A stretch of 64,000 nt of DNA from Synergistaceae bacterium (lineage in GTDB: Bacteria; Synergistota; Synergistia; Synergistales; Aminobacteriaceae). This document shows, piece by piece, positions 1 to 64,000 of the stretch (within the stretch, counting starts at the first letter, position 1; the number at the start of each line of letters is the position of its first letter). The notes below the pieces were generated by a model that was not told where the DNA came from, ran no database searches, and worked only from the letters and a program-made list of their open reading frames with translations. The DNA lies in contig JAFYBQ010000029.1 of the NCBI GenBank assembly GCA_017540085.1, positions 1-64,000 on the forward strand, in the 5' to 3' direction. Position numbers and translations under genes: made by a program.

Positions 1-23
1 AAAATACACAGGAGGTAAGCATA

Positions 24-265
24 ATGGAAGAAGCTAGACAGGAAAAACTCAAGATTAGCAACGACTTGCTCGATGCCATGCTCGTAGGGGTCAAAACTCA
101 AGACGATTTATGGGGCAAAGAGGGCATCATCACTCAGATAAACAAGGCTCTGTTAGAACGAATCCTTAACGCCGAGATGGATTTCCACCTCAATAACACA
201 GACGAAGGACGCGCAGCGGGCAACACAAGGAACGGATACGGCAAGAAAGACACTTTCGGGAAACG
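24..265 (+). pseudogene. IS256-family transposase, N-terminal fragment
   Basis: The reading frame opens with a good Shine-Dalgarno (AGGAGG at 11-16) and encodes the N-terminal DNA-binding part of an IS256/Mutator-type transposase: the EMDFHL and GNTRNGYGKK segments are the usual start of this family. Similarity stops near residue 75-80 and the frame ends at 284, so well over 300 residues, including the DDE catalytic core, are missing. Directly after the break, the opposite strand encodes the C-terminal end of the same kind of transposase, so this is an internally deleted and inverted relic rather than an active element. I see no clear terminal inverted repeats. Confidence 0.8.
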
Positions 266-375
266 GTCTGCGTATCTCTCATAGAAGTGACTTAATGCTT
301 TTGACCAGTTGCTTATCGGCATTGTCCACTTCTGGGATGCTTTTTCTATCGTTACCCATTTTCCGCGCCCTTCCA
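257..375 (-). pseudogene. IS256-family transposase, C-terminal fragment (inverted)
   Basis: On the minus strand the stretch containing KWTMPISNW followed by a YADRF-type end matches the C-terminus of IS256-family transposases (family pattern KWTMPIxNW...DR). It lies head-on against the N-terminal fragment on the plus strand, with the joint around 255-265. The ORF continues past the joint only as antisense of the N-terminal piece, so those residues are meaningless. No start codon or catalytic domain remains. It could have come from the same copy by inversion plus deletion, or from two copies. Confidence 0.7.
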
Positions 376-445
376 AACGTGAAATTATCGGCAACATGAA
401 ATCCTCCCCGCTCCATCGGCAAAGGACTTCCGGCGTTTTTGCGTT

Positions 446-768
446 CGTGATCACTATCGTCTGTAAATTCTCACTGTCGCGGTAAATTTATAATTTTATT
501 TTTATCCCATTTGAGTTATCTACCATCCCTTTCCTAAAATCAGTGGCATGTTAGCGTAAGGATTAAGGAAAAGTACCCCATCTTCGCTGGGATATATGTT
601 ACAGACAGGAACAGGAGAAAGTGTTTCGGAGAAGCGATTAGTAATCAGGAATCATGACATTGTATATAATTTACAGCAAAGGGCAGGAGTTTGGTATTCG
701 GTTAAGCACATTGAAGGCAGTACAGCCTATCTTCATCAGATAACCCCGCGGCTTAACTATTACAAGGC
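446..768. other. Gene-poor stretch after the IS256 relic
   Basis: No supported gene. A 76-codon plus-strand ORF (596-826) has no ribosome binding site and no recognisable protein and runs into the rplS terminator, so I do not call it. The AT-rich 480-560 segment may be IS-derived, but I cannot recognise an end sequence. Confidence 0.4.
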
Positions 769-806
769 AAAAAAAATTTCCCCCGCCGTTATGACAGGGG
801 AAAATC
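769..806 (-). terminator. Intrinsic terminator after rplS
   Basis: On the minus strand a TTTCCCC/GGGGAAA hairpin is followed by eight T residues, starting a few bases after the rplS stop codon. It ends the ylxM-ffh-rpsP-khpA-trmD-rplS operon. Confidence 0.85.
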
Positions 807-812
807 TTTCTG

Positions 813-1172
813 CTAGGCTTCTGTGAACTTCCTGCGCTCTTTGATTCTCGCGGCCTTCCCGCTGAGTTTCCGCAGGTAGTACAGCTTAGCGCGTCTGACT
901 TTTCCTTTGCGCTGTACTTCCACTTTGTCGATTGACGGGCAGTGTACCGGGAATATCCTCTCAACGCCGACACCGTTCGATATTTTCCTGACCGTGAATG
1001 TCTCATCGAGGCCGCCGTGCTGCTTTGCTATGACGATACCCTCAAAGACCTGTATGCGCTCTCTTGTGCCTTCTTTGATTTTTACATGCACCCTCAGAGT
1101 ATCACCCGGCCTGAAATCAGGCAGAGGCTCGGCTCTGTAGTATTTCTTCTGCACTAATTCTACTGCGTTCAA
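813..1172 (-). CDS. rplS: 50S ribosomal protein L19
   Basis: The 119-residue product is full length for L19, a large-subunit protein at the 30S-50S interface. Recognisable segments are the [17 protein letters not shown]-terminal part, the [11 protein letters not shown] strand, [11 protein letters not shown] and the basic C-terminal [20 protein letters not shown]. The start is a TTG at 1172, chosen because AAGGAGG lies 10 bases upstream and the protein begins as L19 normally does. It is the last gene of the operon, 20 bases after trmD, and is followed by a strong terminator. Confidence 0.97.
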
Positions 1173-1192
1173 CTCTGTAATTCCTCCTTCTT

Positions 1193-2314
1193 TTAACGTT
1201 TGCCCAAAAACCTGTCTAACGCTGTTCCGACTCTCACGTTCAGCGGCAAATCTGCTCCCTCAGCGAAAAGATACCCCGAAATCCCGCCGATGTCATCGGG
1301 AAATTCATCATCCTGCGCGAATATGAACAGTATATTTCCGTCATGCTCCAAGCATCTGCGCTTCACCTCAAGGCTGTGAAGAGAATTTTTCCTCGCGCCC
1401 TCCGAAACTTTCACCGCAAGCGTATCACCGTCAACAATTTTCTTCACACTGCCGATGATTTTCGCGCCCGGGTACATTTCCTTCATGGCCGCCCGTAACT
1501 CTCTGCTTTCTGCGGATATGTACGGCCTTCCCGCAACGTATGCCCGGCAGATCTCAGCAAGCCCCGAAAGATTCACGCCCTCATTTTTCACGGTTACTGC
1601 TACATTCACGCCCGAAAGATATTCCCTCACCGATGCCCGCGAAACTAAATCCGGCCTTCTCGTCAATGTCCGCCTGACTGCCTCGCGCCGCCTCCGCCGG
1701 GATATTTCTCCCGCGTTCCCTCCCGTCAAAACTTCAGGAACAGCAAGCCCCTCCCACATTGCCGGACGGGTGTAATTCGGGTTGTCAAGCATTCCGCGGT
1801 AAAATGAGTCCTCGATTACTGCCCTGCTTTTTCCCACAACACCAGGAACAAGCCGCGACATTGCGTCAGCTATAAGCATCGCCGGGATCTCTCCGCCCGT
1901 CAAAACACAGTCCCCTATGCTGATTTCTAGGTCAACATACCGTTCAACAAAGCGTTCGTCTATTCCCTCATAATGTCCGCAGATTATCGCTACATTGTCC
2001 TGAAGCGCGAGAGTCTCTATTATCTCCTGGCTGATTAACACCCCCTGCGGGGAAGGGTACACAACAAACGGCCTTTTTCCGCCTGATTCAGACGTTACGG
2101 AGTCTAATGCGTCCTTCAGCTGAGGAGCCGCCAATACCATCCCGCCCGAACCGAATGCGTAATCATCAATCTGTCTGTAATTTCCCCTGCCAAAATCACG
2201 CAGGTTAACCAGCTTAACGCCGACAAGCCCTCCTGAAACAGCACGGCCCGGAATACTTGTATGTAGAAATTCCGCGAATAGCTCCGGGAATGCCGTCAAT
2301 ATGCTTACGTTAAT
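1193..2314 (-). CDS. trmD: tRNA (guanine-N1)-methyltransferase TrmD fused to a TM1570-like SPOUT domain
   Basis: TrmD methylates G37 of tRNAs using S-adenosylmethionine, which prevents frameshifting. The first about 235 residues carry the TrmD SPOUT knot ([39 protein letters not shown]) and the NPNYTRP segment. Beyond these are about 130 extra residues resembling the TM1570-type RNA methyltransferase domain, which is a separate gene beside trmD in Thermotoga and is fused in some bacteria; here its GTGWG-like cofactor loop reads AQDDEF. The first conventional start is a TTG at 2299, but this cuts the conserved N-terminus. An ATT at 2314 gives [13 protein letters not shown], the normal TrmD start, and has GAGGA six bases upstream inside the end of khpA. 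I therefore favour the ATT. Confidence 0.93.
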
Positions 2315-2316
2315 GG

Positions 2317-2559
2317 CTAGTCCTCGATGATGTCAACATCAACCCTCTCTCCGGCCTTGACTGCTGCCGCTTTGGCCAACAGCCGGATAGCGTTGATCGT
2401 TGCACCCCTCTTCCCGATTACGCGCCCCACGTCCTCATGGGCAACCCGGATGAGGATTTTGCTTCCGCCGTCTTCCTCGCCGTTCTCTACTTCAACTGAG
2501 TCAGGCTGTGTAACAAGGTGTTTGACGATAAACTCTACAAGCTCTTTGTAATTGACCAT
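2317..2559 (-). CDS. khpA: KH-domain RNA-binding protein KhpA
   Basis: An 80-residue protein made of a single type-II KH domain, with the RVIGKRGATINAIR signature of the GXXG loop. KhpA (YlqC) binds RNA, often together with KhpB, and affects cell division and small-RNA-based regulation in Gram-positives. The AGGAGGTGCC ribosome binding site is strong. It lies between rpsP and trmD, which is the usual position (rpsP-ylqC-rimM-trmD), but rimM is absent from this operon. The trmD ribosome binding site lies in its last codons, which suggests translational coupling. Confidence 0.93.
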   Translation of the reverse strand: MVNYKELVEFIVKHLVTQPDSVEVENGEEDGGSKILIRVAHEDVGRVIGKRGATINAIRLLAKAAAVKAGERVDVDIIED

Positions 2560-2643
2560 TAAAGTGGCACCTCCTGTTTTATTCGCGGTCTACGATGAAA
2601 TTATTTTTTTGATGCTGTTTCCTGCTGAAAGAAAGCCTGCTGT

Positions 2644-2910
2644 TTATGCTTCCTTTGTCTTGAACTTCTCCCAGATTCCCTGCTTCTTTAAAAGCCCGCG
2701 CGCCGTGTCTGAAGGCAATGCGCCGTTCTTCAGCCAGTATAGAGCACGCTCCTCGTTGATATTCACTGTGGCCGGGTCTGTCATCGGGTTGTATGTTCCG
2801 ATAAGCTCGATGAATTTTCCGTCCCTCGGTGAACGCTCATCTGCTACAACAAGCCTGTAAAAGGGAGCTTTCTTTCTGCCCTGACGCGACAAACGAATCT
2901 TTACCGCCAT
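2644..2910 (-). CDS. rpsP: 30S ribosomal protein S16
   Basis: An 88-residue S16 with the classical N-terminus [23 protein letters not shown], followed by [14 protein letters not shown] and a short acidic/basic tail. S16 helps assemble the 5' domain of 16S rRNA. The AGGAGGTGC ribosome binding site lies 9-10 bases before the ATG. Gene order ffh-rpsP-khpA-trmD-rplS is widely conserved and supports a single transcript. Confidence 0.97.
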
Positions 2911-2945
2911 TCTTGTTTTCGCACCTCCTGTAGTTTTACGCTGTA

Positions 2946-4334
2946 TTATCTTCCGAAACCGAACAACGATTTCAGCCGTCTGCTTCCCCCTGAGCCGGTG
3001 AATGACTTGAACATTTTTCTCATCTGCTCATACTGGGCAAGCAGCTGGTTCACGCTTTGGACTGAAGTCCCGGAACCCTGTGCAATTCTCCGCCGTCTTG
3101 AGCCTTTTATTATTCTCGGATTGCGTCTCTCTTCGCGGGTCATTGACTGGATTATTGCCTTGCTGCGCCTCAATGCTGATTCGTCAGCGTCCTCAGCCCG
3201 TAAACCTTTTATCTTGTCCATCCCCGGAATCATGCCCATGACCTTTTGAAGTGGCCCCATCTTTTCGAGTGCCTCAAACTGTTTCAATAACATTTCTAGG
3301 TCAAAAGACTTTGCGATTTTTCCGGGGGACTTGATTTCTGTATCTGCTATTCCTGCCGCCCTGACTTTTTCCGCCAAGCCCTGAATGTCGCCCATTCCCA
3401 TAATGCGCCCGGCCATTCTCTCAGGGCTGAACACCTCTAGAGCGTCCGTGTTCTCGCCGACACCCGCGAATTTCACCGGGATTCCTGTTACTGCTCTGAC
3501 AGACAGCGCGCTTCCTCCGCGTGCATCGCCGTCAAGTTTTGTGAGAATGAGTCCCGTCAGCGACAATAATTCGTGGAATGCCTTTGCCGCGTTCACTGCC
3601 TCCTGCCCTGTCATAGCGTCGACAACAAGAATCTTCTCATGAGGCGGGAGAATGTCAGCAATGCTCTTCAGCTCCGTCATCAATTCGTCATCAATGTGAA
3701 GCCTTCCGGCTGTGTCGAGGATTATAACGTCATTCATGTGGCCTTCCGCGTATTTCACCGCGCCCCGAACAACCGCGAGAACGTCAGGCGAGTTTTCCAT
3801 ACCCCTCTTCCGCTCGCGCTCCTTCCCCCCTAACGTAGGGGGGACAACAGGGGGGTTAGGCCCGAAAAACGCGACTTTAGCCCCTTCAGCGAGGACTCTC
3901 AGCTGCTCGACAGCAGCGGGGCGGCGCAAATCACACGCCACAACAAGCGGATTATGCGAACCCTTCAGGAGCCGGGCAAGTTTGACGGTGCTTGTAGTTT
4001 TCCCCGAACCCTGAAGGCCGACCATCAATATTACTGTGGGCGGTTTGGGCGAAATTATGAGGGGGGCAGGCTTTCCCATGAGCGATATTAATTCCTCGTA
4101 GACAATTGCCGAGATTCGCTCACTGGGTGTGATTGACTGCAGCACTTCCGCGCCGGAAGCCCTTTCACGTATGCGGGCTATGAAGTCTTTTGCCGTCCTG
4201 AAATCAACATCAGCCTCAAGCAATGACCGCCTGAGTTCCCTCATGGCCGCGTCAATGTCTTCCGGGGACAGTTTTCCTTTCCCGCCAAGTTTTGAGAATA
4301 AGGCCGATAATTTTTCCTTCAGAGCGTCAAACAT
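2946..4334 (-). CDS. ffh: Signal recognition particle protein Ffh with an in-frame repeat insert
   Basis: Ffh is the SRP GTPase that binds signal peptides and 4.5S RNA and delivers ribosomes to FtsY at the membrane (ftsY is at 37745 in this window). The N domain (1-90) leads to G1 [20 protein letters not shown], the DTAGRL G3 motif, [11 protein letters not shown]4 and a Met-rich M domain with [14 protein letters not shown] for RNA binding. Its 462 residues exceed the usual 440-450 because about 22 residues (159-181, Pro-rich then Lys/Arg/Glu-rich) sit between the VAFFG strand and the NSPDVLAVV helix. That DNA (3791-3860) is a C-run/G-run palindrome like the repeats at 31741-31880 and 41950-42080. 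A GGAGG site precedes the ATG; the start overlaps the ylxM end. Confidence 0.97.
3791..3860 (-). repeat. Palindromic GC-rich repeat inserted in frame in ffh
   Basis: The DNA holds CCCCCCTAACGTAGGGGGG followed by ACAACAGGGGGGTTAGG. It encodes residues of Ffh that have no counterpart in the family, including [13 protein letters not shown]. Its base pattern (C-run, short spacer with ACGTA/GCGTAA, G-run) matches the family also seen at 31741-31880 and 41950-42080. The host frame is kept. Confidence 0.65.
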
Positions 4335-4675
4335 GATTGATTTTCCTCCTTCGCCCCTGACTTTACGCGCAGTGCTTCATTCTCCGACTCAAGCTCCCGT
4401 ATTTTTTCCTCAAGATGACGGGTATTAGCCGCAAAATGTAAATCACGCTCAAGGCCGTCAAGTTTTCCCATGACATTCCGCGCAAGTGTATACACTGCCT
4501 GCCTGCTGATTCCGAGTACGTCGGCCGCCTCCGATAATGTCAGGTCAGAAAAGCATAATGTCTCGTAAACTTTCCTCTGTCTTTCTGTCAGCAATGGTGA
4601 ATAGAAATCGTACAGCAAATTGAAATGTACCCTGCGTTTCAGTATGTCATTGTCGTCCTTTGCGCTGTCAGTCAT
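4319..4675 (-). CDS. ylxM: YlxM-type helix-turn-helix protein (SRP operon)
   Basis: A 118-residue UPF0122/YlxM protein; the family binds DNA-like sigma-70 region 4 targets or the SRP and is usually found directly before ffh. An HTH is visible in LTLSEAADVLGISRQAVYTLARN, followed by a long coiled coil (HLEEKIRELESENEAL). The ORF can be extended to an ATG at 4738, which has a GGAG site, but that extension spans a consensus promoter, and residues before MTDSAKDDNDILKRRVHFN are unlike the family. I therefore start at 4675, which would be a leaderless or nearly leaderless message. Its end overlaps the ffh start by 16 bases. Confidence 0.88.
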   Translation of the reverse strand: MTDSAKDDNDILKRRVHFNLLYDFYSPLLTERQRKVYETLCFSDLTLSEAADVLGISRQAVYTLARNVMGKLDGLERDLHFAANTRHLEEKIRELESENEALRVKSGAKEENQSCLTL

Positions 4676-4682
4676 GATGAGG

Positions 4683-4710
4683 ATTATATCAACCTGTTTC
4701 AGGCTGTCAA
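4683..4710 (-). promoter_or_regulatory. Consensus sigma-70 promoter of the ylxM-ffh operon
   Basis: On the minus strand TTGACA (4710-4705), a 16-base spacer and TATAAT (4688-4683), preceded by TG in the extended -10 position. The predicted start of transcription is about 4676, adjoining the ATG at 4675, so the first gene would have no leader. Both hexamers are perfect. Confidence 0.75.
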
Positions 4711-4718
4711 GTGTTTTT

Positions 4719-4850
4719 GCTTTACAGAAATCAATCATGTGAACTACTCCGCCTATAGAGGCTGGAGCTTCCTAATTCTACGAGGCTGCAACACAAATCT
4801 TGCGACTCATGTTGTCTTACGTCCTCTCCAAAGGCGTGGATTCCCTGCGT
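4719..4850 (-). ncRNA. Predicted omega RNA (reRNA) and guide of the TnpB element
   Basis: In TnpB systems the guide RNA overlaps the 3' part of tnpB, ends its scaffold at the right-end hairpin and carries 16-20 bases of flanking DNA as guide. Here the scaffold would cover the last tnpB codons and the GCCT-CTAT-AGGC hairpin, and the guide would be the host bases from 4738 down to about 4719 (ATGATTGATTTCTGTAAAGC). The 5' end is not defined by the sequence. This is inference from family knowledge. Confidence 0.45.
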
Positions 4851-6044
4851 CCCACAGGTATTTTTCTTCGCAAGCAATATCATATTTCGCGCCGCGTGAA
4901 TGTCTCGGTCTTCTCTATATCCGCAGGAACATTCATATACCCTGTCTGCTAACGTTATATCTTTCTTGAGTTTCCCACATACTGGGCAATATTTCGTGGT
5001 TGGCTCTCTTGAGGACAGCACTGTTACCCGCTCATTATTCATCAGTTTTGCTTTCACTAGTCCTAATACTGAGTGTTGCACTGTCCTTCCGAACATGCCT
5101 TTATGCCATCCGGAAAGATTTTTATCCTGCATATATACATGTTCATGCTCTAACAGCTTATGCACGATTTTATTCGCTGTGTCTTTTTTACGGCTCGTTA
5201 ATTTCTGATATGCTTTCTGTAACAATTTCCTAGCTTTGTCCGACCCTGGAACGGGTGCGCCCGCGCAATTGTTTGAACCCTTCTTACGCCGAGCTATTAA
5301 ACGCTGGCACTTCTTTATCCGTTCACTTTCTCCAATCAGCACTTTATATTTTTCCCCGTCAGATGTCGTTATTGTCGTTTTTATTCCCATATCTATCCCG
5401 ATTTCAGACTTGTACTTTCTCTTTTCACCTCCTTTATTCTGGTAGGTCGTTATCACAAGATAATAGCCATCTGGCAAACTAAGTAAATTCGCATTCGCAA
5501 ACTCTATATCAGGGATATTCCAGAACTGATTTGCTCCTTTTATACGTATGCGTTCCTTGAAGCCTTGAATACCGATATGACATTCATCATAGAACCTGTA
5601 TGTTATTCTGTGTTGCTTGAGATTAATTGACACATAATCAGACTTGTAGCGCAAAGAACCTATCTTGCGCTTATGCTCACGAAGAGTTGCAAGAGCCTTC
5701 AAGCTGTCTTTCAAGCCTTGGATTACAGACTGTCTCATTTGCGATGAAATATATTGCAGTTCGTGTGTTACAGGCTGGCGGTCTTTGTCTAATCCATGCA
5801 CTGTGAGAGTTTTGCTGTCGTAGTCGTTGATGTCAGGGTCATTCATGAAGGTTAGAGTATCGTTATAGAGCCATTTAGCTTCAACAAAAAGCATTTTGAG
5901 GCGAGTTTTCTGCTGTTCATTAAGGTGAGAGATGTCGATTTTCACGCGATAGACTCGGCAAACCTGAGACTTGCGCTTCTGTTTTGTCTGTTTGCTTTGC
6001 TCTTTTATTCGTTCATTTTTCGCTAATCTCTCATTTTCTGTCAT
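4731..6044 (-). CDS. tnpB: TnpB RNA-guided nuclease (IS200/IS605 OrfB family)
   Basis: A 437-residue TnpB, the ancestor-type of Cas12, which cuts DNA using an RNA made from the element's right end. The RuvC nuclease motifs are complete: GIDMGIKTT (Asp), SSREPTTKYCPVCG (Glu side plus zinc-finger CxxC), the second zinc pair CSC and DRDIHAARNM (last Asp). The N-terminus is unusually Lys-rich. No tnpA partner is present, so transposition would need a transposase elsewhere. The frame runs through the element's likely right end (GTTCAC at 4744-4739), and the last residues and stop codon are read from host sequence. The gene looks intact and possibly functional. Upstream is GATATAAT about 15 bases before the ATG. 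Confidence 0.95.
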   Translation of the reverse strand: MTENERLAKNERIKEQSKQTKQKRKSQVCRVYRVKIDISHLNEQQKTRLKMLFVEAKWLYNDTLTFMNDPDINDYDSKTLTVHGLDKDRQPVTHELQYISSQMRQSVIQGLKDSLKALATLREHKRKIGSLRYKSDYVSINLKQHRITYRFYDECHIGIQGFKERIRIKGANQFWNIPDIEFANANLLSLPDGYYLVITTYQNKGGEKRKYKSEIGIDMGIKTTITTSDGEKYKVLIGESERIKKCQRLIARRKKGSNNCAGAPVPGSDKARKLLQKAYQKLTSRKKDTANKIVHKLLEHEHVYMQDKNLSGWHKGMFGRTVQHSVLGLVKAKLMNNERVTVLSSREPTTKYCPVCGKLKKDITLADRVYECSCGYREDRDIHAARNMILLAKKNTCGTQGIHAFGEDVRQHESQDLCCSLVELGSSSLYRRSSSHD

Positions 6045-6114
6045 GTGGATATTATATCCTAATGGCGCAATTCATCTCTCACCTAAAGAGGTTGGAGCCT
6101 TCTTGCGCGAAAAG
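4739..6114 (-). mobile_element. Solo-tnpB IS200/IS605-type element (predicted limits)
   Basis: Both ends carry a related small hairpin in the same orientation: GCTCCAACCTCTTTAGGT at the left (near 6077-6100) and GCTCCAGCCTCTATAGGC at the right (near 4750-4770). The right end is predicted at GTTCAC (4744-4739), after the GGCGGAGTA typical of this group. The left end is predicted just after TTAC (6118-6115), which would be the target/TAM side. The limits are inference; the paired hairpins and the gene are seen directly. Confidence 0.6.
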
Positions 6115-6158
6115 GTAAAATTCATTCACGCAAAAATTTTTTGAGGAGGCATCAGCGA

Positions 6159-6860
6159 ATGAAGCTGGCGAAATATTTTCTTGCGGTTTCTGTTACGGCG
6201 GTGATATGCGTTTTCGGAATGCGATGGCACTACACAGGGTCATTTATTCAGAGACAGAGAGCAGAGACCGACATACTCAATGATACGTACTACAAGATTC
6301 ACATCAGTATCTACGAGAGAATGCCGAGCAGTGAAGGCGGGATTGTGTTTCTTGGAGACAGTATTACGGATTACGCTCCGTTCAGCGAGATATTTTTTTC
6401 CTCCGGCCTGCCCGTAATCAACAGGGGAATCGCTGGGGACAATACATCCGGAGCATTGGCGCGGGTCGATGAGGTAATCAGCCTGAAGCCGTCAAAGCTG
6501 TTTATACTTCTCGGCACGAATGATATTGTCTACAACATGACAGCGGAGAGGACAGCGGAAAATCTCACCGAGATAATACGCAGGGTGCAGAAAGAATCCC
6601 CGTCAACAAAAATTTACGTTCAGACTCTCATGCCGACAAACCCGGATTTGCACACTCAGAGGCCGAACAGCGAAATAAATTCCCGCAACGAGAAAATCAT
6701 AGCCGTAGCGCGTGAGACAGGCTGCAATCTCATCGACACGAACAAGCACATGGCCGAGAACGGAATACTGCCGCGAAAATATACGGTTGACGGGCTTCAC
6801 CTGAGCGGGGAAGGCGTTTTGAGGTGGATGGAAATTCTTGCGCCTCATGTGAAGGAGTAA
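6159..6860 (+). CDS. SGNH/GDSL-family hydrolase, membrane-anchored or exported
   Basis: A 233-residue esterase/lipase-fold protein. An N-terminal hydrophobic segment (LAKYFLAVSVTAVICVFG) suggests a signal anchor, so it likely acts outside the inner membrane. SGNH blocks are FLGDSITD (catalytic Ser), RGIAGDNT (Gly block), LLGTNDI (Asn block) and DGLHLSGEG (Asp-His). Such enzymes deacylate sugars, lipids or lysophospholipids; the substrate cannot be read here. The start was placed at 6159 because GAGGAGG (6143-6149) sits nine bases before it; an earlier TTG at 6141 overlaps that site. It lies divergent to the TnpB element. Confidence 0.88.
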   Translation: MKLAKYFLAVSVTAVICVFGMRWHYTGSFIQRQRAETDILNDTYYKIHISIYERMPSSEGGIVFLGDSITDYAPFSEIFFSSGLPVINRGIAGDNTSGALARVDEVISLKPSKLFILLGTNDIVYNMTAERTAENLTEIIRRVQKESPSTKIYVQTLMPTNPDLHTQRPNSEINSRNEKIIAVARETGCNLIDTNKHMAENGILPRKYTVDGLHLSGEGVLRWMEILAPHVKE

Positions 6861-6903
6861 GAGTCAGGGAGTCAGGAAAATCCCGCGCCTGAAATTTTGC
6901 GGT

Positions 6904-7956
6904 TCACTTGAAGAATTTTGACGTGGGATATTTTGCCCGGCCTGCGTTGATGGCCTTTACGAGATTCCTGCGTATGTCGTCCGGCTTTGTCATTCCGTCA
7001 ATAGTTCCTGCGACAAAATGATTCCCGATGTATAACGCTCCCCGCTCAACGTGAATTTCATACGGGGCAAGCTCAAGCTGAAGATATTTGTCGAGAGACT
7101 CCCGGATTGACGGCATAAGGGCGCGGGACTCAGCAGACTTTTTCCCGATTACAGCAGGAAGGCCGTCAACAGTCAGCACAATGTCATTATCCCCCTCGCG
7201 TATATTAGTCCGGAGAAGCCCAAGCGAATATTTCCGCTCAATCGGGATTTTACGTTCATGAAGGATTTTGACGGCGGCGGCCAGTCGTTTGGGTGTCTCA
7301 GGGTGATTCAGGTATATTCCGTATTCTACAATAGGCTGCCTGTACTCCTCTGCCATGAAGTGTTCAAACAGCGTAATCATTCCCGTAGGCGAGTACCCCG
7401 ACTGAATGAGCGCGTCAAGTCCGAGACGGTCAGCTTCCGCTTCAAGCTCAAGTGTATACGCGCTTGTTACGGCAATCTGTGCGACCTGTGCGAGAATAAC
7501 CGGGGCGGCGGCTCCCCCTGAGAGTATCATTACGGCCAATGCTCCCAGCGTAACTTTGTCGGCATCAGCGGCCATCAGTAAAGAGTGCTTGCGGTCTGCG
7601 TGAATCATTTCATGAGCCATGACAGCAGCCAGTTCCGAGTCAGTCTTGAGAGCGTCAACAATTCCCGTTGTGAAAAATATAAATCCTCCCGGAATGCAGA
7701 AGGCGTTGAGCGCGTCAGTTTTCACAAGCCGTATTTCCCAGTCAAGACGGCGGGACATATGCGGCTCAAGTCTGCGTAATATCACCTCAAGTTTTGAGAT
7801 TATTGCGGGGTCTGAGGTAAGCGGCCACTGCTCTTCTATCTGCTTCACGGCGCGGCGGCCTATTTCGACTTCTTTGGCTAAATCGGGGTCAGGCTCTGCG
7901 GAATATGATATAACTGGGGAAAATATAAGCGCAAATAACAGTATTAACTTCTTCAT
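6904..7956 (-). CDS. M48-family zinc metalloprotease, exported
   Basis: A 350-residue secreted or periplasmic peptidase. A signal peptide (KKLILLFALIFSPVISYSA) precedes the M48 domain with the zinc motif HEMIH in AAVMAHEMIHADRKHS and the downstream glutamate in LELEAEADRLGLDAL. The layout resembles BepA/YfgC-type periplasmic proteases that survey outer-membrane assembly, though without TPR repeats; the last about 110 residues are a different, unassigned region. It lies just before a flgN-like/fliS pair, 5 bases after its upstream neighbour, so is probably cotranscribed. Confidence 0.9.
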   Translation of the reverse strand: MKKLILLFALIFSPVISYSAEPDPDLAKEVEIGRRAVKQIEEQWPLTSDPAIISKLEVILRRLEPHMSRRLDWEIRLVKTDALNAFCIPGGFIFFTTGIVDALKTDSELAAVMAHEMIHADRKHSLLMAADADKVTLGALAVMILSGGAAAPVILAQVAQIAVTSAYTLELEAEADRLGLDALIQSGYSPTGMITLFEHFMAEEYRQPIVEYGIYLNHPETPKRLAAAVKILHERKIPIERKYSLGLLRTNIREGDNDIVLTVDGLPAVIGKKSAESRALMPSIRESLDKYLQLELAPYEIHVERGALYIGNHFVAGTIDGMTKPDDIRRNLVKAINAGRAKYPTSKFFK

Positions 7957-7961
7957 TCCGG

Positions 7962-8450
7962 CTAATAGTATCCCCCTCCCATTTTGGCATAGCTTGCGGC
8001 GGCGTTTTTTGCGTGGGCGCGTGATAACATCTGAGAGCGGAGACCTGCGGAATGTTTCTCAAGCTCCGAAATCGCGTCATCCTCAGCGCGTATTATGCTC
8101 CCGGCAATTTCGCGGCTTTCCTCAATCAGCGCGGGAAGCTCCGTGTCATCGGGGTACAATTCAAGCAGGCGCATTCCGAATCCCTCCGCCCCCTGAATAT
8201 TTCCGCCAAGCCCGGACTCCTCAAGAATGTCGCGCCATCCGTCAGCAAGCAATTGAAGCTGTGAAATAATTTCGTCCTTCTGCGCGAGAATGTCGGACAA
8301 TTCGTCCATATCACCATTAAGGACAATGGCTTCAAGTTCCCTCGAAATCATTGCCCTTAACGTTCGGCAGTATTTTATCTCGCGCTGAATGAGATCTTTT
8401 GCCTGCTCTAATATTTTATCCTGCGAGGGTGAATTTTCCGGCCTTTGCAT
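7962..8450 (-). CDS. FlgN-like flagellar chaperone
   Basis: A 162-residue, largely helical protein with heptad-like segments (REIKYCRTLRAMISRELEAI, DISELEKH) and a short tail ending AKMGGGYY. FlgN proteins hold the hook-filament junction proteins FlgK/FlgL before export. The assignment rests on size, helical content and overlap with fliS rather than a firm motif. It overlaps the end of fliS by 35 bases, suggesting coupled translation. No flagellin or FlgK/L gene lies in the window. Confidence 0.6.
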   Translation of the reverse strand: MQRPENSPSQDKILEQAKDLIQREIKYCRTLRAMISRELEAIVLNGDMDELSDILAQKDEIISQLQLLADGWRDILEESGLGGNIQGAEGFGMRLLELYPDDTELPALIEESREIAGSIIRAEDDAISELEKHSAGLRSQMLSRAHAKNAAASYAKMGGGYY

Positions 8451-8955
8451 TTTTCGCGGGTGCTGGGTTTACGTATGAGACTGCTGTCTTTGTCTCAGGC
8501 TTCTTCCCTTCAAGCTCATCCATTGCGCTCTGAAGGTCTTTGTCATCGGGATGTTCTTCCTGATACTTCTGAAGGAGCTGAATCAAAGCACTCTCCCATG
8601 TCTGTTTAAGCTCCTCAAGCATTCCGCGCACTGTCCTGATGTTGTCCGGCTCTTTCTTCATGTTCGCGTCAACAAGCCGCTGATACATATACTCGTAAAG
8701 CTGCATGAGCTTGTCTGCCATTTCCCCGCCGCGCTCTTTGTTCAGCGTAACCATAAGCTCGCGGATAACTTCCTGCGCCCGGATAATTTCCCTGTTGGCC
8801 GTGTCATAGTCGGGTGATTTGGCGGTCATTGCGTTCTCGGCTGTCCTGCACGCCTTTATTCCGATGTCGTAGGTGATGAGGAGCAGCTGTTCTTTCGTGG
8901 CGGTTGAAATCCTCGTTGCCTGATAGGTGTACTGTGCGTTATTGGTGGCTGCCAT
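8416..8955 (-). CDS. fliS: Flagellar export chaperone FliS
   Basis: A 179-residue FliS, the chaperone that keeps flagellin unfolded for export. The N-terminal YQATRISTATKEQLLLITYDIGIKAC matches the FliS start (YxxxxxxTAsPxeLvLmLYdgai). The four-helix core reaches residue 130; a Pro/Lys-rich 45-residue tail is longer than usual. A GGGGGAAAA site lies before the ATG. It heads a fliS-flgN-like-M48 transcript. Confidence 0.93.
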   Translation of the reverse strand: MAATNNAQYTYQATRISTATKEQLLLITYDIGIKACRTAENAMTAKSPDYDTANREIIRAQEVIRELMVTLNKERGGEMADKLMQLYEYMYQRLVDANMKKEPDNIRTVRGMLEELKQTWESALIQLLQKYQEEHPDDKDLQSAMDELEGKKPETKTAVSYVNPAPAKNAKAGKFTLAG

Positions 8956-9037
8956 TGAAATTTTCCCCCTGAATTGTTTTATTGGATTCTGGACAAATTA
9001 TCGGTGAGGAATCATATGACTTTTAGCACAGTCCGGG

Positions 9038-10954
9038 CTAAACGTCAAGATTCTTCACGTCCGCCGAATTTGCGATGATAAACTGCCGCCGGGGTTCTAC
9101 CTTTTCGCCCATGAGAATGTCGAAATACTCATCAGCGAGGAAATTATCATCAAGCTGTACCTGCTTCAGGATTCTGTTTGCGGGATTCATTGTGGTATCC
9201 CATAATTGTTCGGGATTCATTTCGCCGAGTCCCTTGTATCGCTGTACGCTGACTTTTGACGGGTCAGACGCTCCGGCGGTGTGCCTGCGTAGTTCGCTGT
9301 CCGTGTAGCAGTAATGAACCTCTTTGCCGTACTGCACCCGGTAAAGCGGAGGCTGTGCCAGGTACAAATATCCCTGCGCTAAAAGCTCCGGCATATGTCG
9401 GTAAAAGAACGTAAGCAGCAATGTTGAAATGTGCGCTCCGTCAACATCGGCATCCGTCATGATGATTATTTTGTGGTAGCGTAGCTTCTCTGCGTCAAAC
9501 TCATTCCCGATTCCGCAGCCGAGTGCCGTTATTATCGTCTGAATTTCGCGGTTGGCTAACATTCTGTCCATGTGGGCTTTCTCTACGTTGAGGATTTTCC
9601 CGCGCAGGGGCAATATCGCCTGAAATTTTCTGTCGCGTCCCTGTTTTGCGGATCCGCCTGCTGAGTCTCCCTCGACAATGTACAGCTCTGTGTTCTCGGC
9701 TTTCTTTGAGGAACAGTCAGCCAATTTTCCCGGAAGGCTCATTCCTGACATTGCGCCTTTGCGGACAAGCTCGCGGGCTTTCTTTGCGGCTTCACGTGCA
9801 CGGCGGGCGCGTATGGCTTTCTCTGCAATCGGCCTGACGATTTCGGGGCGGTCTTCAAATGCTGAGATTAACCCCTCGTAAATGAATGAGTCGACAGCTC
9901 CGCGCACCTCGCTGTTTCCGAGCTTTGTTTTCGTCTGGCCCTCGAACTGAGGCTCCGAGAGTCTCACGGACAATACGCAGGTTAATCCCTCTTTGAGGTC
10001 ATCGCCGGATAAATTCTCCTCCTTGTCGCGCAGAATCTTCCCTGCCCGGGCTAACTCGTTCAGGGCGCGAGTCATGGCCGACCTTAGTCCGGCAAGGTGA
10101 GTCCCGCCTTCTATCGTGTGAATCAAATTGGCGTATGTGTACATGTGTTCCTGATAGCCGTCGTTGTACTCAAAGCCGACATCAATCGCAATGTTGTCGC
10201 GCACTCCCGACAAAACTACAGGCTCAGGGAAAAGGGGAATCCTGTCGCGGTCAATGTATTTCACGAACGCGCCTATACCGCCCTTGAAGAAATATTCCCG
10301 CGTCTCGTTCGTGCGTTCGTCAAGCACAGAGATCTTCAGCCCCGGATTCAGGAAGGCCAGCTCCTTGAAGCGGCTCTTGAGGGTGTCAAGAGAGTGCTTC
10401 ACTTCCTCGAATATTTCGCTGTCGGGACGGTAATCTATTCTCGTTCCGCGCCAGTTTGCCGGGACTCCCTCGGACAATTCTGTTACAGGGACTCCGCGCT
10501 CGAAACGCTGAGTCTTCTCTACGCCGTTGCGGGCAATAGTAACAACAAGCCATTCTGACAGGGCATTGACGACAGAGACTCCGACTCCGTGCAAGCCTCC
10601 TGAGACTTTGTACGCTCCCTCGCCGAATTTCCCGCCCGCGTGTAGCACCGTCAAAACGACTTCACTTGTTGGCCGCCCGTTGTAGGGGTGAGGGTCTGTA
10701 GGGATTCCGCGCCCGTTGTCCTGGACGGTAATGCTTTCGTCAGGGTGAATCGTTATGTCTATCTTGTCGCAGAACCCGGCCATGGCCTCGTCTACTGCGT
10801 TGTCTACAACTTCATACACAAGATGATGAAGGCCGCGCGATGATGTGTCGCCGATGTACATTCCCGGGCGTTTGCGAACCGCTTCGAGTCCTTCAAGTAC
10901 TTTTATGCTTTCCGCTCCGTATTCCTGTGTCGGTGATGTGTTTGTGATTTCCAT
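9038..10954 (-). CDS. gyrB: DNA gyrase subunit B
   Basis: The 638-residue ATPase subunit of gyrase introduces negative supercoils together with GyrA. GHKL features are VYEVVDNAVDEAMAG, VQDNGRGIPTD and GLHGVGVSVVNALSEWL; the TOPRIM part has YIVEGDSAGGSAKQGRDR and ADVDGAHIS, and the C-terminal part has QRYKGLGEMNPEQLW. It is a full-length enzyme of the shorter GyrB type. The start has GGAGG 13-14 bases upstream. No gyrA, dnaA or recF is nearby, so the gene is outside the usual origin cluster. Confidence 0.98.
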   Translation of the reverse strand: MEITNTSPTQEYGAESIKVLEGLEAVRKRPGMYIGDTSSRGLHHLVYEVVDNAVDEAMAGFCDKIDITIHPDESITVQDNGRGIPTDPHPYNGRPTSEVVLTVLHAGGKFGEGAYKVSGGLHGVGVSVVNALSEWLVVTIARNGVEKTQRFERGVPVTELSEGVPANWRGTRIDYRPDSEIFEEVKHSLDTLKSRFKELAFLNPGLKISVLDERTNETREYFFKGGIGAFVKYIDRDRIPLFPEPVVLSGVRDNIAIDVGFEYNDGYQEHMYTYANLIHTIEGGTHLAGLRSAMTRALNELARAGKILRDKEENLSGDDLKEGLTCVLSVRLSEPQFEGQTKTKLGNSEVRGAVDSFIYEGLISAFEDRPEIVRPIAEKAIRARRAREAAKKARELVRKGAMSGMSLPGKLADCSSKKAENTELYIVEGDSAGGSAKQGRDRKFQAILPLRGKILNVEKAHMDRMLANREIQTIITALGCGIGNEFDAEKLRYHKIIIMTDADVDGAHISTLLLTFFYRHMPELLAQGYLYLAQPPLYRVQYGKEVHYCYTDSELRRHTAGASDPSKVSVQRYKGLGEMNPEQLWDTTMNPANRILKQVQLDDNFLADEYFDILMGEKVEPRRQFIIANSADVKNLDV

Positions 10955-11031
10955 GTGTGAAAGTTTTAGCCTCCTGTTGAAGTTTCACGGGTGATTATAG
11001 CAGAATGAAACAGGGCGGAAATTCCTGCGGT

Positions 11032-11859
11032 CTAATCTTTCTTGTACGCTATAAGCTGATGGGATATTCTTTTGCCCGGCGGGGGAGGTGTCATATAGTC
11101 CCCGTAAAGACCTCTGAGCCATTCATCATAGCCTGCGGGAACTTTGTACATCTTGCCTTCAAATTCAAGCTCGGTGAGATTCTCAAGGAGTTCCCTTCTG
11201 CACACAAGGCAATGCCATCCGACAAAATCACCGACTCTTGCTGTTTTCTTGTCGGCATATCGCTTTGAGTTCTCAGCTATTTTCCTGATGTAATCAAACC
11301 TTGCGGACTTTGGCGGGAAAAAGTGTACTATCTTCCACGCAATCCGGCACGCCGCCACGCATATCCGTCTCTTAATGCTCATTATGCTCCACCTTGCCGG
11401 GAATATCCCCTCCCTTATGCATCTCACCGCCCTGATATATGCGATCCGCTTCCTGAACATGTCCCGCACTATTCTGTCATCATCGGGGGCATTGTCCATC
11501 ACAAATATATCAACGTTCAATGCCATGCCCGTTATATTTGTGAGAGGCTCATCAACCACTGTTGTATTGTCAAAGACTTTCCCGAACGCAAACTCGCATT
11601 CCGGGTCATTCTCTATGCTGCGGAACTCGTAGCGGGGGTTATATCCGTTGAACTCGGCCATGAACCTGTCATAGTCCGGGCGGAGCATACCCAAGTCAAT
11701 ATCATCGTCCCAAGGAATATAGCCCTTGTGCCTAACCGCACCCAGCAGTGTCCCGCCGTTGAGCCAGCAATTTATTCCCCTTTCCGCGCAAAAATCCATA
11801 ACAGTGTCAAGAATCTCAAGCTGTATTTTCCTAATCTCGTCAAGCGTAAGCCGCCTCAC
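11032..11859 (-). CDS. LicD-family phosphotransferase-like protein
   Basis: A 275-residue LicD protein of the nucleotidyltransferase fold. The signature is clear: LNGGTLLGAVRHKGYIPWDDDIDLGM. Family members move phosphocholine or similar groups onto surface glycans such as LPS or teichoic acid; which glycan is modified here cannot be told. The start is a GTG at 11859 with GAGGAGG eight bases upstream. It is divergent from the thioesterase gene across a 110-base AT-rich gap. Confidence 0.88.
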   Translation of the reverse strand: MRRLTLDEIRKIQLEILDTVMDFCAERGINCWLNGGTLLGAVRHKGYIPWDDDIDLGMLRPDYDRFMAEFNGYNPRYEFRSIENDPECEFAFGKVFDNTTVVDEPLTNITGMALNVDIFVMDNAPDDDRIVRDMFRKRIAYIRAVRCIREGIFPARWSIMSIKRRICVAACRIAWKIVHFFPPKSARFDYIRKIAENSKRYADKKTARVGDFVGWHCLVCRRELLENLTELEFEGKMYKVPAGYDEWLRGLYGDYMTPPPPGKRISHQLIAYKKD

Positions 11860-11972
11860 CGCACAAGCCTCCTCACATATTGATGTCCGCTATTCTATCA
11901 CAGCCGGAAATAAATAATTATATCTGCCGTGTGATAATATTGACGCGGAATTTTCACGGGAGGGGTCATTCA

Positions 11973-12389
11973 ATGTCAGAAGCAAAATGTATCACGCGAA
12001 CGCGAGTCCGTTACGGCGAGACAGATAAAATGGGAGTAGCATATCACGCGCACTATCTGAACTGGTTCGAGATGGGAAGAAGCGACTTATGCAGGGAAAA
12101 CGGGAAGAGCTTTGCGATATGGGAGTCTGAAGGCGTATTGCTGCCTGTAGTAGAGGCTCACTGTCGGTACAAGTCGCCGCTGTTCTACGAGGACGAAATT
12201 ATGATTGAGACGACAATAACAAAGCTCACGAAAGTAAGCGTAACATTCTCATGCAGGGTTCTTCACGCCGACACGGGGAGAGTCGCCGCGGAAGGGTACA
12301 CAAAGCACGCATTCACATCCCCGGACGGGAAATTACTGCGGAACGGGAATGCGCTGTATGAATGGCTGAAGGATTTTTCTGCGGACTGA
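11973..12389 (+). CDS. YbgC/FadM-type acyl-CoA thioesterase
   Basis: A 138-residue hot-dog-fold thioesterase. The active-site block YGETDKMGVAYHAHYLNWFEMGR contains the catalytic Asp and follows the 4-hydroxybenzoyl-CoA thioesterase pattern. Such enzymes release fatty or aromatic acids from CoA, and in proteobacteria YbgC works with Tol-Pal. The start at 11973 was chosen because GGGAGGGG (11958-11965) sits just upstream; an earlier ATG at 11880 adds an unrelated tail. A TGATAATAT -10-like box lies at about 11932. Confidence 0.9.
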   Translation: MSEAKCITRTRVRYGETDKMGVAYHAHYLNWFEMGRSDLCRENGKSFAIWESEGVLLPVVEAHCRYKSPLFYEDEIMIETTITKLTKVSVTFSCRVLHADTGRVAAEGYTKHAFTSPDGKLLRNGNALYEWLKDFSAD

Positions 12390-12391
12390 CG

Positions 12392-12422
12392 AAAATCCCC
12401 CCGGCTTTTGACCGAGGGGACA
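12392..12422 (-). terminator. Intrinsic terminator after hpf
   Basis: The minus strand reads TCCCCTCGGTCAAAAGCCGGGGGGA followed by TTTT, directly after the hpf stop. It may also serve the convergent thioesterase gene. Confidence 0.75.
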
Positions 12423-12438
12423 TTGATATTCCTGCTCA

Positions 12439-12966
12439 CTATCTCACAGGCTCTATGAGGCCGTAGCTGTTTTCCCCGCGCTTGTACACTACATTAATTT
12501 CCCCTGTCGCGGCATTCTGGAACACGTAGAACTCATGCCCGACAAGCTCCATCTGCATAACGGCTTCTGCGGCTTCCATCGGGTGAACTTCTACCTTCTT
12601 CACCTTGTCGATAGCCGGAGCGTTTGTGTCTTCTTCCTCGTCAACGCTGAACGTGAAATCCTCGCCCGCTCCAAGCTGCGCCCTGTCTTTGAGGTAGGAA
12701 TTGTACTTCTTTATTCTCCGCTCAAGATTCTTCAATGACTGGTCGAAAGCCTTGCGGGGTTCTAATGCGTCCTCTTCTGCCCTGAGAATTACACCGTTTG
12801 CATTGGCTGTAGTCTCAACGTTGAAGCTGCCTTTGTGGTGCGTGATTACTATCTGGCAGTTCATGATACGGCGGAAGAATTTTTCCAGCTTGGATATTTT
12901 CTTCTCCATGTAGTCCCTGAGCTTGTCATCAATTTCGCACCCGCGCTGCACAAAACGAATGTCCAT
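12439..12966 (-). CDS. hpf: Long-form ribosome hibernation-promoting factor
   Basis: A 175-residue protein with an N-terminal S30AE domain (about 1-100: DIRFVQRGCEIDDKLRDYMEKKISKLEKFF) and the C-terminal dimerisation domain (about 120-175: VKKVEVHPMEAAEAVMQMELVGHEFYVFQN). This two-domain form pairs 70S ribosomes into inactive 100S dimers in stationary phase. AGGAGGTGCC precedes the ATG. It is a single-gene unit with its own terminator. Confidence 0.95.
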   Translation of the reverse strand: MDIRFVQRGCEIDDKLRDYMEKKISKLEKFFRRIMNCQIVITHHKGSFNVETTANANGVILRAEEDALEPRKAFDQSLKNLERRIKKYNSYLKDRAQLGAGEDFTFSVDEEEDTNAPAIDKVKKVEVHPMEAAEAVMQMELVGHEFYVFQNAATGEINVVYKRGENSYGLIEPVR

Positions 12967-13023
12967 TCTTGTGGCACCTCCTGAAAAGTTATTGCTGAAT
13001 TGTATTTATTATATTACATTTCC

Positions 13024-14082
13024 TCACTCCATGCCCGATGAAATTACCGCTTCAAGCTCCCCCGCCGGAACATTCACCGCCGCGCACCCGCCAATTTCAG
13101 CAGGAACAACTAAATCAAAGCCGCTCCCCGGAATTTTGCGCCCGCTCAATAACGCCTGTGATATTTCGCCCGCCGTGAAACTCCTGCATTCTGACGGAAG
13201 ATTGTTCCGCGTGAGGGCGTTAATGATTCTTGCTGACGTGTTTTCGCCGCACCAGCCCTGCTTGACGGATGCCCGCGCCGTTATCCCTATGCCCTGAGAC
13301 AATGCGAGGCCGTGATGAATCCCGTAGCCGCTGAGACTTTCTATCGCGTTCCCAAGAGCATAGCCGAGACATTTCGACTTCATTTCACGCGTAAGGCCAG
13401 CCCGGTATTTTATGCAGCCTTCTATGATTTTCTCTATACTGTCCCGGACGTTTCCCCGCTCGAATATCCTGAATAATTCCTCGCCTGACATTATTGCAGT
13501 TTTGAGGGCTTCTGCGATTCCTGAGCGGTATTCCTCCTGTGAGAGTGTTGACAAGCAGTCAGTATCACATACAACAAGGGAAGGACGGCACCGCATTCCG
13601 GCGAGATTTTTGCCCGCTGTCAGGTTGATGAACGCACTATCCCACGCTGAAGCCTCAATCATGGCCGCCAGTGTCGTGGGAACAAGGACGAGCCTTACCC
13701 CGCCCATGTAGCACCCCGCGGCGAATCCGGCTGTCTCGCACAGAACACCGCCCCCGATGGCTACGACTATACATTTTGCGGAGAGTCCAAGCTCGGCCAT
13801 GTCATCGAGGAGCTTTGAGACCGTCTGAAAGTTTTTCGCGCGCTCATGGGAGTCTATTATGAGTTCGCATATTCTCAGCTTCATTCCGTCAGGCTTCGGG
13901 CATTCCTGGAAGTTCATTATCACCTTGTGCAGGTATAGTCCTGAGACTTTCTCATCCGTAACGATTAATATTTCGGTGTATAAATCTTCCGTGAGCCTGA
14001 GAATTTCGAGGCCGAGGCGGGATATTATTCCCCGGCGTATTCTTATGCTGTGGCCGTCATTGGCTGTTACGTTTGCGGGCAT
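13024..14082 (-). CDS. Divergent 3-dehydroquinate synthase-like protein
   Basis: About 352 residues with the overall AroB fold: VVAIGGGVLCETAGFAAGCYMGGVRLVLVPTT, a GIAEALK block with the metal-binding Glu and HHGLALSQGI near the third ligand. Several key residues are changed: the SSVGGKT segment reads ASAWDSA and the LGHTFGHAIE block reads LGYALGNAIE, so a metal-ligand His is Tyr. True dehydroquinate synthase activity is therefore doubtful; it may act on another substrate or be regulatory. I start at the ATG at 14082, after a strong terminator hairpin; an upstream ATG at 14202 would force translation through that hairpin. AGGAAGGA lies 14 bases before the chosen start. Confidence 0.8.
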   Translation of the reverse strand: MPANVTANDGHSIRIRRGIISRLGLEILRLTEDLYTEILIVTDEKVSGLYLHKVIMNFQECPKPDGMKLRICELIIDSHERAKNFQTVSKLLDDMAELGLSAKCIVVAIGGGVLCETAGFAAGCYMGGVRLVLVPTTLAAMIEASAWDSAFINLTAGKNLAGMRCRPSLVVCDTDCLSTLSQEEYRSGIAEALKTAIMSGEELFRIFERGNVRDSIEKIIEGCIKYRAGLTREMKSKCLGYALGNAIESLSGYGIHHGLALSQGIGITARASVKQGWCGENTSARIINALTRNNLPSECRSFTAGEISQALLSGRKIPGSGFDLVVPAEIGGCAAVNVPAGELEAVISSGME

Positions 14083-14107
14083 GTGTATTGATTCATTCCT
14101 TCCTGCA

Positions 14108-14153
14108 TAAAAAAACGCCCCCTGAAATCCTTTGACTGATTCAGAAGGCGTTG
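14108..14153 (-). terminator. Intrinsic terminator in the leader of the aroB-like gene
   Basis: On the minus strand AACGCC-TTCTGAATC pairs with GATTTCAGG-GGGCGTT, followed by seven T residues. It stands 25 bases before the start of the aroB-like gene. The position suggests either attenuation of that gene or termination of transcripts from larE. Confidence 0.85.
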
Positions 14154-14350
14154 TGTTCTCCGTGTATGTGATGTGCTGTGAATTTCTCCCTACGTCAGCC
14201 AAAGCAAAACAGACTCCCGGCGAAAATACCAGAAGTAAATGTTAAACATGAAATAGCTGGCTGATGTAAGATTAATTCTGTTCACTGTGATAAATTGTCT
14301 CCGCGTAAAAATTTGAACCGTCAGAATAATTGCACAATGCCCGGAAAATG
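14154..14350 (-). promoter_or_regulatory. Structured leader upstream of the aroB-like gene (possible attenuator)
   Basis: The segment between larE and the terminator holds a long-range stem: ACATCAGCCAGC (14267-14256) can pair with GCTTTGGCTGACGT (14205-14192), with about 50 bases enclosed. A TTGACA at 14354-14349, overlapping the larE stop, could be a -35 box, but no good -10 is seen. I do not match it to a known riboswitch class. Confidence 0.4.
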
Positions 14351-15151
14351 TCAAGCCGTCAAAGTCTCATTCATGCTCCCAGTTCTGTAACCCTTCATAT
14401 CGAGAGCGACATATGAAAATCCGTACCCTTTGAGAGCGTCATAAATCTTTGCGCGTGTATCGGGCTGAATTATGCGGGTGAAGTCGTCCGGCAGAATCTC
14501 AATCCTTGCGATGTTCCCATGAACGCGGACTCTTGCCTGACGGAATCCCATTGTCCTCAAAAGCTCCTCAGACTGTTCGACCATGTGCAATTTCTCCGGG
14601 GTAATCATTTCGCCGTAAACGAATCTTGACGCGAGGCAGGCGGATGAAGGTTTGTCCCATGAGGGGAGATTCAGACGGCGGGAAATTTCTCGGATGTCGG
14701 ATTTTGTGAGGCCGCATTCGCGGAGGGGGCTTATGACTCCAAACTCACGCAATGCCCTCATGCCGGGGCGGTAGTCGCCAGAGTCATCGATATTTGAGCC
14801 GTCAACGACGTGTGAGAGTCCATTTTCGCGGGCGGCTGTGATGATTCGGGTGAAGATTTCGCGCTTGCAGATGTAGCACCTGTCCGGGGGATTATTGCTG
14901 AAGCCGTCGATTTCGGCCATGTCGATATGAATCCTGATGTGCTGAATGTGATTGTCCCGGCAGAAATTTTCGGCCTCTGAGATTTCCCGGCCTGCTGTGA
15001 ATGACGCTGAGACTGTTACGGCTATTGCCCTGTCGGCTAATGTGTCGTGCGCGACTTTAAGCAGCAATGTAGAGTCGACTCCTCCTGAGAAAGCAACGGC
15101 AACGCTTCCGAGTGATGATAAATACTGCTGAAGTGATTTGAGTTTGTCCAC
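14351..15151 (-). CDS. larE: LarE-type ATP-dependent sulfur transferase
   Basis: A 266-residue PP-loop ATPase with AFSGGVDSTLLLKVA, DRCYICKREIF and the SSACLASRF block whose cysteine matches the sacrificial Cys of LarE. LarE donates sulfur to build the nickel-pincer cofactor of lactate racemase and related enzymes. No larA, larB or larC lies nearby, so the target enzyme is elsewhere or the protein serves another thiolation. The start is a GTG at 15151 with GGGGGGAA just upstream; earlier codons run through the tRNA-Ser gene and are not coding. Confidence 0.88.
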   Translation of the reverse strand: MDKLKSLQQYLSSLGSVAVAFSGGVDSTLLLKVAHDTLADRAIAVTVSASFTAGREISEAENFCRDNHIQHIRIHIDMAEIDGFSNNPPDRCYICKREIFTRIITAARENGLSHVVDGSNIDDSGDYRPGMRALREFGVISPLRECGLTKSDIREISRRLNLPSWDKPSSACLASRFVYGEMITPEKLHMVEQSEELLRTMGFRQARVRVHGNIARIEILPDDFTRIIQPDTRAKIYDALKGYGFSYVALDMKGYRTGSMNETLTA

Positions 15152-15177
15152 GTGAAAATTCCCCCCATCAATATACG

Positions 15178-15205
15178 AAAAAACCCCGTACAAGTTGTAC
15201 AGGGT
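15178..15205 (-). terminator. Terminator following tRNA-Ser
   Basis: The minus strand carries ACCCTGTACAA / TTGTACGGGGT followed by six T residues, between the tRNA-Ser and the larE start. It would end the tRNA transcript, so larE needs readthrough or its own promoter. Confidence 0.8.
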
Positions 15206-15216
15206 CATAATCTGAG

Positions 15217-15301
15217 CGGAGAATGGAGGATTCGAACCCCCGGAGGCTTGCACCTCAATTGATTTCAAGTCAACCGCCATCGACCACTCGGCCAATTCTC
15301 C
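15217..15301 (-). tRNA. tRNA-Ser (anticodon TGA)
   Basis: An 85-base cloverleaf with acceptor GGAGAAT/ATTCTCC, discriminator G, a D-arm with GGCCGAGTGGTC, anticodon stem-loop GACTTGAAATC giving TGA, a long variable arm typical of serine (CCTCCGGGG side) and the T-loop GGTTCGAATCC. The 3' CCA is not encoded. Confidence 0.96.
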
Positions 15302-15373
15302 TCAAAACGCGCAAGATTATAGCACATAGGGTAGAATTTTGCACAAGACAGAAAATTACAGGGAGGCGGGAAA

Positions 15374-16420
15374 ATGTCAGAGTATGAGGTCTCGAAAGTA
15401 TATCCGTCCGACAAGCGGGGAAATTTGCAGGTTGAGCGGCTATTACAGGATGAGGGGATAAGGCGCGACAGGAATCTTGATTACACGTGCGCGGTGTATG
15501 ATGACGACTATAACATTATCGCTACGGGAAGCTGTTTCGGCAACACACTGCGCTGTATGGCCGTGAGTCATCTGCATCAGGGCGAGGGGCTAATGAATCA
15601 GGTTGTGAGTCATCTAGTGCAGTACGAATATCAGCGGGGGATTAATCATTTGTTCCTGTACACAAAGTGCGACTCGGCCAAATTTTTCGGGGACTTAGGA
15701 TTCTATGAGATTGTGAGAATCGCCGGGCAGGTTGTCTTCATGGAGAACAGAAAAAACGGCTTCAGCGATTACTTGTCGGCATTGTCGCAAACAAAGCGGG
15801 ACGGGAAAAATGTTGCTGCCCTTGTCCTTAACGCCAACCCTTTCACGCTCGGCCATCAGTTTTTGGCTGAGAAGGCAGCGGGCGAGAATGACATTCTTCA
15901 CGTGTTCATAGTGAGCGAGGATGCGTCCCTAGTTCCGTTTGACGTTAGGAAGCGGCTTGTCATGGCCGGGACATCACATCTGCGGAACATCGTGTATCAC
16001 GACACAGGGCCGTACATCATCAGTGCCGCGACATTTCCCAGCTATTTCCAGAGAGATGACGAGGCTGTTATAGAGAGCCACGCGAATTTAGACCTCGAAA
16101 TTTTCGTGAGGATCGCAAAATCTCTTGGGATTACTGCGCGTTATGTCGGTGAGGAGCCGAAAAGCCTTGTTACGGGAATCTACAACCGCATAATGTCGGA
16201 GAAACTCCCGGAGCACGGAATAAAGTGCGTGATTGTCCCGCGAAAAACAGAGAGCGGAAGAGTCATAAGTGCCTCAGACGTAAGGCAGGCCATAAAGGAA
16301 GGAAGGCTTGACGAGATACGCGGGCTTGTGCCTGAGTCAACGTATGAATATTTTGCGGGGGCTGAAGGCGAAAAGGTAACAGCAAGAATCCGGGGGGCCG
16401 ACAATGTGATTCACTACTGA
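15374..16420 (+). CDS. citC: [Citrate (pro-3S)-lyase] ligase-like protein CitC
   Basis: The 348-residue product follows the CitC layout: a GNAT-like N-terminal part (about 1-130, including HLHQGEGLMNQVVSHL) and a nucleotidyltransferase domain with LVLNANPFTLGHQFL and VFIVSEDASLVPF. CitC acetylates the phosphoribosyl-dephospho-CoA arm of citrate lyase using ATP and acetate. No citD, citE or citF is in the window, so this copy is an orphan here. The ATG follows GGGAGG. It may have its lyase elsewhere or serve a related acyl carrier. Confidence 0.9.
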   Translation: MSEYEVSKVYPSDKRGNLQVERLLQDEGIRRDRNLDYTCAVYDDDYNIIATGSCFGNTLRCMAVSHLHQGEGLMNQVVSHLVQYEYQRGINHLFLYTKCDSAKFFGDLGFYEIVRIAGQVVFMENRKNGFSDYLSALSQTKRDGKNVAALVLNANPFTLGHQFLAEKAAGENDILHVFIVSEDASLVPFDVRKRLVMAGTSHLRNIVYHDTGPYIISAATFPSYFQRDDEAVIESHANLDLEIFVRIAKSLGITARYVGEEPKSLVTGIYNRIMSEKLPEHGIKCVIVPRKTESGRVISASDVRQAIKEGRLDEIRGLVPESTYEYFAGAEGEKVTARIRGADNVIHY

Positions 16421-16492
16421 GAGGAAAATTGCCGGGCTGAAATATTGTCCGGCGATTGAATTTCTTGTGAGGCACTCTTGACGCTGACATGC

Positions 16493-17596
16493 TCATATTA
16501 TGATGAGACTCTGATTGTCATTCACCGTGAGGCACTCGCACCCGTCTTCCGTTATGAGATAGTCATCCTCAATTCGGAGTCCTCCAAAGCCCTCGATATA
16601 TATTCCAGGCTCAACCGTAACAACATCCCCGGCCATGAGTGTATCTTCTGACGTTCGCGAAAGTCTCGGCGACTCGTGAACCTCAAGCCCTAATCCATGT
16701 CCGAGTCCGTGAACGAACTTGTCCCCGTAGCCGGAGTCAGCAATCACTTTCCGGGCCACCGCGTCAACATCAGCACCCTTCACGCCCGGACGCAGAGCCT
16801 TCACAGCCTCATGATGTGCGCGGAGTAATATTGCGTTGATTTCCCGCGCCTTGTCGCTTGCATGGCCGAGCGCAAAATTCCGCGTTATGTCGCTCATATA
16901 TCCCTCATACATCGCGCCATAGTCCACCGTAACAGACTCGCCGTCAGCAAAAATTTTCCCCGTTGCAGGAGCGTGGCACATTGCGGAGCGTTCGCCGGAA
17001 GCCACAATAAAATCATCATGCGCCCAGCCTTTTTCCGCGCCCAATCTCTTTATCTCAGCATTAAGCAGAATGTCGAACTCCGTCTCAGTCATTCCCGCAT
17101 GGACAGACTTCAGCGCGTTCCCGAAAGCCTCACGCCCGATCCGCCCGGCCTCCCGGATTAGCGCGATTTCGTGAGCGTCCTTAGTCCGGCGCAATTTCGG
17201 TATCATCTCGGAAGCGTCAATCCATTCACATTTTACCGGGGCAAAATATTTCGTGTACGTTGCGTGTGAAATTTTCCCGGCCTCGAATCCAGCCCGCGAA
17301 TATCCCCCGTCAGCAATCATTTTCGTGATGTATTCCGGGACTGGCTTTTCTGACTGTATCACTATCTTGAACGGGGTCTGCGCTTTCGACTGGGTAATAT
17401 ATCTTCCGTCTGTGATGAGGGTTGAGTCGTTCATTGTGATGATGAGTCCGGCGGAGCTTCCCCGGAAACCGGAAATGTAATGACAGCTTTCGGAGTTCGC
17501 TCTCTCGTCAACAACAAGCGCGAAAACGTCAAGCCCCTTTTCCGACATTAACGCCCGTAATTTTTCGACTCTCTGTGTGATAATCTCTGTGTTCAT
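16493..17596 (-). CDS. M24-family Xaa-Pro aminopeptidase
   Basis: A 367-residue pita-bread metallopeptidase that removes residues N-terminal to proline. The creatinase-type N-domain (1-125) is followed by the metal site: VDYGAMYEGYMSDITR (two Asp), HGLGHGLGLEVHE (His), VEPGIYIEG (Glu) and LRIEDDYLI (Glu). All five ligands are present. It overlaps the upstream DUF4268 gene by four bases (ATGA), so the two are cotranscribed. It fits the peptide-fermenting lifestyle. Confidence 0.94.
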   Translation of the reverse strand: MNTEIITQRVEKLRALMSEKGLDVFALVVDERANSESCHYISGFRGSSAGLIITMNDSTLITDGRYITQSKAQTPFKIVIQSEKPVPEYITKMIADGGYSRAGFEAGKISHATYTKYFAPVKCEWIDASEMIPKLRRTKDAHEIALIREAGRIGREAFGNALKSVHAGMTETEFDILLNAEIKRLGAEKGWAHDDFIVASGERSAMCHAPATGKIFADGESVTVDYGAMYEGYMSDITRNFALGHASDKAREINAILLRAHHEAVKALRPGVKGADVDAVARKVIADSGYGDKFVHGLGHGLGLEVHESPRLSRTSEDTLMAGDVVTVEPGIYIEGFGGLRIEDDYLITEDGCECLTVNDNQSLIII

Positions 17597-18528
17597 TCTT
17601 TATACTCCTTTACGTATTTTCCGAACACGGCGCGAATATTCAGGACTGATGACATAATCCACTCGAACTGATCCGGCCATGATGATTTGTCGGTGAGGCT
17701 TGCGGGTGATTTCCTTGCGCGGATTCTGTATCCCTTTCCGCCGGGAAGCTCAAGCCAGTCGAATATCATTCCCGACTCGGACTCTATGTCGTCTCTTCTT
17801 TCTGACAGGTGCGAAAATAATTCCCTGTCGTCTGAAATGTTGAGTCCGGCTTCAATGTCGTCCCTGTTCTTTGCGATGATTATGCTAACACCGGGGCGGC
17901 CTGTCCCGAAAACAACGCCGTAATTTGAGGATGTCTGCCAGCGTCTGTAGCTTGCGGCGAATTTCGGGTTGCTTCCCCCGTCAAAGGCGTAATCCTGAAA
18001 TGCGTTCCAGTAATCGAACCTTAGCGCGTCAATGTCAGCGGCTTCCCCGGAATTTTCGCGGGTATTCTGGGCGGACATGTCCGGGCGCGATATGACCTCG
18101 AATTTCACGCCGGGTACTGAGTCGCCTATGCGGAATAATCTCAACTCGCAGAGAAATATACCCGTATTGCCGTCCGTCCGGGAATTGAGCCATTCTGCCG
18201 CGGCTTTATGCTCCGGGCTTGCGTGTCTCACAATCCATATGAGTATGTCGGAGCTGTACATGGCCGCAAGAGTGATGAGCCGTCCGAGTCGTGATTCGCC
18301 TGTCCGGGAGAAATCGCCGGTGATGATTATCCGTCTGCCTGTGCCTGATTCGGAGGCCGCGACACAGCCGGGTGAATGAGATTCCTCCGCTGACATTTGG
18401 AGTCCGATGGCCTGTGCGAGGATGTCAATATTAGCGTCCTGCGCGAGCCATTCGGAGAAATCATCAGAGCCTTCACGCCACACTGTATTGATGTCGTCAA
18501 TCTCCTGAAGTGTTCCGAGCGTAACCAA
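17593..18528 (-). CDS. DUF4268-domain protein, restriction-nuclease-like N-terminus
   Basis: A 311-residue protein whose C-terminal half (RFDYWNAFQDYAF onward, ending YKE) is a DUF4268 domain. The middle (LGRLITLAAMYSSDILIWIVRH) resembles the nuclease-like part of this family, where a TDHxHLGQ motif is usual; here it reads GESRLGRL, so the active site may be lost. The start is TTG at 18528 with AAGGGGGG upstream. It directly follows the mrr remnant and overlaps pepP. Proteins of this group are often found with restriction or defence genes; the function is unknown. Confidence 0.75.
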   Translation of the reverse strand: MVTLGTLQEIDDINTVWREGSDDFSEWLAQDANIDILAQAIGLQMSAEESHSPGCVAASESGTGRRIIITGDFSRTGESRLGRLITLAAMYSSDILIWIVRHASPEHKAAAEWLNSRTDGNTGIFLCELRLFRIGDSVPGVKFEVISRPDMSAQNTRENSGEAADIDALRFDYWNAFQDYAFDGGSNPKFAASYRRWQTSSNYGVVFGTGRPGVSIIIAKNRDDIEAGLNISDDRELFSHLSERRDDIESESGMIFDWLELPGGKGYRIRARKSPASLTDKSSWPDQFEWIMSSVLNIRAVFGKYVKEYKE

Positions 18529-18543
18529 AATTTATATCCCCCC

Positions 18544-18805
18544 TTAAAGTTCGTCCGAGAAAAAATCACTGTCTACCCTCTTGATTTCGTATGTATGCTC
18601 AACTGAGACGCCTACATTGTGCTTTATCATCAGGCGAGTCAGAGTCGCTCCGTCAACTGCTCGGCACTAACTCGGATATGTCAGCGTCAGAGAGATTCAT
18701 TTTCCGCGCTATTACTTCTTTCACTTCTTTTGCTGAATGTATTTCGCCGTCCTTCAGAGCCTCAAGCAATACCACGAAGAACTCAAAGAATTTCGGCACG
18801 GCCAT
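18544..18805 (-). pseudogene. mrr: Mrr-type restriction endonuclease, internally deleted
   Basis: A good ribosome binding site (GGAGGAGG) and ATG at 18805 start a 49-codon frame that reads as the Mrr N-terminal winged helix (MAVPKFFEFFVVLLEALKDG, ...SDADISELVPSS). After its stop, another frame continues as the Mrr C-terminus (VDGATLTRLMIKHNVGV, ...YEIKRVDSDFFSDEL) and ends with TAA at 18544. The central catalytic domain of about 200 residues is missing and the joint (near 18655) is out of frame. Mrr cuts modified foreign DNA; this copy cannot. Confidence 0.85.
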
Positions 18806-18827
18806 GAATTAATCCTCCTCCCCTCTG

Positions 18828-20252
18828 TCATTTCACCATCACAGCAACCGTTTCAACATGTGCCGTCTGCGGAAACATGTCAAACGCTCTCACGCTCTCA
18901 AGCTCATAGCCATGACCCGCCAGAATCTTGCAGTCCCTCGCCAGCGTCGCAGGATTGCACGAGACGTAAACGACTCTCTTCACGCCGAAATCATTTACAG
19001 CCTCAATCACCGCCCTGTCGCACCCATCGCGGGGAGGGTCAAGAACGACAGCATCATATGAGTCTCTCATGTCAGCGATAACATCCTCAGACCGCCCGCA
19101 AAATGTACGGACATTCCTGAAATTGTTGGCCTCAAGATTTTTCACGGCCATTTTCACCGCAGGTTTGTATTCCTCAACACTTGCGACATTCTCCGCGTTC
19201 CCCGCAAGAAAGCACGTCAAAGCACCCGCACCGCTGTATAGCTCAAGAATATTCCGCGAGCCTTCCGCCATATTCGCCGCGTACGTGAACAATTTTTCCG
19301 CCTGCCCAGTGTTGACCTGAAAGAATGAGCCTGTACCGAACGTAAGCAGAAATTTTCCGAGACGCTCAGAGATTACGCCGCTTCCCGTCAATGTCTCCGT
19401 GTAATTTCCGAGAATGACATTACCCGGCTTTGAGTTGTGGTTGACGGTGAGCGTGTCGGGCCGGGCAAGATTTCCCAATGACGCGAGAGCCTTCACGCTT
19501 TTTGCTGACATTTTCCCGTTTATTACGAACGACAAGAGAGACTCGCCCGTGTTGATTCCAGTCCGTGCGATAATGTGGCGCAATTTTCCCGTGTGATTAG
19601 ATTCGTTATAGCCGTCAAAGGGATAATGATTCTGTGTGAGGCCGTCAAGAATCCGGCTGTAAATTTCGCTGATCCTCTTTGCGTTGACGGGGCAATTTCT
19701 GATGAGTTCGAGACGGTGAGTCCCGGCGCGGTAAAATCCCGTGATGATTCTGCCGTTCGAGTCGTTCGAGTCTTGGACGGGGAAAGCGGCCTTGTTCCTG
19801 TAGTGCCAAATTTCCGGGGACGGCTCGCACTTGAGTCCGGCGAAAATCTCCGGGCTGAATCCGCCTATGCGTGTCATTGCGTCCCGGACTATTCCGGCTT
19901 TAAGCTGTAACTGTAATCCGTAATCCGCGTGCTGTAACTGACATCCCCCGCAGCGCCCGTAATATTTGCACCGGGGAATCACGCGCCCGGCTGAAGCCTC
20001 AATCACCGACACTGTATCAGCGACCGCAAAATCTTTCTTACGCGCAACAATTTTCCCCCTGACTTTCTCACCCGGCAAAGCTTCGTGAACAAAAACGACT
20101 CCCGACTCTGTCCGTGATATTCCGTCCCCGCTGCTGTTTATGCCTGAGACTGTGAGAGTCAGAATTTCGCCGTTATCCCTGCTGTGATTGTTCGTGATGA
20201 TGGTGCGCTCCTTCCCACTCGAAATTCTCGCCGAGATAGAATTTCCGGGCAA
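18828..20252 (-). CDS. rlmCD: 23S rRNA (uracil-C5)-methyltransferase, RlmCD/RumA type
   Basis: A TrmA/RumA-family enzyme: N-terminal TRAM domain (ILTLTVSGINSSGDGIS...GEKVRGKI), an iron-sulfur cluster site CKYYGRCGGCQLQH, a SAM-binding part (ILELYSGAGALTCFLA) and the catalytic VSCNPATLARD. It methylates uridine in 23S rRNA. The start is unclear: the first TTG (20252) would overlap lptB by 80 bases, while the TRAM domain seems to begin near 20165, where only a non-standard ATT follows the lptB stop. It is cotranscribed with lptB and lptA. Confidence 0.92.
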   Translation of the reverse strand: MPGNSISARISSGKERTIITNNHSRDNGEILTLTVSGINSSGDGISRTESGVVFVHEALPGEKVRGKIVARKKDFAVADTVSVIEASAGRVIPRCKYYGRCGGCQLQHADYGLQLQLKAGIVRDAMTRIGGFSPEIFAGLKCEPSPEIWHYRNKAAFPVQDSNDSNGRIITGFYRAGTHRLELIRNCPVNAKRISEIYSRILDGLTQNHYPFDGYNESNHTGKLRHIIARTGINTGESLLSFVINGKMSAKSVKALASLGNLARPDTLTVNHNSKPGNVILGNYTETLTGSGVISERLGKFLLTFGTGSFFQVNTGQAEKLFTYAANMAEGSRNILELYSGAGALTCFLAGNAENVASVEEYKPAVKMAVKNLEANNFRNVRTFCGRSEDVIADMRDSYDAVVLDPPRDGCDRAVIEAVNDFGVKRVVYVSCNPATLARDCKILAGHGYELESVRAFDMFPQTAHVETVAVMVK

Positions 20253-20940
20253 GCTCGTTGTCTGCTACGTCTTCAGGAGACCCGGAGAGGAATATTTTTC
20301 CGTCATGTATAAGATATGTGCGGTCAGTGATTGAGAGAGTCTCGCGCACATTGTGATCTGTAATCAATATCCCGTAGCCCTGCGCTTTAAGCTCGTGAAT
20401 CATCGACTGAATATCGGCAACCGCAATAGGGTCAATTCCGCTGAAAGGCTCATCAAGAAGAATGAATTTCGGCTTGAGGGTCAATGCCCTTGCAATTTCG
20501 ACACGCCTACGTTCACCGCCTGAGAGCGCGTAGCCTTTTGTGTCAGCAATGTGCGTAATCTTGAACTGTTCGAGAAGGGAGTCGGTTAATTCTTTGGCCT
20601 TTTTCCGCTTCCCGGTCTCCTCCCAAACGAGATTGATATTTTCCCTGACAGTGAGATTCCGAAACACTGACGCTTCCTGCGGGAGATAGCCAATTCCGCG
20701 CCTCGCCCGCTCGTAGACAGGAAGCCCGGTAATATCCTCGCCGTCAATCATCACGAACCCCGAATCAGGCCGGATGAGTCCCACAATCATGTAGAATGAT
20801 GTAGTTTTTCCCGCGCCGTTCGGGCCGAGGAGTCCGACAACCTCGCCCGCGTCAACATTAATGCTTACTCCTCCGACAACAAGCCGCCCGCTGTAGCCCT
20901 TGCGGAGATCTTTTGCTGTGAGTCCGTTAATCCCGCTCAT
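20173..20940 (-). CDS. lptB: LPS export ABC transporter ATPase LptB
   Basis: A 255-residue ATPase that powers extraction of LPS from the inner membrane with LptFG. Motifs are Walker A GPNGAGKTTSF, LSGGERRRVEIARAL, Walker B FILLDEPF and ITDHNVRETL, which are characteristic of LptB. A His-rich tail (GAHHHHEQSQQG) is unusual. It starts four bases inside the end of lptA. Together with lptA this shows an LPS-bearing outer membrane. Confidence 0.96.
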   Translation of the reverse strand: MSGINGLTAKDLRKGYSGRLVVGGVSINVDAGEVVGLLGPNGAGKTTSFYMIVGLIRPDSGFVMIDGEDITGLPVYERARRGIGYLPQEASVFRNLTVRENINLVWEETGKRKKAKELTDSLLEQFKITHIADTKGYALSGGERRRVEIARALTLKPKFILLDEPFSGIDPIAVADIQSMIHELKAQGYGILITDHNVRETLSITDRTYLIHDGKIFLSGSPEDVADNELARKFYLGENFEWEGAHHHHEQSQQG

Positions 20941-21899
20941 TTCCCGCGTGTCTTCCTCGTTCTTGATGATGATGATTTTTTCTTGGGCTGTGATTTTTCC
21001 GGCTGTGATTTCTTGGGTGCTGTGTCAATTTTGACTTCCTTGGAGGCATCCTGCTTTTTCCTTTCGCGGGTGATGTCTATTGTGATTTCGGCTCTGTCTG
21101 AGGCAGGCTTTCCGCCTTCAGTTTTCCGTGTCAGTCCTCCGAGAGCCTCGACTCTGTTCTGATCCGGGAAATAGACTACCGAGTCAGACTTCAGCGTCCT
21201 TCCTCCCTGAACGGCTACAACATGGCCGCTGACTACAACGCTTCCCCTTGCGAGTGAGTACAGCGCATTGTCCCCTTTGAGGCTGACGGGTTCCTCTTGG
21301 GATGTTGGACGACCTTTGAGCCAGACGCTTTTTTTTGCGGTGAGTTCGTGAAGATCCCCGGCCCGCAGTAATCCTTCAACAGAGTCAGCCCCGAACCTGA
21401 GTCCCCGTGAGCCGTCCTCGATGTTTCGGGCGTTAGTGAGCCAAAATTTTGTCTGAGTGTCATTGCCCGACGGCCTGTCAAGTCCTCCCGCGCCTGTTAT
21501 CCTGAGCCTGTCTGCGTCAAGTTTCATTGTTCCCATGCTGCCTTTGACACCGCCGAGAAAGTTACAGCTTGGTATGTCGGCGAATGATAGCGAGACTTTT
21601 CCGGCTCTGAGGTCAACTTTGTCGCCGTACCATTTTCCCGAAGCCACTATGCCTTTGTCGAAATTGACGATTCTTTTGTCGACGTTGCCGGAGCCTTCCG
21701 GGGCTGTTAGTCTGAGGTCGCCCGCAGTGATTATGACGTTGCCGTCCGCGAGAAAGTCGCCCGTCTCAGCGTCAAATCGCATTCTGTTTGCTGACAATGT
21801 AGCCTGATCGGGCATTGATGAGCCGTCAATCGCATAACATTCAGCCGCGAGAATCAGGCATGATATTACGGCGATGAGGGCAAAAATTTTCCGTGTCAT
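20937..21899 (-). CDS. lptA: LptA/OstA-like periplasmic LPS transport protein
   Basis: A 320-residue exported protein with signal peptide (KIFALIAVISCLILAAECYA) and an OstA-type beta-jellyroll region beginning ATLSANRMRFDAETGDFLADGNV, which repeats near residue 210 (VSLKGDNALYSLARGSVVVSG). LptA forms the periplasmic bridge for LPS. At 320 residues it is longer than typical LptA (about 185) and ends in a basic Lys/Ser/Pro tail of about 45 residues, perhaps membrane or LPS binding. It heads the lptA-lptB-rlmCD transcript; no lptC is nearby. Confidence 0.85.
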   Translation of the reverse strand: MTRKIFALIAVISCLILAAECYAIDGSSMPDQATLSANRMRFDAETGDFLADGNVIITAGDLRLTAPEGSGNVDKRIVNFDKGIVASGKWYGDKVDLRAGKVSLSFADIPSCNFLGGVKGSMGTMKLDADRLRITGAGGLDRPSGNDTQTKFWLTNARNIEDGSRGLRFGADSVEGLLRAGDLHELTAKKSVWLKGRPTSQEEPVSLKGDNALYSLARGSVVVSGHVVAVQGGRTLKSDSVVYFPDQNRVEALGGLTRKTEGGKPASDRAEITIDITRERKKQDASKEVKIDTAPKKSQPEKSQPKKKSSSSRTRKTRGK

Positions 21900-21957
21900 T
21901 AATTAATGCTCCTTCCATGAAAATTGGGTGAGGAAAATATATCACAAAGGTATTCAG

Positions 21958-23322
21958 CTATACCATATCCCGCGGATTAATGTAGCTGTCGTATTCTTCC
22001 GCCGTGAGAATCCCAAGAGAGACCGCCGACTCTTTGAGCGTGATATTTTTCTCGTGGGCATTCTTTGCGATTAGCGCGGCTTTGTCGTACCCCGTGTGAG
22101 GATTCAGAGCCGTAACAAGCATCAATGACTTCTCTACATTCTCCTGCATTCTGTCTATGTTCGGGCGGATTCCGGCTAGGCATTTGCGCGTGAAGAACGT
22201 GAACACTTCCGCAAGAATATTTACCGACTGCAAAAAGTTATACGCTATCACCGGCATGAAGACATTGAGCTGAAAATTTCCCTGCGAGGCCGCGAATCCT
22301 ATTGCCGAATCATTTCCCATGACCTGAACCGCCGCCATTGTGAGCGACTCGCACTGTGTCGGGTTGACTTTGCCCGGCATTATGGAGCTTCCCGGCTCAT
22401 TCTCAGGGATAAATATTTCTCCCAGTCCGCAGCGGGGGCCGGACGAAAGCCAGCGTATATCGTTAGCGATCTTCATCATGTCAGACGCGAGAGCCTTCAA
22501 TGCTCCGTGGACGTAAGCGAATGCCGCCTTTGACGTTAGCGCGTGAAACTTGTTATGACTCGTAACAAACGGAAGCCCGGTTAGCTGTGATATTTCGTGC
22601 GCTGACTCCTCCGCGAATCCTTTCGGAGCGTTCAGCCCTGTGCCGACCGCCGTCCCTCCGAGCGCAAGCGGATATAGTGTAGTCATGGCCTGCGTGATAG
22701 ATTCTTTTCCCTGCGAAATCATTTCGAGCCACGCGGAAATCTCCTGCCCGAACGTTATCGGAACAGCGTCCTGAAGGTGAGTTCGCCCCGTCTTGATGAC
22801 GTTCATATTTTCGTCTGTTAATCGCTGAAGGACTCTTATTCCCTCGTCAAGAGCGGGGAACAAATGCCCGGTGATTTCTGTTACGGCTGATATATTCATG
22901 GCCGCGGGGAAAGTGTCATTTGAGCTTTGCGACATGTTGACGTGATCATTCGGGTGCAATAATTTTTCCCCGGCTAATTCGTTGCCCCGGTTGGCGATTA
23001 CCTCGTTGACGTTCATATTAGTCTGAGTGCCTGAGCCTGTCTGCCACACCGTGAGGGGGAAATGTGAGTCCAGTTTTCCCGATAAAATCTCATCGCATAC
23101 GGCTGTGATTAAGTCCCTGCGTTTTGTGTCGAGGCGTGAAGATTTTGCGTTTGCGATTGCTGAGGCTTTCTTGATTATTGCGAGGGCGTGTATTATCGGC
23201 ATGGGCATTTTTTCGGCTGACTGTGTGAAATTTTCGAGGCTTCTTTGAGTCTGCGCGGCCCAGTAGGCTTTTGACGGCACTAAAATTTCTCCCATTGAGT
23301 CGCGCTCTTTCCTGTAGTCCAT
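21958..23322 (-). CDS. fumC: Class II fumarate hydratase
   Basis: A 454-residue cofactor-independent fumarase interconverting fumarate and malate. The signature GSSIMPGKVNPTQCE is intact, as are SGTQTNMNVNEV, HPNDHVNMSQSSND and GRTHLQDAVPITFGQE. Full length. A GGAG site lies upstream of the ATG. It stands next to a hydroxyacyl-CoA dehydratase-like set but is separated from it by a terminator. Confidence 0.96.
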   Translation of the reverse strand: MDYRKERDSMGEILVPSKAYWAAQTQRSLENFTQSAEKMPMPIIHALAIIKKASAIANAKSSRLDTKRRDLITAVCDEILSGKLDSHFPLTVWQTGSGTQTNMNVNEVIANRGNELAGEKLLHPNDHVNMSQSSNDTFPAAMNISAVTEITGHLFPALDEGIRVLQRLTDENMNVIKTGRTHLQDAVPITFGQEISAWLEMISQGKESITQAMTTLYPLALGGTAVGTGLNAPKGFAEESAHEISQLTGLPFVTSHNKFHALTSKAAFAYVHGALKALASDMMKIANDIRWLSSGPRCGLGEIFIPENEPGSSIMPGKVNPTQCESLTMAAVQVMGNDSAIGFAASQGNFQLNVFMPVIAYNFLQSVNILAEVFTFFTRKCLAGIRPNIDRMQENVEKSLMLVTALNPHTGYDKAALIAKNAHEKNITLKESAVSLGILTAEEYDSYINPRDMV

Positions 23323-23367
23323 GTGAATATCTCCTTGTTGTGTGAATGCTCAGGATTATACAGCAAT

Positions 23368-23402
23368 AAAAAAATCCCCCCGGCAAATTCCGTCAAGGGG
23401 AC
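23368..23402 (-). terminator. Terminator after the dehydratase-like gene
   Basis: Minus-strand hairpin TCCCCTTGACGG...GCCGGGGGGA followed by seven T residues, between the 23433 gene end and fumC. Confidence 0.85.
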
Positions 23403-23432
23403 TCGAACGTCATACAGGCGTGAAAAATTTTG

Positions 23433-24707
23433 TCAGTTCCCTAACATTTCAATGAACGCTCCGACTCTTGTCCGTAACTGCTCTGTATCCTGGTCGGTGT
23501 AATCGGTCTCAATTCCGAGAACGGGAATCCCCTCTTTCTTGAGTTCGCGCTCGACAAAGAAGCCCTCAATGTCATAGATGTTGCAGAATTTGAGATTGAG
23601 ATCTATAACGCCGTCAGCTTTGTATTCCTTCACGAGGCGTTTAATGTCGTCGATTCTTTCGCTGTTCGGGGTGAAGCACGCGCAGTGAATCCCGCCCATG
23701 TATCTTTGTGCGAGGTTGTGAATCATCTCATCGATTGTTGAGCCGGACTCGTCCGTGCATTTCTCGTAGTACCGTATTCCCGTGCACATTTCCTCACAGA
23801 CGACAGCACCGCCGGAAGTCTCGATTATGTGATGAAGTTTCCAGTTCGGAATCGACAGCGGAGTCCCCGTAAGCAGGATTCTCTTTGTGCCTTTCGGGAA
23901 CGCTGAGACATTATTCTTTGCACGGTCTTCCATCTCATCGCACAATTTGTTGATTTGCTCCGTGATTCGTGCCGGGTCATCATAAAATGCAATCTGCGTA
24001 ACAAGAAGTACATCTTTCCCGGTAATCGGAATGTTGTCGAGCTTTCGGAAATTTGCGAGCCTCTGAAGGGCTTTGCGTTTTTTGTTGACGAGGATAATTG
24101 CCTCACGCAGTTTTGCGGGTGTAACCTTGTTCCCGGTAAGCTCCTCGCATTTCTTGAGGTAGCCCTTCAATTCGTTCTCCCAGTGCGCGTAATCCTCCGG
24201 GCGTTTCATCTGCGGAATGTCCATGACGTGAACGGGCGCATCCTCCGCGAGAATCTCCCAGGCTTTCTTTTTGCCGTCGCAAGTATTCTCACCCACGAAC
24301 ATATCAGCGAGCCTGAAGAATGGACATGTACGGTCAAATCTTGCGCCTAAGCTGGCCTTTATGAGCGGGCATGTTGCGACAGGGAGCTTCTTTTCGCCGC
24401 CGGGAACCCAGAACTGAGAGCCGGAGCAAAGTCCCGTAGCGATTGCCCCCGCCGCTATCGGAATTTCGTCAGGGACGTGAATGCAGAATATCCCTACAAC
24501 TTTTCCGCCGTTCTTTTTGTGTTCGACTAACTCAGCCGGGCGGAGTCCGTGAATCGCTGCCACAACGGAATAAAAGTAGTCCATTCCCTCCGGCCTGTTT
24601 TTCTGCGAAAGATAGACGCTCCCGAACATTCCCGGCAGAGCCTCGCACAGTAAATCGTGAGTCTTTACGTCCATCCCAAGAGACTCCCACATAGCGCGGT
24701 AATCCAT
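23433..24707 (-). CDS. 2-hydroxyacyl-CoA dehydratase D-type / double-cubane-cluster protein
   Basis: A 424-residue HgdB/FldC-family protein. Cluster-binding cysteines are spread as in the double-cubane relatives: FCIHVPDEIP, TCPLIKASLG, TCDGKKKAW, CEEMCTGIR, HCACFTPNSER and LKFCNIYDIEG. With its ATPase partner (24733-25488) it should be reduced at very low potential, either to dehydrate a hydroxyacyl-CoA or, as in stand-alone YjiM/DCCP proteins, to reduce small unusual substrates. The absence of a second dehydratase subunit and of a CoA-transferase favours the YjiM/DCCP type. Its start is 26 bases after the ATPase. Confidence 0.85.
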   Translation of the reverse strand: MDYRAMWESLGMDVKTHDLLCEALPGMFGSVYLSQKNRPEGMDYFYSVVAAIHGLRPAELVEHKKNGGKVVGIFCIHVPDEIPIAAGAIATGLCSGSQFWVPGGEKKLPVATCPLIKASLGARFDRTCPFFRLADMFVGENTCDGKKKAWEILAEDAPVHVMDIPQMKRPEDYAHWENELKGYLKKCEELTGNKVTPAKLREAIILVNKKRKALQRLANFRKLDNIPITGKDVLLVTQIAFYDDPARITEQINKLCDEMEDRAKNNVSAFPKGTKRILLTGTPLSIPNWKLHHIIETSGGAVVCEEMCTGIRYYEKCTDESGSTIDEMIHNLAQRYMGGIHCACFTPNSERIDDIKRLVKEYKADGVIDLNLKFCNIYDIEGFFVERELKKEGIPVLGIETDYTDQDTEQLRTRVGAFIEMLGN

Positions 24708-24732
24708 GATAAATTTTTCCCCCTCCGATAAA

Positions 24733-25488
24733 TTATTTTCCCAGCAATGCCGCCCCTATCGCGCCTGCAAATCTCGCGTCAGGGCATGTTCTCACTTCAG
24801 CATTGAGAGTTTGCGACAATTTCCCGACAAGGAACGGAGACTCACAGAATCCCCCCGTCAGGAAATATATTCCCGATGTACTTTTGCGGCTTACGAGTGT
24901 GGAGACTTTCGCGGCGACAGATCCGACAGCACCGCAGGCAATATCATCGCGAGGAGTCCCAAGTCCCATAAGGCTGACGATTTCGGACTCGGCGAAAACG
25001 GTACACATGCTCGAAATTTTGACCTCCTGGCCATGTTCAGCGAGCGCGAAAAATTCCGGCAGTGTCAAACCCATACGGTTGGCCATGACCTCAAGAAATT
25101 TCCCGGTGCCTGCCGAGCATTTGTCATTCATCACAAAATCGATGACCCGCCCGCCCTGAAGCACTATAACTTTTGTGTCCTGCCCGCCGATGTCTATCAC
25201 CGTCAAATCATTTCCGCCCAAGAACGCCGCGCCTTTCCCGTGGCATGTTATCTCCGTGAGAGTTGAGTCAGCGTAGGGGACTGAGACTCGCCCGTAGCCC
25301 GTTGCAGTAATCCGCAAATCTTCCCGCGAATATCCCTGCGACAAGAGCCACGCTAGAATCTCGTCTGCTGTCTGTCTGCTGTTCCATCCTGACGGCATTA
25401 ATTTTCGGGCGATTACGGCGTATTTGTCCCCGCTGAGAATTACGGCCTTTGCCGCGGTTGACCCTATATCGATTCCCGCATATATCAT
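24733..25488 (-). CDS. BadF/HgdC-type activator ATPase
   Basis: A 251-residue ASKHA-fold ATPase carrying a dimer-bridging [4Fe-4S] cluster. Motifs are GIDIGSTAAKAVIL (phosphate 1), DIGGQDTKVI, MNDKCSAGTGKFLEVMA (first cluster Cys), SSMCTVFAESEI (second cluster Cys) and TGGFCESPFL. It drives ATP-dependent electron transfer to its dehydratase-like partner downstream. The ATGA overlap with yedF shows translational coupling. Confidence 0.94.
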   Translation of the reverse strand: MIYAGIDIGSTAAKAVILSGDKYAVIARKLMPSGWNSRQTADEILAWLLSQGYSREDLRITATGYGRVSVPYADSTLTEITCHGKGAAFLGGNDLTVIDIGGQDTKVIVLQGGRVIDFVMNDKCSAGTGKFLEVMANRMGLTLPEFFALAEHGQEVKISSMCTVFAESEIVSLMGLGTPRDDIACGAVGSVAAKVSTLVSRKSTSGIYFLTGGFCESPFLVGKLSQTLNAEVRTCPDARFAGAIGAALLGK

Positions 25489-26072
25489 CAGAATATGAGC
25501 GTATTGTCCGCGCCCGTAATCATCTCCATAATCTCGAACATGTTGGAGATTGTCCCGGCTTTAACTTTGTCGGTTATGCCGAAATGAGTCGTGCATGTTC
25601 CGCAGACAAGTATCTTTGTGCCGAGCTTCTCCAATTCCTGAATGTATCCCAATGCTGACGACTCCGGCAGTACGAGCTTCACTCCCTCATTCATGAACGC
25701 CATTACAGCGGGGCGGCGGGACAATTTCGAGATACAGCCGAGAAACGCCTTCATGAGGACTTCGCCAAGCTCCTTGTCGTTTCCTCCGAGAACGTCATGA
25801 GCCACAAGAATCGCGAGAAGCTCATCGCGGGGGGCTTCCGGGGCGACCTCGCATGAATCTGCGCGTGTAGCTGTGAGCCTGCGTTCCTGCGAGTCCGGGA
25901 TTCTGTCGAGGGTTACCGTGTAGCCTTTGCTGTTAAGGAGGCGCGTTACGTTTGAGACGGCTATATCGTTGTCGACTGATACGGTGATGTCCCGTGTGCC
26001 TTTCTCGATTTCGGCCTTTGTCATTATGACGGGTTCGGGGCATAACTTGCCCATTGCGTTTATGTGTGTCAT
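25488..26072 (-). CDS. yedF: YedF-type sulfurtransferase-like protein (TusA plus DsrE-like)
   Basis: A 194-residue two-domain protein: an N-terminal TusA-like domain with the CPEPVI (CPxP) cysteine and a C-terminal DsrE-like domain with CGTCTTHFGI. The family is annotated as selenium metabolism protein YedF and is thought to handle sulfur or selenium. It is the first gene of the yedF-activator-dehydratase set, so it may supply sulfur for the unusual cluster or modify the substrate; this is inference. Upstream is TGAAATATGACTCC, a weak ribosome binding site. Confidence 0.9.
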   Translation of the reverse strand: MTHINAMGKLCPEPVIMTKAEIEKGTRDITVSVDNDIAVSNVTRLLNSKGYTVTLDRIPDSQERRLTATRADSCEVAPEAPRDELLAILVAHDVLGGNDKELGEVLMKAFLGCISKLSRRPAVMAFMNEGVKLVLPESSALGYIQELEKLGTKILVCGTCTTHFGITDKVKAGTISNMFEIMEMITGADNTLIF

Positions 26073-26146
26073 GTGAAATATGACTCCTTTTGTGTGAAAT
26101 GGAATGTCATGGATTGTAGCATTGCCGCGGGGAATGGGATATAGCG

Positions 26147-26181
26147 AAAAAAATTACCCCCTCCATTTTGGGAAGGGGCAT
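26147..26181 (-). terminator. Terminator after the Synerg-CTERM surface protein
   Basis: Minus-strand TGCCCCTTCCCAAAATGGAGGGGGTA followed by seven T residues, just after the stop codon of the 26188-28575 gene. Confidence 0.8.
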
Positions 26182-26187
26182 TGTGAT

Positions 26188-28575
26188 TTACCGTCTTGAT
26201 TTTCTGAAGGGTATTATTGCCGCGAGGATTAATGCGAATGCGGGAAGTGAGTCACAGCCTCCTCCGCCGCCGCTCCCTGTGCCTGAAGAGCTGCCGTACA
26301 CTGTAACCGTAAACTGTTTTGACGCTCCTGCGTATGAGTTATGCGCGTAAACCGTGAATGTATACTCGCCTGCCTCCGTCAATGTCCCCGAAAGCAAGCC
26401 GCTTGACGCATTGAGCGTGAGTCCCGGAGGAAGATTGCCGCCGCTGACAGTCCATGAAAGCCCCGTGCCGTTTGAGCTAAGAGTCTGGCTGTATGATTCT
26501 GAGACTGTGCCGCCGGGAAGCGCGGAGGTTGTTATTTCTAGCGGGCTGATTTTTACTGACAGGGTTCGGGATGCTCTTGCTGATCCATATACAGCTGTTG
26601 CAGTAAAGCTGAAATTTCCCGAATTTGTCGGAGTACCTGAAATTCTGCCGGATGAATCCATAGCAAGCCCTGCCGGAAGATTCCCTGAAAGTGTCCAAGA
26701 CGCACCCGAAGGATTTGACAATAACACCGCGCTGTAGGACATTCCCGCAATGCCTTCAGGAAGAGCGGTTGTTGTGATTGTGATTGTTGACGTTCCTGCG
26801 TTCACGGTAATGCTGAGTGCTTTTTCCGCACTGTTTGAGCCTGATACAGCCCTGATCGTGAATGATGATGTCCCTGCCGCTGTCGGTGTTCCTGTGATTG
26901 CTCCCGTTGAAGAGTTCAGCGACAGTCCCTGCGGAAGACTCCCTGCTGAAACTGACCATGTAACATTTGAGGCACTCGCGGAAAGTACAGCATTGTATGA
27001 GGTGTTCACAGTGCCGGAAGGAAGGCTAGTTGTTGTGATTGTGATTGAGGATGTCCCCTGCGCCTGAATCCTGAGCGTGAACCCTTTTGTGGCTGGCGCG
27101 CCTGTTTCGGGGCTGGCCTTCACCGTGAAAGTGTAATCCCCTGCTGTTGAAGGAGTCCCTGAGATTGTGCCTGCTGTCCTGTCGAGAGTGAGTCCTTCAG
27201 GGAGGCTTGTGCTGTTCGTGAGAGTCCATACGACTGCGGAGGCTGAGTCAGTCGCAAGCACTGCGGTATATGCGCTTCCTGCGACTCCGTCCGGCAATGA
27301 AGCTGTAGTGATTGCTATGCTCGGCCCGAACTTAATGCAGCCTTCCTCGCTTGGCACTCCCTGTGCGTTATTGCCTATTCCGTGTTCGGCTGTGCTGTAA
27401 AGGTTGCTGCTGATGGTGTAGCTTGCCGCGTCAAGTTTTCCGACAACGCCGCCCATGTTCACGATGTCGCCTGAGATTGTCGCGTATGACTGGTTATTGC
27501 GGACTGTCGAGGCGTTCATTAGGCCGACGATTCCGCCGATGCCCTCGGCTGTATTCTCTCCTGCAACTGTTACCAGGGATGAGACATCGCAACTTTCGAG
27601 GAGTGTTGACACGCCGATTCTCCCTGCTATTCCACCTGAGGCGTAACGGCCTGTTATGATACTTATTGCGTTTGAGTTAGCCGTTATATTGTTGCTTTGA
27701 AGGTTGCCCCCTTCAATATAGCCGACAATGCCGCCCGCATATTGAGTACCTGTTACTGTTCCCGAAAATGTGCAACCCTTTATTGCCTCGAAATTTGCAA
27801 TATTGGCATAAGCAACTATTCCTCCCGCGTAAGCTGGCTGTATGCCTGAGGCGTAATTACGGGAATAGGCGTATATGCCATCTGAAGCCGCTGTAACAGT
27901 GCAGTTTTCTACAGTTCCGCCAGTCATATCAGCGACAATGCCGCCTGCATACCCGGCTTGGTCTGAATTGCCTGATATACCGCTTTTAATTGCACCGTTA
28001 AAATTGCAGTTACTGATCAGGCCGTTAGACATATTTCTGACTATACCGCCAGCATATGTGCGAATATCGCTATACCAAAGATAATACCTGCTTTCAATCG
28101 TTCCCGTGAAAGTACAATCTTTGACAGAGGCTAAAGAATTAAGGGTATCAGCAACTCCGGCCGCATACTTTCCGTTAAGAGAGCCGCTTACCGTAAGACC
28201 TTGCACAGCATAGCCGCCTGGCGTGGCAATTGTCCCGAACAGTGCCGCAATGTTGCTTCCTTCCCTGTCTATATTGACATGGATTGATTTCCCGTTGCCG
28301 TCAAAGTGTCCCGTGAACGGATTATCATCAGTACCAATCGACTCCCAGTCAGTTATAGACGAGATATTGAGATTCTGAGTCAGCCTGTAATACATATCCC
28401 CCGACTCTGTTCCCGCGTTCACCCTGTCCCGCATAGCAGACAAATCCGCGTTCGTGTCAATCACATACGGATCTGCCTCCGTCCCTGAATGTCCCTCGTT
28501 CCAGTAGTCCGCCCACGCGCAAGGGCAGAAAGACACAAGGCACACGACCATGAACAGCGCAATGTATTTCTTCAT
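26188..28575 (-). CDS. Secreted surface protein with GLUG and putative-Ig repeats and Synerg-CTERM
   Basis: A 795-residue exported protein. A signal peptide (KKYIALFMVVCLVSFCPCAWA) is followed by about 380 residues of GLUG-type repeats (AGGIVADMTGGTVENC, AGGIVGYIEGGNLQSN), then four Ig-like putative-Ig repeats of about 85 residues (SLPSGTVNTSYNAVLSA; GTPTAAGTSSFTI). The end, Ser/Gly-rich then GGGGGCDSLPAFALILAAII and FRKSRR, matches the Synerg-CTERM sorting signal, which suggests processing and surface anchoring by a phylum-specific machinery. Likely adhesin or host/substrate-binding protein. Monocistronic, with its own promoter and terminator. Confidence 0.85.
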   Translation of the reverse strand: MKKYIALFMVVCLVSFCPCAWADYWNEGHSGTEADPYVIDTNADLSAMRDRVNAGTESGDMYYRLTQNLNISSITDWESIGTDDNPFTGHFDGNGKSIHVNIDREGSNIAALFGTIATPGGYAVQGLTVSGSLNGKYAAGVADTLNSLASVKDCTFTGTIESRYYLWYSDIRTYAGGIVRNMSNGLISNCNFNGAIKSGISGNSDQAGYAGGIVADMTGGTVENCTVTAASDGIYAYSRNYASGIQPAYAGGIVAYANIANFEAIKGCTFSGTVTGTQYAGGIVGYIEGGNLQSNNITANSNAISIITGRYASGGIAGRIGVSTLLESCDVSSLVTVAGENTAEGIGGIVGLMNASTVRNNQSYATISGDIVNMGGVVGKLDAASYTISSNLYSTAEHGIGNNAQGVPSEEGCIKFGPSIAITTASLPDGVAGSAYTAVLATDSASAVVWTLTNSTSLPEGLTLDRTAGTISGTPSTAGDYTFTVKASPETGAPATKGFTLRIQAQGTSSITITTTSLPSGTVNTSYNAVLSASASNVTWSVSAGSLPQGLSLNSSTGAITGTPTAAGTSSFTIRAVSGSNSAEKALSITVNAGTSTITITTTALPEGIAGMSYSAVLLSNPSGASWTLSGNLPAGLAMDSSGRISGTPTNSGNFSFTATAVYGSARASRTLSVKISPLEITTSALPGGTVSESYSQTLSSNGTGLSWTVSGGNLPPGLTLNASSGLLSGTLTEAGEYTFTVYAHNSYAGASKQFTVTVYGSSSGTGSGGGGGCDSLPAFALILAAIIPFRKSRR

Positions 28576-28706
28576 GAAAAACCCTCCTGCAATGAGTTGA
28601 CCCGCGAATCAATACCACACATGACCGCGCCCCCCTGCATTACGCAACACAAAACAAGGGAAGCCGTATTTCCCGCCTCATGTAATATTGTATTCTGGAT
28701 AAAAAA

Positions 28707-28736
28707 ATTATAACACACGTTTTTTTTTCAAGAACA
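28707..28736 (-). promoter_or_regulatory. Promoter of the Synerg-CTERM surface gene
   Basis: Minus-strand TATAAT (28712-28707) preceded by TGT, giving an extended -10, and a TTGTTC box 18 bases upstream. This leaves a leader of about 125 bases before the ATG at 28575. Confidence 0.5.
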
Positions 28737-28756
28737 AGTGCAGAATCACCGCGCAC

Positions 28757-28789
28757 AAAAAAACCTCCCCGCTATTTCACAGGGAGGCC
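28757..28789 (-). terminator. Terminator after ileS
   Basis: Minus-strand GGCCTCCCTGTGAAATAGCGGGGAGG followed by seven T residues, a few bases after the ileS stop. Confidence 0.88.
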
Positions 28790-28804
28790 GCAAAGTTTCA
28801 TCTG

Positions 28805-31603
28805 TTACTCTTCGTTCATCACATGGGCGCAGCGATGGCAGAGTCCGTTAGCGTTCGGATGCTCTTCATACTTCCAGCACCGCGGGCATTTCTCACCGGG
28901 CGCAAATCCTCCCGCAATCTTGAACCCCGTATCAGCGTCATCAAAGACATTCGGCAGGGTAAGCTCATCAGCCCACTCAAATTTTGACACTATCACGATG
29001 TCGGCAAGCTCTTCCGCCGTGAACGCCCCCTCAAGTTTTGCGAGTCCCTCAGCGCGTTTCACCTGCACAGACGCTTCTAGCGATGTCCCAATTGTCTTGG
29101 CCGCCCTCATCGTCTCAAGCATTCGGCTCACAGCTCCCTTCAGCGTTACAGCCTCAGCCCATAACGAATTGAGCGAGTCATTCAGCCGTGAAGAGTCCTG
29201 CTCCGGGAAGTCCGCAAGAAACACACTCTCAGGAAGTGAGGCATCAGTCTTCCTCATTTCCTGCCAGATTTCCTCAGCCGTGAAGCTCAGTATAGGCGCA
29301 ATCATCCGCGTTAAGCACGACAAAATTTCGTACATGGCCGTCTGCGCGCTCCGTCTCGTCAGAGAGTCTTTTGCCTCAACGTATAATCTATCTTTGCTTA
29401 TGTCGAGGTAGAACGCTGACAGCTCATTGACGCAGAAAGAGTGAATCAGCGACACAGGCACGTGAAATTCATACTCATCAAGCGCATTGCGTACGCGGGC
29501 TATTATCCTGTGGAGGCGGTCGAGAATCCATTTGTCCATCGACAGAAGGGACTCATACGGCAGTGATTTACCCGGCGTGAAGTCGTGAAGGTTGCCGAGA
29601 AGGAAGCGGGCTGTATTTCGGATTCTCCTGTAAGTCTCGGATAATGTCTTGAGGATGTCATTCGAGATTTTGACATCGTTCCTGTAATCCGTTGACGCTA
29701 CCCACAAACGCAGAATATCCGCGCCGAACTGATTGCAGACATCGCCGGGTGCTACGGTGTTTCCGAGTGATTTCGACATCTTCCGGCCTTTTCCGTCAAG
29801 CGTGAAGCCGTGAGTCAGCACTTCAGAATACGGAGCGCGCCCCTTTATCGCGACTGAGGTCAATAATGACGACTGGAACCACCCGCGGTGCTGGTCGCTG
29901 CCCTCAAGATACATATCACACGGCCATGATAACCCGAATTTCTCATTAAGCACCGAAATGTGAGATACTCCCGAATCAAACCAGACATCAAGAATGTTGC
30001 TGTCCTTCTCGACGTTGTGAGAGCCGCATTTGTCGCAGCAGGCTTTTTCTCCGAACAATGACTCTAAATCCTCGCGCCACCATATAGATGTCCCGTCCGG
30101 GGAAGTTTTCACTTTCTCCGCAAGCATTCTGATACGGTCGGGAGTAAGCGTGAAAGATCCGCAGTCCCTGCACCTTATCGCCGGAACAGGGATTCCCCAT
30201 ACCCTTTGGCGGGAAATGCACCAGTCCGAGCGCGAGCTTACCATGTTATATATCCTGTCGCGCCCCCAGTCGGGAATCCATTTCACTCCCTCGTCGATTA
30301 CCTTCAATGCCTCGTCCCTGAACTGAGTCACGTTGATGAACCATTGATCTGTGGCGCGGAATATTACCGGGCGTTTGCACCTCCAGCAGTGCGGGTAGCT
30401 GTGCGAGATTTTCCCGAACCCTAAGAGTCTTCCTTTGTCGCGTATGAGGTCAATTGCTTTCTTTCCGCCCTCGTCTAATGTCATTCCGCCTACAATAGGT
30501 AATTCCTTCTCGAATCTTCCGGCGTGGTCAACTGAGCTGTACACTTTGAGGCCGTATTTGACTCCCGTCTCGTAGTCTTCAACGCCGTGCCCCGGTGAAG
30601 TGTGAACGCAGCCTGTTCCCGTCTCAAGCTCTACATAGTCGGCAAGCACTACAAGTATTTCATGCTCGTAGAACGGGTGAAGGGGCTTCATTCTCTCAAG
30701 CTCCGCGCCTTTTACTGTCAATATTGCCTCGCCGAAAGTCATTCCCGTGTTGGCCTCGATGGATTTCTTCAGCTCACAGGCGAATGCGTAGACTTTCCCG
30801 CCCGACTCGTAGAATCCGTAATCATATTTCGGATGGACTGCAACGCCCGCGCTTGATGGCAGAGTCCACGGAGTCGTCGTCCATATCACTATGTATACAT
30901 CACGCCCGGAAAGCTCCGGGAATTTCTCGCCCGCTCCGGGTAACGGATACGCGACATAAACGGACGGCGAGTCCTCGTCCCAGTACTCAATTTCCCCGGC
31001 GGCTAGGGCTGTCTGGCAGTCAGTGCACCAAAATACCGGCTTCAATCCGCGGTATATGAGTCCTTTCTCTACCATGTCGGCGAATGCGTGAAGCTCTAAG
31101 TGTTCATATTCGGGGTCAAGCGTGATATAGGGATGTTCCCATTCACCGAGAACGCCAAGACGCTTGAACTCTTCCCGCTGAACATCGAGATAGTGTAACG
31201 CGGTCTGCTTGCACTTTGCGCGGAGTTCTACGGGGTCGACTCCTGTGCCGAGCTTAGAGAGTCCGCCGTCTTTGAGGGATCGCAATTCTATCGGGAGTCC
31301 GTGAGTGTCCCAGCCGGGTACGTATGGCGTGTAATGGCCGGTCATAGTCTTTGCTTTGACGATAAAGTCCTTCAATATTTTGTTGAACGCGGTGCCGATG
31401 TGAATATCTCCGTTTGCATAGGGCGGGCCGTCGTGGAGCTGGAATTTGTTGGGTGAATGCTCATGTGCGTGAAGTGCTTTGTGATAGATGTCATGAGAGT
31501 CCCAGAATTGCAGGAATGACGGCTCACGCTTGGCGAGGTTTGCCCGCATTGGGAAATCTGTTACGGGTAAATTCAGGGTGTCCTTATAGTCTTTTGCCTC
31601 CAT
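28805..31603 (-). CDS. ileS: Isoleucyl-tRNA synthetase
   Basis: A 932-residue class I synthetase charging tRNA-Ile, with editing domain. Signatures: GPPYANGDIHIGTAFNKIL (HIGH region, here HIGT), the CP1 editing block HTSPGHGVEDY, DRGW-type QHRGWFQSS, GRKMSKSLGN (KMSKS) and a C-terminal zinc ribbon CPRCWKYEE...CHRCAHV. The start at 31603 follows AAGGAGGC by 10 bases; an upstream start would add 14 unrelated residues. No T-box leader is visible in the short upstream gap. Confidence 0.97.
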   Translation of the reverse strand: MEAKDYKDTLNLPVTDFPMRANLAKREPSFLQFWDSHDIYHKALHAHEHSPNKFQLHDGPPYANGDIHIGTAFNKILKDFIVKAKTMTGHYTPYVPGWDTHGLPIELRSLKDGGLSKLGTGVDPVELRAKCKQTALHYLDVQREEFKRLGVLGEWEHPYITLDPEYEHLELHAFADMVEKGLIYRGLKPVFWCTDCQTALAAGEIEYWDEDSPSVYVAYPLPGAGEKFPELSGRDVYIVIWTTTPWTLPSSAGVAVHPKYDYGFYESGGKVYAFACELKKSIEANTGMTFGEAILTVKGAELERMKPLHPFYEHEILVVLADYVELETGTGCVHTSPGHGVEDYETGVKYGLKVYSSVDHAGRFEKELPIVGGMTLDEGGKKAIDLIRDKGRLLGFGKISHSYPHCWRCKRPVIFRATDQWFINVTQFRDEALKVIDEGVKWIPDWGRDRIYNMVSSRSDWCISRQRVWGIPVPAIRCRDCGSFTLTPDRIRMLAEKVKTSPDGTSIWWREDLESLFGEKACCDKCGSHNVEKDSNILDVWFDSGVSHISVLNEKFGLSWPCDMYLEGSDQHRGWFQSSLLTSVAIKGRAPYSEVLTHGFTLDGKGRKMSKSLGNTVAPGDVCNQFGADILRLWVASTDYRNDVKISNDILKTLSETYRRIRNTARFLLGNLHDFTPGKSLPYESLLSMDKWILDRLHRIIARVRNALDEYEFHVPVSLIHSFCVNELSAFYLDISKDRLYVEAKDSLTRRSAQTAMYEILSCLTRMIAPILSFTAEEIWQEMRKTDASLPESVFLADFPEQDSSRLNDSLNSLWAEAVTLKGAVSRMLETMRAAKTIGTSLEASVQVKRAEGLAKLEGAFTAEELADIVIVSKFEWADELTLPNVFDDADTGFKIAGGFAPGEKCPRCWKYEEHPNANGLCHRCAHVMNEE

Positions 31604-31670
31604 AAAATTTTGTGCCTCCTTAGTTTTTGGGTGAACAATTCGCAAATATTATCACAAAAATTTTTACCGC

Positions 31671-31705
31671 AAAAAAAATCCCCCCGGCACAAAACCGAGG
31701 GGATA
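31671..31705 (-). terminator. Terminator downstream of ppdK and the repeat cluster
   Basis: Minus-strand TCCCCTCGGTTTTGTGCCGGGGGGA with eight T residues. It lies after the 31741-31880 repeat cluster, so transcripts of ppdK would include the repeats. Confidence 0.8.
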
Positions 31706-31740
31706 AATTTCTGCCTTTTACTCCCTGTTTTCCACCACGA

Positions 31741-31880
31741 AAATCACCCCCCTGTTTCCCCCCTTGGCAGGGGGGACGAGGTTCGCCGTGACTCATGCCT
31801 CCCCTGCGTAAGGGGAGGGCAGGGTGGGGTCGCAAACCCTGCACAAGGGGAGGTGGTACTTGTGCAGGAGGGGTCATAGG
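31741..31880. repeat. Cluster of GC-rich palindromic repeats between ileS and ppdK
   Basis: Several C-run/G-run palindromes in series: CCCCCCTTGGCAGGGGGG, CTCCCCTGCGTAAGGGGAGG and CCTGCACAAGGGGAGGTGGT followed by GGAGGGGTCATAGGGGG. CTCCCCTGCGTAAGGGGAGG is nearly repeated at 42020 and the GGGGAGGTG-N-GGAGGGGTC order is the same in both places. No gene lies here. Confidence 0.75.
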
Positions 31881-31890
31881 GGGTTGCCTG

Positions 31891-34539
31891 CTACTTCAGC
31901 GCACCCAGTGCCGCATGAGCCGCCGCGACTCTCGCAACAGGCACACGGAACGGCGAGCATGATACGTAGCTCAGTCCTACGCTGTGGCAGAACGCTATAC
32001 TCTCCGGGTTTCCGCCGTGTTCACCGCAGATTCCTACGGACATTCCCGGGTTGACGGAGCGGCCTTTTTCGACAGCCATTTTCACGAGCTGGCCGGGACC
32101 GTCCCTGTCGAGAACAGCAAACGGATTTTCCTTGAACACTCCCTTGTCCACGTACTGGAACAGGAACTTGTTTTCCGCGTCATCGCGTGAGTAGCCTAAT
32201 GTCGTCTGCGTCAAGTCGTTAGTCCCGCATGAGAAAAACTGCGCGTACTCGGCTAACTGATCCGCAACAAGTGCCGCCCTCGGAAGCTCTATCATTGTTC
32301 CGACAAGGTAGCCGAAATCAACGCCGGTTGACTTTTTCACGTCCGCCGCGATTCTGTCAGCCATCTCACGGAAGAATTTCATCTCCGCTTTCGTGCCTAC
32401 GATGGGTATCATGACTTCAGGCTTTACGGTTACGCCCTGTTTCGTAAGCTCAACGACAGCCTCAAATATCGCGTTCATCTGCATCTCGTAAATTTCCGGG
32501 TAAATCATTCCGAGACGGCAGCCCCTGAATCCTAACATCGGGTTGTTCTCGTGGAGCTGGTGAATCTTTTCGAGAACGTTATTCAGCTTCTTGGCTTCTT
32601 CCGGCGTGGCTGTCTTGAGGGCTTCGAGTACGTTGGGTTCTTTCGGGAGGAACTCGTGTAACGGCGGGTCTAACAGCCTGATGATAACAGGAAGTCCGTC
32701 CATAGCCCTGAATATCCCGATAAAGTCCTCTTTCTGCATGACCTTCAATTTCGCGAGAGCGTCAGCGCGTGCTTTCTTTCCGTCTTCGCCGGCCTCACCA
32801 AGCGCGACAATAAGACTCTGCATTACGGGAAGGCGGTCTACTCCCATGAACATATGTTCCGTCCTGCAAAGCCCGACTCCCTTTGCGCCAAAATCACGGG
32901 CGCGTTTTGCGTCTTCAGGTGTGTCAGCGTTAGTCCAGACCTGCAATTTTGCGTTCTCGTCAGCCCACGCAAGAATCTTCTTGAAGTCGTCCGTGAATGT
33001 CGCTTCGACCATTTTCGCCTCGCCTGCAATGAAATTCCCCGTTGTGCCGTCAACCGTAACCCAGTCGCCTTTCTTGAAGACTCTATCTCCGACAGTGAGA
33101 GTCTCTTTCTCAACGTCAATAACCGCCGACTCACATCCGCAGACAGCAGGCTTGCCCATTCCGCGAGCAACAACAGCGGCGTGTGAGGTCATTCCGCCTC
33201 TTGACGTTACGACACCCTGAGACGCGAAAAGTCCGTGAATGTCATCGGGGCTAGTCTCAGGACGCGCCAAGATTGTGGGCTTGCCCTGCCTTGACCACTC
33301 TTCAGCCTCGTCCGCCGAGAACACGAGCATTCCTGCGCCTGCTCCAGGGGAAGCGGGGAGTCCTTTTGCGATTACGTCAAGTTTTGCTGACTTGTCGACC
33401 TGACGATGCAATAACATTTCAACCTGATCCGGGCTTACTCGTGTTACGGCTGTCTTTGTGTCGATGAGTCCCTCGTTCACCATGTCAACGGCGGCTTTCA
33501 CTGCGGCGGCGGCTGTGCGTTTCCCTGCGCGTGTCTGAAGGATAAAGAGTTTCCCGCGCTCTATCGTGAACTCTACATCCTGCATATCGTGATATGTTTT
33601 CTCAAGATTGCTGGTGATTTCGCAGAGCTGCTTGTAGATTTCGGGCATTTCGTTTTCGAGCTGTGCTATCGGCATGGGCGTTCTGATTCCTGCAACGACA
33701 TCCTCGCCCTGAGCATTGATGAGAAATTCGCCGTATAATTTGTTCTCGCCTGTTGACGGGTTTCGGGTGAAGCAAACGCCTGTACCGCAGTCATTTCCGA
33801 GATTGCCGAAAGCCATTGTGATGACGTTTACGGCAGTACCGAGTGAGTCATCAATCTTGTTGATTTTGCGGTAAGTTACGGCGCGGGGGATATTCCAGCT
33901 CTTGAAGACTGCCTCAATTGCCCGGCGCAGCTGAATCCACGGGTCTGACGGGAAATCATTGCCCGTTGCGTTTTTGTAGATAGCTTTGTACTCAACGAGT
34001 AATTTCTCTAACGCGTCCGCCGGAATCTGATAGTCCTGCTCGACTCCCGCGGCCTTGCGTGTCTTGGCTAATGCTTCCTCGAAAAGGTCAAAATTCACCT
34101 CATCAACAACGCTCCCGAACATCTGTATGAATCTCCTGTAGCTGTCGAGGGCAAAGCGTTTATTCCCGGAAGACTCCGCGAGTCCCTTCACGGTTTCGTC
34201 ATTGAGTCCGAGATTGAGAATCGTCTCCATCATTCCGGGCATTGAGATTGGCGCACCTGACCTTACCGAAACGAGAAGGGGATTCTTTGCGTCATTGAAG
34301 CCCTTTCCGGTTTCCTGCTCAAGACGTTTCACCGAGGCTTTTACGTCGTCCCATATCGTGTCCATGATTGAAGGATCCTGCATGTACTTGCGGCAAACTT
34401 CCGTAGTGATTACGAATCCTGCGGGAATGGGCAGACCTAACTGAGCCATAGCGCAGAGGTTCGCGCCTTTTCCTCCGAGAAGTAAGCGGTTAGAGCCGTC
34501 TCCTTCTTTGAGGCTGTATACAAACTTTTCTGAGGGCAT
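31891..34539 (-). CDS. ppdK: Pyruvate, phosphate dikinase
   Basis: An 882-residue three-domain enzyme that interconverts pyruvate + ATP + Pi and PEP + AMP + PPi. The nucleotide-binding part has LLGGKGANLCAMAQLGLPIPAG; the phospho-His domain has the TSRGGMTSHAAVVARGMGKP block; the C-terminal barrel has GLCRTEHMF and FSCGTNDLTQTTLGYSRDD and ends near the GICGEHGGNP cysteine. All are intact. Typical of PPi-conserving anaerobes, where it can act in glycolysis or gluconeogenesis. Confidence 0.97.
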   Translation of the reverse strand: MPSEKFVYSLKEGDGSNRLLLGGKGANLCAMAQLGLPIPAGFVITTEVCRKYMQDPSIMDTIWDDVKASVKRLEQETGKGFNDAKNPLLVSVRSGAPISMPGMMETILNLGLNDETVKGLAESSGNKRFALDSYRRFIQMFGSVVDEVNFDLFEEALAKTRKAAGVEQDYQIPADALEKLLVEYKAIYKNATGNDFPSDPWIQLRRAIEAVFKSWNIPRAVTYRKINKIDDSLGTAVNVITMAFGNLGNDCGTGVCFTRNPSTGENKLYGEFLINAQGEDVVAGIRTPMPIAQLENEMPEIYKQLCEITSNLEKTYHDMQDVEFTIERGKLFILQTRAGKRTAAAAVKAAVDMVNEGLIDTKTAVTRVSPDQVEMLLHRQVDKSAKLDVIAKGLPASPGAGAGMLVFSADEAEEWSRQGKPTILARPETSPDDIHGLFASQGVVTSRGGMTSHAAVVARGMGKPAVCGCESAVIDVEKETLTVGDRVFKKGDWVTVDGTTGNFIAGEAKMVEATFTDDFKKILAWADENAKLQVWTNADTPEDAKRARDFGAKGVGLCRTEHMFMGVDRLPVMQSLIVALGEAGEDGKKARADALAKLKVMQKEDFIGIFRAMDGLPVIIRLLDPPLHEFLPKEPNVLEALKTATPEEAKKLNNVLEKIHQLHENNPMLGFRGCRLGMIYPEIYEMQMNAIFEAVVELTKQGVTVKPEVMIPIVGTKAEMKFFREMADRIAADVKKSTGVDFGYLVGTMIELPRAALVADQLAEYAQFFSCGTNDLTQTTLGYSRDDAENKFLFQYVDKGVFKENPFAVLDRDGPGQLVKMAVEKGRSVNPGMSVGICGEHGGNPESIAFCHSVGLSYVSCSPFRVPVARVAAAHAALGALK

Positions 34540-34679
34540 GATATATCACTCTCCGAATAAAATTTTTGCGATGAGTGAATTATAGGGAATTGCGCGGGAA
34601 AAATCATCATGTCATTTGCCGGATTTGCTTGCATAAAAATTTTTCTCGTGGTAATATTCCGTTCGTTGCAAAAATAATT

Positions 34680-34752
34680 GGCCTCATCGACTAGTGGTCT
34701 AGGTCGTAGCCCTCTCAAGGCTAAAACACGAGTTCGAACCTCGTTGAGGCTA
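34680..34752 (+). tRNA. tRNA-Glu (anticodon CTC)
   Basis: A 73-base cloverleaf: acceptor GGCCTCA/TGAGGCT (first pair G-U), a D-arm GAC-TAGTGGTCTAG-GTC, anticodon arm TAGCC-CTCTCAA-GGCTA giving CTC, T-arm ACGAG-TTCGAAC-CTCGT, discriminator A. The CCA end is not encoded. Confidence 0.9.
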
Positions 34753-34762
34753 TCAGTACAGG

Positions 34763-34793
34763 AGCTTCCGTAAATAACACGGAGGCTTTTTTT
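34763..34793 (+). terminator. Terminator of the tRNA-Glu transcript
   Basis: AGCTTCCGT and ACGGAGGCT form a hairpin followed by seven T residues, 11 bases after the tRNA. Confidence 0.9.
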
Positions 34794-34857
34794 ATGGCCA
34801 TCATGATTTATAATTAGGCGCAAAGCGGTATCAAGGACAAGGACGGGCGGAATAATC

Positions 34858-37740
34858 ATGACAGAGAAAACAGCGGAAGAAAAGTTAAGGCAGGCTCTTG
34901 AAGGAAACATCACAGAAAACAGCACTCACGGACAATCCCAAGAGAAGAGAAAACCTAAGCCCCGCGCAAGAACAAAATCACAGCCCCGCGCAGACATGCC
35001 CGAAAATTTAGGCCAGCGCGTTGACTCATTCATGGAAGATTTTGAGCGCAGGATAGAGCAGAGCCTTAACGCTGTTAATTTGCCCTCAGAGCCTCGCGAA
35101 ATGTCCCGGACTTTTCCCCGCAGGACTCCCAAGCATGAGACTCCCCGAAAGCCTGAGCCACTCCCCGAAATCGCACAGCCTGCACCAATTCGAGAGCCAG
35201 CACACGCCGAGACCGTCAATGATTCTCAGCCCATACAGGAAATCATATCGCCCAAACCTGAGACAGTCCCCGAAATCGCACAGCCTGCACCAATTCGCGA
35301 GCCTGCACACGCCGAGATCGTCAACGATTCTCAGCCAGCGCACGAAATCATATCTCCCGAATCTGAGACAGTCCCCGAAATCGCACAGCCTGAGCCGATA
35401 CACGAACCCGCACACGCCGAGACCGTCAATGATTCTCAGTCCGCGCAGAAAATCATATCGCCCAAACCTGAGACAGTCCCCGAAATCGTACAGCCTGCAA
35501 CAATGCGTGAGTCAGCACACGCCGAGGCCGTCAACGATTCTCAGGCCATACAGGAAATCATATCTCCCGAAATCCCTGAAGCTGTGCCGGAAGAATCTGT
35601 AATTATCCCGGACATTGTTCCCGCTGATGATTCACTCACTGAGCACGAGCTGCCCGAAATCCCGGTTATCGAGGCAGATTTTGACCAGCCGCAAAATGAC
35701 AGCAACATTCAGGAGCTTGAAGGGGATTTGCCCGACATACCGGTGATTACGCCTGATGATAACGGTGAAGCCGATGATTTCCCCGGTGATTTCATTGATG
35801 AGACTCCCGCTGATGATTTCACGCAGGAGGAAGACAATCCCGCGCAGGAAAATATTATTGATGAGACGGAAAATGAATCTCAGACAGGATTTCAGGAAGC
35901 AGAATTGTTCGAGGCCGTGCAGAATGATGATGACTTTGCCGATGTTGACGATTTCAGCGATGAGCCTATAGACGAGGAACCTGCCCCCGCTGAAGCTGAC
36001 ACTAGCACTGAGACAGATAACTCACAGGAAGATTTTTCCCCGACCGCTGATTTGTCGGTCAAAGTTGATGACGATCTCCCGCAGATTTCAGCGCGTGAGA
36101 GGAAGGAGAATGACACCGAAACCGAGTCAGCACCCGTAACAGTAACAATGCCCGAAACTATAGACACCGCCGAGGATAAGCTCATGGCCGACCTTGCAGA
36201 AGCCATGACAGGAAGCCCGCTCAATCTCGGAGCGCAGGAACAGCCCGGACTTTACCCCCTCCCTGAAGATTTCCTGGCCAATGTCCCAGACGCGCCGGAC
36301 TCCCAGCAGTCAGCAGAAGACAAGCTAAAGGCCAACATCGCGCAGGCTCTCTCAGAGTCTCCCATAACAGCCGCGCAGGACAACGCAAGCCAGAGTCTTG
36401 AAGATGACATTAACCCGTTCGATGACATTCCCATTCCCGACACACTCATTCAGCGCAGTGATGACATCGAGCCGGAACAGTCCCAAGAAGAAGAGACCCC
36501 GCTGAAAATCCCCGCTGATGATGAGACTGACGGACAGCCCGCGGATGATGAGTTTCTCCCGGACTTTAACGCCGATACGGAGAATGACTCACAGAATGAT
36601 GATGACTCTGACGCGCCTAATGACCCGTTCACGATTCCTGATTTTGGGGATGATGAGACAGAGACCGAGTCCACGTCAGATTTTGAGCCTGATACAGTGC
36701 CGGAGAAAGAGCCGGAGCCGGAGACAACAGCGGAAATTTTGCCTGAGACTGAGACAGAGTCGGAGACAGCATCAGATTTTGACCTTCTGCCGGAAGCCGG
36801 GACAGTGCCGGATTCAGACAGAATGCTGGAAGCTGAGACTGAGACAGAGCCGGAGACGGTGCCGGATTTTGATACACTGCCGGAAGTCGAGACTGAGCCG
36901 GAAAATACTGCTGATGATGATTTACCGTTCCCCGCTGGGGATGAGACAACGCCGGAAGATACGTTGATTCCCTCTGAGCCTTTAACGGAGCAGGAAAGCC
37001 TTGAACGCGAAATAGCCGCGATAACTCAGGAGCTTGAGCCGCAGGAAAATATTACGGACACTGAGCCGCAAACTGACATCACAAAAGAGGAGGCACAGCC
37101 AGAAAACAAAATGCCGGAAGACAGCCTGATTAATGACAATGCACACGATGACAGCAATAATGATGACTGGGATATTTCAGCACTCGGCGAACTCGGAGCA
37201 GCCGCGACAATTCCGGGGGATGATCCCGATGATTTTCACGCCGACAAGGAAACTGTTACAGAGATGATAACTCAGCCTGAAAATATTTCAGAAAACGCAG
37301 GAATTTCACAAAGCCCCGAAAATGACCACAAGGAGAAAACTATGGATATTCGCGAAAAATTAGCCAAGCGCAAAAAAGGAAACTCGGACAGCTCATCATC
37401 TTCTTCATCATCAGGAAAATTAGCGGGGATTCTTACGCCTTTATTGCTCGGAGCTGTAGCCGTAATAGGCGGGCTTATGCTGTGGCAGATTATGACGTTA
37501 TCCGACAAAGTTACTTCCCTTGCCATGAACAGCCCCGACTTTGAGCCGTCAGCAAGAGTTGAGGCTAATCCCTCCTATGATTACGCGATAGACTTCATAC
37601 TTGACCCGAATTTGACCGACAGAATGGCGCAGAGAGGCCGCGAGGGATGGCAAGTTGTCGGCTCACGCAGGACTCAGGACAGCACTACAGGGCAATACGG
37701 CTACGAGTTCATATTCATGCGCCGGACTCCGGGGAGGTAA
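34858..37740 (+). CDS. Giant acidic repeat protein with a C-terminal membrane anchor and DUF4177-like end
   Basis: A 960-residue protein of unknown function. The first about 830 residues are low-complexity, very rich in Glu, Asp, Pro and Thr, and probably disordered; between about 100 and 240 four units of about 35 residues repeat (PEIAQPAPIREPAHAE, then VNDSQ and EIISPKPETV). Then comes a basic stretch with a Ser run, one transmembrane segment (GILTPLLLGAVAVIGGLMLW) and a small domain (YDYAIDFILDPNLTDRMAQRG, GWQVVGS, YEFIFMRR) that looks like DUF4177. The long acidic part would face the cytoplasm if the small domain is outside. It lies four bases upstream of ftsY. It may be a spacer-type membrane protein similar in shape to FtsY's acidic A domain or ZipA, but I cannot assign a role. 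Confidence 0.8.
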   Translation: MTEKTAEEKLRQALEGNITENSTHGQSQEKRKPKPRARTKSQPRADMPENLGQRVDSFMEDFERRIEQSLNAVNLPSEPREMSRTFPRRTPKHETPRKPEPLPEIAQPAPIREPAHAETVNDSQPIQEIISPKPETVPEIAQPAPIREPAHAEIVNDSQPAHEIISPESETVPEIAQPEPIHEPAHAETVNDSQSAQKIISPKPETVPEIVQPATMRESAHAEAVNDSQAIQEIISPEIPEAVPEESVIIPDIVPADDSLTEHELPEIPVIEADFDQPQNDSNIQELEGDLPDIPVITPDDNGEADDFPGDFIDETPADDFTQEEDNPAQENIIDETENESQTGFQEAELFEAVQNDDDFADVDDFSDEPIDEEPAPAEADTSTETDNSQEDFSPTADLSVKVDDDLPQISARERKENDTETESAPVTVTMPETIDTAEDKLMADLAEAMTGSPLNLGAQEQPGLYPLPEDFLANVPDAPDSQQSAEDKLKANIAQALSESPITAAQDNASQSLEDDINPFDDIPIPDTLIQRSDDIEPEQSQEEETPLKIPADDETDGQPADDEFLPDFNADTENDSQNDDDSDAPNDPFTIPDFGDDETETESTSDFEPDTVPEKEPEPETTAEILPETETESETASDFDLLPEAGTVPDSDRMLEAETETEPETVPDFDTLPEVETEPENTADDDLPFPAGDETTPEDTLIPSEPLTEQESLEREIAAITQELEPQENITDTEPQTDITKEEAQPENKMPEDSLINDNAHDDSNNDDWDISALGELGAAATIPGDDPDDFHADKETVTEMITQPENISENAGISQSPENDHKEKTMDIREKLAKRKKGNSDSSSSSSSSGKLAGILTPLLLGAVAVIGGLMLWQIMTLSDKVTSLAMNSPDFEPSARVEANPSYDYAIDFILDPNLTDRMAQRGREGWQVVGSRRTQDSTTGQYGYEFIFMRRTPGR

Positions 37741-37744
37741 CGTT

Positions 37745-38668
37745 ATGGCATTGTTCGCAAAACTCCGGGAAAGCCTCAAGACTGTCCGGGAAAAATGGAG
37801 CGGCGGAATCGCAAAATTGTTCACTGCCGGAAAATTTGACTCCGATTTCTGGGACAACCTAGAAGAACAGCTCATAGCGGGCGACACTGGGCTTGACTTC
37901 ACAGAAGAAATGATTGACTTCCTCAAAGCCGAGTCAAAGCGCAGAGGCATAAAATCTCCCGCAGACCTCAAAGACTCATTCACCGCAAAAATTGTTGACG
38001 AATTAAATTCCGTCAGCGGCATGGGACAGCCTTTCAGCCTCGAACATAGGCCGCTAGTCCTTCTCATGGCCGGGGTGAACGGAAGCGGCAAAACTACATC
38101 ATCCGGCAAACTTGCGGCACTTTACGCCAAGCAGGGCAAGAAAGTCATAATGGCGGCGGCTGATACATTCCGTGCGGCGGCTGTCGAACAGCTCAAAGTA
38201 TGGGCAGAAAGAGCCGGAGTCCGCGTAATAGCGCAGGGGCAGGGCAGTGATCCTGCGGCGGTTGCTTTTGACGCATGGAAGTCGGCTGAGTCCTCAAATA
38301 CTGACGTGCTTATAGTCGACACGGCAGGGAGGCTTCACGACAAACATAACCTGATGGAGGAACTACGGAAGATTCACCGCATATTACTGCGCGAGGCAGG
38401 GAGCGAAAGACTCGAAACAGTATTAGTGCTTGACGCTGTATTAGGGCAAAATTCTGCGGCGCAGGCTGAGACGTTCAACAGCATAATACCCGTAACATCT
38501 ATCATCCTCACAAAGTACGACAACACAGCAAAAGGCGGAGTCGTCATCTCAATAGCAAGAAAACTTCATATCCCCGTGCGTTATATAGGACTCGGCGAGG
38601 GAGCTGACGACCTTAACACGTTCAGCCCGGAAGATTTCGCCAATGCCCTTATGGAAATTAATCCGTGA
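37745..38668 (+). CDS. ftsY: Signal recognition particle receptor FtsY
   Basis: A 307-residue SRP receptor GTPase, partner of Ffh. The NG domain shows [15 protein letters not shown] (G1), [12 protein letters not shown] (G2), [16 protein letters not shown] (G3) and [10 protein letters not shown] (G4). It lacks the long acidic A domain of enteric FtsY; the gene just upstream encodes a large acidic membrane protein. The start is ATG 37745 with GGGGAGG upstream; a start at 37655 would overlap the previous gene. Confidence 0.96.
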
Positions 38669-39624
38669 ACGAAAGAGATTACAGCCTCAAATACCTAACT
38701 CCTGAGTCAACGCTTCTGTATTTCCTGCGGACATTGTTCGCCTCGGCCGCTGAGTATGCAGTGTATATCCCTGACTCCGGCGACGTTATCATTCTCACGA
38801 AAGGCCAGCTCGTTTTTCTTGTTGAAAGGGGCTGTGCTGACGCAATGATTAAGACTCTCCCGCAGTTAGCCGCAAGAAATATCGTCAAGCCCATTAACCC
38901 GGAGGAAATAGAATACCCCGCCGAGTCCAGCGCGCTTTACGTTGAGACGGCCGGGACATTCATAGGGACTCTTAAGACCGCACTAAATCCCGATGAGCCT
39001 CAATATCCGCAGTGGTGGGACGCTCCTGTTCCTTTCGCCATATCATCGCGGGGAGTACTCCGGCTGAATGACACGGCGGTGAACATGTTCGGCAGCGGCC
39101 TGGAAAAGCTGAATGCCGCGGACCTTCCTGACCGGGACGAGTTTATAGTGAGGCTTGAAGGGACAAACGGCGCGAGGTTCATGGCGTTCCGAAAAGTTAG
39201 GCCGGGAATTTTCACGGTTGACGACTGCACAGAAGATCTCACTGACGCGCAGGACATAACATGGTGGGCGGCTGTCGGGCAGGCGTGGGTTAAAGAAATT
39301 GAGTCAAAGGGCGGAAAATGGCAGAGGCTCTCAGCAGTCCCGGAAGGAAAGAAGAAATCCTGCCGTGTGTGTGAATGGCAGGGGCAGGTTCAGGGGTATA
39401 TTGACATTCAGATGCCGACAAGGAAGAAGCCCGCGCCGAAAACAGAGCCGGAAGAGCCTCCCGAACAGAAGCCGGAAATCCCGCCGGAAAATGAAGAGCC
39501 TATACAGCCTGAGCCGTTAAGCATGAGACAGCCCGATGACGTTATCGGGAGAATAGGCCCTCAGGCAATGGCACTTCTTGCCGCGGGGCAGTCAAGAGAA
39601 AACGGAGGGGAATACTTTCTATGA
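38665..39624 (+). CDS. Hypothetical protein in the ftsY operon
   Basis: A 319-residue protein I do not recognise. It starts with a GTG overlapping the ftsY stop (GTGA), so it is translationally coupled. The first about 240 residues look globular and cytoplasmic, including WWDAPVPFAISSRGVLRLND, which resembles a PAS-like sensor fragment (no claim). A Cys pair (CRVCEWQGQ) lies near 237. The last 80 residues are Pro/Glu-rich (EPEEPPEQKPEIPPENEEP), like the protein upstream of ftsY. It overlaps the next gene by four bases. Confidence 0.7.
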   Translation: MNERDYSLKYLTPESTLLYFLRTLFASAAEYAVYIPDSGDVIILTKGQLVFLVERGCADAMIKTLPQLAARNIVKPINPEEIEYPAESSALYVETAGTFIGTLKTALNPDEPQYPQWWDAPVPFAISSRGVLRLNDTAVNMFGSGLEKLNAADLPDRDEFIVRLEGTNGARFMAFRKVRPGIFTVDDCTEDLTDAQDITWWAAVGQAWVKEIESKGGKWQRLSAVPEGKKKSCRVCEWQGQVQGYIDIQMPTRKKPAPKTEPEEPPEQKPEIPPENEEPIQPEPLSMRQPDDVIGRIGPQAMALLAAGQSRENGGEYFL

Positions 39625-40145
39625 GAGAGCCGGAAGTCAAGAGAATCACCGGGATTTTGTACCCTGATGAAAATTTGCTTGCGTGGACTGTCGAACGCCT
39701 GACAGAAATCTGGGGTAATCCTGAAATTATGAGTCATCCTGTACCATTCAACAAGACAAATTATTATGACGAAATTTCGCCGAACCTGAAGCGTGTTTTT
39801 CTTTGCTTTCCGGGACTCGTGAACGCTTCCGGGCTTGCTGACTGGAAACATCAGGCAATCGATATTGAGGCCATGAGCCGAAAACCTGTCAGGGCGGTGA
39901 ACATTGACCCAGGATATATTGACGGTGCGAGGCTGATTCTTGCGTCAACAAAAGACCACGCCCACAGAATATATTTGAGGGACGGAATTTTTGCTGAGGT
40001 AACAATGCGCTACAGGTTCAGGAAATGGGCGAGCTTTGATTACACTTTTCCCGATTTCGCAAGCGGAGTGTATGATGAATTTCTGTCGGCTGTGCGAAAA
40101 TTATGGCTGAAGGAAAGCAGGCAGCCTCATTCCGTGTGCGTTTGA
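39621..40145 (+). CDS. DUF4416 family protein
   Basis: A 174-residue DUF4416 protein; conserved parts are DYTFPDFASGVYDEFL, NIDPGYID and TKDHAHRIYL. The family is common in Synergistota, deltaproteobacteria and Thermodesulfobacteria and has no known function. It overlaps the unknown gene upstream (ATGA), closing an ftsY-unknown-DUF4416 transcript. Confidence 0.85.
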   Translation: MREPEVKRITGILYPDENLLAWTVERLTEIWGNPEIMSHPVPFNKTNYYDEISPNLKRVFLCFPGLVNASGLADWKHQAIDIEAMSRKPVRAVNIDPGYIDGARLILASTKDHAHRIYLRDGIFAEVTMRYRFRKWASFDYTFPDFASGVYDEFLSAVRKLWLKESRQPHSVCV

Positions 40146-40175
40146 CGGCGCAATACCAAGAAAGAAGGTTATATT

Positions 40176-40486
40176 ATGGACGTTATAGCGAGTTTTGAGG
40201 ATGAGTACGAATTTCTGAGCAACTTTTACGAGTGTGCTGTTACGTTTGAGGGATTGATTTACGGAAGCTCGGAGGCGGCGTTTCAGGCGCAGAAAACCTC
40301 AGGGCGAAATTCACGCAGAACCCGGACTTGTCGGACAAACTTCTTGCGACAAAGCAGGCACTCCTTGTCGAGGGAAATGACTGGGAGGATACATTCTGGG
40401 GCTTTGATGTCAATTTAGGTTACGGGCGGAATATGCTGGGTCAATTGCTCATGAAAATCCGGGCAGAGCTTCAGGGCAGGGCATAA
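40176..40486 (+). pseudogene. NADAR (YbiA-like) N-glycosidase, internally deleted
   Basis: The frame starts as a NADAR domain (FLSNFYECAVTFEGLIYGSS, EAAFQAQKT) and then shifts. The C-terminal half is present in another frame from about 40298: LRAKFTQNPDLSDKLLATKQ followed by LVEGNDWEDTFWG and NMLGQLLMKIRAELQ, ending with TAA at 40486. About 40 central residues are missing. NADAR proteins remove damaged riboflavin intermediates or cleave ADP-ribose-type N-glycosides; some serve in phage conflicts. This copy is inactive. Confidence 0.85.
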
Positions 40487-40522
40487 CATGTATAATATCC
40501 GCATGAAGGGAGATGATGAATT

Positions 40523-41170
40523 ATGACCAGCGGAGATAATGCAGGAGGTATGCAGAGGCTTGAATTGTTGCTGAGGGAGCATTTTTCGCGGACGGAAAAG
40601 CAAATTTCAGATATGAGGGCGGAAAATGCAGAGTTTCACGCAACAATGATTAAGGAAATGGGCGCGTTCAAATCAGAAGTGAGGCAGGACATTGACACGT
40701 TCAAAACCGAAGTTAGACAGGACATCAAAGACTTCAAAGCAGAAGTAAAACAGGACATTGACACGTTCAAATCAGAGGTCAGACAGGACATTAAAGATTT
40801 CAAAGCAGAAGTAAAACAGGACATTGACACATTCAAATCAGAAGTCAAGCATGATATTGAAACGTTCAAAACCGAAGTCAGACAGGACATAACAGCAGTA
40901 AGGCAGGACGTTGGCGCGTTCAAGTCAGAAGTCAGACAGGGATTCAGAGAAGTGAAAGCGGAAATTTCAGAGCTTCAGAGAGATGTTACAGGATTACAGC
41001 ATGATGTAGTAGGGTTGTATCACTGGGATTACTGGCTACTGTCAATAATTCTTGTTGTGTTCGCAATGCCTCAGATTGTCGCGGGAATAAAATCTCTTTT
41101 CGGTGCTATAGCTGACGGAATATCGCTGATTGCAAGAGCCTTCCGCGGAGAAGACAAACCGCAAAAATAA
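40523..41170 (+). CDS. Coiled-coil protein with 11-residue repeats and membrane anchor
   Basis: A 215-residue protein. Residues 45-150 are built of about nine hendecad repeats of the form FK(S/T/A)EV(R/K)QDI(D/K)(T/D), which gives an extended right-handed coiled coil; the matching DNA repeats every 33 bases (40660-40940). A hydrophobic segment (YWLLSIILVVFAMPQIVAG) near 175-195 would anchor it with a short basic tail. The shape recalls Borrelia Bdr and DUF1640-like proteins. Function unknown. The start follows a GGGAGATGATG-type site. Confidence 0.8.
   Translation: MTSGDNAGGMQRLELLLREHFSRTEKQISDMRAENAEFHATMIKEMGAFKSEVRQDIDTFKTEVRQDIKDFKAEVKQDIDTFKSEVRQDIKDFKAEVKQDIDTFKSEVKHDIETFKTEVRQDITAVRQDVGAFKSEVRQGFREVKAEISELQRDVTGLQHDVVGLYHWDYWLLSIILVVFAMPQIVAGIKSLFGAIADGISLIARAFRGEDKPQK
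40660..40940 (+). repeat. Tandem 33-bp coding repeats
   Basis: Units of the kind TTCAAATCAGAAGTCAGACA plus 13 bases recur every 33 bases, encoding the hendecads of the coiled-coil protein. Such arrays readily change copy number by recombination or slippage. Confidence 0.8.
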
Positions 41171-41195
41171 TCCCCCCGCCTTTTGACGAGGGGAC
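41163..41195 (-). terminator. Terminator between livF and the coiled-coil gene
   Basis: Minus-strand TCCCCTCGTCAAAAGGCGGGGGGA followed by TTATTTTT. On the plus strand the same hairpin is followed by AAAATTTTT, so it may act in both directions. Confidence 0.75.
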
Positions 41196-41205
41196 AAAAT
41201 TTTTC

Positions 41206-41940
41206 TCAGCCTCCCAGATATGCCGCCCTCACTTTCGGATTGTTCAGCAGTTCCGAGCCGGTACCCGACAGACTCACCGCACCAACCTCAAGAACATACG
41301 CCCGGTGCGCGGCCTTCAATGCGGCAAAAGCATTCTGCTCCACAAGCAATATCGTTCTCCCCTGCGCGTTAATCTCCCGGATAATCTCGAACACCTCATC
41401 AACAAGAACCGGCGCAAGTCCCAAACTCGGCTCATCAAGCATAAGCAGGTCAGGACGGCTCATCAATGCCCGCCCAACCGCTAACATCTGCTGCTCACCG
41501 CCGGACAATGTTCCGCCCTTCTGCCTGTGTCGTTCCTTCAGGCGGGGGAAAAGCGTATACACATAATCCATATCAGCGGCTATCCCGTCAGAGTCATCAC
41601 GTATATATGCCCCTAACGCTAAATTCTCCTCAACCGTAAGCTGAGGGAGTATTCTGCGGCCTTCGGGACTCAATGATATTCCGAGCTTCACATGATCTTC
41701 TGCGGGACGGCCTGCGATATTCACGGACTTATTGTCGCGGGGTGATGTGTAGGTCATTTCGCGGGCGGTTGATTTCGTCAGTCCCATTATTGAGCGGATT
41801 ACGCTTGACTTCCCTGCACCGTTCGCGCCTATGAGGGTTACAATTTCCCCCTTGTTGATTTCGAGTGAGACATCTCGCACTGCATGTATTGCCCCGTAAT
41901 TCACATTGAGGCCGTCAACTTTCAGCATTGGTGAACTCAT
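41206..41940 (-). CDS. livF: Branched-chain amino acid ABC transporter ATPase LivF
   Basis: A 244-residue ATPase with Walker A GANGAGKSSVIRS, LSGGEQQMLAVGRAL, Walker B LLMLDEPSLGLAP and the LivF-type end (NNPKVRAAYLGG). It pairs with the LivG half of the neighbouring fusion to energise amino acid uptake. Start ATG at 41940 overlaps the stop of the livMG gene. Confidence 0.96.
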   Translation of the reverse strand: MSSPMLKVDGLNVNYGAIHAVRDVSLEINKGEIVTLIGANGAGKSSVIRSIMGLTKSTAREMTYTSPRDNKSVNIAGRPAEDHVKLGISLSPEGRRILPQLTVEENLALGAYIRDDSDGIAADMDYVYTLFPRLKERHRQKGGTLSGGEQQMLAVGRALMSRPDLLMLDEPSLGLAPVLVDEVFEIIREINAQGRTILLVEQNAFAALKAAHRAYVLEVGAVSLSGTGSELLNNPKVRAAYLGG

Positions 41941-43886
41941 TATGCTATGCCCCCTTTCGGCATTTCGTCTCCCCTGACAAGGGGAGGTGTCAGCTTGCTG
42001 ACGGAGGGGTCGCTCTCCTGCGTAAGGGGAGGTGTCAGCTTGCTCACAGAGGGGTCGCTGGCGGAGGGGTCAGCTCCTAAATACGCCTCTATGACTCGCG
42101 GATTGGCTTTGATTTCCTCCGGCGTTCCCTCGGCTATGTGGACTCCCTGATCAAGCACGTGAATATAGTCGCACACATTCATCACAACCTTCATATCATG
42201 CTCAATCAGTAATATTGTCAGGTCAAATTCATCTCGCAGTCTCCGTATGAACTGCAAAAGCTCTTCTGACTCCTGCGGATTCATTCCGGCGGCGGGTTCG
42301 TCAAGAAGCAAAAATTTCGGACGTGTCGCCAATGCCCGCGCAATTTCTAGCCGTCTCTGCGCTCCGTATGGCAGTGAGGACGCTTTCTCGTAAGCAAAAC
42401 CATCAAGCCCAAGCTGTGAAAGCAAGTCCATCGCCCTGGCTTTAGCGGCTGAGTCCTCGCGTATTACGTCCGTGAATATGAACGGGGCTAACGTCATCCA
42501 CCACGAATATTTTTGACGTATCCGCGAGCCTGTCATAACGTTCTGCAATACTGTTTCATGGCCGAACAAGCGTATATTCTGAAATGTCCGGCTCATTCCC
42601 GCACGACAGACTTTATCCGGGCTTAATCCTCCGATCGACTCTCCCATGAATTTTATCGTTCCTGATGTCGGCTTGTAGAACCCGCTTATGACGTTGAAGG
42701 CAGATGTTTTCCCCGCTCCGTTAGGGCCGATGAGTCCCATTATCTGACCGCGCTTAATGTCAAAACTTAGGTCATCAATCGCCGACAGACCGCCGAATCT
42801 CAATGTTACGTTGCGGACTTCAAGCACCGAGTCAGACGAGGGAGTCTCAGTTTTGGGATGTGCTTTGCGTCTTGGGAAAAATATATCCCACGTGAACTCG
42901 CGCATTCCCATAATGCCCTCGCGCCGGAAGATGATAACGACAATCAGCAGTAACGAGAATATTACCATCCTCATGCCGGGTATGCCGGGGATATTTATGC
43001 TGCCTATTGTGATTGGGTTCTCGACGAATCTCAGCCACTCAAGCATTGTCGTAACTAGAGCAGAGCCGATAATAGAGCCTGTTACGCTTCCGAGTCCGCC
43101 CACAACGATTATCATCAAAATATTGTACGTCTGCGTAATCATGAACATTCGCGGGTCAATCGTCGTAATCAGATTTCCCATTAATGCCCCTCCGAGTCCC
43201 CCGCCGAAACAGCCCAGCGTGAACGCCAGCACCTTAACCCGGAACGTATTTATACCCATCATTCTCGCGGCTACCTCATCATCCCTCACTGCCCGCAGGA
43301 CTCCGCCGAAATTGCTGCGCAACATGCAGACCATGCACAGCAGTACAACTCCGAGACAGCCCCAGCTCATGAACAGAGTCGTGTAGGCCGGTATACCTTT
43401 GAGGCCGAGTGAGCCGTTTGTGAGTCTCGCAGTGTTTGTGATTAGGATTCGTATTATCTCCGCAAAACCTAACGTAGCTATACCGAGATAATCACCGCCG
43501 AGTCTCAGCACAGGAAGCGCGACAATCAGCCCGAAAAACGCCGCAACGAGTCCCGCGATTATTATTGACGCTATGAAAGGCGTGTTGACTTCAAGCAGCC
43601 AGGGATAAATGTCCTCAAGAATCCACATGGCATTTTTCTGCGACGGCGTGAGAACAAGCAATGCGGAGACATACGCCCCTATTGCCATGAATCCCGCGTG
43701 GCCTAATGAGAACATTCCCGTAATGCCGTAAATGAGATTGAGACTCAGGGCTAGTATTGCGTTGATTGCGATTAGGTTAAGGATTCTCTGCCAGTAGCCA
43801 TTAAGGAGAAGGGGAGCTTTTTCGAGGAAGTACGCGAAAAGTATAACGCTAATTACAGTGAGGATTAAATTTCGTGTGCGTCTCAT
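41940..43886 (-). CDS. LivM-LivG fusion: permease plus ATPase
   Basis: A 648-residue fusion. Residues 1-330 are the LivM permease (about nine transmembrane segments; EAA-like region near VGGLGSVTGSIIGSALV), and 350-600 are the LivG ATPase (GPNGAGKTSAFNVISG, LPYGAQRRLEIARALA, FLLLDEPAAGMNP). The usual LivG end EAYLG is followed by a 39-residue tail made of two units DPSVSKLTPPL-x, coded by the palindromic repeat family (41950-42080). Fusing the two guarantees 1:1 stoichiometry. It is placed between livH and livF. Confidence 0.95.
   Translation of the reverse strand: MRRTRNLILTVISVILFAYFLEKAPLLLNGYWQRILNLIAINAILALSLNLIYGITGMFSLGHAGFMAIGAYVSALLVLTPSQKNAMWILEDIYPWLLEVNTPFIASIIIAGLVAAFFGLIVALPVLRLGGDYLGIATLGFAEIIRILITNTARLTNGSLGLKGIPAYTTLFMSWGCLGVVLLCMVCMLRSNFGGVLRAVRDDEVAARMMGINTFRVKVLAFTLGCFGGGLGGALMGNLITTIDPRMFMITQTYNILMIIVVGGLGSVTGSIIGSALVTTMLEWLRFVENPITIGSINIPGIPGMRMVIFSLLLIVVIIFRREGIMGMREFTWDIFFPRRKAHPKTETPSSDSVLEVRNVTLRFGGLSAIDDLSFDIKRGQIMGLIGPNGAGKTSAFNVISGFYKPTSGTIKFMGESIGGLSPDKVCRAGMSRTFQNIRLFGHETVLQNVMTGSRIRQKYSWWMTLAPFIFTDVIREDSAAKARAMDLLSQLGLDGFAYEKASSLPYGAQRRLEIARALATRPKFLLLDEPAAGMNPQESEELLQFIRRLRDEFDLTILLIEHDMKVVMNVCDYIHVLDQGVHIAEGTPEEIKANPRVIEAYLGADPSASDPSVSKLTPPLTQESDPSVSKLTPPLVRGDEMPKGGIA
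41950..42080 (-). repeat. Palindromic repeat units coding the livG tail
   Basis: Two to three units of about 45 bases (GGGGAGGTGTCAGCTTGCT and the GACGGAGGGGTC side on the plus strand) with a shared core TCCTGCGTAAGGGGAGGTG, as at 31800. The units are in frame with livG and add about 15 residues each. Confidence 0.8.
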
Positions 43887-44782
43887 TATATTTTGTCCTC
43901 CAATTTCTCGCCAAGTAACCCCGTAGGACGGAATAGCAGTATCATTATCAGCAGGAGGAACGCGAAAGCATCCTTATACCCCGAAAGAGTCGGGAAGAAC
44001 GCAACCGACATAATTTCAACAAAGCCGAGAATTAATCCCCCTATCATCGCGCCCGGCACCGAGCCAATTCCCCCGAAAACAGCCGCGATAAATGCCTTTA
44101 TTCCCGGAGTCATTCCCATGAACGGCTCAACACGAGGGTAACGCAATGCCCACATTATTCCCGCCACAGCCGCAAGCGCAGACCCAAGCCCGAACGCAAG
44201 AGCTATAATTTTGTTGACTGATACGCCCATCATCCTTGTTGCTTCAATGTCGAACGATATAGCCCGCATAGCCAGTCCCGGCTTTGTGCAGTACAAGAGC
44301 CACAAGAGTCCACCGACTAGCAGGAACGACACTACCGGCACGAGAATCCCAAGAGGAATCAGCCTGACACCGCCGGAAAACTCGATAGGCTTCATGAGAA
44401 TCGGAGGCTGTACGACAGGCCGCGGCATTCCAGTGAACACAACAACCGCGAAATTTTCGATGAAGAATGATACTCCTATCGCGCTGATTAGGGCAGAGAT
44501 TCTCGGAGCTTCCCGCAATGGCTTGTAGGCGATTCGGTCAACGAGGAGTCCGCAAATTGTCGTGAGGATTACAGCAATGATTACGCCGACAGCCCAAGGG
44601 AGATGGTAGACGATTGTCGCAAAGTAGACGAAATACGCGCCCAGCATGAATATATCGCCGTGAGCGAAATTTATGAGCCTCAAAATTCCGTAGACCATTG
44701 TATAGCCCACAGCAACAAGCCCGTAAAGTGAGCCGAGACTCAATGCGTTAATGAAATGCTGAATGAATATATTTAAGTTCAA
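43886..44782 (-). CDS. livH: Branched-chain amino acid ABC permease LivH
   Basis: A 298-residue inner-membrane permease with eight predicted segments. Family blocks are LGSLYGLVAVGYTMVYGILRLINFAHGD and the EAA-like GGIGSVPGAMIGGLILG. It forms the channel together with the LivM half of the fusion. The stop overlaps the fusion start by one base. Confidence 0.96.
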   Translation of the reverse strand: MNLNIFIQHFINALSLGSLYGLVAVGYTMVYGILRLINFAHGDIFMLGAYFVYFATIVYHLPWAVGVIIAVILTTICGLLVDRIAYKPLREAPRISALISAIGVSFFIENFAVVVFTGMPRPVVQPPILMKPIEFSGGVRLIPLGILVPVVSFLLVGGLLWLLYCTKPGLAMRAISFDIEATRMMGVSVNKIIALAFGLGSALAAVAGIMWALRYPRVEPFMGMTPGIKAFIAAVFGGIGSVPGAMIGGLILGFVEIMSVAFFPTLSGYKDAFAFLLLIMILLFRPTGLLGEKLEDKI

Positions 44783-44871
44783 ATATTTTCAGCCCTTTCT
44801 GTGAATTTAGGATTATGAGATTGTATCATTGTCCGCAAAAAAATTTTGTCCGCAGAATTTTTACATTCCGC

Positions 44872-44908
44872 AAAAAAAAAACAGAGCCGGGATTTTCTCC
44901 CAGCCCTG
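44872..44908 (-). terminator. Terminator after livK
   Basis: Minus-strand CAGGGCTGGGA/ATCCCGGCTCTG hairpin with GAAA-type loop followed by nine T residues. It separates livK from livH, so the permease genes depend on readthrough or their own promoter. Confidence 0.88.
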
Positions 44909-44928
44909 CCGGAATTTTCGCGCCCGTT

Positions 44929-46059
44929 TTACACTTCAGGCTTCACGATTCCGATAAATGTCTTTTTCCCGTTCTTTATCTCAACGATTCCCATGTCTTT
45001 CTCTGCGTCATGGGTGGCGTTGATTGTCGTCATTCCTGTAACTGTCGGAAGGTCTTTCACGGTTTCGAGAGTGTCGCGGATTCTTGCGGGGTCGGTGCTT
45101 CCGGCTCTCTCGATTGCGTCCTTCAGCATTATGTAGCAGTCGTAACCCAGAGCGCAGTTTACGTTAGGGGCTTTGTCGGGGTGGACTTTGTTCCATGCCT
45201 CTGTGAATGCCTTTGCGGTGTCGTTCATTTCGGGCATTGAGGGGTCATAGGCAAATGTCGTATGCATGAAGCCTTCTACAGCGTCCCCGCCGAGCGTAAC
45301 GATTTCGGGGTTGTCCATTGCGTCAGCACCGATAAATTTGAACGTTGCGCCGAGTTCTTTGGCCTGCTTGAGGACAATTGCGCCCTCCGCGAAATATGCA
45401 GGGAGGAACACTATATCCGGCTTTGCCTCCATAAGGCTTGTGAGCTGGGCTGTAAAATCCGTGTCGCCGGTCTGATACATGAGGCTTGCGACAATTTCCC
45501 CGCCCATTTTCTTGAAGGAGTCGCGGAAGAATTTTCCGAGTCCAACGCTGTAATCATTCGACATGTCAACGAGGGTAGCGGCCTTCTTGAGTCCCAAATG
45601 CCTGAATGCGTATGTCGCCGCCCCCGCGCCCTGAAACGGGTCAATGAAGCAGACGCGGAAATAGAACTTTTTGCCCTGAGTCACAAGAGGATTCGTGCAT
45701 GATGTTCCGATTACGGGGACTCCGGCTTTCTCTGCGACTTCTCCCCCGGCCATAGCCAGCGATGAGCCGTATGTGCCGATTATCGCGTTCACTTTGTCAT
45801 TCTCGATGAGGCGTGTTACGGCGTTGGCGGCCTCTACCTTGTCTGACTTGTTGTCGACTATGACAAGCTCGACTTTCTTCCCGGCGATTTCGGGGAATAA
45901 CGAGTGTGCTAACTGCGTTCCCTCAAGCTCAAGCTGTCCGCCGAAAGCATTTTGCCCCGTCAGGCAGTTGAAGACTCCGACCCTTATCACATCGTCAGCC
46001 GCAAAAGCGCAGGAAGTGAGCATTAACACGAGCATTAACGCCGCTGAAATTTTACGCAT
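44929..46059 (-). CDS. livK: Branched-chain amino acid ABC substrate-binding protein
   Basis: A 376-residue periplasmic binding protein of the Leu/Ile/Val type 1 fold. Signal peptide RKISAALMLVLMLTSCAFA, then IRVGVFNCLTGQNAFGGQ, IIGTYGSSLAMAGGEVAEKAGVP and DTDFTAQLTSLMEAKPD. The first about 20 residues and the upstream 60 bases are nearly the same as those of the two DUF3089 genes upstream. It is followed by a terminator, then livH, livMG and livF. Confidence 0.94.
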   Translation of the reverse strand: MRKISAALMLVLMLTSCAFAADDVIRVGVFNCLTGQNAFGGQLELEGTQLAHSLFPEIAGKKVELVIVDNKSDKVEAANAVTRLIENDKVNAIIGTYGSSLAMAGGEVAEKAGVPVIGTSCTNPLVTQGKKFYFRVCFIDPFQGAGAATYAFRHLGLKKAATLVDMSNDYSVGLGKFFRDSFKKMGGEIVASLMYQTGDTDFTAQLTSLMEAKPDIVFLPAYFAEGAIVLKQAKELGATFKFIGADAMDNPEIVTLGGDAVEGFMHTTFAYDPSMPEMNDTAKAFTEAWNKVHPDKAPNVNCALGYDCYIMLKDAIERAGSTDPARIRDTLETVKDLPTVTGMTTINATHDAEKDMGIVEIKNGKKTFIGIVKPEV

Positions 46060-46101
46060 TGTGAAAATACATCTCCTTTGTGTTTTTTGTGGATTGCGGA
46101 A

Positions 46102-46107
46102 ATTATA
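46102..46107 (-). promoter_or_regulatory. Extended -10 of livK (shared cassette)
   Basis: Minus-strand TGATATAAT (TGN then TATAAT) 20 bases after the DUF3089 stop. The same box occurs at 47181-47186 and 48259-48264 before the next two genes. No clear -35, consistent with an extended -10 promoter. AAAGGAGATG is the ribosome binding site. Confidence 0.6.
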
Positions 46108-46121
46108 TCACGCACGGAATT

Positions 46122-47138
46122 TTACTCGGCGGCATGAAGGGACATATAAGCCGCGACTCGTTTTGCGACGTTGGCTTTGATGTTGCTGTAGTAGAACGTG
46201 TAATCGTTATCGTGTCTTACGTCCGGCCCGAAATATTCCAGTGTGATTCTTGCGGCTTCTTCCGGCATTGGGTCGGCTTTTGCGTTCGTTACCAAAACAC
46301 CGCGTGCAAGATTTATTTGCGCGTCTGCACCTATGTCAGCGATTACGTGTTCTCCCTTTTCGTTCACAATGAGCGAGCCTAAATTTTCGCTTGCGGGTGC
46401 GTAAGTCTCATCGAGCTTCCAGTTCAGAGGGTTAATGCTGATTGCTCCCGAAAGTACTACAATATTCGAGGCGTTTTGCTTTACATTCATTGAGCCTTCT
46501 GTGTTCCAGCTGATGACAACTCCCGTGTCAGTCTCACCTGTCGCAAACTTCAAATGCGGGCAATTTTTCAGGTCATCTTTTGTTACTGAGTAGCCTATGA
46601 CGTAAGCGGCGATCATTCGTTTGTAGTAATCGGGATGTTCAGCAAAATATTTTTTGAGTACGAGTCTTACGAGTGCTGACCCTTGGCTGTGTCCTGCGAT
46701 GATGAACGGCCTTCCGTTGTTGCAGTTCGTGAAGTAGTAATCAAGCGCGGCTGTTATGTCGCTGTAGGGTATTCCTGAAATTGCCGCGTCAATATCGCCA
46801 GTCTCAAGCCAGGATTTTTTCATGACTATCATTCCCGCCTGACGGTAATACGGCATGAATATATTTGTGCATTCCTCGAACACAGTTGCGTGAGCTGAAT
46901 ATTCTTCCGGAAACCGCGCTAACATTTCTTCATTGTCGAGCGGAGCATATTCGGGTGAATCTTCTTTCAGGCTGTCGAATACATACGATGTTGAGTTGAT
47001 ATAGAACGTATCAGCGTCCTTTGTGATTTCCGGGAACTTGTACCAGCTCGCCCTTTGTGAATAATCGGGAGCATTCCCCGCAAAAGCGCAGGCACCGAAC
47101 ATTAACACGAGAATTAACGCCGCTGAAATTTTACGCAT
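46122..47138 (-). CDS. DUF3089 alpha/beta-hydrolase, exported (copy 1)
   Basis: A 338-residue exported protein with signal peptide RKISAALILVLMFGACAFA. The DUF3089 region has IAGHSQGSALVRLVL, the nucleophile elbow of lipase-like hydrolases. The family is thought to hydrolyse esters of unknown type. It resembles its neighbour at 47201 in order and sequence, with an identical signal region and the same end (YMSLHAAE), so the two are recent paralogues. It has its own promoter. Confidence 0.87.
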   Translation of the reverse strand: MRKISAALILVLMFGACAFAGNAPDYSQRASWYKFPEITKDADTFYINSTSYVFDSLKEDSPEYAPLDNEEMLARFPEEYSAHATVFEECTNIFMPYYRQAGMIVMKKSWLETGDIDAAISGIPYSDITAALDYYFTNCNNGRPFIIAGHSQGSALVRLVLKKYFAEHPDYYKRMIAAYVIGYSVTKDDLKNCPHLKFATGETDTGVVISWNTEGSMNVKQNASNIVVLSGAISINPLNWKLDETYAPASENLGSLIVNEKGEHVIADIGADAQINLARGVLVTNAKADPMPEEAARITLEYFGPDVRHDNDYTFYYSNIKANVAKRVAAYMSLHAAE

Positions 47139-47180
47139 TGTGAAAATACATCTCCTTTGTGTTTTCTGTGGATTGCGGAA

Positions 47181-47186
47181 ATTATA
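47181..47186 (-). promoter_or_regulatory. Extended -10 of DUF3089 copy 1
   Basis: Minus-strand TGATATAAT followed by TTCCGCAATCCACA, same block as before livK. Confidence 0.55.
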
Positions 47187-47200
47187 TCACGCATGGAATT

Positions 47201-48214
47201 TTACTCGGCGGCATGAAGGGACATATAAGCCGCGACTCGTTTTGCTGCGTTGGCTTTGATGTTGCTGTAGTAGAACGTGTAATCGCTTTCGTGCCTGCCG
47301 TCAGGGCCAAAGAAATCTCCGGCAACCTTGGCTAATTCCTCCGGCATTGGCTCGATTTCGGCGTTCGTTACGACTGTTCCGCGTGAAAGAACAATCTGCG
47401 CGTCTGCTCCAACATCGCCAATTTCAAGTTTGCCTGTCTTTTCGTTCAGAACGAGAGAGCCGAGATTCTCGCTTGCAGGGGCGTAAGTCTCATCGCGCTT
47501 CCAGTTCAGCGGGTTGATACTGACTGCGCCCGGCAATAATACAGCGGTCTTTACATTCCCTTCAACATTCTTTTTGCCCTCAGTGTTCCAGCTGATGATG
47601 ACTCCCGTGTCGGTCTCACCTTCCGCGAATTTCAGGTGCGGAAATGATTTGAGGTCGTCTTCTGTTACGGAGTAGCCTATGACGTAAGCGGCTATCATTC
47701 GGCTGTAGTATTCGGGATGCTCCCTGAAGTATTTTTTGAGGACGAGTCTTGTTATGGCTGATCCCTGACTGTGTCCTGCGATGATGAACGGCCTACCCCC
47801 GTTGCAGTTCGTGAAGTAGTAATCAAGCGCGGCTGTTATGTCGCTGTAGGGTATTCCTGAAAATACTGCGTCGCTTTCCCCGGTCTTTTTCCAGACTTCC
47901 CCTGCGTGCTTTAAGCTGACCTGCCTATAGTACGGCATGAATACATTTGTTGAGTCCTCGTATGCACTTGCCTGCAAAATGTAGCACGCTTCCGCACCCT
48001 GCCTCATTTCGTCATTGTCGAGCGGCGCGTAATCGGGATCGCCTTCTTTGAAGCCCATATATTCTGTTGGGTAGATGAAAAACGTATCAGCGTTCTTTGT
48101 GATTTCCGGGAATCTGCACCAGTTTTCCTTCTGCGAATAATCGGGAGCATTCCCCGCAAAAGCGCAAGCACCGAACATTAACACGAGAATTAACGCCGCT
48201 GAAATTTTACGCAT
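47201..48214 (-). CDS. DUF3089 alpha/beta-hydrolase, exported (copy 2)
   Basis: A 337-residue paralogue of copy 1 with the same signal region and IAGHSQGSAITRLVL. Differences cluster in the N-terminal third and near the C-terminus, while ITAALDYYFTNCN and KRVAAYMSLHAAE are kept. The ribosome binding site is AAAGGAGTTG. Likely arose by tandem duplication, perhaps to widen substrate range. Confidence 0.87.
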   Translation of the reverse strand: MRKISAALILVLMFGACAFAGNAPDYSQKENWCRFPEITKNADTFFIYPTEYMGFKEGDPDYAPLDNDEMRQGAEACYILQASAYEDSTNVFMPYYRQVSLKHAGEVWKKTGESDAVFSGIPYSDITAALDYYFTNCNGGRPFIIAGHSQGSAITRLVLKKYFREHPEYYSRMIAAYVIGYSVTEDDLKSFPHLKFAEGETDTGVIISWNTEGKKNVEGNVKTAVLLPGAVSINPLNWKRDETYAPASENLGSLVLNEKTGKLEIGDVGADAQIVLSRGTVVTNAEIEPMPEELAKVAGDFFGPDGRHESDYTFYYSNIKANAAKRVAAYMSLHAAE

Positions 48215-48258
48215 GGTAAGAATACAACTCCTTTGTTTGTTTTGTGGAGATTGCGGAA

Positions 48259-48264
48259 ATTATA
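48259..48264 (-). promoter_or_regulatory. Extended -10 of DUF3089 copy 2
   Basis: Minus-strand TATAAT whose TGA extension is the stop codon of the upstream subtilase gene (48267-48265). Confidence 0.55.
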
Positions 48265-49905
48265 TCATGCATGGAATTTTATCCGCCTGAGAATGAATCC
48301 CACCGCAAGAATCACAAGCACCGTCCCCGCTCCCATACTGCACCCGGATGATGACCCGCTCCCGCGTGAACGCTTTTCGAGAAGGTCATACGCCGCTTTC
48401 ACGTCAAGAAGCCCCGTCCGGCTGACTCTCCCGGCTCCGTCAAGTTGCTTGTAACGCCCGTAAATGAACTCATACCTCACTTTAAGGGAGTTTATCTCAT
48501 CAGCGCGCTTGTCAGGGGAAATTTTCCCCCTTGCTATCATTTTGTCAACTTCCGCGACTAACTCCTCATCTGTCGGTACGGCGTAAGTATAGGGATACAC
48601 AACCGGATTAATGTCCCTGTTCGCCCCGTCAAGAAGGGCTGATTTTATCTGTCTAGGCTCTGCGTTCGGGAATGCCGACATCAGCAAGGCCGCCGCTCCC
48701 GTAACATGAGGTGTTGCCATTGATGTCCCGTTCAAATATTTGTACATGGCCGGGTTTTTGCCTTCTATTGCAATCGGGGAGTAAGTGCTAAGGATTCTGA
48801 CTCCCGGCGCGGCTATGTCTACTTTTTCGCCCCAGTTCGTGAAAGACGCTGCCTTGTCCGCCGAATCTATAGCTCCCACTACAATAAGGTTGTTCAGCCC
48901 GGTGAATGACGAGGGATAATCGTACATTCCTTCCTTAAAGACGTTACTGTCGCTGGGATCGTCAAACGGTGCAGGCGCGCCAACCTGAAGCCCTGAGTTT
49001 CCGGCGGCAACTACAATCAACGTCCTGTTGAGGGAGTCGAGTGCCTGATATGCCATGTAGTAGACATCATTCCGCATTTCGTCAGGCGTGAAGGGAAGAG
49101 CAGCACCCAGCGAGAAATTCAGCGCGGCCAGCCTCATATCAGAGTCCCTGCGGAGAAGGCTCACGATGTAATTCAGGGCGCGTATTTCGTAGTTGATTGT
49201 CTCGTAAGCGTTCTCTGTGTCGAAAACTCTCACGGGGATAATTTTCACGTTCCAATTTACCCCGGCGACACCGAGATTATTATTTCCGACCGCGCCGATT
49301 GTCCCCGCAACGTGAGTCCCATGACCCTGAAAATCAGCGTCCCAGCTCACATTACGCAGGTCATATTCTCCGCTTACTGTATGTGTGTTGAAGCCGTACT
49401 CTGTCGCAATATTGGCCGTCAAGTCCGGGTGCCGGTATATTCCTGAGTCAACAACGCAGGCGTAAATGTAGTGAGTCCCCTTTGTGCTGTCCCACACCGC
49501 CGGGGCGTTTATGGCCTTCAGTCCCCAGCATAAATCCGCGCTAGGGTCATCGGGAAATGCTGAAGCCTCGAACGACTGACTCCGGGTGTAATAGTTCGGC
49601 GATGCTGTGATTACGTCCGGGCGGGCTTTGAGGGCAGAAATTAATTCCTCCGCTGACTTTTCCTGCGAACGCACAAGAACGAATATTCCGCCGTCAATTT
49701 CGGACAATGCCTCGTAAGTTTCAGCCACTGACGCGCCAATCTCCTCCGCCGCCTGAATGACTCTGTCGCTTGCCGACGATACGCTTACCCCTTCAGGCAC
49801 ACGGAAAACCGCTAGAGCCTCGCCCTTTGCGTAAGTCTCAGAAAACGCAGGGCAGGAAAGAATCATCACAGCAAAAACTGACAGCGCAAAAATTTTTCTC
49901 TTCAT
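48265..49905 (-). CDS. Subtilisin-like serine protease (S8) with Synerg-CTERM
   Basis: A 546-residue exported protease. A signal peptide (RKIFALSVFAVMILSCPAFS) and an inhibitor-I9-like propeptide (about 25-110, ending ITASPNYYTR) precede the catalytic domain with DSG (VVDSGIYRHPD), HGTHVAGTIGAVGN and GTSMATPHVTGAAALL. The oxyanion Asn is in VVAAGNSG. The tail GSGSSSGCSMGAG plus a hydrophobic helix and RRIKFHA fits Synerg-CTERM, so it is probably anchored at or released from the surface. It is well suited to feed a peptide-using cell. Confidence 0.93.
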   Translation of the reverse strand: MKRKIFALSVFAVMILSCPAFSETYAKGEALAVFRVPEGVSVSSASDRVIQAAEEIGASVAETYEALSEIDGGIFVLVRSQEKSAEELISALKARPDVITASPNYYTRSQSFEASAFPDDPSADLCWGLKAINAPAVWDSTKGTHYIYACVVDSGIYRHPDLTANIATEYGFNTHTVSGEYDLRNVSWDADFQGHGTHVAGTIGAVGNNNLGVAGVNWNVKIIPVRVFDTENAYETINYEIRALNYIVSLLRRDSDMRLAALNFSLGAALPFTPDEMRNDVYYMAYQALDSLNRTLIVVAAGNSGLQVGAPAPFDDPSDSNVFKEGMYDYPSSFTGLNNLIVVGAIDSADKAASFTNWGEKVDIAAPGVRILSTYSPIAIEGKNPAMYKYLNGTSMATPHVTGAAALLMSAFPNAEPRQIKSALLDGANRDINPVVYPYTYAVPTDEELVAEVDKMIARGKISPDKRADEINSLKVRYEFIYGRYKQLDGAGRVSRTGLLDVKAAYDLLEKRSRGSGSSSGCSMGAGTVLVILAVGFILRRIKFHA

Positions 49906-49926
49906 GAAAATATTACCTCCTCTGAA

Positions 49927-51282
49927 TTATCGTAACGCTGCTATTTTTTTGTCCCAGCCGGCCCGCTTTATGTGAAGAGTCATTAACACGGTGCATACAA
50001 ACCAGCCGAGAGGATAGCCGATAGCTATAAAGTATACCGACTCAGTCAAACGCGATATGATAAATAAATATATCTGCCGGAACACTACGAACGACATTAG
50101 CATTATCATCATGGGACTCTTAGAGTCGCCGACTCCCCTTAACGCCCCGGCCTGTATCTGATTCGTTGCGTTCACGGGGTCAAATATGCTGTTGAGTCTC
50201 AGGAACAACACCGCGAATCCGATGACGGCGGAATCCTGGTTGAACAGCCCTGCGATATTCGGCGCGAAAATGTACAGGCACATAATGATACATGCGGAAA
50301 TGCTCCACGATATGCACAGCCCCTGAAGGAGTCCTTTGCGGATTCTGTCGGGGTTCCTTGCTCCGGCGTTCTGTCCGACAAAAGTTGTTACAGCCATTGC
50401 CATGCTCTGAGTCGGGAGAATCACGAAAGCGTCAACGCGGGCATAGATTCCCCATCCTGCTGTCGAGGCCGCCCCGTATGAGTTGATATATGCCTGTACA
50501 AAGACGTTTGAGAATGATGTTACGGCCATCTGAAATCCTGCGGGGAATCCAATGGCAATAATCCTGCGTAATATTTTCGTGTCTATTCTCATCTCGTGCC
50601 ATGTCAGACTATGGACTTCATGACTCCTGAACAGTATCGCGAATATAATCAAGCCTGAGACTAACTGAGATATTATTGTGGCATAAGCGACTCCCGCAAC
50701 GCCCGACTTAAATTTTATGACGAACAGCAAATCAAGAAATATATTCAGCACTGACGCTAATATGAGGAAATACAGAGGCCGTTTTGAGTCACCGACCGCC
50801 CGGAGAATCGCGCTTCCCATGTTGTATAGCATAGTCCCGCCCAGTCCAAGCGAGAATATTTGCAGGTACACTACAGCTTCACGGAAGACTGACTCAGGAG
50901 TATTCATCATGCGGAGCAGGTGAGGAGTCGAAAAATAGCCCAAGGCGGAAATCACAAGAGCCATGATTATTGTTGAGACTACTGCGGTGTGAGTGGCCTT
51001 GCGGAGGCTGGGAATGTCTTTCGCGCCGAAATACTGCGAGATTACCACGCTTGCGCCCATTGCCAGCCCGATAAACAGTCCGATTAACGTAATCACGATT
51101 GGGATTGTTGATGTTACCGCGCCGAGAGCGTCAGCCCCTACGAAATTTCCGACTACTATGCTGTCTACTGTATTGTATAGCTGCTGAAAGATATTGCCGA
51201 CAAACAGAGGAAACGCGAAACTGATTAAATGTTTCCATATTGTTCCGTCTGTCATGTCTTTTACGTGTGAAATTTTTGGCAA
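49927..51282 (-). CDS. MATE-family multidrug/sodium antiporter
   Basis: A 451-residue transporter with about 12 transmembrane segments in two MatE halves (from FAFPLFVGNIFQQLYNTVDS and from FPAGFQMAVTSFSNVFVQAY). DinF/NorM-type exporters of this family drive toxic cations out with Na+ or H+. It is close to the subtilase (21 bases) but has its own ribosome binding site. Confidence 0.92.
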   Translation of the reverse strand: MPKISHVKDMTDGTIWKHLISFAFPLFVGNIFQQLYNTVDSIVVGNFVGADALGAVTSTIPIVITLIGLFIGLAMGASVVISQYFGAKDIPSLRKATHTAVVSTIIMALVISALGYFSTPHLLRMMNTPESVFREAVVYLQIFSLGLGGTMLYNMGSAILRAVGDSKRPLYFLILASVLNIFLDLLFVIKFKSGVAGVAYATIISQLVSGLIIFAILFRSHEVHSLTWHEMRIDTKILRRIIAIGFPAGFQMAVTSFSNVFVQAYINSYGAASTAGWGIYARVDAFVILPTQSMAMAVTTFVGQNAGARNPDRIRKGLLQGLCISWSISACIIMCLYIFAPNIAGLFNQDSAVIGFAVLFLRLNSIFDPVNATNQIQAGALRGVGDSKSPMMIMLMSFVVFRQIYLFIISRLTESVYFIAIGYPLGWFVCTVLMTLHIKRAGWDKKIAALR

Positions 51283-51339
51283 GATATTACCCCCCTTTGA
51301 CGGGAAAAATTTTAGGGCATGAGTGAAACAGGGTCAAAC

Positions 51340-51373
51340 AAAAACCGCCGTCCCCGAAAAAAGGACAGCGGCA
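51340..51373 (-). terminator. Terminator of sugar ABC operon 1
   Basis: Minus-strand GCCGCTGTCC and GGGACGGCGG hairpin followed by TTTTT, after the substrate-binding protein gene. Confidence 0.85.
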
Positions 51374-51393
51374 ATATTTCCGTGTGTGATAAA

Positions 51394-52329
51394 TTATTTC
51401 GACTTCACGAGGATTGCGCTAACGGGAGTTTTCTCCGGGAATGAGCTTGCCGGATACGCTGAGGGATTCTCGACTGCCGCGACAAGTCCCTTGAGTCCAA
51501 CGATGCCGATGTTGGCGGAGTCCTGCGCTACCGTTCCCGTAAGATTTCCTTCCTTCACCGACTGAATAGCGTCCGAGTCTCCGTCAGTCCCGCATACGTA
51601 AATTTCTCCGAGCTTGCCCGCGACTATTACGGCCTGAATCGCGCCCATCGCCATGCCGTCATTGCAGCAGTAAATAGCCTTCAGGTCCGGGAATTGCTGT
51701 ATCCACGTCATAGCGGTGTCCATTGCTATTTGCCTGTCCCAGTCGCACGACTTAGCCGCAACGATATTCATGCCTGCCTCAGTGAAAGCGGCCTTAGCAC
51801 CCTTTGCGCGGTCTTCTGATGACTGATTGCCCGCGAGTCCCTCAATGACTCCGACCTGTGCGCCTTTCGCGAGGAGTGAAGCGAGATATTCCCCGCCCAT
51901 GTGCCCGATCTGAATGTTGTCCGATGAGTCGAACCCTACGCAGACGGCTCCCTGACGCTTCATTTCGCCCTCGTCGAATCTTTCGTCAATGTTCCAGATT
52001 GTTATACCGGCCTCGTTTGCTTTCTTGACTCCGGCGATGAGGTTGACTCCGTTGCAGGGTGCTATGGCGATTCCCGCGTAGCTCCCGGAGTTAATGCAGT
52101 TCTCAAGAATCGCGAGCTGTCCCTCGTAGTCAATATCGCTCTGAGCTGCGAACATGTCGACATCAAGCCCGTTGTCTTTGGCGTACTTTGCTGTGCCGTC
52201 GTGCATTGTGCGCCAGAAATCGGAGTTTGTTGTCTTGAGGATTACGGCGTACTTTTTCGCGGCAATCGCGCCAGAAGCCATCGTAACGACAAGGCAGAGG
52301 GTTAATATTGCGGTGAGAAACTTTTTCAT
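51394..52329 (-). CDS. CUT2-type sugar ABC substrate-binding protein (operon 1)
   Basis: A 311-residue periplasmic binding protein of the ribose/galactose type (peripla_BP_4). Signal peptide KKFLTAILTLCLVVTMASGAIA; the fold is recognised by AAQSDIDYEGQLAILENCI, IEGLAGNQSSEDRAKG and CCNDGMAMGAI. The sugar is not defined. Start ATG 52329 follows AAAGGA. It is the last gene of the operon. Confidence 0.92.
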   Translation of the reverse strand: MKKFLTAILTLCLVVTMASGAIAAKKYAVILKTTNSDFWRTMHDGTAKYAKDNGLDVDMFAAQSDIDYEGQLAILENCINSGSYAGIAIAPCNGVNLIAGVKKANEAGITIWNIDERFDEGEMKRQGAVCVGFDSSDNIQIGHMGGEYLASLLAKGAQVGVIEGLAGNQSSEDRAKGAKAAFTEAGMNIVAAKSCDWDRQIAMDTAMTWIQQFPDLKAIYCCNDGMAMGAIQAVIVAGKLGEIYVCGTDGDSDAIQSVKEGNLTGTVAQDSANIGIVGLKGLVAAVENPSAYPASSFPEKTPVSAILVKSK

Positions 52330-52386
52330 TGTAACAAGTCCTTTCACGTTTTATTTTTCCTGAATCACTTTTGTGACTCGGATTCA

Positions 52387-53349
52387 CTATTTTCTTGATG
52401 ATGTTGATACAAGGTGATCCAATGTTACGGCGACAATAATCAATGCTCCCATCACAACTTTCTGCATTGAAGCGTCAATCATTAATACCGTCATTCCGTA
52501 GTTGATGATTCCGATGATGAGTCCTCCTGCGACAACGCCCGGAATTTTCCCGACTCCGCCGAAAAAGCTCGTGCCTCCGATAATCGTTGCGGCAATCGCG
52601 AAAGTCTCATAGCCTGTTCCCGCTGTAGGTGCCGCCGCGTTAAGCCGTCCCGTCAAGACAATTCCCGCAAGCCCCGCGCATGTCCCCGAAATCATGTAGA
52701 CGATCATTTGATGGCGGTGAACGTTAATTCCTGAGTACCACGCCGCCTCACGGTTACCGCCCAATGCGTAAAGATTCCTGCCGACCTTTGTCCGCGCCGT
52801 AACGAACCAGAGAATCGCCGCCGCAATCAGCGCGATTATTGCCCCGACAGGAAGGACGTTCCACAGTGTAGCGTTCATGAATTTCGAGAAGCCCGCCGGG
52901 AATCCGTAGACGCTTGACGAGTTTGACACAACGAGCATTAACCCAAAGTAAACCGTCTGCATACCAAGCGTAATGATGAAGGGGTGAAGCCCGGTCTTGT
53001 TGATCATGAATCCGTTGAGCGCACCGATTAGAGTCCCGCAGAGAACGCCCGCGATACATGCGATGACCCACGGAGTCCCGGCACGCATGAGAAGAGCGGA
53101 GCACATGCCAGTAAGACCGCAGGCCGCCGAGATTGAGAGGTCAATATATCCCAAGAGTATGGCGAAAAATTCACCGAGCGCGAGAAGGATATTCACGGCT
53201 GACTGTCTGAGAATCTGCGGGATTGATGTTGACGAGAACACCGCCGCAGGACGCGCCACAGCAAGAATGACGAGCAGTAGCAGAAGTATGCTTATTGTTC
53301 CGAATCTCTGCCAGAACGCCGCGAAATTAAACGCTTTTTTCTCACTCAT
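52387..53349 (-). CDS. CUT2-type sugar ABC permease (operon 1)
   Basis: A 320-residue RbsC-like permease with eight to ten segments; ILLGYIDLSISAACGLTGM and GGTSFFGGVGKIPGVVAGGLIIG are family marks. It forms a homodimer channel in the single-permease arrangement. It lies between ATPase and binding protein. Confidence 0.93.
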   Translation of the reverse strand: MSEKKAFNFAAFWQRFGTISILLLLLVILAVARPAAVFSSTSIPQILRQSAVNILLALGEFFAILLGYIDLSISAACGLTGMCSALLMRAGTPWVIACIAGVLCGTLIGALNGFMINKTGLHPFIITLGMQTVYFGLMLVVSNSSSVYGFPAGFSKFMNATLWNVLPVGAIIALIAAAILWFVTARTKVGRNLYALGGNREAAWYSGINVHRHQMIVYMISGTCAGLAGIVLTGRLNAAAPTAGTGYETFAIAATIIGGTSFFGGVGKIPGVVAGGLIIGIINYGMTVLMIDASMQKVVMGALIIVAVTLDHLVSTSSRK

Positions 53350-53367
53350 TGTAATTTTTCCTCCCTG

Positions 53368-54888
53368 TTATTCGCTCGTTGATATTCGCACAATTTCTTC
53401 TTCTGTTGCCGTGCGTCCGTCAAGAATCGCTTTAAGCTCCCCGCCGTGAAAGACTGCAATGCGGTCGCAAACGGATAATAACTCTGTCTGCTCTGACGAA
53501 ATCATGAGGACTCCCCGGCCATGTTCGGCAAGCCTCCGCATGAGTATGTATATTTCGCTCTTGCTGCCGATGTCGATTCCCTTTGTGGGTTCGTCAAAGA
53601 TGAGAATCTCACTGTCAGCCGCGAGCCATTTTCCGAGAATGACTTTCTGCTGATTTCCGCCGGAAAGGTCTACGGTCATTTGCTCCGGGCCTGTGCATTT
53701 CACGTTGAGGGCTGTAATCTGCTCGGAGGCCCATTTGTTTTCTTTTGACTCATTGAGGAGTCCGCCGAGTCCGCCTGCTGTTGACTCTTTGATGTACGGC
53801 TCAATAGAAATATTTTCCCTGCACGTGAAATTTTTTGCGAAGCCTAATTTACGCCTGTCCTCCGTGAGCATTCCGATTCCCTGCTTGATTGCCGCGTAGG
53901 GTTCGTGAATGTCAAGCTCCTTGCCCCGCAAGAAGACCTGCCCCGCGCTTTTCGGCACAGCTCCGAAAACGGCCTCCATTGTCTCAGTGCGTCCTGCACC
54001 AACAAGCCCTGCGAATCCGAGAATTTCCCCCTCGTGAAGCTGGAACGATACATTTCTGCAAGTCCCATCGGAGCGCGTTATGTTCCTTGCCTCGAATATC
54101 ACGGGATTTTTCACAAGCTCGTCCGCTGTCTTGTCCGCGAAATATGTACCCTTTATTTCACGCCCTACCATCAATTTTATGATGTCATCAAGCGAGAGAG
54201 AGTCCGCCGGGTAAGTGCCGACATATGTCCCGTCTTTGAGGACTGTTATTCGGTCGCCGATGGCTTTAAGCTCCTTCATTTTGTGGGAGATGTAGACGAT
54301 CCCGCAGCCCTTTGCTTTAAGCTCGCGGATTAATCCGTGGAGGCGGTCAACTTCTGAGGTTGTGAGAGATGTTGTAGGCTCATCGAGAACGATTACCCTT
54401 GCGCCGGAGACGAGAGCCTTTGCGATTTCGCAGAGCTGTTTTTCCGGGACTGCGAGATCCCCGACAAGGGTTGCGGGGTCATGGCGTATTCCGACTTGTT
54501 CGAGGACGGATTTTGCGCGGTCTTCCATTGCTTTGAAATCAACAACGGGAATGCCGAGAAATTTTTTCTCCGGGAGTTTTCCGACAAAGAGATTCTCAAG
54601 AATTGACAGCTCATTTATCACGCTCAACTCCTGATACACAATCGCTATTCCTTCTTCAACTGAAGTTTTTGTTGACAGCTGTGTGTATTCATGGCCGTTG
54701 CAGATAATTTTTCCTGAAGTCGGCTGATAGACTCCCGAAAGAATCTTCATGAGGGTAGATTTTCCCGCGCCATTTTCGCCGACAAGCACATGAACTTCAC
54801 CGGGCATAATGTCGAAGCTGATACCGTCAAGAGCTTTTACGCCGGGAAAAGTTTTCGTGATGCCGATCATACGAATTAAAGGCTCCAC
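53368..54888 (-). CDS. CUT2-type sugar ABC ATPase (operon 1)
   Basis: A 506-residue tandem ATPase of RbsA/MglA type. The N-terminal half has GENGAGKSTLMKILSG and VIVLDEPTTSLT; the second half has the usual altered Walker A (GLVGAGRTETM) and LSGGNQQKVILGKWL with ILIFDEPTKGID. First gene of the operon, transcribed from the promoter near 54959-54987. Confidence 0.94.
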   Translation of the reverse strand: MEPLIRMIGITKTFPGVKALDGISFDIMPGEVHVLVGENGAGKSTLMKILSGVYQPTSGKIICNGHEYTQLSTKTSVEEGIAIVYQELSVINELSILENLFVGKLPEKKFLGIPVVDFKAMEDRAKSVLEQVGIRHDPATLVGDLAVPEKQLCEIAKALVSGARVIVLDEPTTSLTTSEVDRLHGLIRELKAKGCGIVYISHKMKELKAIGDRITVLKDGTYVGTYPADSLSLDDIIKLMVGREIKGTYFADKTADELVKNPVIFEARNITRSDGTCRNVSFQLHEGEILGFAGLVGAGRTETMEAVFGAVPKSAGQVFLRGKELDIHEPYAAIKQGIGMLTEDRRKLGFAKNFTCRENISIEPYIKESTAGGLGGLLNESKENKWASEQITALNVKCTGPEQMTVDLSGGNQQKVILGKWLAADSEILIFDEPTKGIDIGSKSEIYILMRRLAEHGRGVLMISSEQTELLSVCDRIAVFHGGELKAILDGRTATEEEIVRISTSE

Positions 54889-54958
54889 AATATTGACTCC
54901 TCCTTCTGATTTTGATGACGTGGAAATGAGGAAATATTTTTATTATTTGGGTTTCTGT

Positions 54959-54987
54959 AATATAATTTAGCGGAAAAATTTTGTCAA
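54959..54987 (-). promoter_or_regulatory. Promoter of sugar ABC operon 1
   Basis: Minus-strand TTGACA (54987-54982), 17-base spacer and TATATT (54964-54959). The -10 overlaps the plus-strand TATAAT of the opposite operon. Confidence 0.65.
54961..54966 (+). promoter_or_regulatory. -10 box of the epimerase/sugar ABC operon 2
   Basis: TATAAT within CTGTAATATAATTTAG; the -35 is poor. The whole 149-base divergent region is AT-rich with inverted TTATT(T)GGG elements at about 54942 and 55004 that could be an operator. Confidence 0.4.
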
Positions 54988-55037
54988 TATTATTCATTTC
55001 CCAATAACAAAAATTTCATAAGGGGGTAAGTTGTTCC

Positions 55038-55913
55038 ATGAAGTATGGAATCTATGCGCCGTATTGGACTCATGAATGGACATCCGACTACGAATACTAC
55101 ATCCCGAAAGTTAAGCGTCTCGGCTTTGACATCCTCGAAATTTCCTGCGCCGCGTTCATGGAGAAGTACACGACAGAAGCGAAAATGTTAGACCTGCGGA
55201 AATGCGCCGAGGACAACGGAGTCATTCTTACGTCAGGTTACGGCCCGACACAGCAGCAGAATATCTGCTCAACCGATCCCGAAATCGTCAAACGCGCAAT
55301 GGCTTTCTTCCGGGAGCTTCTGCCGAAACTCAAGGTCATGAACATTCACATTCTCGGAGGCGGACTCTATTCCTATTGGCCGCTTGATATGAGTCTCCCG
55401 ATGGACAAGGAACGAGATTTAGAGGTCTCAATCCGTAACATGAAGGAGCTTGCGAAAGTCGCGGAAGACTGCGAGGTTACATTAGGGATGGAAGTCCTTA
55501 ACCGCTTTGAAGGCTACATGATTAACACGTGCGAGGAGTGCAAGAAATATATTGACGCAGTAGGAAGCCCCCGCGTGAAAATCATGCTTGACACTTTCCA
55601 CATGAATATCGAGGAAGACAACATGGCCGCGGCGGTTCGTTCTGCGGGAAAAGATTTATGTCATCTCCATTTGGGTGAACAGAATCGCAGAGTCCCCGGA
55701 AAAGGTACGATAGACTGGGCGGCACTCGGTCAGGCATTACGCGACATCAATTATCAGGGCGCGGCAGTGATGGAGCCTTTTGTGCTTTCGGGCGGGACAA
55801 TCGGAAAAGAGATTCGCGTGTGGCGTGATTTAGTACCTAACGCAACGGAAGAAATGTTAGACCGAGACGCAGAAGGCGCAGTAAGATTCGTGCGTCATGT
55901 ATTCGGGCTGTAA
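55038..55913 (+). CDS. Sugar epimerase of the ketose 3-epimerase (psicose/allulose) family
   Basis: A 291-residue TIM-barrel enzyme. Catalytic glutamates and metal ligands can be seen in LGMEVLNRFEGYMI (Glu), MLDTFHMNIEE (Asp/His), LHLGEQNRRVPGKG (Arg) and AVMEPFV (second Glu). It should interconvert ketoses such as fructose and psicose or tagatose. First gene of an operon with an ABC importer, so it probably feeds the imported sugar into metabolism. GGGGG lies upstream of the ATG. Confidence 0.88.
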   Translation: MKYGIYAPYWTHEWTSDYEYYIPKVKRLGFDILEISCAAFMEKYTTEAKMLDLRKCAEDNGVILTSGYGPTQQQNICSTDPEIVKRAMAFFRELLPKLKVMNIHILGGGLYSYWPLDMSLPMDKERDLEVSIRNMKELAKVAEDCEVTLGMEVLNRFEGYMINTCEECKKYIDAVGSPRVKIMLDTFHMNIEEDNMAAAVRSAGKDLCHLHLGEQNRRVPGKGTIDWAALGQALRDINYQGAAVMEPFVLSGGTIGKEIRVWRDLVPNATEEMLDRDAEGAVRFVRHVFGL

Positions 55914-55964
55914 AGGGATAAATTTCCCGTGAAGCAAAATTCTATCATCGGAGGAATCATCAGC

Positions 55965-57029
55965 ATGAAGAAAGTATTATCGGCGTTGCTTGTTGTTGCG
56001 GTGTTGTGTTCCGTGTCATTCGCGGCGGAACTTCCGAAAGGCTATCAGGTCAAGAACGGCTATAATCCGGCGGATTTCGTCTCAAAGAAAAATCCCTCAG
56101 AGTTTCGCATGGCCGTCATCGTGAAGGGAGTCGCGGACTGGTTCTCACGTCTTGAAGTCGGCGTAACGAAATTCGCAAAAGATTTCGGCGTTGACGCAAA
56201 AGTCCAGTTCCCGGCGACAACTGACGCGGCTTCACAGCTTGAGATTATCGACTCACTTCTCACACAGAATTATGACGCGATAATAGTCGTCCCGAATGAC
56301 TCCAGCGCGTTAGAGGAATCACTCGGCAACGCATTAGCTCACAAAATCGTCGTCATCGGTCATGAAGCGTCGAACCTCGTCAACTGTCTGTATGATACTG
56401 AGGCTTTCAACACGTCCCAATACGGCGAGGCAATGGCGGACGCTCTCGCGACAGCCACCGGCGCAAAAGGTACATATGCTCTCATGGTGGGCTACACGAC
56501 ATCAATAACTCACATGGAGTATGCGAAATTTGAGGCTGACTACATCAAGAAGAAATACCCCGAATTGAAGCTCCTCAATGACGAAGTGCCGACATGCGAG
56601 TCTCAGGAGTCAACAACAACAGCATACGAGCAGGCAAAGCAGATACTCAAGAGCAATCCTAATCTCGCTGGATTCATCTGCCACTGCTCAACAGACGGAG
56701 GCGGAATCGCTCAGGCCGCTGAAGAAATGGGACTCAAAGGAAAGGTGAAGATTGTTGCCGCCGGTGTGCCGTCATCATATGCGCGTGAGCTGAAAGACGG
56801 AGCAATCTACAGCGTTACAACGTGGGATCCTGCGCTTTCGGGATATGTCGCCTGCCTCACAGCGTACAACATTCTTACGGGCGTTCCTGTCGGCCAGGGG
56901 TCAGACCTGTCAGCAAAAGGAGCAGCACCGGGATATGAGTCAGTCAACCTCATTGTCGGCGATAATAACTGCTTAATCGGTAACGCTCCCTGCATAGGCA
57001 CAGCGGAGAATGTAGACAGCTTATTCTAG
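55965..57029 (+). CDS. CUT2-type sugar ABC substrate-binding protein (operon 2)
   Basis: A 354-residue binding protein with signal peptide KKVLSALLVVAVLCSVSFA and a periplasmic sugar-binding fold (SQLEIIDSLLTQNYDAIIVVPN; AGFICHCSTDGGGIAQAAEE). The size and the two-permease context resemble rhamnose RhaS or autoinducer LsrB types, though no further genes of those pathways are near. Start at 55965 follows GGAGGA by nine bases. Confidence 0.9.
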   Translation: MKKVLSALLVVAVLCSVSFAAELPKGYQVKNGYNPADFVSKKNPSEFRMAVIVKGVADWFSRLEVGVTKFAKDFGVDAKVQFPATTDAASQLEIIDSLLTQNYDAIIVVPNDSSALEESLGNALAHKIVVIGHEASNLVNCLYDTEAFNTSQYGEAMADALATATGAKGTYALMVGYTTSITHMEYAKFEADYIKKKYPELKLLNDEVPTCESQESTTTAYEQAKQILKSNPNLAGFICHCSTDGGGIAQAAEEMGLKGKVKIVAAGVPSSYARELKDGAIYSVTTWDPALSGYVACLTAYNILTGVPVGQGSDLSAKGAAPGYESVNLIVGDNNCLIGNAPCIGTAENVDSLF

Positions 57030-57126
57030 GGAAAATTCGAGACAGTGAAAATCTGAATGAATGTCCGTCCGTGCAAGCTATGAATTGTCCGGGCGGCATT
57101 TCTTTTTGTGAAAGGAGGAAAATTTT

Positions 57127-58617
57127 GTGCCTGACTATATTTTGAACTGCAGGGGAATCTGCAAATCTTTCGGCGGAGTCCATGCCCTGAGAAATGTTGA
57201 TTTGCGGGTACAGCGCGGTGAAGTACATTGCCTCGCGGGTGAGAACGGCTGCGGGAAATCGACAATCATCAAAGCTATCTCAGGATTCCAGCCGCAGGAC
57301 TCCGGCACAATTGAGTTCAACGGCAAGACGTACAAATCATTATCGCCCGTTCTTTCTATCGATTTAGGGATTCAGGTCATCTATCAGGATTTATCGGTCT
57401 TCCCAAATTTAACGGTGCAGGAAAATTTAGCCATTAACACCGTGCTTTCACACAAGACAAAAATCTACAATCACCGTCAGCAAAGAGAAATCGCAAAAAA
57501 GGTGATGGAGACTCTGAATCTGAATTTAGACCTCGATGTGAGAGTCGAGCAATTGCCGGTAGCGTCGAAACAGTTAATCGCAATCGCAAGAGCGTTATAC
57601 GCAAAGGCCAATTTCCTGATACTTGACGAGCCTACTACAGCATTAACACGCAAGGAAGTAGATCGACTCTTTGAGCTTATACGAGGACTCAAGGAAAAAG
57701 GGATGACCGTGCTTTTTGTCTCGCACAAACTTGATGAGATGTACGAGATTTCCGACAGCATAACGATAATGCGCTCAGGGGAAGCCGTCTACACAGGTGA
57801 AATGAAGAGTCTTAGCGAGGACGATTTCACGCGCTACATGACCGGCCATGACATAGCTTTTGACACGAACAAGCACCCGGAAGGACGAATCCGCAAAGAC
57901 GTTCCGCCCGCGCTTGAAGTGAAAGATTTGTCGGGGCCGGGATTCCGTCATGTGTCATTCTCGGTTCAGCCCGGCGAAATTCTCGGAATCACAGGTCAGT
58001 TAGGCTCAGGAAGAAGCGAGCTGTGCAATACACTTTTCGGAATCACAAAGTCAGAAGGCGGCAAAATTTCACGGGACGGAAAAGAGACCAGCATTCACTC
58101 CGTTAATGACGCGATACAGAACGGTATAGCCCTCGTTCCTGAAGACAGACTCACAGAAGGATTATTTTTGCCCGTCTCAATCATGGAGAATATCACGCTC
58201 GTAAACTACAAGGATTTCACACACAGCGGAATCCTCAGCCAGTCAGCGCAGGAGAAAAACTCTTCCGAATGGGTCAAAGAGATTCACGTGAAGACGGACG
58301 ATCATTTATTGCCCGTTCAGACGCTATCAGGCGGGAATCAGCAAAAAGTAGTCCTCGCTAAATGGCTGTCGACAAAGCCGAAAGTATTAATCCTCAACGG
58401 CCCGACAGTAGGAGTCGACATTGGCGCGAAATACGACATATACCAGCATTTGAGGGATCTTGCCTCGTCAGGAATGGCCGTGATTGTCGCGTCTGATGAC
58501 TTGGCCGAGGTTGTGAGGCTCTGCGACCGCTCAATAGTCATGCGCGGGGGCGTTATGTCGGGCGAGATTCCCGGCCATGAGCTTACAGCAGAAAATCTCA
58601 CGAAAGCCATAATGTAG
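57127..58617 (+). CDS. CUT2-type sugar ABC ATPase (operon 2)
   Basis: A 496-residue tandem ATPase. First half: GENGCGKSTIIKAIS, FLILDEPTTAL. Second half: GQLGSGRSELCNTLFG, SGGNQQKVVLAKWL and VLILNGPTVGVD, where the Asp-Glu of Walker B is Asn-Gly, so the second site is probably inactive. Start is GTG 57127 after AAAGGAGGAAA. Followed closely by two permeases. Confidence 0.93.
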   Translation: MPDYILNCRGICKSFGGVHALRNVDLRVQRGEVHCLAGENGCGKSTIIKAISGFQPQDSGTIEFNGKTYKSLSPVLSIDLGIQVIYQDLSVFPNLTVQENLAINTVLSHKTKIYNHRQQREIAKKVMETLNLNLDLDVRVEQLPVASKQLIAIARALYAKANFLILDEPTTALTRKEVDRLFELIRGLKEKGMTVLFVSHKLDEMYEISDSITIMRSGEAVYTGEMKSLSEDDFTRYMTGHDIAFDTNKHPEGRIRKDVPPALEVKDLSGPGFRHVSFSVQPGEILGITGQLGSGRSELCNTLFGITKSEGGKISRDGKETSIHSVNDAIQNGIALVPEDRLTEGLFLPVSIMENITLVNYKDFTHSGILSQSAQEKNSSEWVKEIHVKTDDHLLPVQTLSGGNQQKVVLAKWLSTKPKVLILNGPTVGVDIGAKYDIYQHLRDLASSGMAVIVASDDLAEVVRLCDRSIVMRGGVMSGEIPGHELTAENLTKAIM

Positions 58618-58632
58618 AAAGGAGGTCTTAAC

Positions 58633-59640
58633 GTGAAAAAATTACTGGGAAAAAATGAGTTTTACGTTGCGTTAATCATCGTGATTCTTGCGGCGTTCAT
58701 TCAGGCGAAATCGGGATTATTTTTCGCCGTCAACAACATTGTAGACCTCTTCAGGGCTATAACAGTCAACGCAATTTACGCCCTCTGCGCGATGTTCGCA
58801 TTCGTCAGCACCGGGGCTGATGTCTCGTTCCCAATGATAGCCGGAATGAGTACGTATATTGTCTTCAAGCTCGGTGTTGAGACTGGACTCCCGGCTTTTG
58901 TCCTCGTGATTATCGCGCTTCTTATCGGGGCGATTTGCGGGTGCGTCAATGGATTCTTTATCGTCAAGTTTCATTTCAACTCGCTGATTGTTACCCTGTC
59001 AACGTCATCAATCTGCTACGGAATCGCTTTCGGTGCGCTGAAGGGAGTCCGCATTAATGTCCCTGACCCGTTTATGCCGTTTGCGAATTGGAACATACTG
59101 AAGGTTACGAGCGCACAGACAGGACTCGGCGCGTCTCTTCACGGGGCGTTTGTCGTGATGTTATTGATGTACCTTTGCGCGTATATCGTCCTGAATCACA
59201 CGATGATAGGCCGTGCGATTTACGCGATCGGGGGCGATGAGGTTTCAGCACGGCGGGCTGGGTTCAAGGTTGACGCGATTCGCTTCTCCGTGTTCGTGGC
59301 GAATGGTATTGCGTCTGCTATCGGCGGACTCTGTTACGCCTGCATGTGCCGGAACTGCTCCCCGATGGAATATTACGGCGGAGAAATGATAGTAATCGCG
59401 GCAATAGTTTTAGGCGGAGTCAGACTCACGGGCGGACATGGATCGCTGTTAGGGTGCTTCTTGGGAACGTTCCTTCTTGGGATGGTCTCGAACTCGCTGA
59501 CGATGATAGGAGTCTCGGTGTACTATCAGAATGTATTTCTCGGAATAATAATCATTCTCGGAGCGTCAATAGCGGCGATACAGGCGGCAAGGTCAATGAA
59601 AACTGTATCAGCGTCAGAAATGGAGGGGACTAACTCATGA
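58633..59640 (+). CDS. CUT2-type sugar ABC permease 1 (operon 2)
   Basis: A 335-residue RbsC-like permease (VSTGADVSFPMIAGMSTYIV; LGGVRLTGGHGSLLGCFLGTFLLG). With the next gene it would form a heterodimeric channel. Its stop overlaps the next start (ATGA), and GAAAGGAGGT precedes its GTG start. Confidence 0.92.
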   Translation: MKKLLGKNEFYVALIIVILAAFIQAKSGLFFAVNNIVDLFRAITVNAIYALCAMFAFVSTGADVSFPMIAGMSTYIVFKLGVETGLPAFVLVIIALLIGAICGCVNGFFIVKFHFNSLIVTLSTSSICYGIAFGALKGVRINVPDPFMPFANWNILKVTSAQTGLGASLHGAFVVMLLMYLCAYIVLNHTMIGRAIYAIGGDEVSARRAGFKVDAIRFSVFVANGIASAIGGLCYACMCRNCSPMEYYGGEMIVIAAIVLGGVRLTGGHGSLLGCFLGTFLLGMVSNSLTMIGVSVYYQNVFLGIIIILGASIAAIQAARSMKTVSASEMEGTNS

Positions 59641-60590
59641 GAAGGAACAGTGATTTTATCCGTATGCTGATGATTCTGGCGGTGCTTCTGATTTTCGCCG
59701 GAATTACTCGCGGTTCTGCGTTCATGAGCGTGTTAAACTTTCAGACGATAGGCAAGCAGCTCACAGAATACGGCCTTATGGCAATGGGACTCTCCCTCGC
59801 AATGATAACAGGAGGTATTGACCTCTCAACTGTATACATCGCTAACTTGTGCGGGGCTTCAGCGGCTCTCATAATGAAGTCAATAGCTCCTCACGGCGAA
59901 ATTTACGGGATATTGATTGCGTGTGTCATTGCTCTTGTGATTGGACTCATTTGCGGGGGGCTGAATGGCTTTCTCGTGTCAGTCGTAAAAGTTCCTCCGA
60001 TGCTGGCGACTCTGGGAACGTATGAGCTTTTCTACGGGATAACTATAGTATTGTCGAACGGGAAATCTATCACATCAATTTCAGCCTTCAAGAAATTTGC
60101 GTCAACGATGGTATTCGGGGTAGTGCCTCTTCCGTTTGTGATATTCGTAGTCGCGGCGGTGATTCTGTCTGTGATTATCGGGATGACACCTTTCGGGCGT
60201 AGGCTTCACCTTGTGGGCGTGAACTCAAAGGCGGCGGCATTCTCAGGAATCAACAATGTTAGAGTCGTTACGGCGGCTTATATGATTTCGGGACTGTTGG
60301 CGGCGATTGCGGGATTAATCAGCCTGTCGCGTGTTGCGTCAGTGAAGGCCGATTTTGGGAGCAGCTATGTAATGATGACGATATTAATTGCTGTTCTCGG
60401 AGGGTGCGACCCTGACGGCGGAAGCGGAGAGATTCCCGGCGTTGCTGTGGCGGTAATAGTGCTTCAGGTGATTTCGGCGTACCTCAACACAATATCATGG
60501 ATAAATAATTACTATCGGCAGGCACTTTACGGGCTGTTGCTGTTAGGGTTCATGACGTACAAATATTTCCGTGTAAAGCGGAGACGTTAG
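59637..60590 (+). CDS. CUT2-type sugar ABC permease 2 (operon 2)
   Basis: A 317-residue permease of the same family (GLSLAMITGGIDLSTVYIANLCG; GCDPDGGSGEIPGVAVAVIVLQ). It is the last gene of the operon and ends at a terminator. Confidence 0.92.
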   Translation: MRRNSDFIRMLMILAVLLIFAGITRGSAFMSVLNFQTIGKQLTEYGLMAMGLSLAMITGGIDLSTVYIANLCGASAALIMKSIAPHGEIYGILIACVIALVIGLICGGLNGFLVSVVKVPPMLATLGTYELFYGITIVLSNGKSITSISAFKKFASTMVFGVVPLPFVIFVVAAVILSVIIGMTPFGRRLHLVGVNSKAAAFSGINNVRVVTAAYMISGLLAAIAGLISLSRVASVKADFGSSYVMMTILIAVLGGCDPDGGSGEIPGVAVAVIVLQVISAYLNTISWINNYYRQALYGLLLLGFMTYKYFRVKRRR

Positions 60591-60604
60591 CGCAAAAAAA
60601 AAAT

Positions 60605-60641
60605 GCCTTCTCCGGGAAAAACGGGGGAGGCTTTTATTTTT
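60605..60641 (+). terminator. Terminator of the epimerase/sugar ABC operon 2
   Basis: GCCTTCTCCGGGAAAAACGG plus GGGAGGC hairpin followed by TTTTATTTTT. Confidence 0.85.
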
Positions 60642-60789
60642 CACATTGGCACAAGATAAAGGCTATGGAAAAAAACAGCAAAAACAAAGATAATATTCCG
60701 CGTAAATCCGAACAAACATAAAATTTCCGTCATCGATATTACTTGAAACTTTAAGCCCTGTCATTCAAAGCTGAAGGATGTGAAAGAGC

Positions 60790-62674
60790 GTGAACAGTTT
60801 ATTACGGTTTTGCACGACAGACACCGCGCAGATTTTTGCGGCATGGGTTTTGTCGACAGCACTTTTCGCCGCGCTGATAACCTACATATCAAAGCACCCG
60901 CATAAAAGAACGCTCCCGCTAAAGATATTTTTTGCGGCCATGTTCATTGGAGGGACGGCAATGTACTGTGCATTCCATTGGCTAGAGATTCAACAGGTTC
61001 TCGGCGGCCATCTTGAGAATAAGAGCCTTGACTGGGTGAAAAGCGGCAATGCTTCAGCCCTCGACTATATTCTTTACGTGATAATGGTATCTGTTATGGA
61101 CGTAGGCATGATGTTTTCCGGACGTGGCAACAGCACTGTATTCTACAATCTCCCTGTCTCAAGAAATCCGGCGGCTGTGCTGTTGTTCTGGATGATTCAC
61201 CTTGTCGCCTTTTACACCGCCGCAAGCGCACTGCTTATACGTTTCGGCAATGACCTTCTCATGTGGCTGAGGATTACGAGTCATCGATACGCGAATCGGG
61301 CGGGGTTGTATGTTCGGGCAATGACGCGCTGAAGGCTTCCCCGGAATTTCTGCGGAGGATACGAATAAAGCCGGGCGGGATAAATTTCCGTCTCTTTGCC
61401 CTGTCAGATGAGTACGACAAAAATATGCAGTACGCCCGGAATATGTCCGCGTCCCTAGAGAAAATCGGCGTACTTCCTGAGCAGACCGGGCTTATTCTCT
61501 TGGGTACTGACGAATGGAAAGGCATGTTTTTTCAGGCGGAAGGGAATCAGTACGGCTACGGGAGCGTTATTTCTTTCGATGAGTACGAGATGAGCGCACG
61601 CCTCCTGATGAACAAATACCCTCTCTGCAATGCCATAAATTTTGACGCTGACGGCCGGGCGGCTGAGGATACAGATGTCCTTATAGTCGGTTTCGGGCGA
61701 ATGGGTCATGAAGTCCTGCGGCAGGTCATCGCTAATGGACAGTTTGAAGGCAGCAGCTTCCACGCAACTGTTTACGATCCCAATTTTGAACACCGTTCGG
61801 GCTTCCTGAAGTCCCAGTATCCGAACATGTTCGTGAAGTACAATATAGATTTCGAGCCGCAGAACGCGAGAGGCAGCAAAATTTTCCGCTTCATGGAAGA
61901 TCACGCCGCGAGCCTGAAATACATAGCGGTGTGCATTGAGGATCGCTACACAGCAAGGGACATAGCCGTTCATATGGTTGACCGACTTCGCAAAATAGGC
62001 CGCCCTGTCAATGTTTACACCTGCGACTCGAAAAGCGTGCGCTGTTATTCACAGAACGCGGAAGAGTGCGCTATACACTGGATATATGACTCGGATCTGC
62101 TTTATTCGGGAGAGCTTGACGGGTACGCCAGAGAGCTTAATCACGCCTACGCCGGGGGCAGCAGTGCCAATGAAGACTGGAAGAAGTGCGGTTACTTTGA
62201 CAGGATGAGCAGCCGCGCCAGTGTCGACTATCTCATACCCCTTATACGGAAAATCACGCCGGACTCAGCTTCAGCGGAATTAACCCCGGAACAGCGGGAA
62301 AATTTAGCGCGTAGCGAGCATCTCAGGTGGTGCGCGTTCACTACACGTTCGGCTATGATGTTATGGACAAGGAAGAATTTGCGCGGCGTGTGAAAGAACG
62401 CCAGAGAGAAATAACAGAGCGCGGAAAATCATCCATAAGGCCGACAAAGAACACAGAGTCAATGACTCACGCCTGCCTCGTAGACTGGGACGAGCTTGAC
62501 GAAATTTCGCGGATAGAGAACTCTGTAACAAACGGCACTAAGGACTACAAAGACTCCGACAGGGGCAATGTCGATATGGTAATGAAGATTCTGTGCGCTG
62601 AATCGGAGAAAGCCGGAGAAATTTCAGGGGGTCTGCTATGGAAAGCAAAGGCTTCAAATACTATGCGTTCATAA
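60790..62674 (+). pseudogene. Broken membrane / TrkA-N / RyR-domain gene
   Basis: One gene broken by two frameshifts. Part 1 (60790-61310) has three to four transmembrane segments (FAAWVLSTALFAALITYI; VLLFWMIHLVAFYTAASALL). Part 2 (about 61310-62339, ending ENLARSEHLRWCAF) contains an NAD-binding TrkA-N-like fold (DTDVLIVGFGRMGHEVLRQVI). Part 3 (62339-62674) continues as HYTFGYDVMDKEEF and then KNTESMTHACLVDWDEL, completing a prokaryotic RyR domain. Each shift is compatible with one lost base (frame 1 to 0 near 61310; frame 0 to 2 near 62339, where TTCAC probably was TTCCAC). Such proteins accompany TIR and SLOG genes in nucleotide-signalled immunity. The TIR fragment follows immediately. Confidence 0.82.
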
Positions 62675-62745
62675 GCTACAGCCACAAGGATAAAAAGATT
62701 GCCAGGAAGCTACAGAAGTACCTAGAACATTATCACCTTCCGTAA
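62638..62745 (+). pseudogene. TIR-domain protein, N-terminal remnant
   Basis: ATG 62638 follows CAGGGGG and encodes 35 residues: MESKGFKYYAFISYSHKDKK, then IARKLQKYLEHYHLP, the first strand and helix of a TIR domain (YDAFISYSHKD motif). A TAA follows, but the same frame goes on with KLLASRPDLSKKTQPYIQG, the normal continuation of such proteins, until a second stop near 62809. The catalytic Glu region is lost. TIR domains in defence degrade NAD+ or make cyclic ADP-ribose signals. Confidence 0.8.
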
Positions 62746-62811
62746 AAACTTCTGGCATCTCGCCCTGATCTGTCCAAAAAAACTCAGCCCTATATTCAGG
62801 GGTGAGTCTGA

Positions 62812-63015
62812 GCGCAGGAAAATGGATTACACGTACAAATTCACGACACTGCGCGGGAAGGGCATAAAGTTTTCTGGAAGATATACACTCCCCGAAAGCA
62901 GGCTGTTGACTTCTACGCGGGCGGGGACGGGGATATATCCTACGCGCTTCCGTATGACATCAACGCGGCGTATGACTCCGATGGCAACAAAACAAAAGAG
63001 GAATGGGCAAAATAA
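62812..63015 (+). pseudogene. Unidentified C-terminal protein fragment
   Basis: An open frame without a start, preceded by a stop codon at 62809-62811, encodes about 67 residues that look like the end of a real protein (GLHVQIHDTAREGHKVFWKI, AVDFYAGGDGDISYALPYDI) and ends in TAA. I do not recognise the family. It may be the end of the gene that followed or was fused to the TIR domain. Confidence 0.5.
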
Positions 63016-63084
63016 TTTTTTCGGCAAGCCCCCCGCCGACATTCACGGAATATATTGCGGTTCATGAAAATCACAGTCAGCCCG

Positions 63085-63114
63085 CAAAAAAAGACCCGCC
63101 CTCATCAGGCGAGC
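63085..63114 (-). terminator. Terminator after pssA
   Basis: Minus-strand GGCTCGCCTGATGAGGGCGG, then GTC and seven T residues, just after the pssA stop. Confidence 0.8.
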
Positions 63115-63132
63115 CTTCCCGGAAATTTATCC

Positions 63133-63894
63133 CTAATTCTTGTGGCTGACTGCCTCGTCTCTTGCTTCAGGCTTCAGAATCCACTGCCCCCAGTCAAAAT
63201 GAATCAGTCCGCTCACAATATACAGCGCGAAAAGGAACAGCGGCGCACCCTTCTTCAGGAACACGAACGACAGCACCATCATCGAGAACAGCGCAAGGCA
63301 TTTCACACCGTCAGCAGTCTTCTTAGTCAGCTTCTTCATGTTCGCGTAGGGTATGCTCGAAATCATAAGGAATCCCGTAAATGCCATCACCCCGGCCATG
63401 ACCCACGCAGGAAGATTCACACCCGCTATCACGAATGACGACACAAACAGCCCCCCCGCAGGACACGGAAGCCCCTGAAACGGCCCGGGTACATGCACAA
63501 CGTTGAACCGCGCAAGCCTCAGTGCCACGCAAAGCGCAAAGAAACACGCCACCACAACGCCCGCAATATTCAGACTCCGCGCCGAGACCTGATACAGCAA
63601 TATTGCCGGAGCAACTCCGAAACTCACGAGATCCGCAAGGCTGTCGAACTCCATCCCGAACTGTGAGCCGCCGCCAAGCATACGCGCAACTTTCCCGTCA
63701 AAACCGTCAAATATCACCGCGAAAAACACAAGCCACGCCGCAGGAATATACCGCCCGTGAAGAGTCATTATCAGCGAGAAGAGTCCGCAGAGAAGATTCC
63801 CGCTTGTTACCATATTCGGAAGTATGTGCCTGAACTCCATAGGCTTCTTCCCTTTCCTGCCCATTATCCGCCGTATTCTCAGAAAATCCTTCAA
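63133..63894 (-). CDS. pssA: CDP-diacylglycerol-serine O-phosphatidyltransferase
   Basis: A 253-residue membrane enzyme making phosphatidylserine from CDP-diacylglycerol and serine. The CDP-alcohol signature appears as DGFDGKVARMLGGGSQFGMEFDSLAD (D-G-x-x-D-G-x-x-A-R-x8-G-x3-D-x3-D). Six to eight transmembrane segments follow. The first start is a TTG at 63894 that overlaps the psd stop; the ATG at residue 11 (MGRKGKK) is an alternative. With psd it makes phosphatidylethanolamine. Confidence 0.95.
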   Translation of the reverse strand: MKDFLRIRRIMGRKGKKPMEFRHILPNMVTSGNLLCGLFSLIMTLHGRYIPAAWLVFFAVIFDGFDGKVARMLGGGSQFGMEFDSLADLVSFGVAPAILLYQVSARSLNIAGVVVACFFALCVALRLARFNVVHVPGPFQGLPCPAGGLFVSSFVIAGVNLPAWVMAGVMAFTGFLMISSIPYANMKKLTKKTADGVKCLALFSMMVLSFVFLKKGAPLFLFALYIVSGLIHFDWGQWILKPEARDEAVSHKN

Positions 63895-64000
63895 CCTTTT
63901 ATCACTCCTATCAAACTTTCTCCGGCCTTAACATTCTCGCCGGGCTTCACACGTATCACTGTATCACCGGGCATGTACAAGTCAACCCTAGAGCCTAGCT
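63891..64000 (-). CDS. psd: Phosphatidylserine decarboxylase, C-terminal end (partial)
   Basis: The frame is open to the window edge and ends with TGA at 63891-63893. The 35 visible residues begin LGSRVDLYMPGDTVIRVKPG and end GESLIGVIKG, as in PSD alpha chains, just after the catalytic LGST-type (here LGSR-preceded) site. The gene converts phosphatidylserine to phosphatidylethanolamine and overlaps the pssA start. Confidence 0.85.
   Translation of the reverse strand, partial: LGSRVDLYMPGDTVIRVKPGENVKAGESLIGVIKG

What the first reader, a model, noticed from the sequence alone, without database searches (positions are those of the whole stretch)
60790..63015. Wrecked RyR / TrkA-N / TIR locus, a probable former immunity module
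Seen: a transmembrane plus NAD-binding plus RyR gene broken at about 61310 and 62339, followed at once by a TIR start (YYAFISYSHKD) with an early stop and then an unknown C-terminal fragment. Known: prokaryotic RyR and TIR domains occur together in nucleotide-signalled conflict systems (Burroughs and Aravind work). Inferred: a membrane RyR sensor/effector paired with a TIR enzyme. The intact form in relatives could be an under-described two-gene defence system.
Basis: partly seen in the sequence, partly recalled or inferred. Interest (0 to 1): 0.75.

Follow-up and report, generated by a model that had tools for sequence, protein, structure and literature searches.

The report
Broken TIR–RyR two-gene signalling module
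A gut bacterium carries the wreck of a two-gene alarm system whose intact copies in its relatives pair a Toll-like (TIR) enzyme with a membrane protein ending in a ryanodine-receptor-type nucleotide pocket, which may be a new bacterial use of the signal chemistry long linked to animal ryanodine receptors.

Summary
Window 60790-63015 is the wreck of two adjacent genes. The first encodes three transmembrane helices, two Rossmann/RCK-like domains and a divergent RyR domain. The second encodes TIR, a TM helix and a repeat ectodomain. The damage includes a ~100 bp deletion and loss of most of the TIR domain, so it is not a base-calling artefact.

Fifteen of 43 genomes of the genus hold the RyR gene. 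In 11 of 13 informative loci a TIR gene (once a TIR-like DUF4062 gene) follows directly. TIR-RyR and DUF4062-RyR pairs recur on Butyrivibrio and Arcobacter plasmids. Intact copies of the partner TIR subfamily occur only in genomes with the RyR gene (12/12, Fisher p=3e-8, uncorrected for kinship). The two RyR-less genomes with this TIR keep only broken copies.

The residues by which phage RyR proteins bind cyclic ADP-ribose (H, W, H, D) are conserved. Most likely the TIR makes an ADP-ribose-type signal that the membrane RyR protein reads: Thoeris-like logic with an effector not found in the models searched. Signal, membrane action and antiphage role are inferred, not shown.

The parts
60790..61296 (+). 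Broken gene A, piece 1: membrane part of the RyR protein (three predicted TM helices)
   Evidence: 44-59% identical to the N-terminal part of intact homologues; TM prediction on the intact homologues
61257..61300 (+). Break 1: ~30-35 codons of the first Rossmann/RCK-like domain missing and frame changed
   Evidence: tblastn of intact relatives: frame +2 hit ends at residue 209 of L019, frame +1 resumes at residue 242
61263..62336 (+). Broken gene A, piece 2: two Rossmann/RCK-like domains and the first RyR helix with the EHLRW motif
   Evidence: 57-72% identical to 12 intact homologues
62337..62341 (+). Break 2: reading-frame change inside the RyR domain
   Evidence: frame +1 hit ends and frame +3 hit starts at consecutive residues of the intact relatives
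62339..62674 (+). Broken gene A, piece 3: rest of the RyR domain (KHxCLVxWDEL and YKxxDR motifs), running into the start of gene B
   Evidence: 46-69% identical to intact homologues
62638..62742 (+). Broken gene B, start of the TIR domain (YYAFISYSHKD), then an in-frame stop
   Evidence: 57-69% identical to the first ~50 residues of intact partner TIRs; TIR_2 E=6e-4 on 35 aa, below the curated cut-off
62743..62827 (+). Remnant of the next part of the TIR domain, partly frame-shifted; beyond it ~180 codons (rest of TIR, TM helix) are deleted
   Evidence: alignment to residues 45-65 of the L022/L024 partners
62804..62979 (+).
   Evidence: match residues 242-260 and 303-341 of the L024 partner, E=1e-4 and 3e-5; the first also matches a second TIR protein of L026

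Best explanation
The locus is the decayed remains of a two-gene signalling module. Gene B encodes a TIR enzyme that in its usual form is anchored by one TM helix and carries a variable ectodomain predicted to lie outside the cytoplasm. When triggered, the TIR domain cleaves NAD+ and releases an ADP-ribose-type (perhaps cyclic ADPR) signal. Gene A encodes a three-TM protein with tandem Rossmann/RCK-like domains and a C-terminal RyR domain that binds this signal and switches the membrane part, probably disturbing ion balance or the membrane, as an abortive-type response. Shown here: the pairing, its recurrence across phyla, co-occurrence and co-decay of the two genes, conservation of the RyR ligand residues and of the putative TIR catalytic glutamate, and topology predictions. 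Inferred: the chemistry, the direction of signalling, the membrane action and the antiphage role. In this genome the module is dead.
For: Adjacency: the partner directly follows the RyR gene (gap -14 to +39 bp) in 11 of 13 informative loci of the genus, counting the broken window copy. Partner types differ (TIR-TM-Sel1, TIR-TM with other repeats, TIR-NB-ARC-TPR, TIR-Sel1, DUF4062-STAND-TPR), so this is not mere inherited synteny. In G001, G013, G018 and G025 the only TIR_2 gene of the genome is this neighbour. Other phyla: Butyrivibrio plasmid, TIR gene then homologue (35% identity, E=7e-116); Arcobacter plasmid, TrkA_N and RyR genes then DUF4062; DUF4062 is a TIR-like NADase (PMC13174449). 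Co-occurrence: RyR family in 15 of 43 genus genomes, partner TIR subfamily in 14, both in 12, p=2e-6; intact TIR 12 of 12, p=3e-8; TIRs of other kinds show no association, p=0.94. RyR domain: profile match to phage RyR proteins including RyDEP, E=5e-7, with the columns of RyDEP H75, W78 and H100 invariant in 14 of 14 and D117 matched by a nearby conserved D; match to a canonical TrkA_N-RyR protein, E=2e-9. RyDEP-family proteins bind or cleave 2'/3'cADPR, and these residues contact the ligand in RyDEP (PMC13232231). Putative catalytic Glu kept in all ten TIRs aligned. Topology: positive-rich flank before the partner TM; the ectodomain of one partner exists in the window's genome as a separate protein with a signal-peptide-like N-terminus (40% identity). 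The orphan in G019 has a degenerate RyR domain and its genome has no TIR_2 gene.
Against: No biochemistry or phage assay. The genus RyR domains miss the Pfam cut-off, and the low-confidence C-terminal model found no RyR fold. At the D117 column the automatic alignment puts N in all but one member; the match to the conserved YKxxDR aspartate needs a ~14-residue insertion. G031 keeps a solo RyR gene (its TIRs are elsewhere). Most genus loci lie among housekeeping genes rather than defence islands. No ion-channel Pfam model was matched. The co-occurrence test ignores phylogenetic relatedness.
Confidence: 0.6

Rival explanations
1. The RyR protein is an off-switch or buffer: it binds or hydrolyses the TIR's signal (as phage RyDEP does) and protects the host from its own TIR rather than executing a response.
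For: RyDEP's catalytic pair H75/D117 appears conserved; RyDEP cleaves 2'/3'cADPR (PMC13232231); an antidote would also explain why intact partner TIRs occur only with the RyR gene.
Against: Phage sponge-type homologues keep the same residues without cleaving, so the residues do not show catalysis. A degrader would not need three TM helices and two RCK-like domains. If it were an antidote, its loss in G000 should be harmful with an active TIR, yet G000 keeps one apparently intact TIR on C19.
Confidence: 0.15
2. The pair is a receptor-type signalling module of ordinary physiology (osmotic, envelope or host contact sensing through the TIR ectodomain), not phage defence.
For: The usual TIR partner has a predicted extracytoplasmic repeat domain, and RCK-like domains are typical of ion homeostasis (general knowledge). 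Several loci lie among housekeeping genes.
Against: Patchy presence (15 of 43 genomes), varied partners, plasmid copies, decay in this genome, a type I R-M neighbour at G095 and a similar gene at G016 and a distant RyR homologue overlapping Wadjet jetA look more like accessory conflict genes.
Confidence: 0.22
3. The breaks are sequencing or assembly errors in a draft genome and the module is intact.
For: The window lies in a draft genome of 42 contigs. Amino-acid divergence of piece 2 is no higher than between intact copies.
Against: A ~100 bp deletion, a frame change, an in-frame stop and loss of ~180 codons in a second gene cannot be base-calling errors; the genome also has a second broken TIR on C12.
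Confidence: 0.02

Closest known systems
Thoeris with TM-macro ThsA (PMC11204291)
   Same: Two genes: a TIR protein that makes an ADPR-type nucleotide, and a membrane protein with a nucleotide-binding domain proposed to act on the membrane.
   Different: The receptor is an RyR domain on RCK-like Rossmann domains, not a macro domain. The TIR partner is usually membrane-anchored with a repeat ectodomain, whereas ThsB (from general knowledge) is typically a small soluble protein.
Thoeris with SIR2-SLOG ThsA (type I)
   Same: TIR plus cADPR-type receptor in one operon.
   Different: No SIR2 or SLOG domain; the presumed effector is a membrane protein.
Phage RyDEP family (PMC13232231)
   Same: RyR (R12-type) domain with the same H, W, H and, probably, D ligand residues.
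   Different: RyDEP is a single-domain phage counter-defence protein; here a divergent RyR domain is the C-terminal part of a host membrane protein encoded next to a TIR gene.
Swarozyc / DUF4062 NADases (PMC13174449)
   Same: TIR-like NADase; DUF4062 takes the TIR's place next to the RyR gene in L030 and in Arcobacter.
   Different: [quoted passage not shown] no RyR partner is mentioned in the main text.
RCK channel gating rings (CASTOR, Slo1/BK)
   Same: TM part followed by tandem RCK-like Rossmann domains; best Foldseek matches of the weak full-length model.
   Different: No recognised pore filter; extra C-terminal RyR domain; model too weak to claim homology.

Membership tests
Thoeris | ThsB: TIR-domain protein encoded in the operon | tested here: met
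   Five of the six TIR partners in the genus first scanned pass the ThsB_TIR cut-off (PF08937), as does the L066 partner; the Butyrivibrio TIR does not
Thoeris | ThsA effector: SIR2-SLOG or TM-macro | tested here: not met
   No SIR2, SLOG or macro match in the RyR proteins; PADLOC finds no model for them
Thoeris | TIR makes an ADPR-type signal that activates the effector | not testable with these tools
   Putative catalytic Glu conserved in all ten TIRs aligned; no assay
Thoeris | Protection from phage | not testable with these tools
   Needs phage challenge
RyR domain (PF02026) | Pfam match over the curated cut-off | tested here: not met
   No match in the genus homologues scanned or in Butyrivibrio; the Arcobacter relative matches at 40.2 bits, cut-off 27.4
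RyR domain (PF02026) | Profile homology with known RyR domains and ligand residues H, W, H, D | tested here: met
   hhalign E=5e-7 with phage and bacterial RyR proteins, H/W/H columns 14 of 14; D by eye across an insertion; E=2e-9 with a TrkA_N-RyR protein
RyR domain (PF02026) | RyR fold | tested here: inconclusive
   Model pLDDT 64, no significant fold match
Double-RCK ion channel | Tandem RCK-like Rossmann domains after a TM region | tested here: inconclusive
   Three TMs and Rossmann motifs; Foldseek CASTOR/Slo1 rings E=3e-5 on a pLDDT 52 model
Double-RCK ion channel | Pore helix and selectivity filter | tested here: not met
   No ion-channel Pfam match; the conserved VxDVGxMFxG segment is not a filter I recognise
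Swarozyc | DUF4062 NADase domain | tested here: not met
   The window partner is TIR, not DUF4062; DUF4062 only in L030 and Arcobacter

The most novel reading that the evidence does not exclude
Intact copies form a bacterial receptor pathway built like a Toll receptor wired to a ryanodine-receptor-type membrane protein. A TIR enzyme with an extracytoplasmic repeat ectodomain senses a threat, makes a cyclic ADP-ribose isomer inside the cell, and gates a membrane protein through an RyR domain. That would be a prokaryotic relative of the long-disputed cADPR-RyR link in animals. One RyR effector may serve several TIR receptors in a genome.
Probability: 0.3. Interest if true: 0.95.

Novelty: new variant of a known kind. 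Interest (0 to 1): 0.74.

Why it matters
If true, this gives host-encoded RyR domains in bacteria a job: reading the TIR's nucleotide signal. It would add a host-side counterpart to the phage RyR proteins that sponge or cut such signals, and it would make the old question of whether cADPR acts on RyR domains testable in a small bacterial protein. It would also add a membrane effector and a receptor-like TIR architecture to TIR immunity.

Tried and rejected
Pfam, NCBIfam and PADLOC on the pieces and on intact proteins: no RyR or known-effector match, so sequence bridges were used instead.

Profile search of solved structures: mostly glycine-motif matches to GAPDH, none significant.

Viral contigs and phage genomes: no relatives of the full protein.

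AlphaFold models had few usable sequences: pLDDT 52 and 64. Foldseek gave CASTOR/Slo1 gating rings for the first (suggestive only) and nothing significant for the second.

A search centred on the Butyrivibrio record was not possible.

Empty-site test at pssA: the 3' flank of pssA is not conserved among the eight genomes inspected and none shows the window's upstream flank there, so there is no clean empty site.

dN/dS: synonymous sites are saturated; amino-acid divergence of piece 2 (pN 0.17-0.24) equals that between intact copies (0.18-0.25), so the break looks recent and the intact family is under purifying selection.

Sequencing-error reading: rejected on the size of the deletions.

Full report
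WHAT IS IN THE WINDOW. Between the sugar-ABC permease gene (ends 60590) and pssA (63133-63894, minus strand) lie pieces of two genes. Searching the region with intact homologues shows one ~640 aa protein in three consecutive frames: 60790 to ~61290, 61263-62336 and 62339-62674. Between pieces 1 and 2 some 30-35 residues, including the first Rossmann glycine motif, are missing, so break 1 is a deletion rather than a point frameshift. Break 2 is a frame change inside the RyR domain. The second gene starts at 62638, where the first gene's frame is still open; in the intact pairs of the genus the gap is -14 to +39 bp. Its TIR frame stops after 35 codons, is traceable to about residue 65, then jumps to residues 242-260 and 303-341 of the partner found in L024.

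INTACT RELATIVES. The window's genome has no other copy. Of 188 Synergistota genomes, 16 hold the family: 15 of the 43 species held for this genus (goat-gut MAGs where named) and one genome of another family. In the genus, where the downstream gene can be read, a TIR or DUF4062 gene follows directly on the same strand in L019, L021, L022, L024, L025, L026, L027, L030, L065 and L066 and in the window; only L028 and L029 lack it. L020, L023 and L031 stop at contig ends. The partner's C-terminus varies: Sel1 repeats, other repeats, NB-ARC plus TPR, DUF4062 plus TPR. In four genomes the neighbour is the only TIR_2 gene. A back-of-envelope binomial for 11 of 13 with up to nine TIRs per 2000 genes gives about 1e-21; this ignores shared ancestry, but flanks and partner types differ between most loci.

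OTHER PHYLA. A full-length homologue (35% identity) lies on a Butyrivibrio fibrisolvens plasmid directly downstream of a TIR gene, 320 bp away. An Arcobacter plasmid has TrkA_N and RyR genes followed by a DUF4062 gene. DUF4062 has been reported as a TIR-like NADase (PMC13174449).

CO-OCCURRENCE AND CO-DECAY. With the partner TIR as query, 14 of 43 genus genomes have this subfamily; 12 of them hold the RyR gene (p=2e-6). The two that do not, G010 and G029, hold only broken copies, so intact copies are 12 of 12 with RyR (p=3e-8). Genomes with only other kinds of TIR show no association (p=0.94). In G019 the orphan RyR gene has lost the ligand motif and the genome has no TIR_2 gene. In the window's own genome the RyR gene is broken, and besides the window TIR a second TIR gene (C12) is split over three frames, while the one on C19 is still open. 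Several genomes have one RyR gene and several TIRs (G030, G031), which suggests one receptor for several TIR sensors (inference).

IS IT AN RyR DOMAIN? Pfam does not call it in the genus. Four results do. (1) The Butyrivibrio homologue matches the Arcobacter protein annotated as RyR, E=7e-4, and the reverse search E=3e-5; the Arcobacter protein passes the Pfam cut-off. (2) The C-terminal profile aligns with a profile of phage and bacterial RyR proteins, E=5e-7, with RyDEP's H75, W78 and H100 columns identical in 14 of 14 family members. (3) RyDEP's D117 is best matched by the conserved aspartate of YKxxDR after a ~14 residue insertion; the automatic alignment puts N there, so this step is by eye. 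(4) The family profile aligns over 348 columns with a TrkA_N-RyR protein of G086, E=2e-9; that gene overlaps the gene in the jetA position of a Wadjet operon (jetC identified by PADLOC). RyDEP binds and cleaves 2'/3'cADPR and its relatives bind or sequester them (PMC13232231).

MEMBRANE AND TOPOLOGY. The RyR proteins have three clear TM helices with a basic TM1-TM2 loop, then two Rossmann domains and the RyR domain, predicted cytoplasmic. A fourth conserved hydrophobic segment (VxDVGxMFxG) before the last TM helix might be a pore helix, but no filter is recognised. A weak full-length model (pLDDT 52) is closest to CASTOR and Slo1 double-RCK rings, which is suggestive only. The usual TIR partner has RERKKR-type residues before a single TM helix, predicting the repeat domain outside. 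In the window's own genome a homologue of the L066 ectodomain (residues 446-803) is a separate protein with a signal-peptide-like start, directly after a TIR-TM gene. The adjacent partners in L026, L027 and L030 lack a TM helix, so this receptor layout is common, not universal. In G030 an in-frame chimera joins TIR, a stretch of the RyR protein's TM region and a second TIR-TM-Sel1, which looks like a fossil of adjacency in both orders.

MECHANISM. Best reading: the TIR partner makes an ADPR-type signal that the RyR domain of the membrane partner reads, switching its TM part. This is Thoeris-like logic (compare TM-macro ThsA, PMC11204291). It is not filed as Thoeris because the defining ThsA domains were tested and not found. 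The main rivals are a signal-degrading off-switch and a non-immune signalling role.

LIMITS. No reads, no assays; other phyla were reachable only through plasmids. No match was found in PADLOC 2.0.0, and none of the papers found here describes a TIR plus TM-RCK-RyR pair, but the two Burroughs/Aravind papers I tried, which could describe it, are not held.

Noticed in passing
L068:4485-6197 (G030 C23; same gene on C24, L069:5292-7004): In-frame chimera: TIR, then a stretch of the RyR protein's TM region, then a second TIR-TM-Sel1. Looks like a collapsed TIR-RyR-TIR array.
   Followed up: partly
L038:10946-12820 (G086 C321): A canonical TrkA_N-RyR gene overlaps the gene in the jetA position of a Wadjet operon (jetC identified by PADLOC); the RyR protein itself matches no PADLOC model.
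   Followed up: partly
L040:659-5817 (G008) and L041:776-5645 (G009): Short ~92 aa RyR genes follow what look by eye like a PP2C-type phosphatase gene and a kinase-like gene. Their relative L033 from the same genus is very close to animal RyR repeats. A separate host RyR context in the same genus.
   Followed up: no
L094:3725-6292 (G000 C19): Open TIR-TM gene followed by a separate signal-peptide-like protein homologous to the C-terminal ectodomain of the single-chain L066 TIR protein: a natural split of the receptor.
   Followed up: partly
L095:4314-6375 (G000 C12): A second broken TIR-TM-Sel1 gene in the window's genome, split over three frames.
   Followed up: yes
window 52001-57250: Sugar ABC block 91% identical to G031 (L028:1-5243), where it also lies near the RyR gene but in the opposite orientation. 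Rearrangement around a shared site.
   Followed up: no
3' flank of pssA (window 63133-63894): The gene next to pssA varies among the eight related genomes inspected; in G031 a TIR gene lies about 5 kb away. Possible hotspot for accessory genes.
   Followed up: partly
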